From Rhodothermus sp. (GTDB taxonomy: Bacteria > Bacteroidota > Rhodothermia > Rhodothermales > Rhodothermaceae): a stretch of DNA of 50,652 bases. Location: NCBI GenBank assembly GCA_030950375.1, contig JAUZRN010000001.1, positions 1-50,652 of the forward strand, given 5' to 3'. The notes beneath the pieces were generated by a model that was given only the letters and a program-made list of their open reading frames with translations, was not told where the DNA came from and made no database searches. Within the stretch, counting starts at the first letter, position 1. Each line of letters starts with the position of its first letter. Below, one piece after another: positions 1-50,652 of the stretch. The position numbers and the translations under genes were made by a program.

Positions 1-1173
1 GACCATACCGCGATCGGTCCGCCACCCTTCTTTAATCGAAGAAAACTGCAGATTGGCCTGTTCGATACGCTCATAGTAGCGCCGCAACAGCCAAGCGGCC
101 TTACGCCGATCGCTTACCCACCGACCCCAGAAGGCATCGAAGCGGGCACGTAGCTGGGCCGGCGTCCGAGCGGCCTGAAGCTGTGCCCATTCATCAGGGG
201 AAGCCAGATAGACCAGTGCTTCGACCATCTGGTCCAGCGTCCCCACCTGCGGAAAGGTCGGACCGTGTACGGCCAGCTCACGTTGACGGATAATCCGGCG
301 TGCCTGTCCTTCGATTCGGGCGATCACTTCCACCCGGTAAACCCCCCGTGCAACCAGCGGCGGGAGCATGAAGTCGATCCGCACCCTACCGCTCAACCCT
401 TCCAGCCGACGCGTGGACACCTGCAGCGTATCCGGCCGGTCGTACCAGTCCCCCAGGTACGACAGCGAGCCGGGTACGGGCATCAGGTCATAAGGTGGAC
501 GTGCCGCACTCGTGTCGACAGGAAAGTGCAATAACAGCCACCGAACCTGCACTCGATGCTCCGGCCTGAGCCTGAATAACGCGATCGCAGCCCGCAATGA
601 ATCGACCCCAGCAGCAAAGTGCCGCCCGGGATATACCGCATAGCGGCCAACAGCCGTCCGCCGTTCCAGCCAGACCGGACTCAACATCGGACCACGGCCG
701 AAAGGATCCGGCAGGCGCACTGGACGTCGACGCGTCGTGTACTGCCGGCTGTTGCGGTCGATTACCGTCACTTCCAGCCGGTATTGCCCGGGACGATACG
801 GCACGAATCGATGCCACAGATGAAGCACATGCGTGCGTGTCGCGGCGAAGGTGGGCACCCGAAGCGTATCGTCAAACGCGCGCTCATAACGCACACGTCC
901 TTTGGCGTCCAGGAGCCGTACCAGCACTTCGTAGGTAGCCCGATAGGCCGTGTCGACATGGGTAAAAACCAGCGTGCGCGGGCGCAGTCCCAGATACAGT
1001 TCAAGTCCCGATCGCTGCTCCCGCAACACCGGAATGGCTTCCAGTACGAACGCAGGACCGCCCTTCTCATAAGCATCCACCACAACCGGTCGGGTACCTC
1101 CACATCCCACCCCGGCTCCCATCAGGATCAAGATCCCGAATCCAACCCATGCAATTCGTTGCTGTGCGGGCAT
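1..1173 (-). CDS. GWxTD domain-containing lipoprotein (C-terminus cut by window edge)
   Basis: I translated this frame by hand: it is open from an ATG at 1173 to the window edge (391 codons, no stop), so the C-terminus is missing. The start is followed by a hydrophobic stretch ending GAGVGC, a lipobox with Cys24, so a lipoprotein is likely. The last residues in view contain GWRTD (13-27) preceded by FSSIKE and followed by RGMV, which is the signature of the GWxTD domain found in Bacteroidota and Rhodothermota. The function of the family is not established. The ATG lies 79 bp downstream of the tpiA stop on the same strand, so co-transcription with the thioredoxin-like gene and tpiA is plausible. 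The family call rests on one clear motif and the overall layout. Confidence 0.8.
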   Translation of the reverse strand, partial: MPAQQRIAWVGFGILILMGAGVGCGGTRPVVVDAYEKGGPAFVLEAIPVLREQRSGLELYLGLRPRTLVFTHVDTAYRATYEVLVRLLDAKGRVRYERAFDDTLRVPTFAATRTHVLHLWHRFVPYRPGQYRLEVTVIDRNSRQYTTRRRPVRLPDPFGRGPMLSPVWLERRTAVGRYAVYPGRHFAAGVDSLRAAIALFRLRPEHRVQVRWLLLHFPVDTSAARPPYDLMPVPGSLSYLGDWYDRPDTLQVSTRRLEGLSGRVRIDFMLPPLVARGVYRVEVIARIEGQARRIIRQRELAVHGPTFPQVGTLDQMVEALVYLASPDEWAQLQAARTPAQLRARFDAFWGRWVSDRRKAAWLLRRYYERIEQANLQFSSIKEGWRTDRGMV

Positions 1174-1252
1174 ATCCGGCAGCCTGCAAGTGGCATGCAA
1201 AGTCTAAAACAATCCGGGGGACTTTACCGAATCTGGAAATATCGTACCCTCT

Positions 1253-2014
1253 TCAGCAACGGGCAGCCCGCACGATCGCTGCAAAGTCGGCCGCTTTGAG
1301 GCTGGCTCCGCCGATCAGGCCACCGTCCACGTCCGGCTGCGCAAACAGATCGATGGCATTGTCTGGCTTGACACTCCCCCCATACAGGATATGCAACGCA
1401 CGACCAATAGATTCACCATACCGGTCGAGCAACAGGCGACGAATCAGGGCATGCATCTCCTGCGCCTGCTCCGGTGTGGCCGTATGGCCCGTCCCAATGG
1501 CCCAGACAGGCTCGTAAGCAATAACCAGCGACTCGGCCGACGCCAGCGTGACGCCATCGAGTGCGGCTTGAACCTGTTGCGTGACCACCGCCGCTGCCTG
1601 CCCGGCCTGCCGCTCCTCCAGCGTCTCTCCCACACACACAATGGGAATCAGCCCGTATTGCAGGGCTCGCTTGATTTTGCGATTGACCGCCTCGTCTGTT
1701 TCCCCAAAATACTGCCGGCGTTCTGAGTGCCCCAGAATCACATAGTGACACCCCACGGCTTTCAGCATCGGAGCCGACACTTCACCCGTATAGGCCCCGA
1801 CCTCTTCATCGTGCATGTTCTGCGCGCCCAGGCGAACAGGTGTGCGTTCGATAACCTGACGCACCACTTCCAGGTTAACGAACGGCGGACATACGGCGAC
1901 CTGCACCGGACCGGGATCGCCCACTGCGGCTACGACATCCTGCGCCAGTCGGATGGCTTCCGCCCGGTCCGTATGCATTTTCCAGTTACCGGCTACCAGC
2001 ATGGTTCTGTGCAA
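1253..2014 (-). CDS. tpiA: Triosephosphate isomerase
   Basis: This cytoplasmic glycolytic enzyme interconverts dihydroxyacetone phosphate and glyceraldehyde 3-phosphate. The 253-residue length is normal for bacterial TpiA. The catalytic set is visible: Asn10 and Lys12 in GNWKM, His96 in ILGHSERR, Glu168 in [11 protein letters not shown] (loop 6), and the phosphate-binding YGGSVKPDN near the C-terminus. The ATG at 2014 is 8 bp after the stop of the upstream thioredoxin-like lipoprotein gene, so the two are very probably co-transcribed, with the GWxTD gene following. Nothing is unusual in the gene. Confidence 0.98.
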
Positions 2015-2022
2015 GGTTTTTT

Positions 2023-3393
2023 TCAGGAAGGGGAAACCTCACGGGCCTGCTGCTGCAGACGAGCCAGTTGCTGCTGCAGGCGGGCCAGGGCATCCGATCC
2101 CTCGAAACGGCCCAGGATTCGCCCATCCGGATCGATCAGCCATCGTACGGGAAGCATCGTGACGTTATAACGCTCGGCGATCGGGTCCTGAAGCCCGCCG
2201 GGCAGAATGACTGCCTGACCGGCCTGCACGAAACGTTCATAGAAGGCTTCATTGACAACCGTATCGGGTTGTACCGAAAGCGCCAGCACGTTCAGCGGTA
2301 ACGTGCGGTAGGTTTCTGCCAGGGCATTGCGATAGGTCAGCTCATTCAGATAAGCTGGATCTTCTGGCCAGAAAAACTCCAGCAGCACGTAGCTACCTCG
2401 CAGGTCATCAAGCGTAATGGTACGGCCCTGCGTTGTGGTCACTACGAAGAACGGCGCTTCCATGCCAGGCCGCAGGTGGTCAAGCTCGTAGCGGAGGTGC
2501 TCGGCCCAGCGCAGCCAGGTGCTGTCGGTTGTCATGCGTGTCAGCTCGCCGAGCGCGGTCCGTGCCGCATCATCCTGCAGGCTGTCCAGGTACGCCTGCA
2601 CCAGCTCGGCCTGCACGGCCACGCGCAGTCCTGCATCGTCCAGGCGATCGCGGAGCGCGGTTAGCCAGCGCACGGCGGCCTGCTGGCCGTCGCGACGTGC
2701 CAGCGCCTGCCGGATCGCCTGCACCACCTCCAGATAGCGTGGATTGTCGGGGGCCAGGCTGTCAAAACGGGCCAACGCCAGCGTATCGTTCCAACCGGCC
2801 AGCAATCGGACGGCTTCTGCCGCTGCCCATCGGGCCCCAAGCGTGTTCGGGTAGGTACGTTCCACGCTCTGCAACACCGCCAGCGTACGTTCAACGAGCT
2901 GTGCCAGGGCGGCCGAGTCGAGCGCTGTCTGCAGTTGCCGGAACAGATCCTGGTTGTATTGTGCGATGGCATTCTGGTAGGCCAGCCAGGCAGCATTTTC
3001 GCGCGAGCGCACCAGCAGACGCCGCCCTTCCAGCGGAAACGTGGCCCGCAGCGTCGCCGAGTCGCCCTCGGCCACCACAACGACCGTACTGGCCAACGTC
3101 ACCCCTCGCCGACTGATGCGCAGCGGATAGAGACCGGGCGCCGGTGCCCGGATGACCATCGTGAAGTGGCCTGTGCTATCGGTCAGTGCTATGCCCAGCG
3201 TGTCGGGCACACCAGCCACCTGCCGGTAAACCAGCACTTCAAAGTCACGATAGTCCGGAATGGAATCCACCTCGGCTCGCACGGTCAGTTGCCCCTGCAA
3301 CATACTCTGCACGACCGGTTCCGGCGAACGCGTACGACAGCCTGGCAGCAGGCTCAAAGCAAGGGCCACCAGAAAACCTGCGCGGTACGTCAT
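2023..3393 (-). CDS. TlpA/redoxin-like lipoprotein lacking the CxxC active site
   Basis: 456 residues. The N-terminus is a lipoprotein signal ending LLPGC (Cys19). Residues about 30-110 form a beta-rich region like the N-terminal domain of TlpA/DUF4369-type proteins of Bacteroidota, followed by a long alpha-helical segment. From about residue 310 there is a thioredoxin fold: GMEAPFF, TLDDLRGSYVLLEFFW, and the cis-proline segment MLPVRWLIDPDGRI. The position that should read WCxxC reads WPEDP, so both redox cysteines are gone and the protein is unlikely to be a disulfide oxidoreductase; a binding or chaperone role is an inference. It is the first of three tightly spaced genes with tpiA and the GWxTD gene. 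The C-terminus is a glutamine-rich helix. Confidence 0.8.
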   Translation of the reverse strand: MTYRAGFLVALALSLLPGCRTRSPEPVVQSMLQGQLTVRAEVDSIPDYRDFEVLVYRQVAGVPDTLGIALTDSTGHFTMVIRAPAPGLYPLRISRRGVTLASTVVVVAEGDSATLRATFPLEGRRLLVRSRENAAWLAYQNAIAQYNQDLFRQLQTALDSAALAQLVERTLAVLQSVERTYPNTLGARWAAAEAVRLLAGWNDTLALARFDSLAPDNPRYLEVVQAIRQALARRDGQQAAVRWLTALRDRLDDAGLRVAVQAELVQAYLDSLQDDAARTALGELTRMTTDSTWLRWAEHLRYELDHLRPGMEAPFFVVTTTQGRTITLDDLRGSYVLLEFFWPEDPAYLNELTYRNALAETYRTLPLNVLALSVQPDTVVNEAFYERFVQAGQAVILPGGLQDPIAERYNVTMLPVRWLIDPDGRILGRFEGSDALARLQQQLARLQQQAREVSPS

Positions 3394-3407
3394 CGCGCCA
3401 TACTCCT

Positions 3408-4976
3408 TTATTTTGTTGTCTGACCGGCTGCCCGGGCCGCCTCCAGCCGTTCCTCCAGCAGTCGCCGCACCAGCTTGGGGTCCGGCGCACCCTCAAAGCG
3501 ACGCATCACCTGGCCGATGAAAAAGCCCAGCAGACCGGTTTTGCCGTTCAGATAGGTCTGCACTTTATCTGGATGTTCAGCCAGCACAGCTTCCACCACC
3601 GGAATCAGCGCGCTTTCATCGGAGACCTGCAGCAGGTTATGTGCCTCCGCGATTGCTTCAGGCGTCCGCCGGTCCGATAGCATCGTGTTGAAAATCTCCT
3701 GTGCACCGGTCGAGCTGACACGATCTTCCAGTCGGAGCCGAACCAGAGCGGCCAGACGTTCCGGCTCAATGGGAAATGCCTGCATATCAATGGAGCGCTC
3801 ATTGAGCACGCGAAGCACTTCGGTCATCACAAAGTTCGAGACCGCCTTGGCCTGCACTTTTCGATCGCCGTCGGGCATCAGACGCCTCAACGCTTCCAGG
3901 GTCGCCTCGTAGTAGTCGGCCACACCCCGCTCTTCGGTCAGCACACCTGCGTCGTAGGCCGGCAGTCCCAGTGCTTCCATGAAACGCCGTCGCCGCACTT
4001 CGGGCATTTCCGGCATTTCGGCCCGCACGCGCTCCAGCATGTCGGCCGTCACCACAACGGGCACCAGATCCGGATCCGGAAAGTATCGGTAGTCGTGCGC
4101 CTCCTCCTTGGTACGCATGGGACGCGTCTCCTGCCGCACAGCATCCCAGAGACGCGTCTCCTGAACCACCTCGTCCCCTCGCTCCAGTATGGCAATCTGC
4201 CGGCGGATTTCGTACTCGAGGGCCCGCTCGACATTACGGAACGAGTTCAGGTTTTTGATCTCGGTCTTTGTGCCCAGCCTGGTCTCTCCTCGTCGCCGCA
4301 CCGATACGTTCGCATCACACCGCAACGAGCCCTCCTCCATGTTGCCATCGGAGATGCCCAGATAGCGCACAATCTGGCGAATCTTCTGCATGTAGAGGGC
4401 CGCTTCGCGCGGCGAGCGAATGTCGGGCGCCGAGACAATTTCGATCAGCGGCACGCCACAGCGGTTGAAGTCCAGCAGCGTATGATAGGGATCCTGGTCA
4501 TGTAGCGACTTGCCCGCATCTTCCTCCATGTGGATACGAATGATACCGATGCGCTTGCGCACCGGCTCCTGTCCGTCTCCCTCGGGCTCCAGTTCAATCT
4601 CGACGTAACCGTCGTAACAGATGGGCGTCTCGTACTGCGAGATCTGATAGCCTTTGGGCAGGTCGGGATAAAAGTAATGCTTACGGGCAAAGATGGAGCG
4701 CTCGGCGATCTTGCAATGCGTGGCCAGCCCCATGCGGATGGTGTATTCCACGACGCGCCGGTTAAGCACCGGGAGCGTGCCTGGGTGTCCCAGACTGATC
4801 GGATCCACGTTCGTGTTGGGCGGATCGCCGAACTGCGTGGACTCCGGACTGAACGCCTTTGAGGCCGTCAGAAGCTGACAGTGCACTTCCAGGCCAATGA
4901 CCGCTTCGTAATCGTGCCGCATGGTCTTCAAGGGCTCCGTCTGCGTCGGTGTCGAAACGATCAAGCCATCACGCAA
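3408..4976 (-). CDS. gatB: Aspartyl/glutamyl-tRNA(Asn/Gln) amidotransferase subunit B
   Basis: GatB is the kinase/tRNA-binding subunit of GatCAB, which converts Glu-tRNA(Gln) and Asp-tRNA(Asn) to the amides. Diagnostic segments are YEAVIGLEVHCQL near the N-terminus, RKHYFYPDLPKGYQISQYE, the RCDANVSVR region, and the C-terminal YqeY-like tail ending in the NGKTGLLGFFIGQVMRR region typical of GatB. The longest frame starts at a TTG at 4976 with AAAGGA a few bases upstream. An ATG at 4922 begins MRHDYEAVIGLEVH and matches the usual family N-terminus better, so the first 18 residues are uncertain. gatA and gatC are not in the window. It is a separate unit from bcp upstream (75 bp gap). Confidence 0.95.
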   Translation of the reverse strand: MRDGLIVSTPTQTEPLKTMRHDYEAVIGLEVHCQLLTASKAFSPESTQFGDPPNTNVDPISLGHPGTLPVLNRRVVEYTIRMGLATHCKIAERSIFARKHYFYPDLPKGYQISQYETPICYDGYVEIELEPEGDGQEPVRKRIGIIRIHMEEDAGKSLHDQDPYHTLLDFNRCGVPLIEIVSAPDIRSPREAALYMQKIRQIVRYLGISDGNMEEGSLRCDANVSVRRRGETRLGTKTEIKNLNSFRNVERALEYEIRRQIAILERGDEVVQETRLWDAVRQETRPMRTKEEAHDYRYFPDPDLVPVVVTADMLERVRAEMPEMPEVRRRRFMEALGLPAYDAGVLTEERGVADYYEATLEALRRLMPDGDRKVQAKAVSNFVMTEVLRVLNERSIDMQAFPIEPERLAALVRLRLEDRVSSTGAQEIFNTMLSDRRTPEAIAEAHNLLQVSDESALIPVVEAVLAEHPDKVQTYLNGKTGLLGFFIGQVMRRFEGAPDPKLVRRLLEERLEAARAAGQTTK

Positions 4977-5051
4977 GATCCTTTCCCACTAACTACACTG
5001 ATCCTACAGGATCGCTCCGTATTTCCTTGCACGGTCTTTTTCGCAAGCAGG

Positions 5052-5534
5052 CTATACCATCCCAAAGCCTTTCAACACCTCCTCGGCGTGTTGCTCGACC
5101 CTCGGGCGCCGGATGACCTGGCGGATCGTTCCGTTTTCGTCGATCAAAAAGGTAGTGCGCCGGATGCCCAGAAACTTGCGTCCGTAGAGGGTGCGTTCGC
5201 CCCAGACGCCGTAGGCCTGGCAGATCCTGGCCTCCGGGTCAGCAATCAGCGAAAACGGCAGGCTGTATTTTTGGGCAAAGCGTTGATGGCTGGTCACGTC
5301 GTCCGCTGACACTCCCAGCACCACAATGCCTGCCTGCTGCAGACGCTCGTAGCCATCACGCAGGCTACAGGCCTGCTTTGTACAGCCTGGCGTATCGTCT
5401 TTGGGATAAAAGTAAAGCGCAACTTTTTTACCCCGAAAATCACGCAGCCGCACCGTGCGGCCATGCTGATCGACCCCTTCAAAATCCGGCGCTTCCTGTC
5501 CGACTTCAGGCATAGTAGCATGCGTTGTGTTCAT
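5052..5534 (-). CDS. bcp: Thioredoxin-dependent thiol peroxidase (BCP-type peroxiredoxin)
   Basis: 160 residues, the usual length. Reduces hydrogen peroxide and organic hydroperoxides in the cytoplasm with thioredoxin as donor. The peroxidatic motif YPKDDTPGCTKQAC is present, with Cys51 as the peroxidatic cysteine and Cys56 five residues later as the candidate resolving cysteine, the pattern of atypical two-Cys BCP enzymes. The fold continues with GVSADDVTSHQRFAQKY and LIADPEARICQAYGVWGE. The ATG at 5534 is clear; a second Met at residue 8 is possible. The gene sits between gatB and the E1 dehydrogenase on the same strand, with intergenic gaps of 75 and 85 bp. Confidence 0.97.
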   Translation of the reverse strand: MNTTHATMPEVGQEAPDFEGVDQHGRTVRLRDFRGKKVALYFYPKDDTPGCTKQACSLRDGYERLQQAGIVVLGVSADDVTSHQRFAQKYSLPFSLIADPEARICQAYGVWGERTLYGRKFLGIRRTTFLIDENGTIRQVIRRPRVEQHAEEVLKGFGMV

Positions 5535-5619
5535 CCTACGTCAATGTTAGAGAACCCTTAAGCAGGGAGCAAAATACCGGTCTGCTTGCCGCCCGGCAAT
5601 GCCTTCTGGCAAAAACGCG

Positions 5620-7593
5620 CTAAAATTGCAGCAGTCGTTCCAGGGCAGGGCGCAGGCGCGGCCGGGGCGAAAAGATCTGCTCTTCCAGTGTCCGCGCAAA
5701 GGGTACAGGTAGATCTTCGGCTGCCACACGCACCGGTGGCGCATCCAGCCACTCGAAGCCTGCTTCGGCAATCTCGGCAGCAATTTCCGCCCCAAAGCCA
5801 GCCGTTCGAGTCGCCTCGTGCAGTACGAGCAGCCGATTGGTTTTCTGCACCGATGCCAGCACGGCCTCTCGGTCCCATGGAATCAGCGTACGCAGATCTA
5901 TGACCTCCAGCGATACCCCTCGTTCTGCCCACCAGGCAGCCTCCTCCAGCGCCCAGTGCACTCCTACTCCGTAGGTTACGATGGTCGCATCCGCTCCTTC
6001 ACGGACCACCTGTGCTTTGCCCAGGGGTAGGTGATAGATGCCTTCCGGGACCGGCCCTCGCACCGAGCGGTAAAGCAGCTTGTGCTCCAAAAACAGCACC
6101 GGATTAGGCTCCTCAATGGCTGTCAGCAGCAGCCCCTTGGCATCTTCCGGCGTGGCCGGCACGACCACCTTCAGACCGGGCACATGGCAGAACCAGGCCT
6201 CCTTTGACTGCGAATGAAACGGTCCGGCCCCCAGTCCACCTCCAAATGGCGCCCGGATCGTCACATTGACCGGCTGCCCCCAGCGATAATGCGTCGTGGC
6301 CAGGTTATTCACGATCTGATTAAAGGCGCAGGAGATAAAGTCCGCATACTGTATCTCTACGACTGGCTTGAACCCTTCGATAGCCAGCCCCAGCGCTGCA
6401 CCCACTGCGCCACTTTCGATGATGGGCGTGTTGCGCACCCGCTCTTTGCCAAAGCGTTCGACAAAGCCTTCGGTCACCTTGAACACGCCCCCGTACTCGG
6501 CAATGTCCTGGCCCATCAGGAGCACACGTTCGTCCTGTTCCATGGCCAGGCGCAGTGCTTCGGAAATGGCATCCACAAAGCGCAGCACGCGTCGGGTGGA
6601 TCCGGGCGAGCGCAACGCGACAAAAGGCGGGGCAAACAGATCGGCACGCTCAGCCTCAAGCGTGCTTTCTACGTCCGGCTGCGCCAGCGCATATTCAGTC
6701 GCATCCCGCACCTCGCGCTCCAGCGCGGAGCGAATAGCGCTTCGCTCTGCCTCAGGCAGAATCCCTTCGCGCTCCAGATAAGCTTCGAAGCGGTCGATCG
6801 GATCTTTTTTCCGCCAGTGTTCAAACAGTTCGCTGGGGACGTATTTCGTACCCGAGGCTTCTTCATGCCCGCGCATGCGGAAAGTCTTCATCTCCAGCAG
6901 CGTCGGCCCCTGGCCGGCACGGGCACGCTCGGCTGCGCGACGTACCGCATCGATCACAGCCAGCACATCGTTGCCATCTACCACCTCCCCCGGCATCCCG
7001 TAGCCGACGGCGGCATCGGCCACGTCTTCTACCGGAATCGCCTCATGCGCGGGAGTCGAAAGTCCGTAGCCATTGTTCTCCACTACAAAGATCACGGGCA
7101 GCTTCCAGACGGCCGCCAGGTTCAGGGCCTCGTGGAAGTCCCCTTCGCGTGTGCCGCCTTCACCGGTAAAAGCCAACACGACAAAGTCCTCACGCTTCAG
7201 ACAGGCAGCCAGCCCAAGCCCACAGGCCACAGGCAGCATGGCGGCCATGTGCGAGATCATGCCAATGATGCGGCGCTCGGGCAATCCGAAGTGGAAGGTG
7301 CGATCGCGCCCTTTTGTAAAGCCGCCGGCTCGCCCCATGAGCTGACAGAAAAGTGGCCGCAGCGGCACGCCGCGTGTGGTCCACACGCCCAGATTGCGAT
7401 GCATGGGCAAGAGATAGTCACGATCTTCCAGCGCCCAGGTGCACCCCACCGCAATCGCTTCCTGCCCGTAGCCGCTGAACCACTTGGAGATACGCCCCTG
7501 TCGGATCAGCCGTAGCATGCGTTCTTCGATCACCCGGGGCAACAGCAGGGCCCGGTAAAGGGCTTTGAGTTCCAGCTCCGTTGTGGTTTCCAT
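5620..7593 (-). CDS. Fused alpha/beta 2-oxoacid dehydrogenase E1 component
   Basis: Thiamine-diphosphate-dependent E1 of a 2-oxoacid dehydrogenase complex, with alpha and beta subunits fused in one chain (657 residues from the chosen start). The alpha half has RVIEERMLRLIRQG, SGYGQEAIAVG and the TPP motif GEGGTREGDFHEAL with a closing VENN. The beta half starts about residue 340 (RFVDAISEALRLAM) with MGQDIAEYGGVFKVTEG, the VEIQYADFISCAFNQIVNN segment and the LEVIDLRTLIPWD segment. The open frame extends to 7638, but ATG 7593 (METTTELELK) has AGGGAG about 10 nt upstream and gives the usual family N-terminus. Substrate (branched-chain oxoacids, pyruvate or acetoin) cannot be told by eye. No E2 or E3 gene is adjacent. 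Confidence 0.93.
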   Translation of the reverse strand: METTTELELKALYRALLLPRVIEERMLRLIRQGRISKWFSGYGQEAIAVGCTWALEDRDYLLPMHRNLGVWTTRGVPLRPLFCQLMGRAGGFTKGRDRTFHFGLPERRIIGMISHMAAMLPVACGLGLAACLKREDFVVLAFTGEGGTREGDFHEALNLAAVWKLPVIFVVENNGYGLSTPAHEAIPVEDVADAAVGYGMPGEVVDGNDVLAVIDAVRRAAERARAGQGPTLLEMKTFRMRGHEEASGTKYVPSELFEHWRKKDPIDRFEAYLEREGILPEAERSAIRSALEREVRDATEYALAQPDVESTLEAERADLFAPPFVALRSPGSTRRVLRFVDAISEALRLAMEQDERVLLMGQDIAEYGGVFKVTEGFVERFGKERVRNTPIIESGAVGAALGLAIEGFKPVVEIQYADFISCAFNQIVNNLATTHYRWGQPVNVTIRAPFGGGLGAGPFHSQSKEAWFCHVPGLKVVVPATPEDAKGLLLTAIEEPNPVLFLEHKLLYRSVRGPVPEGIYHLPLGKAQVVREGADATIVTYGVGVHWALEEAAWWAERGVSLEVIDLRTLIPWDREAVLASVQKTNRLLVLHEATRTAGFGAEIAAEIAEAGFEWLDAPPVRVAAEDLPVPFARTLEEQIFSPRPRLRPALERLLQF

Positions 7594-7680
7594 AGCGTTA
7601 GCGCTCCCTCTGCATAGCACTGTAAAAATACAGCGCACGCTGAAGTTCTGGGAGCGCGAGCAGAAGCTTTCATCTGGAGC

Positions 7681-9060
7681 TCATACGAACAGTTCAATGC
7701 GAGGGGCTGCATCGTCATCCGCTGACCGATGCCCCAGCGCGGCTTGATGAACGGCCCGTTGTCCGGACGATACGTATTGCTGGTAAAGCTGATCAGGATC
7801 GAGAGGTTCAGGAGGCGACTGGTCAGGATGCTGCTGGTAGCGTACCGCCGCTTCCAGAAAGTCAGACAGCCGTTTCAGTGCTGCTTTCACCAGATCGATC
7901 TTCTGGCGCAGCACGTCCTGGAATTGAATGCGTCCCAGCAGGTCGGCCAGCGACCGACTGAGCCGCTCATCATTGAGCTGCCTTACCTGCGCCACCGTGT
8001 CGGACGTAACCTGCACGATCTGGTGTAGGCGCTCATTCAGCATTGCGTTGGCAGCACGCATCTGACTCAGCTGATCAACCTCCAGCTGCAACCGGTCTTT
8101 GATGTGCCCGCTTTCTTCCTGGATACGCTCGCAGACCGTCTGAATCTGGCGTCCCATCCGATCAGCCAGAGACGATGCTTGCATGGCCAGCTGCCGGACG
8201 GCATCAGCCACGACTGCGAATCCCTTGCCTTCTTCTCCCAGCCGCGCCGCTTCAATGGCTGCATTCAACGCCAGCAGGTTCGTCCGTCGGGCAATATCGG
8301 CCATATCATCAACCAGCGGCTCTAGCTGTCCTACTTCAGCGGCCATGCGGCTGATGCGTTGCAGACTTTCCTCAACCCGTACCTGATACTGATCGACAAA
8401 GTCGCTCATCTGCTGCCCAGCCTCCCGAATCGAATGCGCCTGATGGGTGTTGTGCTGCGACATATGCTCCATCGAGGCGGCCAGTTGCTGGATCTGCGTA
8501 ACCTGGAGCTGGGCCGCTTTGTGTAACTGCTGCAGCTCTGCGACAATTTCCAGCGCTGCCTCCTCGGTTTCCTGCTGCACGTGGTCCAGCTGGTCTCCCA
8601 GAAGCTGTAGATAGGTCTGAAGACGTTCCCGACTCTGCGTCCAGAATTGCTGAAGCGCAGCGGATACTCCGTTTTCCGCTTCTTGCGTTCCCTCACCCCC
8701 TTCAGCACTGTCTGCTTCTTCGTGAGCCTGCATAGCCTCCAGAGCCTGCACACGTTGCTGCAGCATCTCTCGTGCTGCAACCAGCGCCGCCCGCTCCGTT
8801 TCCCATTGCTCCTGGCGTTCCTGCCAGACGGCTTCCTGTTGCGCCTGCCACTGCCGCAAGACCTGCTGCAGCTGACGTCGGACCAGGCAGCCTCCGACCC
8901 CACCTGCCAGCGCTCCGGTCAGCACCAGCATGACAAACGCGGTGCTCTCCATACTTTCAAACAGCAGACTGCCTCCCACACTGAGCACCGTTCCGATCAG
9001 TGCTCCCCCTACACTGCTGCCCAGCAGTGTGCGACCATTACCACCGGCAGACATGCCCAT
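7681..9060 (-). CDS. Methyl-accepting chemotaxis-type receptor with two N-terminal membrane helices
   Basis: 459 residues. Two hydrophobic, glycine-rich helices lie at about 13-34 and 41-60 with almost no periplasmic loop, so there is no extracellular sensor domain. A long glutamine-rich coiled coil follows (65-250). The receptor signalling tip is at about 255-292 ([18 protein letters not shown], then [15 protein letters not shown]). After the tip comes [10 protein letters not shown] at 377-386, a QFQD motif seen in a subset of receptors of Pil/Chp-like or atypical systems, and a C-terminal tail ending [12 protein letters not shown]. It is the last gene of the che operon, its ATG 6 bp after the stop of the second cheY. 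The signal it senses is unknown; membrane-state or cytoplasmic input is an inference from the missing loop. Confidence 0.88.
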
Positions 9061-9066
9061 ACGTGC

Positions 9067-9441
9067 TCAGCTACCAGGTAGTACTTTACGGATCGTATTG
9101 ACCAGATCGACCCCGGAGACCGGCTTCACGAGCCATCCCGTTGCGCCCAGCCGCCGGGCTTCTTCCCTTTTGGCCTGCTGACTTTCGGTGGTCAGCACCA
9201 GTATCGGCACAAACCGAAAGCCAGGTAATTTTCGCACTTCCCTGATCAGCGTCAGGCCATCCATCTTAGGCATATTAATGTCCGTAAGAATCAGGTCCGG
9301 TTTCAGTCCGTTCTTGAGTTGGGCCAGAGCTTCCTCCCCATCTGCAGCCATAGCTACCTGAAAGCCCTGCATCTCCAGGTTCGCCTTTAAGCTGGAGCGC
9401 ATAACCGTGGAGTCGTCCACGATAAAGATCGTTCGTCCCAT
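9067..9441 (-). CDS. CheY-like single-domain response regulator (second copy)
   Basis: 124 residues, a stand-alone receiver domain. The acidic pair is in IVDDS (Asp9, Asp10), the phospho-acceptor Asp in LILTDINMPKMDG, the switch Thr in LTTES, and the conserved Lys in VKPVSG. Phosphorylated by CheA, it would carry output or act as a phosphate sink; which of the two CheY proteins does what cannot be decided from sequence. It follows the STAS gene by 7 bp and precedes the membrane receptor by 6 bp. The STAS-CheY-receptor order suggests that this regulator works with that receptor. Confidence 0.95.
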   Translation of the reverse strand: MGRTIFIVDDSTVMRSSLKANLEMQGFQVAMAADGEEALAQLKNGLKPDLILTDINMPKMDGLTLIREVRKLPGFRFVPILVLTTESQQAKREEARRLGATGWLVKPVSGVDLVNTIRKVLPGS

Positions 9442-9448
9442 GACACGC

Positions 9449-9694
9449 TCAAGATGGTTCCTGGAATCCGCAGCTCTCCAACCAGCGCCGCAAGTCCGGG
9501 TCTGAGGGCATCACGCGAATTCGTGGCCGCGCTGCCAGCAATACCTGCAGGCAGGCGGTGTGTAGATGCTGGCAGTCTTTCAGGTTGACCTGTCCTCGTG
9601 GATGATCCTGCAACCAGCTCAGCAGTGGCTCTGCCTCTTCCACGCTTACATGGTCAACGAGGCGAATGCTTCGCTTCCGGAATTCGACCGGCAT
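9449..9694 (-). CDS. Small STAS-domain protein of the chemosensory operon
   Basis: 81 residues. The layout fits a minimal STAS domain (SpoIIAA-like): strand IRLVDHV, helix VEEAEPLLSWL, strand QVNLKDCQHLHTACLQVLLAA and strand RIRVM followed by LRRWLESCGF. In anti-sigma antagonists a Ser/Thr at the start of the second helix is phosphorylated; here the corresponding segment is KDCQHLHTA, with Thr a candidate, so phospho-regulation is uncertain. The ATG at 9694 lies 49 bases inside the end of cheA in another frame; the overlap is retained because the first strand of the fold is encoded there. STAS proteins in chemosensory operons are known from other systems. The role here is unknown. Confidence 0.75.
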   Translation of the reverse strand: MPVEFRKRSIRLVDHVSVEEAEPLLSWLQDHPRGQVNLKDCQHLHTACLQVLLAARPRIRVMPSDPDLRRWLESCGFQEPS

Positions 9695-12033
9695 GATGCT
9701 AACAGGGTTTGTGGATTAAGAATCATTAAGACAGTTCCATCTCCCAGCAATGCAGAGCCGGCGTAAACTGACAGGCCGGCCAGCACCCCGGGTAGTGGTT
9801 TCAGCACCACATCCATGGTCTCACGAAAGTCATCTACCAGCAGTCCTACCCGCGTGGCATCCAGTTGCAGTACCACGACAGCTAAGGTATCGGCGTCTTC
9901 TATCGAAGGTTTACAACCGTTCAGTCGATATTGCAGAGATTCCACAGGGATTACCTGATTGCGAAGCACCAGCGCCTCCTGGTGTTGGATGCGCTGAATC
10001 TCTTCGGGCGCTACGCGTACGGTCTCCACCACGGCTTCTACCGGCAATCCGTAGAGCTGCCCGGCTACTTCAACGATCAATACCTGGGTCACCATCATCG
10101 ACAGGGGTAGCGACAGGATAAAACGTGTGCCTTTGCCGGGTTCGCTCTCCAGCCGAACGTTGCCGCCTAATTGTTCCACCGTGCGTTTGACGACATCGAG
10201 CCCTACTCCTCGTCCCGAGATATCGCTGATACGGCCTGCCGTGGAAAAGCCCGGTCGAAACAGCAGCTGAAGCACTTCGGTAGGACTGATGCGCTCCAGT
10301 GCCGCTTCGTCGAGCAGTCCCTTTTCATACGCCTTCCGCTTGATTTTTTCAGGGTCAATACCGCGGCCATCGTCACTCACTTCAATCCAGATGCGATCAC
10401 CTTCCTGGCGTGTCCGAATGCGCAGCAGTCCTGTCTCTGGCTTACCGCATGCCTTCCGTTCTTCCGGCGACTCAATTCCGTGATCAAGGCTGTTGCGAAT
10501 CAGATGAATCAGCGGATCGGCCAGGCTTTCGATAATCCGTTTGTCGGCTTCAGTATCTTCGCCAATGATTTCCAGGCGCACTTCTTTACCCAACCTGCGA
10601 GCCAGGTCGCGCACCAGCCTTGGAAAACGCTGAAACACATGGGCAAAGGGCAACATGCGCACCTGCATAACGGCATCCTGCAGCTCCTCGGCAATGCGAT
10701 GGATGGCCGCGTAGTGCATTTTGATCTCTCGACTGAGCTCCGAGAGCTCATAATCACGCTGCACTCTACTAGCCAGATAGGCCAGCCCGTTTTTGGCCAC
10801 CACCAGCTCGCCCACGAGGCTCATCAGGGCGTCGATCCGCTCCTGCGAAACGCGCAGCGTCGAACTGCTCCGGGAACGCTGGCTGGCTGGTTTCGCTTCG
10901 GTAGCTGCCGGAGAAGCCGCCTCGGCAGCAGATGCTGGTAAAGCTTGCTGGTTGGCCTCAGGCGCTGTCTGCTTTTCCTGCATTGCGAATGCCTGATCCA
11001 TCCAGCGGCGCACGGGCTCCGGATTTCGGGTCTGCCGGGCCTCAGCCAGCGCAGCCTCAAGCGCGGCGCATTCGTCCGTCCGCCCCAGGGCCTGCAGTAG
11101 CCCACTCAGGGCTGCGCCGACGGCCTGCAACCTACCGTCAAACCCTTCATCAACCGGGCTGTCCAACACCGCTCGTTGTGCCTGCAAGATCTGATCGATG
11201 GCTTCTTCCGCAACCTGGACCGGTGCTCCATCGGCCTCCGTTTCAGTGTCAGCAGTCGCTGTCGTCTGACTGGCAACGACCGTGCGCAGCTGTACCTGAT
11301 CGGCCACGTAGCGGAAATGGGCTTCCAGCTCTGGGCGTGGTGCTTCGGACAGTAGCTCAAAGCGGAGCACACAGTGATAGGGATCCAGCTCCTCAAGCGT
11401 AGGCCAGGATTCCCGGGAAACGATCCGCCCCCAGCACAGCGCCGGCGTCTGGCGCACCAGCAGGAAGGGGTCTTCCCCCTTGAAGAAGCAGTCGGCTTCA
11501 GGCTCATACACAATCCAGCAGAGCGCATGGCCTTCCTGGAGGCGTTCCCGGGCCACCTCCTGCGCTTCCGCAGGAAGCGTTTCGATCGTGGCGGTTTCAG
11601 CGGACGTCTGAGCCGATGTCTCAGGCGGCGTTACTTCCGTTTTGGGTACGCTTCCACCCAGTTTCTGAAGCTGCTGAATATATCGGTTGGCCTCGTGATC
11701 ATAGGAGGCCTGGACCACTCCCTCCCGCTCCAGCTCATCTACCAGGCTGGCTACAAAGTCAAAGGTATCCAGCAGGGTATCAGCAAGCTCTCGGGAGAAT
11801 ACCTGACGGCCATCCCGTACGGCTCCGATCAAGTCCTCCGCGACATGCAGCACCCGTGTCATGGCCGGAGCTTCCACCAGCCCGCTATTCCCCTTCAGCG
11901 TGTGAACCAACCGGAACAGCTCATGCATCGCTTCTGCATTTTCCGGCTGCGTCTCCAGGGCCAGAATCTGCTCGCTGATGCCCTGCAGCAGTTCGCGGGC
12001 CTCGACGACGAATTGTTCAATCAGGTTGCTCAT
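9646..12033 (-). CDS. cheA: Chemotaxis histidine kinase CheA
   Basis: 795 residues. Domains in order: HPt with phospho-acceptor His44 in FRLVHTLKGNSGL; a region about 165-255 with CWIVYEPEADCFFKGEDPFLLVR, resembling the FxxGxDP module between P1 and the core in a subset of CheA proteins; a low-complexity Ala/Glu linker; the P3 dimerisation helices (VSQERIDALMSLVGELVVAKNGL); the ATPase domain with NSLDHGIESPEER, DDGRGID and the GRGVGLDVVK box; and a C-terminal CheW-like domain (MMVTQVLIVEVAGQLYGLPVE). It has no receiver domain. The start ATG overlaps the cheY stop by 4 bases. The kinase autophosphorylates under receptor control and passes phosphate to CheY and CheB. Confidence 0.97.
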   Translation of the reverse strand: MSNLIEQFVVEARELLQGISEQILALETQPENAEAMHELFRLVHTLKGNSGLVEAPAMTRVLHVAEDLIGAVRDGRQVFSRELADTLLDTFDFVASLVDELEREGVVQASYDHEANRYIQQLQKLGGSVPKTEVTPPETSAQTSAETATIETLPAEAQEVARERLQEGHALCWIVYEPEADCFFKGEDPFLLVRQTPALCWGRIVSRESWPTLEELDPYHCVLRFELLSEAPRPELEAHFRYVADQVQLRTVVASQTTATADTETEADGAPVQVAEEAIDQILQAQRAVLDSPVDEGFDGRLQAVGAALSGLLQALGRTDECAALEAALAEARQTRNPEPVRRWMDQAFAMQEKQTAPEANQQALPASAAEAASPAATEAKPASQRSRSSSTLRVSQERIDALMSLVGELVVAKNGLAYLASRVQRDYELSELSREIKMHYAAIHRIAEELQDAVMQVRMLPFAHVFQRFPRLVRDLARRLGKEVRLEIIGEDTEADKRIIESLADPLIHLIRNSLDHGIESPEERKACGKPETGLLRIRTRQEGDRIWIEVSDDGRGIDPEKIKRKAYEKGLLDEAALERISPTEVLQLLFRPGFSTAGRISDISGRGVGLDVVKRTVEQLGGNVRLESEPGKGTRFILSLPLSMMVTQVLIVEVAGQLYGLPVEAVVETVRVAPEEIQRIQHQEALVLRNQVIPVESLQYRLNGCKPSIEDADTLAVVVLQLDATRVGLLVDDFRETMDVVLKPLPGVLAGLSVYAGSALLGDGTVLMILNPQTLLASCRSNSGSEAFASLTM

Positions 12034-12404
12034 GACGGCTTCTCCCCCAGTAACAGTTGAACATACTGGCGCAAAACCTCGGGTTTGACCGGCTTAACCA
12101 GGTAAAGGTTAGCGCCGGCCTGAAAGGCCTGCACCCGGTCGATGTCTGCCGCCTCCGTAGACACCATAATGGCAGGCCTCTGAGGGAATTCTGGCTGTTG
12201 TCGGAGTGCCCTCAGAAACCGATAGCCATCCATTTCAGGCATGTTGATATCGACCACATACAGGTCGTATGGCTGGGTCAGTGCTTTTTCAAGCGCCTCG
12301 ACGCCGTTATAGGCCTCATCAACGGCAAGGCCAAGCGACTCCAGAATCTCACGGTGGTACATACGCACCGTGGGGGCGTCATCCACAACCAGCACACGTT
12401 TCAT
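12030..12404 (-). CDS. cheY: CheY-like single-domain response regulator
   Basis: 124-residue receiver domain. Residues LVVDDAPTV carry the acidic pair, YVVDINMPEMDGYRFL the phospho-acceptor Asp, MVSTEA the switch Ser/Thr, and LVKPVKPE the conserved Lys. It is placed between cheR and cheA: its start lies 26 bases inside the end of cheR and its stop overlaps the cheA start as ATGA, which implies translational coupling with the kinase and makes it the likely main output regulator. Similar in size to the second CheY at 9067-9441 but clearly diverged from it. Confidence 0.96.
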   Translation of the reverse strand: MKRVLVVDDAPTVRMYHREILESLGLAVDEAYNGVEALEKALTQPYDLYVVDINMPEMDGYRFLRALRQQPEFPQRPAIMVSTEAADIDRVQAFQAGANLYLVKPVKPEVLRQYVQLLLGEKPS

Positions 12405-13248
12405 AGATCTCCTCGGGTTTCTGATACACGATGGCTTCAGCGAAGCGGCGCACGCGAAACAGGGAGGAAATACGGCTCATCGACTCGGAATGCCCCAGAC
12501 ACAGGTACCCTCCGGACTCCAGTGCGTCATAAAGGTGATGCGCCGCCGTCTTTCGAGAAGCTTCATCGAAGTAAATCAGGAGATTACGACAGAAAATCAC
12601 GGAAAAGTCCCGATAGGGACGCATCTCCTTCGCGTCACACAAGTTGACCCTCGTGAAGGTGACCACTTCCCGCAGCATGTCGCAGATCTGATAGTCATTC
12701 CCCACCCGCGAGAAGTACTTGCGGCGCAGATGGTGCGGTACATGCTGCACGGAGCGCGCACTGTAGCGACCACGCCGTGCTTGTTCCAGCGCCCGGGTAT
12801 CGATGTCGGAGGCGACCAGCTCGACGTCCCACTGCTCCAGCTCGGGCCAGAATTCCAAGAGGTAAATGGCAATGGAATAAGGCTCTTCACCGGTCGAAGC
12901 AGGAATCGACCAGATCCGGATAGGTCGTCGATCGGCACGTCGCCGGGTCAATTCGGGAAGCAGCTCACGTACCAGGCAACGCAGCTGATGTTCTTCCCGA
13001 AAGAAGTAGGTCTCGTTGACCGTCATCAGATTGATCAGCGCCTGCAATTCCTTCCCTGAGGCATCAAATCGAAGCCGAGTGAAGTAAGTGCGGAAGTCAG
13101 GTGCCCCGGTCGCCTTCATGCGCTCGATCAGACGACGGTCTACAAAGTAGCGTTTGCTTTCATCAAAGAAGATGCCCGTTTTGCGGTAAAAAAAATCTCG
13201 AAATCGGAGGAAGTCCTCGTCACGTATGTGATATTGCTGGTACTGCAT
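12379..13248 (-). CDS. cheR: Chemotaxis protein methyltransferase CheR
   Basis: 289 residues. S-adenosylmethionine-dependent glutamate methyltransferase that acts on receptor adaptation sites. The N-terminal helical domain (FRDFFYRKTGIFFDESKRYFVDRRL) is followed by the catalytic domain: ETYFFREEHQL, the SAM loop RIWSIPASTGEEPYSIAIYL, and VIFCRNLLIYFDEASR. The SAM loop usually reads AGCSTGEEPYS; here the first part is IPASTGEEPYS, a mild deviation. No C-terminal TPR. The ATG at 13248 is 3 bp after the HEAT gene stop. The C-terminal tail is rich in cysteine (ETCAGCG). Confidence 0.96.
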   Translation of the reverse strand: MQYQQYHIRDEDFLRFRDFFYRKTGIFFDESKRYFVDRRLIERMKATGAPDFRTYFTRLRFDASGKELQALINLMTVNETYFFREEHQLRCLVRELLPELTRRRADRRPIRIWSIPASTGEEPYSIAIYLLEFWPELEQWDVELVASDIDTRALEQARRGRYSARSVQHVPHHLRRKYFSRVGNDYQICDMLREVVTFTRVNLCDAKEMRPYRDFSVIFCRNLLIYFDEASRKTAAHHLYDALESGGYLCLGHSESMSRISSLFRVRRFAEAIVYQKPEEIYETCAGCG

Positions 13249-13251
13249 GGC

Positions 13252-13872
13252 TTACATATCGCCATCAATCCGTCGCAGTGCCTGTTTTACGGCAAATTGG
13301 ATGTACGGCTCATGCGCAAAGCGCTGGCTGACGGCCTGCAGTGCTGGTCGAGCCGCTTCGGTGCCGACTTCGCAGAGCAGATCGACGGCGGTAGCACAGA
13401 CGTTTACATGGGAATCGTGCTCCAGGACCTGAATGAGCAGGGCTTCGGTCTGCGGCAATGCCAGCGTGCCCAGCAGATTGAGTGTCAGGATGCGCACGTC
13501 CGGATCCGGATCCTGCAGCAGAGTTTCGATAAACGAAGCAGCCTGATGGGGGTGCTGCCTCAGAATATCCAGCGTGGCATTACGGAGGGTAGCCTGGTCA
13601 CTACGAAGCGCGCGTATCAGCGCTTCCCGGGCCTCTGGCGTTGCGGCGTGCACCAGCTCCTGGAGCAGGACTTCCAGCACTGCAATATCCGATTCCTTTT
13701 CCAGATGGGCAATCAGATACGGAAGTCCGTCCGGGAAGCGGGCCAATTGTCGTACCGCATGACGTCGCCGCGCAGGATTCGGATCCTGCAGGGCCTGCAG
13801 CAGAGCCTGTTCGTTTTCAACGGTTGTCTCCGGTGCTGTCTCGGAAATCTGATCAAACCGTTTCAGCCCCAT
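13252..13872 (-). CDS. HEAT-repeat protein of the chemosensory operon
   Basis: 206 residues from ATG 13872 (MGLKRFDQIS). Almost the whole chain is a run of HEAT-like helical pairs of about 30 residues, e.g. LLQALQDPNPARRRHAVRQL, ALIRALRSDQATLRNATLDI, FIETLLQDPDPDVRILTLNL and LLIQVLEHDSHVNVCATAVD. Such solenoids bind proteins; there is no catalytic motif. The open frame extends upstream to 13977, but the extra residues are inside cheB and do not look like HEAT repeats, so the shorter start (20-base overlap with cheB) is preferred. Placed between cheB and cheR, it may be an adaptor for the adaptation enzymes or the receptor array; this is an inference from position only. Confidence 0.8.
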   Translation of the reverse strand: MGLKRFDQISETAPETTVENEQALLQALQDPNPARRRHAVRQLARFPDGLPYLIAHLEKESDIAVLEVLLQELVHAATPEAREALIRALRSDQATLRNATLDILRQHPHQAASFIETLLQDPDPDVRILTLNLLGTLALPQTEALLIQVLEHDSHVNVCATAVDLLCEVGTEAARPALQAVSQRFAHEPYIQFAVKQALRRIDGDM

Positions 13873-14956
13873 GGTGTCGAACGGGTTGAATCCATCGAAT
13901 AAGCTGCTGGGCGATTTTATCAGCGGGTAGCACTTTGGTCGCACCGCCCCGCTTGATGACTTCAGCCGGCATGCCAAACACGACTGCGGAACGTTCCGAC
14001 TCGGCGATCACACGTCCACCCTGACGCCGAATTTCCGTAAAAGCCTCGGCGCCATCGTAGCCCATACCGGTCAGCATAACAGCTACGATGCGATCCGGTG
14101 CGACGTGTTGCAGCACTGAACGTCCCAGTAACTCCACGGAGGGATGCCACAGATAATCAGGATGGGCGGGACGCGTCAGCGCAATCAGTCGCTCACGCCG
14201 GCGGCTCACAATCAAGTCGGCCTCCCCTCGGCCGATATAGACGGTCCCTGTCTCCAGAGGCATGGGACGCACCACTTCCACGACCCGCACGGCACATAGC
14301 CGATCTAACCGCTGGGCAAACGGGCCGGTAAAAGCCGCCGGCATATGCTGCGCCACCAGTACTGGCCAGGGGAAATCCGCAGGCAATCGAGGCAGAATCT
14401 CTTCGAGTGTCGCGGGCCCACCCGTTGAAACCCCGATCACGACCACGCCGCTATCTTTTTCGGGTGGCCGGGATGCAGCGATGGAGGGCTTGCGTGTTCC
14501 TTCAGAGGCAGGTGCTTTCAGCGGCCCCTTCTCTCTGATCGGCCGAGGCTTTCGGCGACGCAGGCGGGCCCCAACGGCGGCCCGTACCTTGGCGACCAGC
14601 TCTTCTTTAACCGCTTCAATGGAAAGCGAAATCGTTCCTCCCGGCTTGGCTACATAATCGACGGCTCCCAAGTTGAGTGCCTCAAAGGTGGCCAGCGCTC
14701 CCTCCTGGGTAAGCGACGAAAACATCACCACTGGCACTGGCCGCTCGGCCATAATGTGGGCCAGTGCCGTCAGCCCATCCATGCGCGGCATGTGGATATC
14801 GAGCGTGATGACGTCGGGCTCGAAGGTACGGTTGGCTTCGATCGCCTCGTGTCCATCCCGCGCTGTTTGAATCTCGAAGTCTCCTTCTTCTTCGAACACC
14901 CGCGTCAATTGCCGCCGCATCAGGGCAGAATCATCGACAATCAGTAAGCGAATCAT
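13853..14956 (-). CDS. cheB: Chemotaxis response regulator protein-glutamate methylesterase CheB
   Basis: 367 residues. N-terminal receiver domain with Asp8/Asp9 (IVDDS), phospho-acceptor Asp53 (TLDIHMPRMDG) and Lys104 (VAKPGG). A basic, proline-rich linker (about 130-168) leads to the methylesterase domain with the catalytic triad visible: Ser177 in IGVSTGGP, His204 in VAQHMP, Asp301 in LTGMGYDGAEAF. It removes methyl groups from receptor glutamates and can deamidate glutamines. The start overlaps the CheW stop by 4 bases (ATGA) and the end overlaps the HEAT gene start by 20 bases. Confidence 0.97.
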   Translation of the reverse strand: MIRLLIVDDSALMRRQLTRVFEEEGDFEIQTARDGHEAIEANRTFEPDVITLDIHMPRMDGLTALAHIMAERPVPVVMFSSLTQEGALATFEALNLGAVDYVAKPGGTISLSIEAVKEELVAKVRAAVGARLRRRKPRPIREKGPLKAPASEGTRKPSIAASRPPEKDSGVVVIGVSTGGPATLEEILPRLPADFPWPVLVAQHMPAAFTGPFAQRLDRLCAVRVVEVVRPMPLETGTVYIGRGEADLIVSRRRERLIALTRPAHPDYLWHPSVELLGRSVLQHVAPDRIVAVMLTGMGYDGAEAFTEIRRQGGRVIAESERSAVVFGMPAEVIKRGGATKVLPADKIAQQLIRWIQPVRHHGAETV

Positions 14957-15993
14957 ACGGCTTCTACTGGATGAGCATGGACACGTACCTGAGCCAGTAA
15001 GCGCTCTGGCTGCAAGAGCTGTACAATTTGTCCCTGATCAGGCAGATGGATGACCTGATCCATGAGGGGGCTGTCGATCTCCCCCGGCCGCGCTGCTGGC
15101 TGCAACGCGCTTTCGGGCACTTCGCAGACCTCAGTGACCGCATCCACCACAAACCCTGTGGGCTGTCCTGCTGTGGTCAACACCACAATACGCTGCTGCG
15201 GACTGGCTTCGGCTGTCGGAAGCCCGAGCTGCCGACGTAGATCGACGACGGGTAATACGCCCCCACGCAAGTTGACCACTCCCACGACAGCGGGTGGCGC
15301 CTGGGGAACGGTTGTATAGGTATCTGGAGGTTCAACAATCTCCTGTACATAGTCGATGGGCACGCCAAACACTTCCGTTCCCAGCCGGAAAAAGAGAAAG
15401 CTCTGTGCTTCTGTTTCTTCCTCTGCTACCAGAACCCCGTTCTTCTCTGCGCCGTGCGTTGTGTCGTCCCCCCATGCAACGGCTTCATCCAGTGCAATGC
15501 GCTGCAACAGACGGCGAAGGTCCAGCAAACCCAGCAGGCGCTCCCCGTCTATTCGACAGACTGCGGCAATTTCCTGGTAGGGTGTTTCCTGCTGAAGCGC
15601 TGCCGGTGGTTGTTCCAGGGTGTCGGCGGGCAGAGTATGTACCTCCTGGACCTGGTCAACCCCCAACCCCAAACGACGCGGGCCGGCCTGTACCACCAGA
15701 ACGCAAGCGGGGTGATCGGCCGCTTCCAGTTCGAACAAACGCGCCAGCAACACTACAGGCACGGTCTCGCGCCGCAAGGTCATCAGGCCAGCCAGCCATG
15801 AGGGTGCCTGCGGAATCGGTGTAATGTGCGGAGGCCAGGCCACCACTTCCTGTACCCAGTGCACGGGCAGGGCGTAGCGCTGTCCTCCCACGATGAATTG
15901 CACTACCTGCGGAGTCTCTTCCTCATCCGGGCTGCTGGCCAGGCTGAAGTGTCCTTTCAGCTCGTCAGGCATCATAGGCAACCTCAGGTTCAA
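14953..15993 (-). CDS. cheW: Tandem CheW protein (two CheW domains in one chain)
   Basis: 346 residues, roughly twice the size of a normal CheW. Domain 1 (about 28-165) has [37 protein letters not shown] and [13 protein letters not shown]. Domain 2 (about 195-335) has [41 protein letters not shown] and [17 protein letters not shown]. Each would couple a receptor tip to CheA. Domain 2 keeps the [13 protein letters not shown] consensus more closely than domain 1. Start and stop overlap the neighbouring genes by 4 bases on both sides. The tandem form pairs with the two-tip receptor encoded just upstream; that functional match is an inference. Confidence 0.94.
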
Positions 15994-17897
15994 TGACTCT
16001 GGAGTTCATCGGCCAGCACGGCAATTTCTTCTACGGCGGCAGCCAGCGATTCCATTCCCTGGGCCTGCTCCTGCGCGGCACTGGCCGCTTCACTGGTAGC
16101 CTGTTCTGCCTCCTGCGCAGCGGCTGCGATCTGCTCGACGCCTGTACGGACCTGTGTGACGGCGGTCGCAATGCGCTCAGCTTCACGCAGAATCGCCTCG
16201 GCACCTGCATACACCTGAGCCATCTCCTGATCCAGCCGTTGTAGGCTGTGCGTGACCTGCTGCGCCTTTTCGGCTTCCGCAATCGTTCGGGCCATCAACT
16301 CCTCCACGTCGCGGGCCACGGTCTGGATATGGTCCTGGATCGTCCGCAGCGTGTCTTTAATGCGATCGGCATTATCGGCCGAGTCGTGTGCCAGATTGCG
16401 AATGTCGGCCGCCACGACTGCAAAGCCTTTCCCGAACTCCCCGGCCCGTGCCGCTTCGATGGCTCCGCTGACCGCGAGCATACTGGTCTGAATGGCGACC
16501 ATGGTGATCGCGTCGACGATCTTATCGATACGACGCGAGCGGAGCTCCAGCTGCTTGATGCGGTCCAGGCTCTGCTCTACCCGTTCGACCGCCTGTTCAA
16601 TGCTGGCGATCAGCGCCTCAACAGCTCTGCGATTTTGCATCAACTGCTGTTGCTGCGCCTCCATCTGCTCCTGTCCCTCCCGGGCCTGTTGCTGCGACAC
16701 TTCCAGACTCTTTTCAATTTCTGCAATCGCCGCAGCCGACTCTTCGGTAGCTGTCGCCTGTATCTGCGCCCCTTTCCGTATCTGATCGATGGCTGCTGAA
16801 ATCTGAGCCGCCGATCGGGTCATTTCATCCAGGGCAGCCGACAGCTCCTCGGCAGCTGCCGCCACATCACTGGCGCTTTTGCTTAGATCTGTCGAGAGTT
16901 TCAGGTCCTCGGCCAGTTCTGAGAGGTTTTCAGCGGATTGCTCACATTCTGCCAGCACCTGCACCTGCTCGCTAACGGTACGACTCCACTCCTCAACAGC
17001 CGCTGACTGCTCTTCAGCAGCTGCTGCAATTTCATCGAAACCTCGTAACGCCTCACGTACCGCTTCCTCTGAACGTACAGCGCCTTCAGCAATCTGCTGT
17101 GCACGCTGGACAATACGTTGGAATCCTTCGCCGATACACTTCAATTCTTCGCCAATCTGCTGCCCTTTCTGCGCTTCCTCTTGAATAGCTTCGGCCGCTG
17201 CTGTGATGCTCTGCACCACCTGCTGCACGTCGGCCTGAATCTGCGTGATCAGTTCCTGAATCTGACGGGCACTCTTTTCGGAGGTCTCTGCCAACGTACG
17301 CACCTCACCGGCCACTACGGCGAACCCTTTCCCGTGTTTGCCAGCCCGCGCCGCCTCAATGGCAGCGTTAAGGGCCAGCAGATTGGTCTGGTTCGCAATA
17401 CGGCTTACCGTCTGAATTACTTCGCTGATCTGTGCGGCCTGCTGTTCCAGCTCGGCCACGCGTGCTACCGAGCGCTGCTGACGTTCTGCCGCCGTCACTA
17501 CGTTGCCAATCAGGTGCTCGACCTGTTCCCGAACCTGCTCCGCCAGTGCTTGAAGGGCTTTGCTTTTTTCCTCTGCCTGCTGAGCGGCTATACGCTGACG
17601 TTCTACCGCTTTGCCAACCTCCCGAAACGCTGCCAGCGACTCCTGCGTGGCACCCGAAGCTTCTACAGCACCTGCCGCTATCTGATCGGCCGCACTCTTC
17701 AGCTCCTGGGCCGCCGAAGCGGCCTCACTGATCCCTGAAGCCAGCTGAACGGCGGCCGCAGCGATACGTTCGGCCAGTTGTTGCCGGCGAGCCATCGTGC
17801 GTGCCCGGCGGCGTTGCTGTGCTGCTTCCCGAGATGCCGGACGCGACATCTCATCGGTTCCGTCAGGCTCCGAAGGCGTCTTGCGTACAAGGGGCAT
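15990..17897 (-). CDS. Soluble chemoreceptor with two signalling tips
   Basis: 635 residues, almost entirely heptad-patterned helix, with no membrane segment and no recognisable sensor domain. It has two receptor signalling tips exactly 300 residues apart: tip 1 at 167-206 ([16 protein letters not shown], then [18 protein letters not shown]) and tip 2 at 467-506 ([16 protein letters not shown], then [18 protein letters not shown]). Tip 2 replaces two conserved Asn by Ser. The start ATG at 17897 has AGGAAG six bases upstream, but that site lies inside a hairpin. First gene of a ten-gene operon. I recall double-tip cytoplasmic receptors from other phyla, so the architecture is rare rather than unknown. 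Signal input is unknown. Confidence 0.93.
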
Positions 17898-17940
17898 AGG
17901 AAGCTTCCTGCAGTTTTGTTTTTGGTTTTGCTGCAGGAAG
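17898..17940 (-). promoter_or_regulatory. Hairpin covering the ribosome binding site of the che operon
   Basis: On the minus-strand transcript CTTCCTGCAG (17940 to 17931) pairs perfectly with CTGCAGGAAG (17913 to 17904) across a 17-base A/C-rich loop. The 3' arm contains AGGAAG, the only good Shine-Dalgarno sequence, six bases before the ATG at 17897. The same AGGAAG is also complementary to the CTTCCT that directly follows it (17903-17898). The ribosome binding site is thus hidden in either fold, which would make translation of the first che gene conditional, for example on temperature or a binding protein. The pairing is seen in the sequence; the regulation is inferred. Confidence 0.6.
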
Positions 17941-18056
17941 TATTATCGAAAAGCATACCCTCCCGCCGTCCTACACCCTCCATCTATCTTTTTTATAAGG
18001 GATTACACAAAATAGAGCGACTTGCTATGCGGCCGGGTATTTCGGGAAAAGTTTTC

Positions 18057-19490
18057 CTACTGTCCTTTACCAGCCAGCATGGTATAAAGCGTGCGCAAGA
18101 TGATCTTCATATCCATGCGCAGGCTCATGTTCTCGATATAGAACAGATCGAACTTGACCTTCTGCCGCACATCTTCAAGGCTGTTGTCATACTTCCAGCG
18201 TACCTGGGCCCAGCCAGTAATCCCGGGCTTGACACGGTGGCGCCGGTTATAGAGCGGGATCTCCCGGGAGAGCTTTTCGACAAAGTAGGGACGTTCGGGA
18301 CGGGGCCCCACCAGGCTCATATCACCCTTGAGCACATTCCAGAATTGAGGCACTTCGTCCAACCGCCAACGCCGTAGCCAGCGACCCAGCGGTGTGATGC
18401 GCGGATCGTCTCTGACAGCCCAGACTGGCCCGGTATGCGCTTCGGCATTCACGTACATCGTACGAAACTTATACAGCGTAAAAATGCGTCCGTGCTGCCC
18501 CACCCGTTGCTGTTTGTAGATGGCCGGACCGGGCGAAGTCAGGCGGATCAGCAGTCCGATAGCGAGCCAGAGCGGCAGGCCCAGTCCCAGCACCACCAGC
18601 GAGACGGTCACATCTAGCACCCGTTTCATGCTCTGCTCCCAGGCTGGCATGGGCTCGGGCAGCACTTCAATGAGTGGCAACCCATACATGTGCTCCGTAC
18701 GCGCCATGCCCCCTATCAGGGTGTAAAAGTCGGGCACCAGTTTGAGCCGAACCGGCTTGCCGTCGCACAACCGGAGTACTTCGAGCAGTGCATCATGGTC
18801 ACGTCCATCCAGCGCAATCAGGACATCCTGTACGCCAAGCTCATCGATCAGCCGCGGCAGGGCCCCAATTGTGCAGGCTGACGTACCGATCGACGCGACG
18901 GCAACGGCGGCTTCGTCTCCCGCGTTCTCCGAGGTTTCAGGTTGCTCACCCGGACGAGCCAGCCGGATAGCGCCGACAATCTTCAGCCCGGCCTCCGGAT
19001 AGCGGGCTACCTCCTGGTAGAGCTGCTCTACTTTATCACTCCAGCCCACCACCAGGGCCTTATGTACCCCATAGCCACGCAATAGCAGGGCCTTCTGCAC
19101 CGTGCGCACCCCGACCCTTCCCAGCGATACCAGTCCATAGACCGATGCCCAGTAGAAAAAGATGGCTTCCCGGCTTGTGCTGGGCTCCAATGTGTCAATA
19201 AAGATGGCAAACACCAGGATCAAAACCCCAACCGTAACGACCTTGAACAGCGAGACCAGCTCATCAAAACGACTTTCGGCATACCGCTCCCGGTACATGC
19301 CCGAGAAGGCAAACAGCAACATCCAGTAGGCGGTCATCAGCAGCATAGGTAACCAGAATACCACAGGATAAAGCCGGGGCGGTCCAAACCACTGCCACTC
19401 GAATCGGGCCAGGTACAGCAGCACATAGGCCAGGCTGAACATCAGGGCGTCGATCGCCAGCAGGGCAGCCAGTTCAATACGGCGCGACAC
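18057..19490 (-). CDS. Undecaprenyl-phosphate sugar-1-phosphate transferase (WcaJ/CpsE type)
   Basis: 477 residues. Four N-terminal membrane helices (within about 5-125), a Rossmann-like segment (ALLLRGYGVHKALVVGW, about 135-190), another membrane helix about 295-315 and the C-terminal bacterial sugar transferase domain. The catalytic domain has TSPGPAIYKQQRVGQHGRIF, YKFRTMYVNAE, RWRLDEVPQFWNVLKGDMSL, VGPRPERPYFVEK and KPGITGWAQV. Family members move a hexose-1-phosphate from a UDP-sugar to undecaprenyl phosphate and start capsule or exopolysaccharide repeat units. The sugar cannot be told by eye. No glycosyltransferase neighbour is present, so this is an isolated initiating enzyme. 159 bp separate it from the che operon and 154 bp from the divergent radical SAM gene. 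Confidence 0.93.
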   Translation of the reverse strand: MSRRIELAALLAIDALMFSLAYVLLYLARFEWQWFGPPRLYPVVFWLPMLLMTAYWMLLFAFSGMYRERYAESRFDELVSLFKVVTVGVLILVFAIFIDTLEPSTSREAIFFYWASVYGLVSLGRVGVRTVQKALLLRGYGVHKALVVGWSDKVEQLYQEVARYPEAGLKIVGAIRLARPGEQPETSENAGDEAAVAVASIGTSACTIGALPRLIDELGVQDVLIALDGRDHDALLEVLRLCDGKPVRLKLVPDFYTLIGGMARTEHMYGLPLIEVLPEPMPAWEQSMKRVLDVTVSLVVLGLGLPLWLAIGLLIRLTSPGPAIYKQQRVGQHGRIFTLYKFRTMYVNAEAHTGPVWAVRDDPRITPLGRWLRRWRLDEVPQFWNVLKGDMSLVGPRPERPYFVEKLSREIPLYNRRHRVKPGITGWAQVRWKYDNSLEDVRQKVKFDLFYIENMSLRMDMKIILRTLYTMLAGKGQ

Positions 19491-19599
19491 GGGAACGCGC
19501 TATGGGTTAAGCCATTGATTTTCAGCAAATAGATGTGGTAACAAACTGCGCGCCGCAATAGGCTCTGATCCGGTTACAACGCTGGTTGGATTTCGTCAT

Positions 19600-19619
19600 T
19601 CAATATACATCAATATACA
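19600..19619. repeat. Two tandem copies of a 10-bp AT-rich repeat
   Basis: TCAATATACA occurs twice back to back (19600-19609 and 19610-19619) in the 154-bp divergent region between the sugar transferase gene and the radical SAM gene, 26 bases before the latter's ATG. The spacing of one helical turn fits a tandem operator or the -10 region of a promoter, but no -35 with proper spacing is convincing. Confidence 0.4.
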
Positions 19620-19644
19620 AAAGGAACAGCCAAAATACACGATC

Positions 19645-21960
19645 ATGTTGCGTTCCTGGCCCGCTTACCTGGCCCTGAGCCCTAAAGAATGGCAGCGTCG
19701 GATCGAGCAGGCCCACGCAATGCTGGCCGACTGTAGGGCCTGCCCCCGCGACTGCGGCGTCAATCGCCTGGAAGATCGGTATGCCGCCTGTAAGACGGGC
19801 CGCTATGCGCTGGTGAGCAGCTACTTTCCACACTTCGGTGAAGAAGACTGCCTGCGTGGATGGAATGGCTCGGGCACGATCTTTTTCGCCCATTGCAACC
19901 TGCGCTGCGTGTTCTGCTTACCGCCAGCAACCCGTATCGCCACAACGGAAGGCCAGCGTAAGCTGGCAGGACTCTCTCGCCAGACTGCTCCGACGTCCAA
20001 TATCCATGTCCGAAACTTTGTCCGACCCGTACAGGTCCTTTCGGGTCGAGGCAGATGGGTGCCGGTGCTTCGCCTGTTTCAGCATGCCTACCGTGGAGAC
20101 CTGCTCTGTATCAAGCCGTTCAACACCCCTCCCATATGGCTGACGCCCGACCATCAGGTGCCCGTCATTCCCAAACAGGCCCCCAACTGCCGGCTGAAGG
20201 TCCCGGCCTGCATGCTCACCCGCGACTACTATCTGATCATTCCCAAGCGTCGCCCCCGCGAAGAAGACGTGAAGCTGGACGTGCCGGATTTACTCCGGCA
20301 GGCACTTCCACAACCTGTGTTCCGAAAAAGTAAACGCACCCCTGTAGCGCAACTGCAGGCGCTCTTCCAAGAAGGGCTCACGTCGTATGAAATTGCCCGC
20401 CGGACCGGTTATCATCCAGCATATATACGTACTCTGCGCCGCAGATGGCGTCGCGGTCAGCTTCATGACAATGGTCTGGCCGCTAACGATGTCGTGACTG
20501 AAAATGGATGGGCGCGCCTCAAAACGGAACGTCGTCCCGGTATACCGCAACAGCTCTTCCTGGACGAGCCGCTTGCGTGGCTGCTCGGATTGTACTGTGC
20601 CAAAGGCCACGTTACGCGCTTACCCCATCGCCCTTTTGCACGACGGCTGGTCTTTTCGTTTGCCCCCAGGGAACTGGAACGGGCTCAGCATGTGCGACGC
20701 CTGTTACAGGAGCGCTTTGGCGTGCATGTTTCGTTCCACCGGCGCCGCACGAACCTCACCGTAGCGGTAGGAAAAACCTCCCTGGCCCTGCTCTTTCAAG
20801 TGTTGTGCGGGACCAACGCACGCGACAAGCAGGTGCCTCCCGCTCTATTTCGGGCGCGTTCAACCGTATTGCAGGCTTTTCTGGAGGGATACCTGGCTGG
20901 GCATGGACGTGATCGTGGTTCGCATTATGTAATCACTACCATCTCCAGGAAACTGGCTTACGGTCTGTTTGAAGTGGGCCTACTGCTTGACCGGTTGCCC
21001 AGCTTTCACCAGCGGACGCCAGCTTCCCACAGAAAGACCGAAGGCCGCACAGTGCGACAGTCCACCCTTTATTATGTCAAATTTCCCAAAAACCGTCCGG
21101 AGACCGACCGGCCACGTCACCGCTGGAAAGAAACCCCTGAAGCCTATCTGGTTCCGCTCCAGCGAATTACGCATCACCCCTATGAGGGTCCTGTCTATAA
21201 CCTGGAAGTGGCCGATACGGATCACACGTACGCCGCTCCCTTCATCGCTGTAGGCAACTGTCAGAACTATGACATCAGCCAGGCGATCAAGCCGCACAAA
21301 GCGCCGCCCGGGCATCCCCCTGAAGCCATCGCCGCTATGATGCTGGAGCTGCAGGAGCTCGGCTGCCACAACATCAATCTGGTGACGCCCGAACACGTCG
21401 TACCCCAGATCATCGAAGCCCTGGCCATTGCCGTCGAACGCGGCCTGCGTCTGCCAATCGTCTATAACACGAGTGCCTACGACAGCCTCGAAAGCCTGCG
21501 CCTGCTCGAAGGGATCGTCGATATCTACATGCCGGACTTCAAGTTCTGGAGCTCGGAGCACAGCCAGCGCTATATGAAGGCGGCTGACTATCCCGAACAT
21601 GCGCGCGCAGCCATTAAGGAAATGCACCGACAGGTAGGGGATCTGGAGCTGGACGACGAAGGGCTGGCGCGTCGCGGTCTGCTTATCCGACACCTGGTCA
21701 TGCCCGGCTGTCTGGACGAAACACGGGCCATTCTGGAGTGGATCGTCCGTGAGCTGGGCCCCAACACCTACGTCAACCTGATGGATCAGTATTATCCAGC
21801 CGGCCGTGTCAACAGTGCAACCTTCCCCGAACTCAACCGCCGCCTCAGCACGGAGGAGTTTGCCGAAGCGCTACACATCGCCGCTGAACTGGGCCTGCAC
21901 CGGCTGGATCGGCGCCGACCGCATCCACGCCTGCTCATGAAAGGCCCCTGGTTTTATTAA
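19645..21960 (+). CDS. PflX-like radical SAM protein with an in-frame intein
   Basis: 771-residue precursor. The host protein (residues 1-90 plus 539-771, 323 residues after splicing) resembles the PflX/COG1313 group of radical SAM proteins related to pyruvate formate-lyase activating enzyme. The N-terminus has a cysteine-rich CRACPRDCGVNR (Cys30, 33, 37) and the radical SAM motif HCNLRCVFC (Cys84, 88, 91). The C-terminal extein has QNYDISQ, NLVTPEHVVPQIIEAL, IVYNTSAYDSLESL, YMPDFKFW, LVMPGC and DQYYPAG. An intein sits between Phe90 and Cys539, so the third cluster cysteine of the mature enzyme is the residue after the intein. It is the only plus-strand gene for several kilobases. The substrate of the family is not established. 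Confidence 0.94.
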   Translation: MLRSWPAYLALSPKEWQRRIEQAHAMLADCRACPRDCGVNRLEDRYAACKTGRYALVSSYFPHFGEEDCLRGWNGSGTIFFAHCNLRCVFCLPPATRIATTEGQRKLAGLSRQTAPTSNIHVRNFVRPVQVLSGRGRWVPVLRLFQHAYRGDLLCIKPFNTPPIWLTPDHQVPVIPKQAPNCRLKVPACMLTRDYYLIIPKRRPREEDVKLDVPDLLRQALPQPVFRKSKRTPVAQLQALFQEGLTSYEIARRTGYHPAYIRTLRRRWRRGQLHDNGLAANDVVTENGWARLKTERRPGIPQQLFLDEPLAWLLGLYCAKGHVTRLPHRPFARRLVFSFAPRELERAQHVRRLLQERFGVHVSFHRRRTNLTVAVGKTSLALLFQVLCGTNARDKQVPPALFRARSTVLQAFLEGYLAGHGRDRGSHYVITTISRKLAYGLFEVGLLLDRLPSFHQRTPASHRKTEGRTVRQSTLYYVKFPKNRPETDRPRHRWKETPEAYLVPLQRITHHPYEGPVYNLEVADTDHTYAAPFIAVGNCQNYDISQAIKPHKAPPGHPPEAIAAMMLELQELGCHNINLVTPEHVVPQIIEALAIAVERGLRLPIVYNTSAYDSLESLRLLEGIVDIYMPDFKFWSSEHSQRYMKAADYPEHARAAIKEMHRQVGDLELDDEGLARRGLLIRHLVMPGCLDETRAILEWIVRELGPNTYVNLMDQYYPAGRVNSATFPELNRRLSTEEFAEALHIAAELGLHRLDRRRPHPRLLMKGPWFY
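19915..21258 (+). mobile_element. Intein (448 aa) with a degenerate LAGLIDADG endonuclease
   Basis: Runs from Cys91 to Asn538 of the precursor. Block A is CLPPATRIAT; block B has WLTPDHQVPV with Thr167 and His170; block F is VYNLEVADTDHTY with His527; the end is AVGN followed by Cys539. The penultimate residue is Gly, not the usual His, a known but uncommon variant. An inserted helix-turn-helix spans about 235-270 (LTSYEIARRTGYHPAYIRTL). Two LAGLIDADG motifs are recognisable at 310-321 (LAWLLGLYCAKG) and 412-421 (FLEGYLAGHG), but the catalytic acids are replaced by Lys320 and His420, so homing activity is probably lost. GC content and codon use look like the host gene, which suggests long residence. 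Splicing itself is inferred. Confidence 0.93.
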
Positions 21961-21961
21961 A

Positions 21962-21997
21962 GCAGCGGCCGGCCCCTGAAAGGGAGCCGGCCGCTGC
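21962..21997. terminator. Long GC-rich hairpin between convergent genes
   Basis: GCAGCGGCCGGC (21962-21973) and GCCGGCCGCTGC (21986-21997) form a perfect 12-bp stem; inside it CCCT and AGGG can pair round a GAA loop. It starts one base after the radical SAM stop and ends 20 bases before the stop of the convergent acetamidase gene, so it can serve both strands. There is no U-tract, so it may be a bidirectional or factor-assisted terminator. Confidence 0.65.
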
Positions 21998-22017
21998 GGC
22001 TACAGACATGACCCGGA

Positions 22018-23349
22018 TTAACCGATGCCGTACTGCTCACGGACAAAGGGCAGGAGCCCGGCCGCTTCCAGCTTCGACAGTGGGGCCAGGAACGTTACCT
22101 GGATCACGCCGGGATGCCGTCCGATTTCGATCGCTCCGGTAATGGTTGCGCGGTTGCGCACCTCGGCTACGCTCATGTCCAGCAGGCGCGCCGCTCGTCG
22201 CAATCCAACCTCGGTGGCCGTGTTCAAATCCGGACCTGTACCGATCACCGAGATAGGCGCACTCTCTTCCACATCGGACAGTCCCCACCGACGCGCCAGC
22301 GCACGTGCACGGGCTTTCTCCTCTTCGGTAAGTGGCCGCGCCAGCGGCGGCAGATCCTCCGGCAATGGAAAGAGCACCGGCCCTTCCAGCGTGCGACCTT
22401 TCAGTACCTCAACCTCCAGCGTTACCGTGCCCGACACGTCCATGGTATGCCCGGCAATCTCACCATCGCCCTGCAACGCATGCATATCGCCCAGGTAAAC
22501 ACCCGCACCCGGTACCTTGACCGGTGCCAGCAGGATCGCACCCGCCCGTACGGCGTCGATGTCCATGTGCCCATCGGTTCGCCGCTCCAGCTCCTCGGCC
22601 GTCAGCGCATACTCATGCGACGCCCCAATCAGGGCCGCTCCGAAATCCCCTGCGTTGTGTGAATCGGGCATACGTACGGCCGGCGTCGTACCCAACTGCC
22701 CCAGAAAAGGCCGGAGACGTACTGCTACACCTACCAGATCATGGGGCGCATACAGCACGATGGGATGCTGCACCGATCGGTCCGGCAATGCCATAACCTG
22801 CGTAGCCTGCCGTGCCAACTGCTCGGCCGTCTCGCGTCCCACCGTCACCCCCACCTGGCGCGTCTCGTCAAATACTACCGTGTAGCCGTGCACAAACTGG
22901 AACGGGGTAACCGGCGTACCGCATTGAGCACACCGTACCGCCTCCGGACCGATCCCTTCAACAACCGTCTCGGGGTACAGCGTCCCACACTGCGGGCATC
23001 GCGCAGCCACGTAGGGATCTCCCAGATAATGCCCTTCCACCCATCGGTCGTGCCCCGAGGCCGTAGCCATAGAAGTCACCGTAATGTCCCGAATGCGTAT
23101 GACCAACGCATCCCCCGGCGCTGCCCCTTCGACATAGACCGGACGCGTCACCTCATGGGCACCGCGCAGACGCGGCGTGATCATCGGCCCCCAGCAACCC
23201 GGTGCCGTGTTGGCGATAATGGTGCCCCCATTGACAACAGGCCCCAGCATCGGGGCCTCCGGATCCAGAATGCCATCGGTAAACTCGTTGACCATCACCG
23301 TGCGGCGCGCCTCCGCTACCGCCGCTTTTGGCGTTTCAGCAACCTGCAT
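22018..23349 (-). CDS. Acetamidase/formamidase family protein with a zinc-ribbon-like insert
   Basis: 443 residues. The fold of the acetamidase/formamidase family is shown by GPVVNGGTIIANTAPGCWGP, EGAAPGDALVIRIRDI, the DSHNAGDF segment, LLAPVKVPGAGVYLGDMHALQGDGE and the ATITGAIEIGRHPGVIQVTF end. Family members hydrolyse formamide or short amides to ammonia and the acid. Two cysteine knuckles, CPQCGTLYPE and CAQCGTPVTP (about residues 118-147), lie within the first half and look like a small zinc ribbon. No amide-use operon is near, so the substrate is uncertain. The ATG at 23349 is 30 bp after the MoaD-like stop; the two may be co-transcribed. Confidence 0.85.
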   Translation of the reverse strand: MQVAETPKAAVAEARRTVMVNEFTDGILDPEAPMLGPVVNGGTIIANTAPGCWGPMITPRLRGAHEVTRPVYVEGAAPGDALVIRIRDITVTSMATASGHDRWVEGHYLGDPYVAARCPQCGTLYPETVVEGIGPEAVRCAQCGTPVTPFQFVHGYTVVFDETRQVGVTVGRETAEQLARQATQVMALPDRSVQHPIVLYAPHDLVGVAVRLRPFLGQLGTTPAVRMPDSHNAGDFGAALIGASHEYALTAEELERRTDGHMDIDAVRAGAILLAPVKVPGAGVYLGDMHALQGDGEIAGHTMDVSGTVTLEVEVLKGRTLEGPVLFPLPEDLPPLARPLTEEEKARARALARRWGLSDVEESAPISVIGTGPDLNTATEVGLRRAARLLDMSVAEVRNRATITGAIEIGRHPGVIQVTFLAPLSKLEAAGLLPFVREQYGIG

Positions 23350-23379
23350 GGCCCCCTCCTACCGTTTGGTGAATAAGGA

Positions 23380-23646
23380 TCAACCACCGGCCTGTGGCGG
23401 CAACAACACTACTTGCTGCCCGGCCGGAATCGCTTCCGAGCTATCCAGAACACGCCCTTCGGCAACAACCAGCACGTGATCCATCCAGGACTGCAATCGG
23501 GGATATTGCTCTGCGATGAGCCGCTGGAGCTGTGCTACCGTGACTGCCGGTTCTGGAAGCGTTACGACAATAAACGGCTGCCCGATCTCCTCAGCCAGTA
23601 GCCGTCCCAGACGAATGAATAGACCCGATGCAGCACCCGCAGCCAT
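23380..23646 (-). CDS. MoaD/ThiS-like ubiquitin-fold sulfur carrier
   Basis: 88 residues ending LPPQAGG, the C-terminal diglycine that is adenylated and thiocarboxylated in MoaD and ThiS. VTVAQLQRLIAEQYP and VVAEGRVLDSSEAIPAGQQVVLLPP follow the beta-grasp layout of MoaD (compare the usual PPVSGG end). The N-terminal 25 residues are less typical. In molybdopterin synthesis the partner is MoaE, in thiamine synthesis ThiG; neither, nor an E1-like activating enzyme, is in the window, so the pathway is open. It lies upstream of the acetamidase gene, 30 bp apart. 140 bp upstream separate it from tonB; that gap holds only a short inverted repeat (TAGGC and GCCTA, 23669-23683). Confidence 0.75.
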   Translation of the reverse strand: MAAGAASGLFIRLGRLLAEEIGQPFIVVTLPEPAVTVAQLQRLIAEQYPRLQSWMDHVLVVAEGRVLDSSEAIPAGQQVVLLPPQAGG

Positions 23647-23786
23647 CGCCCTTGCTTTTTTAGTAAGATAGGCTTGCTGCCTACAAGAACAAGCGGTGTC
23701 CAGCCAATCGTTTCAAAAATGTCAAATCGCTGAACTTGAACACGTTATTCCTCGTCGCTGTCCCCGGGTAGCCCCGCAGATGCCTC

Positions 23787-24536
23787 CTATTCTAAGCGAA
23801 AGCGGAAGGTAATCACGCCGGTCTGATTTTCCAGTGGCACACCGGGGGGGAGCGGATTGAAACGCCAACGCCGCAGGGCTTCCAACACAGCACGTTCCAG
23901 TGCCGGGTTGCCCTTGATCAGGGGTATGGCCTGCACGATGCGTCCCTGCGGATCGACCACGATGCGTACGCGGATTATGGCGTTGACCTTCTCGGCATAG
24001 ACGGGTAACGGAGCCTGCACCAGCGTGCGATCCAGCCCTTCGATCAGATAGGGGGCACTGCGCTGGTCCTCCTGTCCTTCGCCTTCGTTGCCAGTAGCCG
24101 CACCAGCCGTTCCTTCGGCCTGTCCGCCCGCTTTCGGTTGGATGGGCCGGGCTGCTTCCTCGGGCTCCGGCTTTTTGACCTCAGCTGGATTGTTCTGCGG
24201 TTCCGGCGCAATGCGCGTCTCTTCCGGCTCGTCGAGCTGCTGCTCGTCTTCAATAGGCCGGGCTTGCTCGGGCAGCTCCACCGGGCGCGTCTGCTCGGGC
24301 AACGCTGCTTTTTCTTCCTCAGGTGGCGCGGGTTGTGGCTCCGGTGCTGCTTCGTCCGGCTGTGATTGCTCAGCCTGCTGCACGGGTCGCCCTTCAGCCC
24401 AGGGTCCCAGCTCCACCTCGATAAAGCCCAACAGTGGGGGTTGCATCAGCTGCACATGTTTGAAGGCCAGCAGGAGTAGCACCAGCGCGTGCACGACCAG
24501 GCTGGTCAGCAGTCCGATCCAGTCGTTTCGTTTCAT
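23787..24536 (-). CDS. tonB: TonB-family energy transducer
   Basis: About 249 residues. One N-terminal membrane helix (LLTSLVVHALVLLLLAF), a long Pro/Glu/Ala-rich periplasmic spacer (about 50-165) and a C-terminal TonB domain (VIRVRIVVDPQG-like region, ALERAVLEALRRWRFNPLPPG, TGVITFRFRLE). It couples the proton gradient through ExbBD to outer membrane transport; exbB/exbD are not adjacent. The open frame can begin at TTG 24542, directly after the mtnA stop, but ATG 24536 (MKRNDWIG) is the more natural start. Co-transcribed with mtnA with essentially no gap. Confidence 0.92.
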   Translation of the reverse strand: MKRNDWIGLLTSLVVHALVLLLLAFKHVQLMQPPLLGFIEVELGPWAEGRPVQQAEQSQPDEAAPEPQPAPPEEEKAALPEQTRPVELPEQARPIEDEQQLDEPEETRIAPEPQNNPAEVKKPEPEEAARPIQPKAGGQAEGTAGAATGNEGEGQEDQRSAPYLIEGLDRTLVQAPLPVYAEKVNAIIRVRIVVDPQGRIVQAIPLIKGNPALERAVLEALRRWRFNPLPPGVPLENQTGVITFRFRLE

Positions 24537-24542
24537 GTCCAA

Positions 24543-25604
24543 TCAGGTGATGCTCGGCGTAGGTGTCTCTGCTTCCAGTTGCGTTCGCAACGCAGCCAGT
24601 GCCTCGTCGTACGGGGGCCGCAAAATACCTCGATCTGTGATAATTGCCGTAATCAGCTCGGCCGGCGTTACGTCAAAAGCCGGGTTGTAGGCCCGGATCC
24701 CCTCGGGAGCTGTCTGGCGCCCAAACCCATGCGTGATCTCTCGGGGATCTCGCTCTTCGATGATGATTTCCTTCCCGGAAGACGTTTCGAAATCAATGGT
24801 AGAAACCGGCGCCGACACATAGAACGGAATATTGTGCGCCCGGGCCAGTACAGCCAGCCCGTAGGTGCCGATCTTGTTCGCCACATCGCCGTTGGCCGCA
24901 ATACGGTCGGCCCCCACAATCACGGCATCAACCCATCCCTGCTGCATAACGTGCGCGGCCATTGCATCCGTGATGAGCGTGGCCGGGACCCCCGCTTTCA
25001 GCAGCTCCCAGGCCGTGATGCGACTGCCCTGCAACAGCGGACGCGTCTCGTCCACCCAGGCTTCCAGTCGGACCCCCCGCTCTTTGCCCAGAATAAACGG
25101 GGCCAGTGCGGTACCATAGCCTGAAGTCGCTACGCCGCCCGTATGACAGTGCGTGAGCACGCGCATGCCGTCTTTGAGCAATTCCAGGCCGTAGGTACCC
25201 AGTCGGCGACCAGCCTCACGATCTTCTTCTTCAATGGCCCGGGCTTCGGCCAGCAGTCGTGCTTTCAGTGTTGCGCGGTCGGCATCCCAGAAAGCTGCCA
25301 GCACGGCTTCCATGCGCCGGAGCGTCCCGAACAGATTCACGGCCGTGGGCCGCGTCTGCCGGAGCTGTTCAAGGGCCTGTTGTACCCTTTCCGGACCTGC
25401 TCCAGGATTGCGCAGCGCGAGCACTACACCGTAAGCGGCGGCAATGCCAATGGCCGGCGCCCCTCGCACGCGGAGCTTTCGGATTGCCTCGGCCATCTGC
25501 TCAGGCGTCTCAATGGGAATCCAGCGCTCCTCAAGGGGCAACAGCGTCTGGTCCAGCAGGTCCACACGGAAGGCTTTGTCGTTCCAGTACAGCGGTGGAA
25601 TCAT
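24543..25604 (-). CDS. mtnA: S-methyl-5-thioribose-1-phosphate isomerase
   Basis: 353 residues, normal length. Converts 5-methylthioribose 1-phosphate to methylthioribulose 1-phosphate in methionine salvage. Motifs: LRVRGAPAIGIAAAYG near residue 45, catalytic Cys153 in THCHTGGVATSGYGTAL, catalytic Asp233 in VGADRIAANGDVANKIGTYG, and APVSTIDFE. It resembles eIF2B-type proteins, but the HCHTGG cysteine favours MtnA. No other salvage gene is near. The ATG at 25604 is preceded by AAGCTTAAAAATC and has no Shine-Dalgarno sequence; the native upstream sequence seems to have been replaced by the AT-rich island. Confidence 0.95.
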   Translation of the reverse strand: MIPPLYWNDKAFRVDLLDQTLLPLEERWIPIETPEQMAEAIRKLRVRGAPAIGIAAAYGVVLALRNPGAGPERVQQALEQLRQTRPTAVNLFGTLRRMEAVLAAFWDADRATLKARLLAEARAIEEEDREAGRRLGTYGLELLKDGMRVLTHCHTGGVATSGYGTALAPFILGKERGVRLEAWVDETRPLLQGSRITAWELLKAGVPATLITDAMAAHVMQQGWVDAVIVGADRIAANGDVANKIGTYGLAVLARAHNIPFYVSAPVSTIDFETSSGKEIIIEERDPREITHGFGRQTAPEGIRAYNPAFDVTPAELITAIITDRGILRPPYDEALAALRTQLEAETPTPSIT

Positions 25605-26349
25605 GATTTTTAAGCTTTTTAAGCAATTATTTTTTTAATTTCTTTGATTATATTATTAATACCTTTTCTATTATTAAGCAATTCTTTTATAAAACTTACT
25701 ATTTCAGCTGCAGCCTCGCTTCCCATCTTCTCTTGGAATTTATGTTTAATAAATTCCAACAAGAAATTCTTAAGAGAAAAATTTTCTCTAATTTTTATTC
25801 CCTCTTCTCTTAATTTTTCATAAATTTCTTTCTTATAATCTTCTTCTATATAATGATCTATCAAAGAAGTTATTGCATTAACAGATATTCTTATCAAATA
25901 TGGAGAAAAAGATCCATCAGTTGCATAACCAAGTTTTTTTAGTTTAAAACGCAAATGATCGATAACTAAGGGATTTTCTATCTGCAAAACAAATAAGTCT
26001 CCTTGTTTTTGAATAACAGGAGATTTTAGAGCTTCTTTAACTTCATTATCCAGATCTTCTTGATTCAACCGCCTCAACTCATGATTATACAACAGAGTTC
26101 TTGCTTTTGAACTTGTTATGCGTAAACGTTGAACCAGTGAATATACACTTGGATTTTCTTCTATATATCCTATTGTTTTTAAGATATCAAAAATAAGCAA
26201 ATCAATGTCACGCTTTAACAATGAACCAAAAGAAGGTCTTAAATAATTTTCTAGTAAAATTCTAAGAGCTTCTCTACATTTACTTTCTTCAATATTTTCT
26301 ATTACTTTTCTAATATCTTCATTCATACCACACACAATCTTTTAGTTCA
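25605..26349. other. AT-rich island of about 745 bp
   Basis: The DNA between the start of mtnA and the stop of the PorV-like gene drops to roughly a quarter to 30 percent G+C by eye, against roughly 60 percent on both sides, with sharp edges at both gene ends. It carries a single gene. I looked for flanking direct or inverted repeats, a tRNA, or transposase remnants and saw none. Most likely acquired by horizontal transfer and fitted between two existing genes. Confidence 0.75.
25619..26326 (-). CDS. Unknown protein encoded in the AT-rich island
   Basis: 235 residues from ATG 26326 (MNEDIRKVIE); a GTG at 26335 would add three residues. I do not recognise a family. The protein is mostly helical and rich in Lys, Glu, Ile and Leu. 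Residues about 60-95 (SVYSLVQRLRITSSKARTLLYN) could form a helix-turn-helix. There is no membrane segment, signal peptide or catalytic motif. Codon use (AAA, ATA, AGA, TTA) is unlike all neighbours. The frame is uninterrupted despite the composition, which argues for a real gene. It lies 24 bp after the PorV-like stop and 14 bp before the mtnA start on the same strand, so it would be read through with them. No strong ribosome binding site. Confidence 0.75.
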   Translation of the reverse strand: MNEDIRKVIENIEESKCREALRILLENYLRPSFGSLLKRDIDLLIFDILKTIGYIEENPSVYSLVQRLRITSSKARTLLYNHELRRLNQEDLDNEVKEALKSPVIQKQGDLFVLQIENPLVIDHLRFKLKKLGYATDGSFSPYLIRISVNAITSLIDHYIEEDYKKEIYEKLREEGIKIRENFSLKNFLLEFIKHKFQEKMGSEAAAEIVSFIKELLNNRKGINNIIKEIKKIIA

Positions 26350-27486
26350 TCAAACGTCCGGACGGTGCCAGCTATCCCGGACCAGCACAAAACGCACGGC
26401 CAGCCGATGCGCAAAGCCCAGCTCCGAAGCCAGTCCGGCAAAGTCGCCAAAGCTATAGTCGACGGTCAGATACCGAAGGCGTATGCCAGCCCCCACGGTC
26501 GGTGTCAGTTCCAGCCCGAAGCGATCGGAGTAGGCCAGCCGGTTGATCCCCCCCCGGAGCGCCACCACTTCCCGATACCAGAACTCGGCGCCCAGCCGGG
26601 GATGCAGCGACACATCGCCCACATTGAAGGCATAGGCCCGCTGACCGTCGAAGGCTACGTCCACATCAAGCGCCAGCACCAACCGATGCAGGCCCAGTGG
26701 CTGTTCGTAAGCGAGGCCCGTACGAAGTACCGGCAGCACCAGATAGGTACCGCCTTTCGGCAGCTCCTGGCCGAACGCTTCTTCAAAGGTATAGGGCTGG
26801 CCGGTGTCCGGATTGATCGTCTCCAGCGCGAACGCGTCGGCATTGATACTCCAGCTCTGGAGCATCGTCGAAAGGTCCTGCACGTTCACGCCCAGCCAGA
26901 AACGGCCCAGCCGGTAGCGGACGCCGGCATCTACACTGTAGCCCCAGGCCTCGGCAAAGTCGCCGATTGCCCGACGCACCACCTTGGCCGAAAGGCCTAC
27001 GGTCAGGTCTTCCCCCAGCAGGCGCGCATAGCTGAAGTAAAACGCATAATCGACCGCCGAGAACGTTTCGATGAACGCCTCGGCCTGCGGCCGGGGTCGA
27101 TTGCGTACCGGATCCCAGGCATTCAGGGTGTTTTTGATGTCGTTGACCCCACTTCGGAAAAAGGCGATGCCCAGGGTCGAACGTGCGCTGAGGGGCCAGG
27201 CCAACGCCGCATAGTCGAACGACACGATCCCGGCAAAGCGCTCGGCATGCATATAGGCCACCTCGGGATAAGCCAGCCCGCTTAAGCCGGCCGGATTCCA
27301 GTAGGTGGCATCCACATCGGTGGCCAGCGCCACATAAGCGCCTCCCATCCCGAGCGCCCGTCCACCGACGCCACCGGCCAGAAAGTCGGCCCCGTACTTG
27401 GCAATCCGCTGGCCGACGGCCGGCAGCCCCAGCCAGCTCCACCCGATCAGCAGCCAGAGGGCCGCCCATTTTCCAGCAATGAACAT
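26350..27486 (-). CDS. PorV/PorQ-family outer membrane protein
   Basis: 378 residues from ATG 27486 (MFIAGKWAALWLLIGW), giving a signal peptide that ends near AVGQ; the open frame runs to 27564 but the extra residues are basic and unlike a signal. The mature start YGADFLAGGVGGRALGMGGAYVALATDVDATYWNPAGLSGL is the hallmark of the PorV/PorQ family (UPF0164-like), followed by alternating beta strands of a FadL-like barrel, closing with LAVRFVLVRDSW. In Bacteroidota PorV and PorQ serve the type IX secretion system; no other T9SS gene is in view, so the specific role is open. Divergent from the methyltransferase gene with a 131-bp shared upstream region. Confidence 0.87.
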   Translation of the reverse strand: MFIAGKWAALWLLIGWSWLGLPAVGQRIAKYGADFLAGGVGGRALGMGGAYVALATDVDATYWNPAGLSGLAYPEVAYMHAERFAGIVSFDYAALAWPLSARSTLGIAFFRSGVNDIKNTLNAWDPVRNRPRPQAEAFIETFSAVDYAFYFSYARLLGEDLTVGLSAKVVRRAIGDFAEAWGYSVDAGVRYRLGRFWLGVNVQDLSTMLQSWSINADAFALETINPDTGQPYTFEEAFGQELPKGGTYLVLPVLRTGLAYEQPLGLHRLVLALDVDVAFDGQRAYAFNVGDVSLHPRLGAEFWYREVVALRGGINRLAYSDRFGLELTPTVGAGIRLRYLTVDYSFGDFAGLASELGFAHRLAVRFVLVRDSWHRPDV

Positions 27487-27617
27487 GCGTAGCAGCTCTG
27501 CGTTGATGGTGGTTTGCTGTAACCGACGATCACGGTATCGGCCCGTAAGTGACTGGAATAACAAAAATCCAACCGGCTGGCGCTTTCCCCGTTCCCGTCG
27601 ATACTCAACGGTGGCCT

Positions 27618-28820
27618 ATGCGTGTCATACTCAAACCCGGCAAAGATAAGTTGTTGCGTCGCGGCTATCCCTGGGTGTTTGCCAACCAGCTCCATCGCAT
27701 CGAAGGCCGGCCGCGCACCGGTGACGTGGTCGAAATCGCTGCCGCCGACGGCACCGTGTATGGCCTGGGATTCTATCACGAGCACTCCCAGATCGCCGTA
27801 CGTTTTCTCACGCCCGATCCCCACGCTACCATCAATGCCGATTTTTTTCGGCAACGGCTGCAGCGAGCTTTTCTGCTGCGTCAGGCGGCCTTTGGGGACA
27901 GTACGCACTATCGCCTTGTCTTTAGTGAGAGCGATGGCCTACCCGGTACGATTATCGATCGCTACGGCGAAGTGCTGACCTGGACCTGCCTCTGCTACGG
28001 CATGGAACAGCGCCGGGAGCTGCTGCTGGATCTGCTGGAAGAGCTGTTTCGACCGCGGGCCATCGTCGAACGCAACGACAACGCCCTGCGCGCAAAAGAC
28101 GGTCTGCCTCAGCAACGCGGTATCCTGCGCGGTCACTACAACGGTCCGGTAGAGATCATCGAAGAAGGCGTGCGCTTCCACGTAGACGTGCTCGAAGGAC
28201 TGAAAACCGGCTTCTTTCTGGATCAACGACTGCATCGCCCCGTTGTGGCCCGGCTGGCCCGGAATCGCCGTGTACTCGATGTATTTGCAGCCGATGGAGG
28301 CTTCGGACTGATGGCTGCCGCATACGGAGCTGCCCACGTACACCTGCTTGACGTTTCCCAGACAGCAATGGAGCGGGCTCAAGCCAACGCGCGCCTGAAT
28401 GGCCTGGACCGGGCCCGCCTGACCTTCGACGTGGCCAATGCCCTGGACCGGCTGGGTGAGCTCGTCGCACAGGGTGCGACCTACGACCTGATCGTGCTCG
28501 ATCCTCCGGCCTTTGCCAAAAGTAAACGGCATCTGAACGACGCCCGCCGGGCCTACCAGCGGATCAATATCAGTGCGCTACGTCTCCTACCGCCCGGAGG
28601 GCTCCTGGCTACGGCCTCCTGTTCGCAGGCCCTCGACGAGGTCGAATTTCGGAAGATCATTCATTACAGCGCCCGCCGAGCTGGCTGTGCCCTGCGGCTT
28701 CTCTACCGCGGCACGCAGCCGCCCGATCACCCGGTCCTGGAAGCTATGCCTGAAACGCACTATCTCAAGTTCTTCATTTTTCAGAAACTGACCGACGAAG
28801 CCCCACCGGTACGGCAATGA
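27618..28820 (+). CDS. RlmI-like class I SAM-dependent rRNA cytosine methyltransferase
   Basis: 400 residues from ATG 27618 (MRVILKPGKDK) with GGTGG a few bases upstream; the frame extends to 27549 but the family begins at this Met. An N-terminal PUA-like domain (RRGYPWVFANQLHRIEG, GDVVEIAAADGTVYGLGFY) is followed by YRLVFSESDGLPGTIIDRYG and a Rossmann methyltransferase domain: DVFAADGGFGLMAAAYGA, VLDPPAFAKSK, TASCSQALDEVEF (catalytic Cys). RlmI makes m5C1962 in 23S rRNA; the exact site here is assumed from the family. One of the few plus-strand genes. It converges with the thioredoxin-like gene, the stops being 9 bp apart. Confidence 0.92.
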   Translation: MRVILKPGKDKLLRRGYPWVFANQLHRIEGRPRTGDVVEIAAADGTVYGLGFYHEHSQIAVRFLTPDPHATINADFFRQRLQRAFLLRQAAFGDSTHYRLVFSESDGLPGTIIDRYGEVLTWTCLCYGMEQRRELLLDLLEELFRPRAIVERNDNALRAKDGLPQQRGILRGHYNGPVEIIEEGVRFHVDVLEGLKTGFFLDQRLHRPVVARLARNRRVLDVFAADGGFGLMAAAYGAAHVHLLDVSQTAMERAQANARLNGLDRARLTFDVANALDRLGELVAQGATYDLIVLDPPAFAKSKRHLNDARRAYQRINISALRLLPPGGLLATASCSQALDEVEFRKIIHYSARRAGCALRLLYRGTQPPDHPVLEAMPETHYLKFFIFQKLTDEAPPVRQ

Positions 28821-28829
28821 ATGGTCCCG

Positions 28830-29315
28830 CTAACATAACCACGGGACTTTTCCAGCGCAGTCGCTGATCAGCGACTCCTGTGCGTACTTTCTATCCGGAA
28901 GCGGCATTCCTGCTGCAACCCATCGCCGAATTGCCTGTACCCCGACCTGCCGCAACAAGAAATGTACACGCATCCCGTCCTGATGCAACAGGACAACCTG
29001 CGGCGTAGCGCGAATGCCGGGCGCCACCGTCTGTAGATAATGCATCGGCAAGCTATACCAGCGAGCTCCGGTAGCAACCTCGTGAAAAGGCCCCATTTTA
29101 CGCAGATGATCCAGCCCCATTCGCACGTTCCGGCTTATTGCCACCCCTACCATCCGAAAGGCCAGACCCTGCGCACGCGCTTTTTTCGGCAGCTCCTTAC
29201 GGATCCGATTCAGCAAGTCGAGCAACTCCGGATCATTCGAGGGGCCACAGGTAGGGGATCCGAGGTACACCAGAGCAATACGTCCGTCTCGTTTCCCGTC
29301 TGGAGTTGTTGCCAT
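28830..29315 (-). CDS. Thioredoxin-fold protein, probably the -1 frame part of a tethered protein
   Basis: 161 residues if started at its own ATG (29315), which has no ribosome binding site. The segment RIALVYLGSPTCGPSNDPEL looks like the first strand and active-site turn of a thioredoxin fold with a single-Cys CGPS site, and IRATPQVVLLHQDGMRVHFL carries the cis-proline (TPQ). The first eight residues overlap another reading frame that encodes a membrane anchor; a -1 slip at GGGAAAC (29297 to 29291) would join the two into a 194-residue protein. The single-Cys site suggests a reductase using monothiol chemistry or a binding role. It is the last gene of the beta-propeller cluster. It could also be read from a simple reinitiation. 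Confidence 0.75.
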   Translation of the reverse strand: MATTPDGKRDGRIALVYLGSPTCGPSNDPELLDLLNRIRKELPKKARAQGLAFRMVGVAISRNVRMGLDHLRKMGPFHEVATGARWYSLPMHYLQTVAPGIRATPQVVLLHQDGMRVHFLLRQVGVQAIRRWVAAGMPLPDRKYAQESLISDCAGKVPWLC

Positions 29316-29413
29316 GTATCCGGACGCAGTTTATGGTAATAGAGAAAACTTGCCCATCCCAGCAGCAGTCCACTGCATACCAGCAAAGCGTCTCGTATTG
29401 CGTTCACGGTCAT
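29210..29413 (-). CDS. Membrane-anchor reading frame upstream of the thioredoxin-fold frame
   Basis: 67 residues in the zero frame. Its ATG (29413) overlaps the TGA of the upstream beta-propeller gene as ATGA, a strong sign that translation starts here. Residues 8-27 (DALLVCSGLLLGWASFLYYH) form a membrane helix or uncleaved signal anchor, then HKLRPDTWQQLQT. Codons 40-41 (GGA AAC) lie in G_GGA_AAC, a canonical X_XXY_YYZ slippery heptamer. Without a slip the product ends after a short meaningless tail at 29210; with a -1 slip it runs on into the thioredoxin fold. A plain frameshift mutation or sequence error is the alternative. Confidence 0.6.
   Translation of the reverse strand: MTVNAIRDALLVCSGLLLGWASFLYYHKLRPDTWQQLQTGNETDVLLWCTSDPLPVAPRMIRSCSTC
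29291..29297 (-). other. Candidate -1 frameshift slippery heptamer GGGAAAC
   Basis: Read in the frame set by ATG 29413 the heptamer is G GGA AAC; after a -1 slip the tRNAs read GGG AAA and continue CGA GAC GGA CGT, which is exactly the frame of the thioredoxin fold. An imperfect stem (CTCGGATC with GATCCGGAG) lies about 26 bases downstream, further than the usual 5-9 bases for a stimulator. Position and frame relations are seen; function is inferred. Confidence 0.45.
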
Positions 29414-30588
29414 CGCGCTATGGCAAGCGGTATGTCTGCTGGTAGCTGAAACAGCGCCACATGAGGTAGTCTCGCCTCCATAGAGGTCCCCAACCACAGA
29501 CGTCCCCGACGGTCATATAGCTGTCGAAAAGGCAGCGAGGCCTCCAGCCAGCCCCAGTGCTGCAGATCAGGACTGATCCAGAAAATGTAGGTCCGTTCTT
29601 GATCGATGATGGTAGGCTGATCGCGCCGCATCACCTGTTCAACCACATGCAGCACGATCACCCCTGATGGCAAGACCACGACATTCCGAAAACGGATGCC
29701 GCGAGAGCGCAAGATGGGCTCAATGATTGCCCCCTGTATGCGATGGGCCAGTAGCGGGACCTCATCCAGACGCAGACGCCAGCGGCGCCGGCCATCGGTG
29801 GTATAGCATTCTACAACGGGAAGGTATCGATAGGCCAGAATCAGGCCTGCGTGATCTGGATCGCAGAACAGCCGGGCTTCCAGCATGATCGGCGGGGTTC
29901 CCTCCGGCAGTCCTTTCCGTGGATAAAAATCCAGCAGGCCGAAAGCCCGCACGTGCTCGCCGTCCAGCGTCAGCACATGGAGCCGGGGCTGCTCCCACCA
30001 GTTGAGCGGGTTGGCATATACATACAACGTATCCTGCATCAGGCATGCGCCCAGCACTTCGCCGTTTAAGACTGTGCGCAGTTCATAGGTGCGGTCCCAC
30101 ATAAACGTGTCGTTTCTTTTCAGGAACCGGTGCACCCGCCCACTGCTCCGCTCCACCACGTAAAGACGTCCCTGCCGATCGAAGGCGGCATACAGTGGAG
30201 GCGCCAGAAACTCGCCGGGACCTTCCCCCTGACGTCCCAGTCTGAAACGGAACTGGCCGGTCTGAGCAAAAAAAAGCAGGGCGTAGTTCTCCTGATCCAC
30301 CACAACCAGCTCGCCAGCAGGATCAAATGCAGCATAAACGACCCGACCAAAAAAATATGCCGGCGGCTGCGCCTCCCGAGCTCCCAGTAAAAGCAGCGAT
30401 TCCATCTGCGACAGCGCCGCCACTTCTGGCCACACGGCCGACGTAGACTGCCGGTCCGCCGCTCGCGTCAGCACCAGATCAAACCTCCCCTGCCACTGAT
30501 CCAGTAAGGGGTAGATCTGGGCCTCCTGCGATGCAGGAGGTTGACAGCCTATCCAACCTACTACCAGAACAATCCATATCTTTCTCAT
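29410..30588 (-). CDS. Six-bladed beta-propeller lipoprotein 1
   Basis: 392 residues with a lipoprotein signal ending GWIGC (Cys15). Repeated blade motifs are visible: VVYAAFDPAGELVVVDQENYALLFF, then the signature RLGRQGEGPGEFLAPPLYAAF, and DRQGRLYVVERSSGRVHRF. RQGEGPGEF/Y is characteristic of the six-bladed beta-propeller (BF3164/DUF4934-like) proteins of Bacteroidota, whose function is not known; some are surface lipoproteins. It follows the second propeller by 5 bp and its stop overlaps the start of the membrane-anchor frame. GC content is like the chromosome throughout. Confidence 0.85.
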   Translation of the reverse strand: MRKIWIVLVVGWIGCQPPASQEAQIYPLLDQWQGRFDLVLTRAADRQSTSAVWPEVAALSQMESLLLLGAREAQPPAYFFGRVVYAAFDPAGELVVVDQENYALLFFAQTGQFRFRLGRQGEGPGEFLAPPLYAAFDRQGRLYVVERSSGRVHRFLKRNDTFMWDRTYELRTVLNGEVLGACLMQDTLYVYANPLNWWEQPRLHVLTLDGEHVRAFGLLDFYPRKGLPEGTPPIMLEARLFCDPDHAGLILAYRYLPVVECYTTDGRRRWRLRLDEVPLLAHRIQGAIIEPILRSRGIRFRNVVVLPSGVIVLHVVEQVMRRDQPTIIDQERTYIFWISPDLQHWGWLEASLPFRQLYDRRGRLWLGTSMEARLPHVALFQLPADIPLAIAR

Positions 30589-30593
30589 ACTCG

Positions 30594-31796
30594 CTATGGC
30601 TCTTTTTCCGGAAGCACATAATAAGCAATGTGCGGGATCTCTTGTCGATACATATCCCAGCGATATCCTACCAGTATGGAATCTCTATAAGCCTCTACCA
30701 CAGCAAAAGGATAATTTTCCAGATTCAACAACATAGCTTTCTTATTATTCAGATTTATCAAATAGGCTATCGGATATTTCCGAAGGACTTTTCCTCGCTC
30801 CGCTTCATATCTAACAAAAGCATACAGCAAGATCTCATCTGACAAAAACGTAATCCCTGAAGGCTTATCCAGCTTTCCAGAATATGAAAACTCCTTGATG
30901 AATACTTCCGAAGGAAAATAGCGCGCTCGACTATTTCCTTTCATAAGAAACGGCTGCAACACGATATGCTTCAGAAAAACATGATGTACATTACTATTAT
31001 TACTAAACAGAACATCTATAATCGGATAATAAAGAAAAGCTCCTACCACATGTTTAGATCCACACGCCACAAATGCCCGATGCACTAATAAATTAAGAAA
31101 CCTTTCCTTTTCTTCTACCATATAATGTCTATGATTATCCATATTTAGAATACGACTATTTATGATATCAACTTTATAAAATAAAGGATCATCAAAGGAG
31201 TAGTAAGGCGGTTTATTAATCACAATATACCTTTCATTTTGCAAACATACATAATCCAGACCTGGGATTCTTTCAGGCAAATCCAGAATTCTCTTAAATG
31301 TATACCCCTCTTCACTTTTATAATAGACAACAAAAAATCCTCTCGAGTTATCATATACATACAATGAATCATTGCTACCTATTAACAGGTATCCTGCCTG
31401 CATGTATTCGCCCGGTCCCTCTCCCTGCCTTCCTACGACCTCTACAAACTGCCCCGACCGGTCGTAAAGACGTACTTCCTGATTGTCAAAATCCAGCACA
31501 ATGATGCCTCCTTCGCTATCGATGACCACATCCAAGATGTCCCCAAACATATCGTATCGATTGGCCGAAGCCAACGCGCCACGCTGCCAGTGCAGCCGGG
31601 CCTGCTGTAACCGCTTTGCCCACCGGTGCAATACCGAATCGCCCTGATCTGCTTCCGTAACGATCCAGTCGAACGTACGTAGATCTGCCAGACGCTCCGG
31701 ATTGGGATGAAACTCCTGTCCCTTTCCCGGACGGGCACTGTCACGCCCCGCACACCCTCCACCCAGCAACAGCAACACCACCCAGAAACCAATCAC
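30594..31796 (-). CDS. Six-bladed beta-propeller lipoprotein 2 with a mosaic GC content
   Basis: 400 residues from GTG 31796, which gives a compact lipoprotein signal ending LLGGGC (Cys15) and GGGAG upstream; the open frame extends to 31985 but would run through the preceding peptide gene. Blade motifs: DILDVVIDSEGGIIVLDFDN, EVVGRQGEGPGEYMQAGYLL and SNDSLYVYDNSRGFFVVYY. It shares length, lipobox position and the RQGEGPGE signature with propeller 1, so they are paralogues. The part encoding the C-terminal two thirds (about 30600-31390) is very AT-rich, the N-terminal third GC-rich. Starts 7 bp after the first peptide gene. Confidence 0.82.
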   Translation of the reverse strand: MIGFWVVLLLLGGGCAGRDSARPGKGQEFHPNPERLADLRTFDWIVTEADQGDSVLHRWAKRLQQARLHWQRGALASANRYDMFGDILDVVIDSEGGIIVLDFDNQEVRLYDRSGQFVEVVGRQGEGPGEYMQAGYLLIGSNDSLYVYDNSRGFFVVYYKSEEGYTFKRILDLPERIPGLDYVCLQNERYIVINKPPYYSFDDPLFYKVDIINSRILNMDNHRHYMVEEKERFLNLLVHRAFVACGSKHVVGAFLYYPIIDVLFSNNSNVHHVFLKHIVLQPFLMKGNSRARYFPSEVFIKEFSYSGKLDKPSGITFLSDEILLYAFVRYEAERGKVLRKYPIAYLINLNNKKAMLLNLENYPFAVVEAYRDSILVGYRWDMYRQEIPHIAYYVLPEKEP

Positions 31797-31803
31797 CCAC
31801 CAC

Positions 31804-32025
31804 CTACTCCCATGCCACCACACCACAGCTATATGTCTCACACCCACCACCACTTTTCGCATCGCACCCCGTAGGCGTCTCAGCATCCTGGCATTGATCA
31901 TACACGCAGGCATCATACTCACAGTGTACCGCCTGAACATAGCGCGGCGGCATCCAGAGGCCTCCGATAAACGCAAGTAACGCAAATAGAAAGAGTACGA
32001 TCACAAAGATACGTCCTGCCTTCAT
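31804..32025 (-). CDS. Small exported six-cysteine peptide 1
   Basis: 73 residues from ATG 32025 (MKAGRIFVIVLFLFALLAFIGG), a clear signal peptide or anchor, then a 45-residue domain with six cysteines spaced Cx4C-x4-C-x8-C-x7-C-x4-C. Tyrosine- and aspartate-rich, with no homology I can name. The even number and tight spacing suggest three disulfides in an exported peptide. It resembles in plan the small cysteine-rich peptides (such as NVEALA proteins) that accompany six-bladed propeller genes in Bacteroidota, but the NVEALA signature is absent. It sits 28 bp after peptide 2 and 7 bp before propeller 2. Confidence 0.7.
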   Translation of the reverse strand: MKAGRIFVIVLFLFALLAFIGGLWMPPRYVQAVHCEYDACVYDQCQDAETPTGCDAKSGGGCETYSCGVVAWE

Positions 32026-32053
32026 GGCTTCATTTCTCTGGCTCCCTGAGGGT

Positions 32054-32281
32054 TCATTCCGGGTTATCACAATTCTCCGTGCGGCACAAGCCCCCATACA
32101 TCAAGCAGTTGGTCGCATAAAACGAGGTATCCTTACAGATACCCAGATACTGATCTTCTGACTGCGCCAATTCGCAGACGTCGTTCTCACAGAAAGGATG
32201 ACTGTGCAAATTTGCAGGTAGCCAGAGCGCTCCGGCCAGCAATCCCGCGGCAACAAGCAGATAGCCCAGTGCTCGCTTCAT
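32054..32281 (-). CDS. Small exported six-cysteine peptide 2
   Basis: 75 residues from ATG 32281 (MKRALGYLLVAAGLLAGALW), with AAGAG shortly upstream. A signal peptide or anchor is followed by six cysteines spaced Cx4C-x12-C-x9-C-x6-C-x4-C. It begins and ends with Cx4C like peptide 1, with the same length and position after the signal, so the two are probably diverged duplicates. First gene of the cluster peptide 2, peptide 1, propeller 2, propeller 1, anchor/thioredoxin fold. Function unknown; a disulfide-rich secreted ligand or structural peptide is a guess. Confidence 0.7.
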   Translation of the reverse strand: MKRALGYLLVAAGLLAGALWLPANLHSHPFCENDVCELAQSEDQYLGICKDTSFYATNCLMYGGLCRTENCDNPE

Positions 32282-32633
32282 GACTCTTGCAGACTTGTTC
32301 CTGGATGACATGCGGTTTTCGTGAACCGCAACGATAATCAACGTAGATAGAAGGGGATTGTCAATTTTTTTGAAAAATATTGAATACGTTCGAATACCTC
32401 CGAACTTCTCGGCAAAAGCATCCACCCGTCCCCTCATCGCGACCAGACATAAGGTCACCCTGCAATGCCTCCCTCCCTCGACAGAGGCACACTATGTATC
32501 CCCTGCGCCGAGCCCTAAAGCATCGGATCTGGTCCGCTTATGAGGTGTCCCTGTGGATGGCCATAGATGTGCGACGCCACCCTTATCGCAGGAGGCCGAT
32601 TGAAAGGAAAACGTCACCCGACTGTTGTTTTTT
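32282..32633. other. 352-bp region without a gene, between nuoN and the peptide cluster
   Basis: Open frames here are short and lack coding character. The half next to the peptide genes is AT-rich and holds the promoter candidate at 32334-32364 and a short inverted repeat (GTTCG and CGAAC, about 32389-32406). The half next to the nuoN stop (32460-32633) shows nothing I can identify; no strong terminator for the nuo operon was found. Confidence 0.6.
32334..32364 (-). promoter_or_regulatory. Promoter candidate for the peptide/propeller cluster
   Basis: On the minus strand TTGACA (32364 to 32359) is a perfect -35 hexamer; GATTAT (32339 to 32334), 19 bases on, or TTGATT at 17 bases, are possible -10 elements. 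Transcription would start roughly 40-50 bases before the ATG of peptide 2. The Bacteroidota -33/-7 consensus does not fit with correct spacing. Confidence 0.35.
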
Positions 32634-34136
32634 TCAGGGCATCAGCGCCGTGGTAGCTGCTGGAGGGGCAGCCGGCATCGGGAAAAACGAAGCGGTTACC
32701 TCCAGTAGACCGGGCAATATGCCCAGCACAACAATCAGCACTACACACACCACCAGGGCTGCCCGTGGGGCCAGCGGTACCGGGAACGTCTGCTGCCGTA
32801 CCGCCTCAGGGGCTTCGTCAGGCGACCGCATCCAGAAAACGTAAACCACCCGCAGGTAGTAGTAGGCCGAAAGTACGCTGGCTAACACTCCTACCACAAC
32901 CAGCCACGTCAATCCCGCCTTCACGGCCGGCGCAAAGACGGCGTACTTGGCAATGAACCCGGCCAAGGGCGGAAAGCCAGTCAGGCTGAACATGAAAAAC
33001 GCCATGGCCACGCCCAGTAACGGACGTCGGTATCCGATGCCCGCCAGCGAATCTACGGTCTGCCTGTACCCTTCTTTGCCATCCCACTCCAGAAAAGCCA
33101 TCACTCCGAAGGCGCCGATGTTCATCAGGGCATAGACCAGTAGGTAGAACAGGGCACCGGCATACCCTTCAGCGGTACCGGCCGCCAGCCCTGTCAGGAT
33201 ATAGCCAGCGTGCGCAATTGATGAGTAGGCCAGCATGCGCTTGACGTTCTGCTGCACCAGGGCGAGCACATTGCCGACCACCATCGTCACCAGCGCTACC
33301 AGCGCCAGCAGCAATTGCCAGCGTTCGGCCGGCAGCGCCGCATCCAGCACCAGCACCAGCGCTGCAAAAGCCGCCGCCTTCGAAGCCGCCGCCATGTATC
33401 CCGTTAGCGTTGTCGGCGCCCCCTGATATACGTCAGGTGTCCACATGTGGAACGGCACAGCGCCCACCTTGAACAGGAAGCCAATCAGCAACAAGGCCAC
33501 CCCGGCCCAGAACATGATCGGATGGGCCCCCTCCGTCAGATGTGCCGCCATCTGCGGCAGATACATGGTACCTGTAGCCCCGTAGAGCAGCGCAATGCCG
33601 TACAGGAAAAAGCCCGTCGAGAAAGCTCCCAGCAGAAAGTACTTCAACGCCGCTTCGCCCGCTCCGACATCTTCGCGGACCAGACCCGTCATGATGTACA
33701 GGCAGATCGACATGGTTTCCAGGCCCACGAAGATCGAAATCAGGCTGTTGGCCGAGGCCAGCACGATCATCCCTACCGTGGCAAACAGAATCAGGGCATA
33801 AACCTCGCCATGCAGGTGGCGGATACGTTTCAGATAAGGCACCGACAGCGCAATCGTCAATAGGCCGCTGGCCAGCACAATGGCGTTCACGAACGAAGCC
33901 ATGCCGCCTACCCGAATCAACCCGTAGAAGGCTGTCTCCGGAGGACGACTCAATCCGCCCAGCTCCCAAAGCAATGCCAGTGCCAGCGTGCCGGCTGCAA
34001 TCCAGGGAATCGCTGGAGCGTCGTTCCAGAAGGCATCCCAGACGACCAGCACCAGACCCACGACGGCTGTCAACACCAGCGGAAAGGCCGCCCACAGGTC
34101 GGCCGGAAGCATTCGGTACGCTTCCAGTAGATCCAT
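32634..34136 (-). CDS. nuoN: NADH-quinone oxidoreductase subunit N
   Basis: 500 residues, about 14 membrane helices. Antiporter-like proton-pumping subunit of the complex I membrane arm. Recognised by VGLETMSICLYIMTGL, EAALKYFLLGAFSTGFFLYGIALLYGATG, the FKVGAVPFHMWTPDVYQGAPT segment with the conserved Lys, KRMLAYSSIAHAGY, and FMFSLTGFPPLAGFIAKY. Last gene of the operon, 30 bp after the pterin dehydratase. Normal length and all conserved features present. Confidence 0.97.
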   Translation of the reverse strand: MDLLEAYRMLPADLWAAFPLVLTAVVGLVLVVWDAFWNDAPAIPWIAAGTLALALLWELGGLSRPPETAFYGLIRVGGMASFVNAIVLASGLLTIALSVPYLKRIRHLHGEVYALILFATVGMIVLASANSLISIFVGLETMSICLYIMTGLVREDVGAGEAALKYFLLGAFSTGFFLYGIALLYGATGTMYLPQMAAHLTEGAHPIMFWAGVALLLIGFLFKVGAVPFHMWTPDVYQGAPTTLTGYMAAASKAAAFAALVLVLDAALPAERWQLLLALVALVTMVVGNVLALVQQNVKRMLAYSSIAHAGYILTGLAAGTAEGYAGALFYLLVYALMNIGAFGVMAFLEWDGKEGYRQTVDSLAGIGYRRPLLGVAMAFFMFSLTGFPPLAGFIAKYAVFAPAVKAGLTWLVVVGVLASVLSAYYYLRVVYVFWMRSPDEAPEAVRQQTFPVPLAPRAALVVCVVLIVVLGILPGLLEVTASFFPMPAAPPAATTALMP

Positions 34137-34166
34137 TGTGGATGAGGCGTTTTGTTCGTTTGCGTA

Positions 34167-34466
34167 CTACTTCACCCAGGCAATGCGCTCAATCGCACGC
34201 GCCAGCTCCACATCCCGAGCTGTCACCCGGTTGCCAGCCGCGTGCGTCGTCAGCGCTACCGTTACCCGGTTGTACACGTTATGCAGCTCGGGGTGATGGT
34301 TTAACTGCTCTGCTTCAAACGCAATGCGCACAATAAAGCTTACCGCCTCCCGAAAGCTGCCAAACGTATAGGTTTTCTGTAGCCGATCGTCGGCGTACGT
34401 CCAACCCTTCAGTTCGGCCAGCGCCGCCGTAATTGCTTCGCGGCTCAACGGTTCCATCTGGCTCAT
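34167..34466 (-). CDS. Pterin-4a-carbinolamine dehydratase, in the complex I operon
   Basis: 99 residues, the full length of the family. Dehydrates 4a-hydroxytetrahydrobiopterin; the active site is conserved: Glu and His57-His58-Pro59 in EAEQLNHHPEL, His75 in LTTHAAGN and Asp85 in VTARDVEL. Bacteria with phenylalanine hydroxylase use it for cofactor recycling, but no such gene is near. It lies 9 bp after nhaD and 30 bp before nuoN, so it is made together with complex I. I recall the same gene between nuo genes in Rhodothermus marinus. Its role in the complex is not settled; a structural or regulatory moonlighting role has been considered. Confidence 0.93.
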   Translation of the reverse strand: MSQMEPLSREAITAALAELKGWTYADDRLQKTYTFGSFREAVSFIVRIAFEAEQLNHHPELHNVYNRVTVALTTHAAGNRVTARDVELARAIERIAWVK

Positions 34467-34475
34467 AGTCCCCCC

Positions 34476-36056
34476 TTATCGAATCAACAATTGTTCAAAA
34501 AAGGTATCCAGTGTCGGAAACAGTCCGCTATAAAACAGCAGGTAAATCAGAAAGTAAATCGGAATCAAAATCGGCAGCGAGTACTTCGTGACATAGCCCA
34601 TGAAAGAAGGCATTTCCACTTTGTTCTCCTCCGCGATCGCCTTCACCATGAAGTTCGGCGCATTCCCAATATACGTCATCGCTCCGAAAAACACGGCGGC
34701 AATAGAAATCGCCTGCAGATAGAACCAGGTTTCCGCATGCACTGCTGCCTCGGCGAACGCTTTCACCTGCTCAGGCACGTTCACGTCGAGTCCGAACTTA
34801 CCCATCGCGGCTGCCAGGAAGTTCAGATACGTTGGCGCATTATCCAGCACACTGGAGAGTATCCCGGTGCCCCAGTAGAACATCCCCACGGTGAGTTGCT
34901 CAGCGTGATCGTGCGCAAACAGGCTGATAAGCTGTAGCGCTGGTTGCATTGTAGCAAAAATTCCCAGAAACAGCCATCCCACCTCACGGATAGGCTCGAA
35001 CGTGAACTCGTTTTTCCGGAGGGCCTCCTTGTCGGCCAGCTTGTAAGCCAGCACCGCCACGGTAAACATGATGATCTCACGAATACCGAACGGCACGTGG
35101 TAAAGCTCACGCAGATCGGGCACCCAGGCAAAAACATTCGGATCGATAAAGACGGACAGGATGATCACCAGCACCCAGAGAAAGTTTTTGGCGCCGCGGA
35201 TCTGCAACAGCGGTTGGGATGGATCAGGATCCGGGCTTTCGCTCTTGTTACGCGAATCAATCACATAGAAAACCGCAAGGATTAACAACATTGTGGGCAG
35301 CCAGACGAACCACACGTGCGTCAGCGTCCAGAAAAAGGGTACCCCCCGTAGAAAGCCCAGAAACAGCGGCGGATCGCCAATTGGGGTCAGGCCTCCCCCT
35401 ACGTTTGCCACCAGAAAGATGAAAAAGATCAGGTGATAGGGCTTCAGCCGGCCTCTATTCAGGCGCATGTAGCTGCGCACAAAGAGCATGGCGGCCCCTG
35501 TCGTCGCAATCAGATTGGCGATCAGCGACCCCACAAACAGCAGAATCGCGTTATTTCGGGGCGTTCCCTTGGCGTTGATGTTGATATAAATGCCACTGGC
35601 GGCGATAAAGAGCGAGGCCACCAGCGCGATAAACGACAGGTACTCCTCAATGGCATGGATTACAGGCGTAGCGGAACCCAGCCCGAAGATGTAGTAGAGC
35701 GAAACGAACAGACCCAGGGCGATGGCATACTTCGGATAGTGATGATGCCAGTGGTGCGGGTAGAACAGGGGTCCGGTGGCAATCATCACCAGCAGGAGGG
35801 CAAACGGTAGGACGAGCCAGACCGGAGGGCGTGGGCCGTGCTCTTCGGCGGCCGCATGGGCCTCTGTGTCTGGGACAACCGCCGAAGTATCGGATACATG
35901 TAACGGCTCGACAGCTTCGGTCGCCGGGCTTTCGATCGCTGTAGCTTCCTGGGCCTGGACCGGCCCGGCGGGCAGTAGGAACACCAGACATACGACAAGC
36001 GGGCTCATCCTGCGTATCAGCCCGCTTCCAGGAACGTGCACATACTGTACGTTCAT
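34476..36056 (-). CDS. nhaD: NhaD-type sodium/proton antiporter, in the complex I operon
   Basis: 526 residues. The N-terminus has a signal-like hydrophobic stretch (MSPLVVCLVFLLPAGPVQAQ) and an acidic, histidine-rich linker before about 12 membrane helices. Family segments: NLIATTGAAMLFVRSYMRLNRGR, FLVANVGGGLTPIGDPPLFLGFLRG, the ILSSVLDNAPTYLNFL helix and GAMTYIGNAPNFMVKAIAEE. These are the duplicated NxxTxxGDP-like and NAPT motifs of the ion transporter superfamily. The start at 36056 has GAGG six bases upstream; Met17 is an alternative. Placed 23 bp after nuoM and 9 bp before the pterin dehydratase. Sodium extrusion fed by the proton gradient of complex I is the simple reading. Confidence 0.93.
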   Translation of the reverse strand: MNVQYVHVPGSGLIRRMSPLVVCLVFLLPAGPVQAQEATAIESPATEAVEPLHVSDTSAVVPDTEAHAAAEEHGPRPPVWLVLPFALLLVMIATGPLFYPHHWHHHYPKYAIALGLFVSLYYIFGLGSATPVIHAIEEYLSFIALVASLFIAASGIYININAKGTPRNNAILLFVGSLIANLIATTGAAMLFVRSYMRLNRGRLKPYHLIFFIFLVANVGGGLTPIGDPPLFLGFLRGVPFFWTLTHVWFVWLPTMLLILAVFYVIDSRNKSESPDPDPSQPLLQIRGAKNFLWVLVIILSVFIDPNVFAWVPDLRELYHVPFGIREIIMFTVAVLAYKLADKEALRKNEFTFEPIREVGWLFLGIFATMQPALQLISLFAHDHAEQLTVGMFYWGTGILSSVLDNAPTYLNFLAAAMGKFGLDVNVPEQVKAFAEAAVHAETWFYLQAISIAAVFFGAMTYIGNAPNFMVKAIAEENKVEMPSFMGYVTKYSLPILIPIYFLIYLLFYSGLFPTLDTFFEQLLIR

Positions 36057-36079
36057 AGGGCCTCGGGTTAATGATGGAC

Positions 36080-37684
36080 TCAGGGGTTGGCGGTCTGCAC
36101 CGTCTCCCTGTCCAACACCTCCAGACGTGCCACGCTCGTTGCCGTCGGCTCCTGGGCCTTCTCCAGGGCAGCCAGCCGCTTCTGCTCGACGACTTCCAGA
36201 AGGAAGCGTGCCGTTGGTTCCGTCCGTTCCAGAAACGGCTTCGGAGCCACCCCAATCCAGAGCATAAAGACGGCCAGCGGCACCAACAACAGCACCTCAC
36301 GGGCGCTCAGGTCAGGGAGGGTGCGGTTGACCTCCTTTTGAATCGGCCCAAAAAGCGTTCGGTAAAGTAGCCAGAGCAAATACACCGCCGCCAGAATCAC
36401 CCCCGACGTCGCCAATGCAATCAGCAATGGATGTCCGATCAGCGAACTCTTGAATGCACCCAGCAGAATCATGAACTCGCCCACAAAGCCATTCAGGCCA
36501 GGCAACCCGGCCGACGCCAGTGCTGTAAAGACCAGAAAGAAGGCAAACACAGGCATCACGCGAGCAATCCCCCCGAACTCCTCCATCTGTCGCGTATGGC
36601 GCCGTTCATAGAGCATCCCTACCAGCAAAAAGAGGGCGCCGGTCGAGAGACCGTGGTTGATCATCTGAATAATGGCCCCCTGCAAGGCCTCTACCGTGAA
36701 GGCGAAAATCCCCAGCACGACAAAGCCCAGGTGACTCACCGAAGAGTAGGCCACCAGCTTCTTGGCATCGGCCTGTACGCGTGAGACCAGCGCGCCATAG
36801 ACAATGCCCACCACGGCCAGCACGGCCAGCCAGAGGGCATAATCGACCGCAGCGTTTGGGAAGAACGGCAGACAGAAACGCACCAGTCCATAGGTTCCCA
36901 TCTTCAGCAACACCCCGGCCAGAATGACTGAGCCACCAGTAGGCGCCTGCACATGCGCATCGGGCAGCCAGGTGTGTAGCGGAAAAAGAGGCACCTTGAT
37001 CGCAAACGCCAGCGCAAACACGAAAAACAACCAGCCCTGAGCGGACAGTGGTACCTGATAGGCCAACAACTTGAAGTAGTCGGTCGTGAACACGCCCCCG
37101 TTGACCGCATCGCCGGCCGCAAAGCCCAGGTACAGGATGCCGACCAGCATCAGGAGCGAGCCCACCAGCGTATAGAGCACAAACTTAACGGCCGCATAAA
37201 TGCGATCTTCACCGCCCCAGATGCCAATGATAAAGTACATCGGGATGAGCGTCAGCTCGAAAAAGATGTAGAACAGGATCAGGTCGTAGGCGGCGAAAAC
37301 CCCCGTCATACCGGTCTGCAGCACCAGCAGCAGCGTGTAGTAGCCCTTCTGGTGCCGCTCGATGTAGTTCCACGAGGAAAGCACCACGATAGGCCCCAGC
37401 AATGTCGTAAGCAGAATCAATAGCAGGCCCAGCCCGTCGATGCCTACATAGTACTGGATGTCTACCCCGGGGAACCATCCGGCCAGCCGATCTACAAACT
37501 GCAGTTGCGCCGGATCGCCGGACGGATCGTAGCCCACATAGAGCAGCAGGGATACCAGAAACGTGAGGGTAGTGGTCGCCAGGGCCATCCACCGAATGGC
37601 CGACACGCGACGCAGCGGCAACATCAGAAGCGCGCCGACCAGCGGCAAAAAGATAACGATAGAAGTCAGATACGGCAGATTCAT
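36080..37684 (-). CDS. nuoM: NADH-quinone oxidoreductase subunit M
   Basis: 534 residues, about 14 membrane helices. Antiporter-like proton-pumping subunit. Diagnostic segments: YVGIDGLGLLLILLTTLL, FFELTLIPMYFIIGIWGG (conserved Glu of helix 5), FAIKVPLFPLHTWLPDAHVQAPTGGSV (conserved Lys), KKLVAYSSVSHLGFVVLGIF and ASAGLPGLNGFVGEF. The C-terminal 45 residues are hydrophilic. 33 bp after nuoL. Nothing is missing compared with the family. Confidence 0.97.
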   Translation of the reverse strand: MNLPYLTSIVIFLPLVGALLMLPLRRVSAIRWMALATTTLTFLVSLLLYVGYDPSGDPAQLQFVDRLAGWFPGVDIQYYVGIDGLGLLLILLTTLLGPIVVLSSWNYIERHQKGYYTLLLVLQTGMTGVFAAYDLILFYIFFELTLIPMYFIIGIWGGEDRIYAAVKFVLYTLVGSLLMLVGILYLGFAAGDAVNGGVFTTDYFKLLAYQVPLSAQGWLFFVFALAFAIKVPLFPLHTWLPDAHVQAPTGGSVILAGVLLKMGTYGLVRFCLPFFPNAAVDYALWLAVLAVVGIVYGALVSRVQADAKKLVAYSSVSHLGFVVLGIFAFTVEALQGAIIQMINHGLSTGALFLLVGMLYERRHTRQMEEFGGIARVMPVFAFFLVFTALASAGLPGLNGFVGEFMILLGAFKSSLIGHPLLIALATSGVILAAVYLLWLLYRTLFGPIQKEVNRTLPDLSAREVLLLVPLAVFMLWIGVAPKPFLERTEPTARFLLEVVEQKRLAALEKAQEPTATSVARLEVLDRETVQTANP

Positions 37685-37717
37685 TGCAGCTTGCCTTCAG
37701 GCTAACGTTTTCCAGAC

Positions 37718-39706
37718 TTACCCAAACAGCATCAGTGCCAGTACAAGGGCCACGCCCAACACAATGGCCATGGCATAGGCCTGCACGACACCGGTCTGCA
37801 TGCGACGCACGCGCTGGCCAAGCCCCGTCATCAGCCGCGCCATGCCATTGACAGCACCGTCAATGACTTTCTGATCGAACACCGCCAGTCCGTAGCGTGC
37901 AAAACGCAGCAGCGGCTGCACGACCACCCGATCATAGTACTCGTCCCAGTAGTACCTGGCCGCCCAGAGGCGATAGAGCGCTCCGAAGCGCTGGCGCAAC
38001 ACGTCGTCATACGCCAGTCCATAGCGCCGGTAGGCCGACCAGCTCCAGTAAAGGCCAATCAGCGCCAGCGCCACGCCCAATCCAATCAGTGCCCATTCGA
38101 TGGCCAGCGGCACATGCGCGGGCAGTGCAGGTTCAGCTACCGGTCCCCCTCCGGAAGTGCCCAGATAGTGATGGATCAGATTCCATTCCCCATGGGCAAT
38201 CACTCCGGGAAGTCCTATAAAGCCGCCTACCAGCGACAGGGCGGCCAGTACCCAGAGGGGCAACGTCATCGTTGCGGGCGACTCGTGCGGATGCACCTGA
38301 TCAGCCATGGGCCAGCGCGGCGTTCCTTCAAAGGTAAGTACATAGGAGCGCATCATATAGAAGGCCGTCAGCAGGGCCGTTACCACGCCCAGGAGCCAGG
38401 CAATCCAGGCATAGGCATGACCGTTGTAGCCATACTCGAAGGCCTTGAACAGAATCTCATCTTTCGAGAAAAAGCCGGCTGTCAGCGGGAATCCCGCAAT
38501 GGCCAGCGTGGCGATCAGGTACGTCGTGCGCGTGGCCGGCATGAAACGGCCCAGTCCGCCCATGTTCCGCATGTCCTGTGGATCGAGGTGGCCATGATGC
38601 CCCCGCGCATGCAGCGTATGTTCTACATGATGCATGGCATGGATCACACTCCCCGATCCGAGAAAGAGACAGGCCTTGAAAAACGCGTGCGTAAGCACGT
38701 GAAAGATCGACACGAAGAAAGCGCCCACACCGGCGGCCATGAACATGTAACCGAGCTGCGAGACCGTCGAATAGGCCAGCACTTTCTTGATGTCGTACTG
38801 CGTGATAGCGATGGTCGCCGCCATGAAAGCCGTCAACGCCCCCACCAGCGCAACAACCACGAGCACGCCCGGTGCCGCAAGGGCCAGCGGTGAAATGCGC
38901 GCAAACAGGTACAGCCCGCTGGTCACCATCGTAGCAGCATGAATGAGCGCCGAGACGGGCGTTGGGCCGGCCATTGCATCCGGCAGCCACACAAACAGTG
39001 GAATCTGCGCGCTTTTGCCCGTGGCACCGATGAACAGCAACAGCACAGCCGCCGCTACCACTCCGGACGGTAGCGAAGCTGGATCGGCCAAGAGCGCCCC
39101 GAAGTCCAGGCTTCCGACCTCACGGAATAGCAGGAACATCGCCAGCAGAAAGGCCGCATCACCTATGCGGTTGACAATGAACGCTTTATTAGCAGCCGTA
39201 CTGTTTTTGAAGTCCTCGTACCAGAAGCCAATCAGCAGGTAGGAGCACAAGCCGACGCCTTCCCACCCCAGAAACAGTAACGTCAGGTTGTCGGCGAGGA
39301 CCAGGTTGAGCATCATGAAAATAAAGAGATTCAGGTAGCTGAAATACTTCCAGTATCCCCGGTCCTCGTACATATAGCCGATCGAGTATAGATGGATCAG
39401 GGCTCCCACGCCCGTGACGATGAGCGTCATCACGAGCGAGAGTTCGTCGATGCGGTACTGGAAGGCCAGCTCCAGCTCACCAGCGGCGATCCAGGTAAAG
39501 AAGCGAGCCAGTAGCGGCTCTCCCTCATAATTGAAGAACAGGTAGAGCGTCAGCCCAAAGGGCACGGCGACCGCCAGCGTCGCCAGGGCGCCGATCAAGC
39601 CCTTCTGTTGCCGGAGCCCACGAAAGGCCAATCCCCCCAGTCCATTAAAAACCGCTCCTGCCAGGGGCAGCAGCAGAATCAGTCCAACCAGGGTTGTGTG
39701 GTTCAT
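37718..39706 (-). CDS. nuoL: NADH-quinone oxidoreductase subunit L
   Basis: 662 residues. Largest antiporter-like subunit with the lateral helix HL at its C-terminus. Motifs: YSIGYMYEDRGYWKYFSYLNLF, LFLGWEGVGLCSYLLIGFWY (conserved Glu), TGKSAQIPLFVWLPDAMAGPTPVSALIHAATMV, KKVLAYSTVSQLGYMF, FLGSGSVIHAMHH and MGGLGRFMPATRTTYLI. A histidine-rich stretch (HHVEHTLHARGHHGHLD) sits after the SVIHAMH motif, as is common. 27 bp after nuoK. Confidence 0.97.
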   Translation of the reverse strand: MNHTTLVGLILLLPLAGAVFNGLGGLAFRGLRQQKGLIGALATLAVAVPFGLTLYLFFNYEGEPLLARFFTWIAAGELELAFQYRIDELSLVMTLIVTGVGALIHLYSIGYMYEDRGYWKYFSYLNLFIFMMLNLVLADNLTLLFLGWEGVGLCSYLLIGFWYEDFKNSTAANKAFIVNRIGDAAFLLAMFLLFREVGSLDFGALLADPASLPSGVVAAAVLLLFIGATGKSAQIPLFVWLPDAMAGPTPVSALIHAATMVTSGLYLFARISPLALAAPGVLVVVALVGALTAFMAATIAITQYDIKKVLAYSTVSQLGYMFMAAGVGAFFVSIFHVLTHAFFKACLFLGSGSVIHAMHHVEHTLHARGHHGHLDPQDMRNMGGLGRFMPATRTTYLIATLAIAGFPLTAGFFSKDEILFKAFEYGYNGHAYAWIAWLLGVVTALLTAFYMMRSYVLTFEGTPRWPMADQVHPHESPATMTLPLWVLAALSLVGGFIGLPGVIAHGEWNLIHHYLGTSGGGPVAEPALPAHVPLAIEWALIGLGVALALIGLYWSWSAYRRYGLAYDDVLRQRFGALYRLWAARYYWDEYYDRVVVQPLLRFARYGLAVFDQKVIDGAVNGMARLMTGLGQRVRRMQTGVVQAYAMAIVLGVALVLALMLFG

Positions 39707-39733
39707 ATGCCGAGCAGTTCCGTTAGCTTCGGA

Positions 39734-40039
39734 TCAGTATTTGAACAGATTGAACGCCCCTACATCCACTGTCACTTTCTTGCGAAACAGGGCGATCACG
39801 ATGGCCAGCCCGACGGCTGCTTCGGCAGCTGCCACCGAGATCACAAAAAACACAAGTACCTGTCCCGACACATCCCCCATCGCCTGGCTAAGTGCCACCA
39901 GGGTCAGGTTGACGGCATTGAGCATGAGCTCCACCGACATTAAAATCACAATCGCGTTGCGTCGGAAGAGCACCCCCAGCACGCCCAACGTAAAGAGCAC
40001 CACCCCCAGGGCCAGGTACCAGTTCAGTGTAATTTCCAT
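39734..40039 (-). CDS. nuoK: NADH-quinone oxidoreductase subunit K
   Basis: 101 residues, the standard size, three membrane helices. [33 protein letters not shown] carries the conserved Glu of helix 2 (MSVELMLN), and [18 protein letters not shown] the second conserved Glu. It links the antiporter-like subunits to the quinone-binding part. 25 bp after nuoJ and 27 bp before nuoL. Confidence 0.97.
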
Positions 40040-40064
40040 GGTCAGATCCCTTTGGTCGTGCTGT

Positions 40065-40577
40065 TCAAATGAAGCGCCGCTTGGCCAGCATTACTGCGCC
40101 GATCGTAGCCGCCAGCAACAGAATACCGATCACCTGCAAGGGCATGATGTAACGGGTCAGCAGCTCGCGCCCCAGCGCTTCGGCGCTGCCAGTAACGGCA
40201 GCCTGTTCAGGAGACGCCACAAAAGTAGGCAGCACGTCCAGGCCCAGCGCTACCACATAGACCAGCTGCGCCAGTACAATCATTGTCACCCCGAAGGCCA
40301 GCACCTTCCCCCAGTCGATCCGGCGCGGATGAGGCAGAACCTCCAGGTTTAACAGCATGATCACAAATAGAAACAGCACCATAATAGCGCCGGCATAAAT
40401 CAACACCTGGATCACGCCCAGAAAGGCGGCCTGTAGGGTCAGATACAGGCCGGCAATGCAAAACAGGTTGAGCACCAACCAGAGTGCACTTGCTACCGGG
40501 TTGCGTGCGATAAGCATGCCGAGGGCAGCTGCTATGGCCGTTACAGCCAGCAGGAAAAACAGGAATTGCGCAATCAT
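40065..40577 (-). CDS. nuoJ: NADH-quinone oxidoreductase subunit J
   Basis: 170 residues from ATG 40577 ([20 protein letters not shown]); the open frame reaches 40670 but its first 31 residues are hydrophilic and untypical. Five membrane helices; the family pattern [52 protein letters not shown] includes the pi-bulge helix with YAGAI. First gene of the membrane-arm operon; nuoA to nuoI are not in the window, so complex I genes are split in this genome. The 101-bp gap to ppx contains a small inverted repeat (GGCAA and TTGCC) but no promoter I can assign with confidence. Confidence 0.95.
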
Positions 40578-40678
40578 GCGGGGCTTCGGGGTTTGGCCAG
40601 CGGCTTTTTTGGGCTCAACAGTCGGCCAAATTAGAGCACACCCGTCACAACGGCAAGCGTTGCCTGTCAAAAATCCCG

Positions 40679-42316
40679 TTAAGCGCCGGGCATCTCTTCC
40701 AACAGGGGTGGTTCGGCAGTGGCCATCACGTCTACCGACCGTCCAAAGGTCTGTTCAAACAGTTCAGCGCTACGTCGCACCCCCCATATCTCCAGCTCGG
40801 GATCTCCCCGCGTCTCCAGATGGAGCACCAGCCGATCAGGCTCCAGGCGTACATGTAGCGTGTGGACGTTTTGATTGTGGCTGCGGTCAAGCCCTTCGGC
40901 CAGCCGGAGCAGCGCCGCCAGTTTGCAGACGCGCCGCTGGTTCTCCTCCGAGAGCGCCATGTAGTCGGCGTGCGTCGGCTTGGGCAGGCTACCTCGATGG
41001 TAACGCACGACATTGGCCAGCACGGCGATCTCCTCCGAAGTAAAGCCACGCAAATCAGCGTGCTTGATCAGGTACAGCCCGTGCTTATGATGGCTACGGT
41101 GGCTGATATGATAGCCGATGTCGTGCAACAGCGCCGCATATTCAAGCAGTTCACGGTCGACGGCCCCCAACCCATGGAGGGACTGCGTGGCATCAAAAAG
41201 CTGCAGGGCCAGGGCGGCCACCTGCTGCGCGTGGCGATACTCCCAGTCGAATCGCCAGCCCATCTCGTAGATGCTGCGGCGGCGCACGTCCGCAAACGCT
41301 GTAAGCCGGGCCAGCAGCGGCGCATTGCGTTCAACAAAATCTACGACCATGCCTTCTCGGAGGGCATGCGGCGAGATGCGCACGCGTTCGATAGCCAGAT
41401 CCTTCAATACGACGTCGATTAACGCCGCCGCTGCCACAATCTGATCGACACGTTTCGGGTCGATACCACGCAACCGGCGCCGCTCTTCCCGGGTGCGCCG
41501 CATGAGGTGGCGAGCCACCCGCCGGAAATCTCTGGCCTCAAAGACCAGCTCATAGATCGAACGCGCCGCGCTTCCTCGCCAGCGGGCACAGACCGATGCC
41601 AGGTTTTCCATCGCGCCGGACGAACCAACTACCTCGCGTACGCCGTGAGCACGCGCCGCTTTGAAGACAGGCACAAGTTGCTGACGATAGAAAGCCCGCA
41701 ACGCCTTTAGTTCTTCGCGGGTAGCCGGATCATTTCGGATGAAACGACGCGTCATGCGAGCTGCCCCCAGCTTCAGGCTGAACAAATGCAGCGGTTGTTG
41801 CCCGGTACCCACAATAAACTCGACAGAACCGCCACCCACATCCATGATAAGCACCGGCTCTGGCATTGAGACGGCCCGCCGCACCCCTTTGTAGATGAGC
41901 CGGGCCTCCTGCAGACCATCAATCACCCGTACATGCAGCCCCACTTCGTTACGGATGCGTTGCAGCAACTCACCCCCGTTTGCCGCCTCCCGAACCGCAC
42001 TGGTCGCACAGGCCAGAAATTCAGTAGCTCCCCAGCCTTCGGCCAACCGACGGATGCGCCGCAATGCTCGAATAGCCCGGCGCATAGCCCCTTCCGAAAG
42101 GCGCTGCCCCTGTAGCCCCTCCTCGCCCAGCCGCACCATCTCTTTGAAGCGATCAATGACCCGAAACGTGCCGGGCAGGGCATCGACAATCACTGCATGA
42201 AAGGAGTTGGTCCCCAGATCAATCACACACATACGCACCGGGGACCGCGTGGCCTGTTCCAGCTCCGCCACTGTGAGCGGCACCGGACAGGCCCCTACTT
42301 CGTCCGCCTCGGACAT
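40679..42316 (-). CDS. Ppx/GppA-family phosphatase with a C-terminal HD domain
   Basis: 545 residues from ATG 42316 (MSEADEVGACPVP), preferred over an upstream TTG (42352). The N-terminal actin-like halves have CVIDLGTNSFHAVIVDA (phosphate-binding loop), ACATSAVREAANG and VLIMDVGGGSVEFIVG. The C-terminal part has an HD-type helical domain with LLHDIGYHISHRSHHKHGLYLI and RLAEGLDRSHNQNV. The family comprises exopolyphosphatases and (p)ppGpp pyrophosphatases; which activity applies cannot be seen. The duplicated exported protein gene ends 73 bp upstream. Confidence 0.92.
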   Translation of the reverse strand: MSEADEVGACPVPLTVAELEQATRSPVRMCVIDLGTNSFHAVIVDALPGTFRVIDRFKEMVRLGEEGLQGQRLSEGAMRRAIRALRRIRRLAEGWGATEFLACATSAVREAANGGELLQRIRNEVGLHVRVIDGLQEARLIYKGVRRAVSMPEPVLIMDVGGGSVEFIVGTGQQPLHLFSLKLGAARMTRRFIRNDPATREELKALRAFYRQQLVPVFKAARAHGVREVVGSSGAMENLASVCARWRGSAARSIYELVFEARDFRRVARHLMRRTREERRRLRGIDPKRVDQIVAAAALIDVVLKDLAIERVRISPHALREGMVVDFVERNAPLLARLTAFADVRRRSIYEMGWRFDWEYRHAQQVAALALQLFDATQSLHGLGAVDRELLEYAALLHDIGYHISHRSHHKHGLYLIKHADLRGFTSEEIAVLANVVRYHRGSLPKPTHADYMALSEENQRRVCKLAALLRLAEGLDRSHNQNVHTLHVRLEPDRLVLHLETRGDPELEIWGVRRSAELFEQTFGRSVDVMATAEPPLLEEMPGA

Positions 42317-42389
42317 AGAACCTGGCGCTTTATTTACTTCCGCGGCTTCCAACCGCCGCCCATTCCAGCCGTTCCCGGCAATCGCTACT

Positions 42390-43451
42390 TCAATCTTCTC
42401 CGGTCAATCGGCTCAGGTCGATCTGATCCAGTGCAGTCCGCAATACCTCAATAGCAACATTCATCCCTTCCAGCTCAATCATATAGCGGTTACGCACCAC
42501 GACCTGCAACTGCGCCCGTGTACTGCCGTCCTCCCACCGCGTAAACTTCTCGTAGGCCGGATACCCTTTGTAACGAGTGGTACGCTCGTAGCCCTGCTCG
42601 TCTTCCCGATCGATCTCCTGCTGCATCCAGGCCGCCGCAAACCCCATGAGTTGCTGCATCGATCCCATATCGCTGATTGTCAACTGCACTTCCCGATCCC
42701 CACTACGATAGGTGGCTGTAGCCCGGCTAACCCGGAATCCCATCGCCGAACTCCGCTCACCCGAAGCTTCCACCCGCTCAAGTCCGTCGATTGCCTCCGG
42801 CAGCATCGCTTTGAGCACCCGAAAATCCGTTAATTCTGCCTCAGCAGCCGCTCCCAGCTCTCTTGCCATCTCTTCCAGAGCTGCCAGGTCCATGCGGCGC
42901 AACACGTCCCGCAGGCTTTCAAGCGGTACGTTCTCGCCTTCCAGGCTTACGATGAAACGGTCGGCCACAATTGTTGCAAGTTCCGTTTCGATCGTCCCCT
43001 CATAGCGGATGAACTTTTCATACGCCCGTCGGCCATCCAGCGTCAGCGTGCGCTCATATCCCTCTTCATCTTCCCGGTCAATGTCCTGCTGCATCCAGCT
43101 ATAGCCCATAGCCGCAAAGCCCTGCAGCGTACCCGGATCGGTGATCTGAATGCGAATGCGTTGGTCTTCCGCTTCGTAAATGCCCTCGGCCTGTGCAATG
43201 CGAATGCCAAAAGCCCCCCCTTTCGATCCCTCGGCCCGCACACGGGGCAGGCCGGCCGCTTCTTCTGGCAGTAGTGCTTTCAGCTTTCGGAAATCCGCAA
43301 TGCCATCTGCCTCTTCGGTCTCCTTCTGCTTGGTAGCTTCTTCTATTTTCTTCTGCAGGCGTTTCCAGATCTGCGCCTGCGACGAAACAGGGCCAATCAG
43401 CCAGTAACCGATCAACAAGACCAGGCTGGACAGCAACAATGAGCGCTTCAT
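42390..43451 (-). CDS. Exported protein of unknown function made of two tandem copies
   Basis: 353 residues with a signal peptide (MKRSLLLSSLVLLIGYWLIG, cleavage near SQAQ) and a short charged coil (28-50). The rest is an internal duplication: residues 53-190 and 209-346 align without gaps at an offset of 156. Both copies have DFRxLKAxLPE, a long beta-rich part, WMQQ(D/E)IDREDE(E/Q)GYERT, AYEKF(I/T)R and a strand pattern ending LEGxNV. I do not recognise the family. The repeat has the look of a periplasmic binding or lipid-binding beta domain, which is a guess. It precedes ppx on the same strand by 73 bp. Confidence 0.8.
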   Translation of the reverse strand: MKRSLLLSSLVLLIGYWLIGPVSSQAQIWKRLQKKIEEATKQKETEEADGIADFRKLKALLPEEAAGLPRVRAEGSKGGAFGIRIAQAEGIYEAEDQRIRIQITDPGTLQGFAAMGYSWMQQDIDREDEEGYERTLTLDGRRAYEKFIRYEGTIETELATIVADRFIVSLEGENVPLESLRDVLRRMDLAALEEMARELGAAAEAELTDFRVLKAMLPEAIDGLERVEASGERSSAMGFRVSRATATYRSGDREVQLTISDMGSMQQLMGFAAAWMQQEIDREDEQGYERTTRYKGYPAYEKFTRWEDGSTRAQLQVVVRNRYMIELEGMNVAIEVLRTALDQIDLSRLTGED

Positions 43452-43572
43452 GGCAACCTCCCAGGGGTTTATCCCGAATGGCGCAGTAAGTTATTTATAA
43501 AATAAAAAGGAAAGCTGGAGTCCCCAATGCTTATGCGTTGCCGGCTGATGCGCCTGGGCCGTCAGATTTCGA

Positions 43573-45228
43573 TCATTTATGCGTGCTCTGGTGTACACCA
43601 CGGCCCACACGCCGGCAGAAACGTTCCACCGATTCACCAGGCCGACGACGCAACACCCAGACCCGGTCTCGGTGACGTTGCACCCAGTAAGCCAGCAACT
43701 GCATGGCATCGGTCTCGGCACGGGCATAGGGACGTTGCCCTCGTTCAGCCGTCAGCTGCTGGCATACCCAGCCCATGAGCAGCGCGATAGCCTCACGATC
43801 AGGTGGAAACGGAAGGGCCCGGATGGCCACCGGACAACCTGCCCGTACAATACAGCAGACCAGCCGCTCAGGGGACTCGCGCACCAGCAGGACGGCCTCG
43901 CGCTCCAGTACGGACGTATCAGCCAGCAACGGCTTTTTCAGCAGACGGGTCAGCAACCGAAGCTGATCTCGATGGTGGGCTGCTACCTCAAAAGCCAGGC
44001 GTTGGGCAGCCTTCCGCATGCGTTCTTCAAGCTGAACAAGCGGGCCCGTACTCTGGCCGCGTAGCAACCGACGCACGCACTGCGCCACCGAGCCCGTCGA
44101 CTCCGCACAGGCCTCTGAACAGGAATCCCCGTCGGCCAGAGGACAGGGACCATCCAACAAAAGCTGGGCATTTCGGCGGGGTAGTTGAAAAATTTCCTGC
44201 AACGTCTCCAGCAGGTACTTTCCCTGCCGACGTCCCGCCAGAGGCCCGTAGTATTCAGCGCCGTCGTCGAGCAACACCGAGGTGAGCGAAAGCGCAGGCG
44301 GCTGCTCGTGCAGGGCCAGTCGCACAAACGGACGGGTGCGATAGCGGCGTTGCTGTCGGTTATACCGAGGTTGTAGTTGCTTGATACGCCGCGACTCTTC
44401 CAGGAGGGCTTCCAGTTCGGTCGCGGTAACGTGCCACTCAATCTGTCGAATCTTCTCCACAAGCTGGCGCAGCCGGGGTGGATGTGCCTCGACAGCCGTC
44501 AGATGCTGCCGCACACGCGCCTGCAGATTGCATGCTTTGCCTATGTATAGCAACCGTCCCCGTCCATCTCGAAACAGATAGACGCCGGGCGCCTCAGGTA
44601 AGCGCGGCAGTAGGGTCTCCCGCAGCTGCACCAGCGGATCTGCCTTTTTATGCCGCGGATAGCGTCGGTGTTGGAAGGCCAGCAGCGCTTCCAGGGTATT
44701 GATCCCGTACTGTCGTCGGGCTTCCTCCAGCAGGTGCAGCAACACCTGCGCCGTCGCCTCGGCATCGTCGAGCGCCCGATGCCGACGCGCCACAGGAATC
44801 TGATAGAAGCGGATCAGGCCGTCGAGTCCTCTGGCAGGTAAACCGGGAAGCAGACGTCGCGCCAGCCGTAATGTGCACAGGGTAGGATTGTTCGGCCAGG
44901 GTATCCCGAGCCGCTGCAGCTCTGCCTCCAGCACTTTGCGATCAAAGGCCAGGTTGTGCGCCACCAGGACGCTATCCCCCAGAAACTCCAGAAAGGCCGG
45001 CAGGACCCTATCAGCCGACGGCTGCCCCACCAGCATAGCGGTCGTAATGCCGGTCAGGCGTGTAATACAAGGGGGCACCGAGCGGCCCGGATTGATAAGC
45101 TTCGCAAAGCGATCGACAAGCTGGCCTCCTTGTACCCGTACGGCGGCCAGTTCGATCATTCGATCATCGGCGCGAGCCCCCGTCGTCTCGGTATCGACCA
45201 CCACAAACGAGACCGCATCGAGATGCAT
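43573..45228 (-). CDS. DnaQ-like 3'-5' exonuclease fused to a GIY-YIG (UvrC-like) nuclease
   Basis: 551 residues. The N-terminal 170 residues form a DEDDh exonuclease: FVVVDTETTGARADD, VLVAHNLAFDRKVLE, and RHRALDDAEATAQVLL. A GIY-YIG domain follows at about 208-290 (APGVYLFRDGRGRLLYIGKACNLQARVRQHL), then a UvrC-like region with a cysteine cluster at about 360-390 (CPLADGDSCSEACAESTGSVAQC). This fusion is a known family in Actinobacteria and Bacteroidota, thought to act in DNA repair; its exact substrate is not established. It starts 4 bp after the alkaline phosphatase stop, so the two are read together. Confidence 0.92.
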   Translation of the reverse strand: MHLDAVSFVVVDTETTGARADDRMIELAAVRVQGGQLVDRFAKLINPGRSVPPCITRLTGITTAMLVGQPSADRVLPAFLEFLGDSVLVAHNLAFDRKVLEAELQRLGIPWPNNPTLCTLRLARRLLPGLPARGLDGLIRFYQIPVARRHRALDDAEATAQVLLHLLEEARRQYGINTLEALLAFQHRRYPRHKKADPLVQLRETLLPRLPEAPGVYLFRDGRGRLLYIGKACNLQARVRQHLTAVEAHPPRLRQLVEKIRQIEWHVTATELEALLEESRRIKQLQPRYNRQQRRYRTRPFVRLALHEQPPALSLTSVLLDDGAEYYGPLAGRRQGKYLLETLQEIFQLPRRNAQLLLDGPCPLADGDSCSEACAESTGSVAQCVRRLLRGQSTGPLVQLEERMRKAAQRLAFEVAAHHRDQLRLLTRLLKKPLLADTSVLEREAVLLVRESPERLVCCIVRAGCPVAIRALPFPPDREAIALLMGWVCQQLTAERGQRPYARAETDAMQLLAYWVQRHRDRVWVLRRRPGESVERFCRRVGRGVHQSTHK

Positions 45229-45232
45229 CGCC

Positions 45233-46603
45233 TCAGTGACGTTCGCCGACCAATTCCCGTTGTCGCAACGTTGTCGTCAGAGACGCCAGATCGAAACCCA
45301 TCAACTCAGCCAACAGACGGCCAAGCTCATCATTTTCGAAACTGCCCACCAGACGTTCGGCACCAGGGCCAAACGCATACAGGTTAACATCCACGGCCGT
45401 ATGCCCATTTGTGGTCCAGCCTACCACGGCCCGTCGGCCGATCAGTTCGGTAAGCACCGCCGGCCAGCTATCCGGCTTTGCGATCGCCTGTTGTACGAGT
45501 GCCCATTCCTCGGCGTGCAGGCTATCGAGCCCGAGCCATGCACGCAGGAGCGAGTCGGGCTGGTCGGACCGACGCAACGCTGGAATCAGGCGTTCGTACG
45601 AAGCCCGCACACGCGCCAGCACTTCCGGATGCCAGTCGTAGATTCCCCGCCCCCCCACATTACGCCCCAGCGAGAGTCCTCCGGCTTCATGGTCGGCGAC
45701 TGAGACAACAAGCGTCTGCCCGTCGCGACGGGCAAAGTCGAGTGCGACCGCAACGGCCTCGTCGTAGGCCAGCACCTCCAAGACGTGCGCTGCCGCGTCG
45801 TTGGCGTGTCCGGCATGGTCGATACGGCTCCCTTCCACCATCAGGAAAAAGCCGTCTGGATCCTCCTGCAACAGCGAGATAGCGGTGCGGGTCATCTCGG
45901 CCAGCGAAGGCACTGACTTCGGATGCCGATCAATTTCATAGGGCAAATGATCCGGACCAAACAGTCCCAGTACCGGCCGCCGCACGCCGTTACGGAAGTC
46001 GGCCGCCGTACGCACCACCTGATAACCTGCAGCCTCAGCCTCACGCAGCAGATTGCGATGATCTGCGCGACGGCCACCTTCCGCTGCCGGTAGAAAGTAA
46101 GCCCATCCACCTCCCAGCAATACATCAACGCGCTGATCCAGCATCTGCACAGCAATCTCACTTTCCATCGCCCGTCGGGGTACGTGGGCCACAAAAGCGG
46201 CCGGCGTAGCATGGGTGATTCGACTGGTAACAACCAGTCCGGTCGCCATCCCACGGGCCTTGGCAGCTTCAAGTAACGTAGCCAGCGGACGCCCGGCCGT
46301 ATCGACCGCAATGGCGCCATTGTAGGTCTTGACCCCACAGGCATAGGCCGTCGCACTCGCGGCCGAATCGGTTACTCGGCTGGACATTGAACCAGTCCGA
46401 ACAGCCCCCACCTGAATGGCATCTAACGTTAGCCCTTTGCGTCCCAGCACCGCCCGGGCATAATCGCGAGCCATTGTAATACTGGCCGGTCCGCATCCAT
46501 CCGCAATCATCAAGATCAGGTTCTTCGGACGCGGTACCGTCTGCGCCCACACAGCTACCCCGCCACCCCAGAATATTAACCCAACCAGTAACAGCCAGCG
46601 CAT
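45233..46603 (-). CDS. Alkaline phosphatase
   Basis: 456 residues from ATG 46603, giving a signal peptide (MRWLLLVGLIFWGGGVAVWAQ); an open frame upstream to 46819 overlaps the preceding gene and is not used. Motifs: LILMIADGCGPAS with metal ligand Asp35, VTDSAASATAYACGVKT with nucleophile Ser80, EGSRIDHAGHANDA, VADHEAGGLSLG, and TTNGHTAVDVNLYAFGPGAE. Secreted to the periplasm or surface, it hydrolyses phosphomonoesters. Its neighbours include an acid phosphatase-like lipoprotein and Ppx/GppA, so several phosphatases cluster within 8 kb. Confidence 0.96.
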   Translation of the reverse strand: MRWLLLVGLIFWGGGVAVWAQTVPRPKNLILMIADGCGPASITMARDYARAVLGRKGLTLDAIQVGAVRTGSMSSRVTDSAASATAYACGVKTYNGAIAVDTAGRPLATLLEAAKARGMATGLVVTSRITHATPAAFVAHVPRRAMESEIAVQMLDQRVDVLLGGGWAYFLPAAEGGRRADHRNLLREAEAAGYQVVRTAADFRNGVRRPVLGLFGPDHLPYEIDRHPKSVPSLAEMTRTAISLLQEDPDGFFLMVEGSRIDHAGHANDAAAHVLEVLAYDEAVAVALDFARRDGQTLVVSVADHEAGGLSLGRNVGGRGIYDWHPEVLARVRASYERLIPALRRSDQPDSLLRAWLGLDSLHAEEWALVQQAIAKPDSWPAVLTELIGRRAVVGWTTNGHTAVDVNLYAFGPGAERLVGSFENDELGRLLAELMGFDLASLTTTLRQRELVGERH

Positions 46604-46778
46604 TGCTTTCTCTTGTTGGTATAAGCAAAATGCTCGGTGCTCAAAGATACGACACCAGTAACCGGACATAAACGCTCCTGAAGGAATTCGCAATACAACA
46701 GACCCGGCATGACAACAAAACAGTCCGCTGGCCTGGAGCCTCCTGCCACACCAGAATAACGACGCGAGCCAGGCACTT

Positions 46779-47174
46779 CTATTTAAAGAAAGCAAACAGA
46801 ATGGCAACAAGCGTCCCAAGCTGCCCTACCCAGAACAGAAACATCCACCGAATCAGATCGGCCCGCACCTCCGCAATCCGTTTGTCCATCTTTGCCATTT
46901 CTGCTGTGATGCGATTGTCCACAGCCGCAATCTGCTGCTGCAACTTCGCTACCTCCTCCGTAATGCGATTGTCCAGACGAGCCGATGCTTCAGTAATGCA
47001 ATGCTCCAGACGTTTTCCTTCTTCCACCACCCGGCGTCCGAAGCGCTCTTCCAGAATACCGAGGAGATTGTTGCGCTCGTGATGAGCCGCCTCATTCAAC
47101 AACGCAATGAGCGCCTCGACTCCTTCATCGCCGAGTTTCTCTCTCAAAACTTTGGGAATGGTTAGAATTGCCAT
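46779..47174 (-). CDS. Coiled-coil protein with a C-terminal membrane anchor
   Basis: 131 residues. N-terminal MAILTIPKVLREKLGDEGVEALIALLNEA, then a helix with a heptad pattern and a repeated (D/N)xRI(T/A)E(E/V/M) phrase (DNRITEEVAKLQQQ, DNRITAEMAKMDKR), ending in a membrane helix (WMFLFWVGQLGTLVAILFAFF). This layout matches the DUF1640/CCDC90-like or LA_3696-type small coiled-coil proteins; their function is not known. Isolated, with 175 bp to the next start downstream and 129 bp upstream. Confidence 0.75.
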   Translation of the reverse strand: MAILTIPKVLREKLGDEGVEALIALLNEAAHHERNNLLGILEERFGRRVVEEGKRLEHCITEASARLDNRITEEVAKLQQQIAAVDNRITAEMAKMDKRIAEVRADLIRWMFLFWVGQLGTLVAILFAFFK

Positions 47175-47235
47175 AACGCTTGGGAATGTATAAGCATCAA
47201 AATAAACACATGCTTTTCTAGATGTTCCCTGTTTC

Positions 47236-47267
47236 GGCCTGAAAAGAACGGTTTTGTGTTTCAGGCC
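47236..47267. terminator. Inverted repeat downstream of the acid phosphatase gene
   Basis: GGCCTGAAA (47236-47244) and TTTCAGGCC (47259-47267) form a perfect 9-bp stem with a 14-base loop, 36 bases after the end of the phosphatase gene. No U-tract follows on the minus strand, so it may be an imperfect terminator or an operator for the coiled-coil gene. Confidence 0.4.
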
Positions 47268-47303
47268 AGCTTTTAAAGGATGAATTTCGCAACGGTACCC
47301 GGA

Positions 47304-48128
47304 TCATCTGGCCGCCTGACCGGATGAGTGCTCCTGCCAAGGGCGCAGACCATCCGGAGTATGTTGCCAGGCACCATACTGGGGATTAGGCAGGACAATC
47401 CAGCGCGTTCCCCACCAGGTATGGTAGCGCCGGACCAGCGCTCGACGGGCCTCCACGGTTGCTGCAGGCTCAGGCAAGAAATCGCCCAGCTGATCGCCGA
47501 TCTGCAGCAGAATCCGGTAGCGCCGGCCCAGAAAGGCCCGCCGGGGTTCTTTGTCAGCCGTGGCCCATTCAGGACGTTCGCCGCGTGTCAGGATCACATC
47601 GACGGTATCCGGCAGCGGGAAACCGACGGCCTGGAGGTTGCGCCGTGTGGCTTCCTCCAGATCGGCCGTACGGTTCGTCACATAGAAGACCAGGACACCC
47701 CGTTGACGCGCTGCCTGCACAAAAGTGACCGCACCAGGCACCGGCTGTGCCTGCGCGGCCTGCGTCCATCGGGCCCAGCTTGCTGAGGAAAAGTTCTGTC
47801 CAGTCGTGATCAGCCAGGCCTGATAGGGACTGTTATCAAGCACGGTTTCATCCACATCCACAATCACCGCAGGCGGCCGCCGGAACAGATCTGACGCAAA
47901 GGCCTGGGGTGGGTAGGCCGTCCAGGTGCTGTCTGCCAGTGCTCGTTCGAGCTGGCGTCGAGCCGTTGCGTAAGCCTGCAACGCCAGGGCCGTATACTCG
48001 GCCGAAGTCTGCACCCAGCGCGTACTCAGCAGGCCGGCATGTCGAAGGGCACTGCGACCACTGACGCATCCGGCCAGCAGGCCGACCGCCAGCAGTCCCC
48101 CCATCCAGCCAATATGTTGTCCCTTCAT
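47304..48128 (-). CDS. HAD-superfamily class B/e(P4)-like acid phosphatase lipoprotein
   Basis: 274 residues from ATG 48128 (MKGQHIGWMGG); the frame extends five residues further. Lipobox LLAGC (Cys21). The HAD catalytic motif is VDVDETVLDN with Asp91 and Asp93, followed by WTQAAQAQPVPGAVTFV, FYVTNRTADLEEAT, and the late motif IGDQLGDF. These match the e(P4)/OmpP4 5'-nucleotidase and acid phosphatase group, surface enzymes that release phosphate from nucleotides. It follows the isomerase gene by 46 bp on the same strand. Confidence 0.9.
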   Translation of the reverse strand: MKGQHIGWMGGLLAVGLLAGCVSGRSALRHAGLLSTRWVQTSAEYTALALQAYATARRQLERALADSTWTAYPPQAFASDLFRRPPAVIVDVDETVLDNSPYQAWLITTGQNFSSASWARWTQAAQAQPVPGAVTFVQAARQRGVLVFYVTNRTADLEEATRRNLQAVGFPLPDTVDVILTRGERPEWATADKEPRRAFLGRRYRILLQIGDQLGDFLPEPAATVEARRALVRRYHTWWGTRWIVLPNPQYGAWQHTPDGLRPWQEHSSGQAAR

Positions 48129-48174
48129 GGCCCCAGAATCCACTCGGATCAGGACGGCCCGTTGTCTGCAGATC

Positions 48175-49218
48175 TTACACCCGGGCCAGCGTCTCCTTAA
48201 GCTGACCGATCAGGGGCACCGGCGTGGGATCCACCCCCAGAAGTACGGCCAAGTACAGGCTGACCCAGTCGCCCAGGTTCACGAGCGACATCATGCGGGC
48301 CAGGCGGCTTTCGCCCTGGCTTTGCACTTCGGCCCAGTAGCCAGCCCGATCCGAGATCAACGCGCGGGTCACTTCCATACGCTGCTGCACCCGCGGATGA
48401 TCATCACGGTCTCGCAGCACAATCACCCCGATCATTTCGTGAAGTGGACCGGGGTATTCCCACCCCATGATTTCATTGTGATTGAGCTCGGGATAGACGT
48501 TACCAGAGGCCAGCCGTTTGGCATTCTCCTGGATCTGACAGCGCCAGCGCAGGTTGACCGCTTCCATGAGCCCGGTACCACTGTAGATGAATGGTAGGCG
48601 ATCCTGCAACGCCTCGGCCAGCTCCAGCGCATCGTTGCCCGCAGGATCACTGAAGACAGCCGTCTGGCCCTCCAGCAGTTCCTGGGTTTCATTCCAGGCA
48701 GCCTCGTCAGGCTCCACCAGCCCTATATGCTCGGCGATGGTCAGCAGTGCGGTAAACGAATAGCCCAGCGCAGCTCGGGGTTGCAGTCCGCCTGGAATCT
48801 CCAGATAAGGTACACCTTCAGCCCGGGCACGACGTAGCAACTCGCCACCTGAAGCCACACAGACGACCGTTGCACCACGCGCCCGGGCCTCTTCAAAAGC
48901 GGCCAGCGTCTCTTCGGTGTTGCCAGAATAGCTGGAAGCAATAACCACGGTACGTGCTGTAACAAAACCCGGCAAGCGATAATGACGGACGATCGTCACC
49001 GGCAGCCGAGCTGTGTCGGCTACCAGCGTGCGCAGCAGATCACCGCCAATAGCCGACCCTCCCATTCCTGCGACGACCAGGTGATCTTTGCCATCCAGGG
49101 TAAAGCCCGGATCGAACGCTTGAGCCAGTGCGCGTCCCCGACGCCACTGCTCTGGAAAATCCCGAAGGGCGTCGTACATCCCCTGGGGATCTACGCGGCG
49201 AATCTCTTCAAGTCGCAT
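48175..49218 (-). CDS. Bifunctional phosphoglucose/phosphomannose isomerase
   Basis: 347 residues. SIS-domain isomerase. DHLVVAGMGGSAIGGDLLRTL is the first sugar-phosphate loop, VVIASSYSGNTEETLAAFEEA the second, ELNHNEIMGWEYPG carries the catalytic Glu-type segment of this family, and IGQLKETLARV closes the chain. Interconverts glucose 6-phosphate or mannose 6-phosphate with fructose 6-phosphate; the bifunctional family was first described in archaea and some bacteria. 33 bp after ptsI and 46 bp before the acid phosphatase gene, hence probably one operon. Confidence 0.92.
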   Translation of the reverse strand: MRLEEIRRVDPQGMYDALRDFPEQWRRGRALAQAFDPGFTLDGKDHLVVAGMGGSAIGGDLLRTLVADTARLPVTIVRHYRLPGFVTARTVVIASSYSGNTEETLAAFEEARARGATVVCVASGGELLRRARAEGVPYLEIPGGLQPRAALGYSFTALLTIAEHIGLVEPDEAAWNETQELLEGQTAVFSDPAGNDALELAEALQDRLPFIYSGTGLMEAVNLRWRCQIQENAKRLASGNVYPELNHNEIMGWEYPGPLHEMIGVIVLRDRDDHPRVQQRMEVTRALISDRAGYWAEVQSQGESRLARMMSLVNLGDWVSLYLAVLLGVDPTPVPLIGQLKETLARV

Positions 49219-49251
49219 GGTACTACGGGTACTGCATTTATTTGGGGATCA

Positions 49252-50652
49252 TCAGGACTCCTGCAAACTGGAAGCTGTGGAACGCTCGTTTCCGGCTGCA
49301 GGCTCTTCGGGCTGCATGTATTGCAGCAGCCCACACCCATGTTCTTGCAGCCACTTGTTGACCAGCGCTGCCACCTCGGCCGCCGTACGGCACTGCAGGG
49401 CCTGCGCTGCCAGCTCCTGGGCCTCATTGAACTGCATGGCCCGGATGACTCGTTTCACTTCAGGCAAATACGGCGGCGAAGCGCTGAACTCGTCCAGCCC
49501 CATACCGGCCAGAATCGGCGTGGCCTGCGGATCACCGGCCAACTCGCCACAGAGGCTCACAGGAATACCATGGCGGTGAGCCGCCTCGATCGTATGTTGG
49601 ATCAATCGCAGCACAGCCGGATGCAAGGCTTCGTAGAGCTGCGCCACCAGATCATTGCCCCGATCGACAGCCAGCGTATACTGCGTCAGGTCGTTGGTGC
49701 CAATAGAGAAGAAGTCGGCTTCTTCGGCAAACAGGTCAGCCATAAGCGCCACGGAAGGCACCTCGACCATGATACCGACCAGCACGGCCTCATCGAACGA
49801 CTCTCCACGCGTCCGCAACTCATCCTTGACTTGCTCCAGCACCTCCAGAAACCGATGATACTCATCCAATGCCGTTACCATAGGCACCAGAATACGTACC
49901 GGTCCATACGCGCTGACTCGAAGCAGTGCTCGCAATTGCGGCAGCAGCAGCTCAGGACGATCCAGCAAAACGCGCAGCCCTCGCCACCCCAGGAAGGGAT
50001 TATGTTCACGATGCGCAATGGGCAGCATCTTGTCCCCCCCCAGGTCGAGCAGTCGAAACGTTGTGGGCGCCGGCTTGACCTGTTCGACGATCTGGCGATA
50101 AATGTGTAGCTGATAATCCTCCGAGATGTTCAGCGGTCCTCGCATCAAAAACAGCACTTCCGTACGGAACAGGCCAATACCTTCGGCGCCGTATTTTTTC
50201 AGCAGATCCAGTTCTTCAATCAGTTCCAGGTTGGCCCGCAGAATGAAGCGACGACCATCAAGCGTTTCAGCGGGTAATGGAATCAAGTGTTGCTGATCCT
50301 GCAGCAGACGGCGATAGCGCTCCTGTCGGGTACGGTAAAGGGTCAGCGTCTCGGGACGAGGATTGACGACCACCCGACCCTGGATTCCGTCGAGGATAAT
50401 CAGATCGCCGGTCTGTACACTATCTGAAAGGCCATGCAGACTTACTACGGCCGGGACTCCCAGCGCCCGCGCCATGATCGATACATGCGAGGTAGGTCCC
50501 CCGTGGTCGGTGGCACACCCCAGAATACCACGCCGGCTGAAGAGCACCACATCGGCAGCGGAGAGGTTTTCGGCAACGATGATATGTTCGGGATGAACCG
50601 CCGAGAGCAGCTTCTCGCGCCGCAGGTGCCGGATCAGCCGTTCCTTGACATC
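49252..50652 (-). CDS. ptsI: PTS enzyme I (phosphoenolpyruvate-protein phosphotransferase), N-terminus cut by window edge
   Basis: The frame is open to the right edge (467 codons with the stop), so the N-terminal part is missing. DVKERLIRHLR continues at the edge, then the phospho-histidine motif TDHGGPTSHVSIMARALG, GLFRTEVLFLMRG, LDLGGDKMLP, GWRGLRVLLDRPELL, GIMVEVPSVAL, FSIGTNDLTQYTLAVDRG and SLCGELAGDP. It takes phosphate from phosphoenolpyruvate and passes it to HPr. No HPr or enzyme II gene is in view, so sugar uptake versus regulation is open. First in line before the isomerase and acid phosphatase genes. Confidence 0.96.
   Translation of the reverse strand, partial: DVKERLIRHLRREKLLSAVHPEHIIVAENLSAADVVLFSRRGILGCATDHGGPTSHVSIMARALGVPAVVSLHGLSDSVQTGDLIILDGIQGRVVVNPRPETLTLYRTRQERYRRLLQDQQHLIPLPAETLDGRRFILRANLELIEELDLLKKYGAEGIGLFRTEVLFLMRGPLNISEDYQLHIYRQIVEQVKPAPTTFRLLDLGGDKMLPIAHREHNPFLGWRGLRVLLDRPELLLPQLRALLRVSAYGPVRILVPMVTALDEYHRFLEVLEQVKDELRTRGESFDEAVLVGIMVEVPSVALMADLFAEEADFFSIGTNDLTQYTLAVDRGNDLVAQLYEALHPAVLRLIQHTIEAAHRHGIPVSLCGELAGDPQATPILAGMGLDEFSASPPYLPEVKRVIRAMQFNEAQELAAQALQCRTAAEVAALVNKWLQEHGCGLLQYMQPEEPAAGNERSTASSLQES

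Follow-up and report, generated by a model that had tools for sequence, protein, structure and literature searches.

The minus strand of the window (the whole stretch of 50,652 nucleotides from Rhodothermus sp. analyzed here) carries a conserved, apparently undescribed five-gene cassette, which encodes two predicted exported peptides with six cysteines each, two β-propellers that are probably lipoproteins, and a membrane-anchored thioredoxin-like (Trx) protein; a literature search found no description of the cassette. The genes lie in the order pepA, pepB, propeller 1, propeller 2, Trx-like gene (Table 1), flanked by nuoN (ending at 32634) and rlmI (ending at 28820, opposite strand), and they are as tightly packed as the sequence-only reading of this region had claimed. 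Our preferred reading, which is tentative and which we hold at a little short of an even chance, is that of an accessory cassette for the envelope, producing a disulfide-rich peptide and a partner propeller, with a monothiol isomerase/holdase to serve them.

Table 1. Genes of the cassette and their positions in the window
Feature	Position	Strand	Description
pepA	32054..32281	-	predicted exported peptide; precursor ~75 aa; mature form ~HPFCENDVC...CDNPE; six Cys
pepB	31804..32025	-	pepA paralogue, predicted exported; precursor 73 aa; mature form ~VHCEYDAC...CGVVAWE; six Cys
propeller 1	30594..31820	-	six-bladed NHL/PF17170-type, probable lipoprotein; near-invariant C192 and C253
propeller 2	29410..30588	-	PF17170-type propeller, probable lipoprotein
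Trx-like gene, first frame	29210..29413	-	membrane anchor (MTVNAIRDALLVCSGLLLGWASFLYYHKLRPD...); departs from the Trx domain at ~29273
Trx-like gene, second frame	28830..29315	-	thioredoxin-like domain, SPTCGPSN (CxxS), cis-Pro ATPQ

With the orthologous locus of a congener (L068) as reference, dN/dS is ~0.15-0.18 for pepA, pepB, propeller 1, and propeller 2; thus, these four are not chance reading frames. No known RNA element was found, and a promoter and terminator scan showed no excess over shuffled sequences. Elsewhere in the window lie a 238-aa lysine-rich reading frame in an island of 31-32% GC (25619-26335; no convincing Pfam match) and, at 26350-27564, a putative type IX sorting protein resembling PorV2 (NF052325, E 3.7e-77, below cut-off).

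Both peptides begin with a short charged segment, run on through a hydrophobic stretch, and end in a tail rich in cysteine, which bears out the earlier description of six cysteines behind a signal-peptide-like N terminus; the overall pattern is a signal peptide followed by C-E-x-D-x-C...C...C...C...C. Signal peptidase I likely cuts between VQA and VH in pepB and between LHS and HP in pepA, so that the precursors, exported by Sec, would be trimmed to ~40-48 residues (about 41 for pepB and 48 for pepA) with three potential disulfides each. Relative to L068, dN/dS is 0.042/0.236 for pepA and 0.058/0.323 for pepB, and on these sequence comparisons selection against amino-acid change is clear. A single family of 36 aligned members takes in both peptides; in pepB numbering, C35, C40, C45, and C54 are invariant and E36, D38, C62, and C67 nearly so, while the alignment (A3) contains no conserved tryptophan. 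Profile searches with this family found no convincing relative in Pfam, NCBIfam, or the PDB. Membership in the NVEALA family was rejected: none of the 36 peptides matches PF14055 at E ≤ 0.5, the NVEALA motif is absent, and the profile has no match in any genome of the genus, although it does match a Bacteroides control. In members of family f3 (L048, L049/L144) the peptide has eight cysteines, and at L144 the Trx motif is CxxC.

Both propellers score above the PF17170 (DUF5128) cut-off of 22.9 bits (41.2 and 27.9 bits) and carry GRQGEGPGE, confirming the pair described earlier; in the alignment they are ~20% identical. Their N termini resemble lipoprotein signals, and both are probably exported as lipoproteins; read by eye, the lipobox is imperfect in the window propellers and classical in paralogues. 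Propeller 1 overlaps the end of pepB, and its exact start is uncertain. Its model has six blades (pLDDT 91.6, pTM 0.87), and the top Foldseek matches, at E ~1e-11, are the NHL domains of TRIM71, Thin, and Brat together with B. fragilis BF0058, which places the predicted structure in the NHL-type six-bladed fold. Assignment from the DSSP string puts C192 and C253 on the innermost strands of neighboring blades 3 and 4, positions given by the model and the alignment at which the two residues might bond. This cysteine pair occurs in 25 of 26 propellers with both a Trx and a peptide nearby, versus 5 of 60 with neither; the Fisher p is ~1e-15, a value not to be taken literally because the sequences are related. 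The first 300 nt of the propeller 1 gene have 59% GC and the remainder 33-42%, in surroundings of ~60% GC; the drop recurs in the orthologue and in paralogues, whereas propeller 2 remains close to 59%.

The AlphaFold2 model of the Trx-like protein (pLDDT 91.6) combines an N-terminal helix (residues 2-30) with a thioredoxin fold, in which C59 is the predicted active-site cysteine and P141 the cis-proline. The nearest structures are DsbE/TlpA/ResA-type proteins and tryparedoxins, with Sco proteins ranking lower. In profile searches, the window Trx reaches 12.8 bits against Thioredoxin_8 (cut-off 27), the best match of the 32 family members to any Pfam thioredoxin family has E 0.063, and no Pfam or NCBIfam family fits. 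A profile search of the PDB returned a weak match to 1zma, a bacteriocin transport accessory protein, as well as RIG-I-type helicase fragments (E ~1e-3), which cover the C-terminal part only and were taken as spurious. In the 32-member alignment, C59, G93, E115, G119, and P141 are invariant; the position of the resolving cysteine is, by hand count, Ser in 19 sequences, Ala in 4, and Cys in 9, so that the dithiol CxxC of thioredoxin, TlpA, and DsbE is found in 9 of the 32. Copies from the genus have CGPS or CGWS, the window Trx having CGPS, and several of them contain a single cysteine in total. The earlier description of a membrane-anchored redox-like protein stands as to the anchor and the redox domain, and falls as to a single open frame in the window.

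From the invariant cysteine, the variable second position, and the cis-proline we infer an isomerase/holdase role for the Trx-like protein. A CxxS/CxxA active site points to such chemistry rather than to oxidation or reduction, and the chemistry may vary across the family, nine members being CxxC. That the protein would handle the disulfides of its neighbors, as first suggested, has good support in gene linkage, in the invariant nucleophilic cysteine, and in the cysteine pair of the associated propellers; it is catalysis of oxidation or reduction that the active site argues against. Alternatively, the peptides and the pore cysteines of the propeller could bind a soft metal, with the Trx-fold protein as a Sco-like chaperone. 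The conserved C-E-x-D-x-C of the peptides and the Sco proteins among the structural matches are in keeping with metal handling; we rejected a Sco-like copper chaperone for the Trx, however, since a single invariant cysteine and no conserved histidine are unlike the copper sites of Sco, and exported peptides with an even number of cysteines usually form disulfides. Metal handling is improbable enough that we give it little weight.

The window Trx is split over two frames: the ATG at 29413, which overlaps the stop of propeller 2, opens the frame of the anchor, and the redox domain (28893-29285) is read in another. The open frame of L068 has one C more than the window, at ~29273, and no break interrupts the paralogues at L023 and L027 (contigs C7 and C60). 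The missing C may be a draft error or real decay. Trx-like genes with stops or frameshifts were also seen in L021, L028, L070, L138, L141, L159, and L161, and many broken copies adjoin intact-looking peptide and propeller genes. Because these breaks are scattered over the gene, we judged programmed frameshifting unlikely. Since the window copy and several others are broken beside peptides and propellers that look intact, the Trx may be dispensable.

The source genome contains 26 PF17170 matches and the full five-gene order three times, in C1 (the window), C7, and C60; peptide-propeller-Trx sets of shorter form occur at a second site in C60 and in C17, and the edge of C58 holds one more Trx. 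The five-gene order is also present in congeners; among six of these, G003, G005, and G006 have copies of propeller plus Trx, while profile searches found neither Trx nor peptide in G001, G002, and G004. At the site that the cassette occupies in the window, it is absent from G001, where 9 bases separate nuoN from rlmI; in G006 nuoN is followed by the cassette, and G003 has another gene between the two. This patchiness would be in keeping with a system in which the peptides were released bacteriocins or signals, the propeller a matching immunity protein or receptor, and the Trx a folding aid only, and the peptides are moreover small, exported in type, cysteine-rich, and multicopy, with AT-rich propeller genes beside them and, in one member, a very weak similarity (E 0.11) to a fulvocin C-related model. 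On the other hand, we saw no dedicated exporter or modification enzyme in the cassettes, selection on the peptides is purifying instead of diversifying, and the five-gene copies retain two divergent paralogous peptides together; a role in competition or signaling is thus unlikely, though it carries some weight.

Conservation of the neighborhood had been set beforehand as the refutation test of the sequence-only reading, and the reading passes it: the neighborhood is kept in congeners, across further families, and beyond the phylum. The Trx profile matches 25 of 394 genomes of the phylum (14 of 170 genera). The reduced form, one or more peptides followed by propeller and Trx, is also present in further families, both of the order and of the class, and a scan of genome contigs added a Gemmatimonadetes contig on which peptide, propeller, and Trx lie in order. 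At most Trx loci a same-strand upstream propeller ends within ~140 bases of the Trx start or overlaps it, start/stop overlaps being frequent, and a six-cysteine peptide lies directly 5' of the propeller; the exceptions include L143, L153, and L157, with no propeller near the Trx, the first and last of which have CxxC. The peptide profile, in turn, identifies 28 places in 13 of the 394 genomes, and 27 of them have a propeller alongside (26 downstream by script and one, L028, by inspection), with the order rearranged in L132. Trx is also present in 12 of the 13 peptide-bearing genomes, a figure that is partly circular, the peptide profile having been seeded from loci near Trx, and that counts family members which are not phylogenetically independent; the one genome without a detected Trx, G150, has peptide and propeller.

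Propellers are numerous in genomes of the genus, and some adjacency could be accidental, so that the cassette might be a chance or loose neighborhood of unrelated envelope genes. This explanation is hardly credible because the conservation just described contradicts it; furthermore, a cysteine-rich exported-type reading frame lies just upstream of 14 of 54 genus propellers (a count that includes L079, apparently spurious on inspection) and of none of 132 control genes. Several of these upstream peptides belong to other, unrelated families, among them the frames directly before other genus propellers at L082 (5458-5697), L084 (7294-7644), and L029 (43-363). In the source genome, another peptide-propeller cluster, L026 (5214-9023), combines a DsbA-like CAYC protein (Thioredoxin_4, E 2.8e-19), a seven-cysteine exported-type frame, and propellers; that a different Trx-fold protein accompanies this cluster counts in favor of our preferred reading.

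Linkage is what these data establish; the near-obligate pairing at peptide loci suggests that the propellers may bind or present the peptides, as proposed earlier, and that mature peptide and propeller could act as a pair in the envelope. In our preferred reading of a disulfide-rich peptide made with its partner propeller, the helix-anchored Trx would attack wrong disulfides through its single active-site cysteine and, having no resolving cysteine, would serve specific clients as an isomerase/holdase independent of any electron donor. A more specific version has a monothiol isomerase, encoded with its clients and similar in mechanism to AGR2/ERp44, fold the six-cysteine peptides and pass them to the propeller by thiol exchange at the pore cysteine pair, yielding covalent or tightly held envelope complexes; this full sequence of events we regard as distinctly unlikely. 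The cassette adds two families outside Pfam and NCBIfam, offers a testable chemical link (one invariant cysteine in the Trx, six per peptide, and a propeller pair that co-occurs with them), and may be a bacterial example of disulfide handling by a dedicated monothiol protein.

Parts of the cassette recall known systems. Peptide-propeller lipoprotein pairs recur in Bacteroidota-related bacteria, and the NVEALA pairs of Bacteroidales (PF14055 with PF17170/PF15869/DUF4221), repeated within one genome in G256 (L171/L172), likewise place a small exported cysteine peptide before a propeller lipoprotein; our literature search turned up no paper that names NVEALA, DUF5128, or DUF4934. The cassette differs in a peptide that is unrelated by profile and has six cysteines with C-E-x-D-x-C in place of the NVEALA motif, and in its dedicated monothiol Trx. 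TlpA, ResA, and DsbE (CcmG) share the N-terminal anchor and the thioredoxin fold with the cassette Trx, but use CxxC where it mostly has CxxS or CxxA.

The methylamine dehydrogenase cluster (mauA-mauB-mauD) comprises a small disulfide-rich subunit, a propeller subunit, and a dedicated membrane Trx-like factor, a parts list similar in outline, and by analogy the propeller might be the large subunit, the cassette peptide the small, cross-linked one, and the Trx a maturation factor like MauD. This is very improbable: the peptides lack conserved tryptophans for a quinone cofactor, the propeller is NHL-like with six blades rather than seven, no mauE- or mauG-like gene was noticed in the cassettes, and the Trx is mostly without CxxC.

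Closer in architecture is NHLRC2, in which a Trx-like domain sits beside a six-bladed NHL propeller and has its active-site cysteines at the cleft of that propeller (PMC6107167); a Trx-like site can therefore face an NHL propeller. Unlike the cassette, NHLRC2 is one fused chain with a CCINC motif and no peptide, and no conserved operon was found for its bacterial homologues (PMC6107167). In chemistry, the CXXS-type protein disulfide isomerases AGR2, AGR3, and ERp44 resemble the cassette Trx in having a nucleophilic but no resolving cysteine; such proteins, with a narrow client range and isomerase/holdase chemistry, isomerize disulfides, neither oxidizing nor reducing them, and hold their clients longer (PMC12384036). 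These are eukaryotic ER proteins, likened here by mechanism alone, whereas the cassette Trx is predicted to be membrane-tethered and is encoded beside its presumed clients. The cassette is thus a variant of the loosely known peptide-propeller theme, in which the dedicated monothiol partner is the unusual element.
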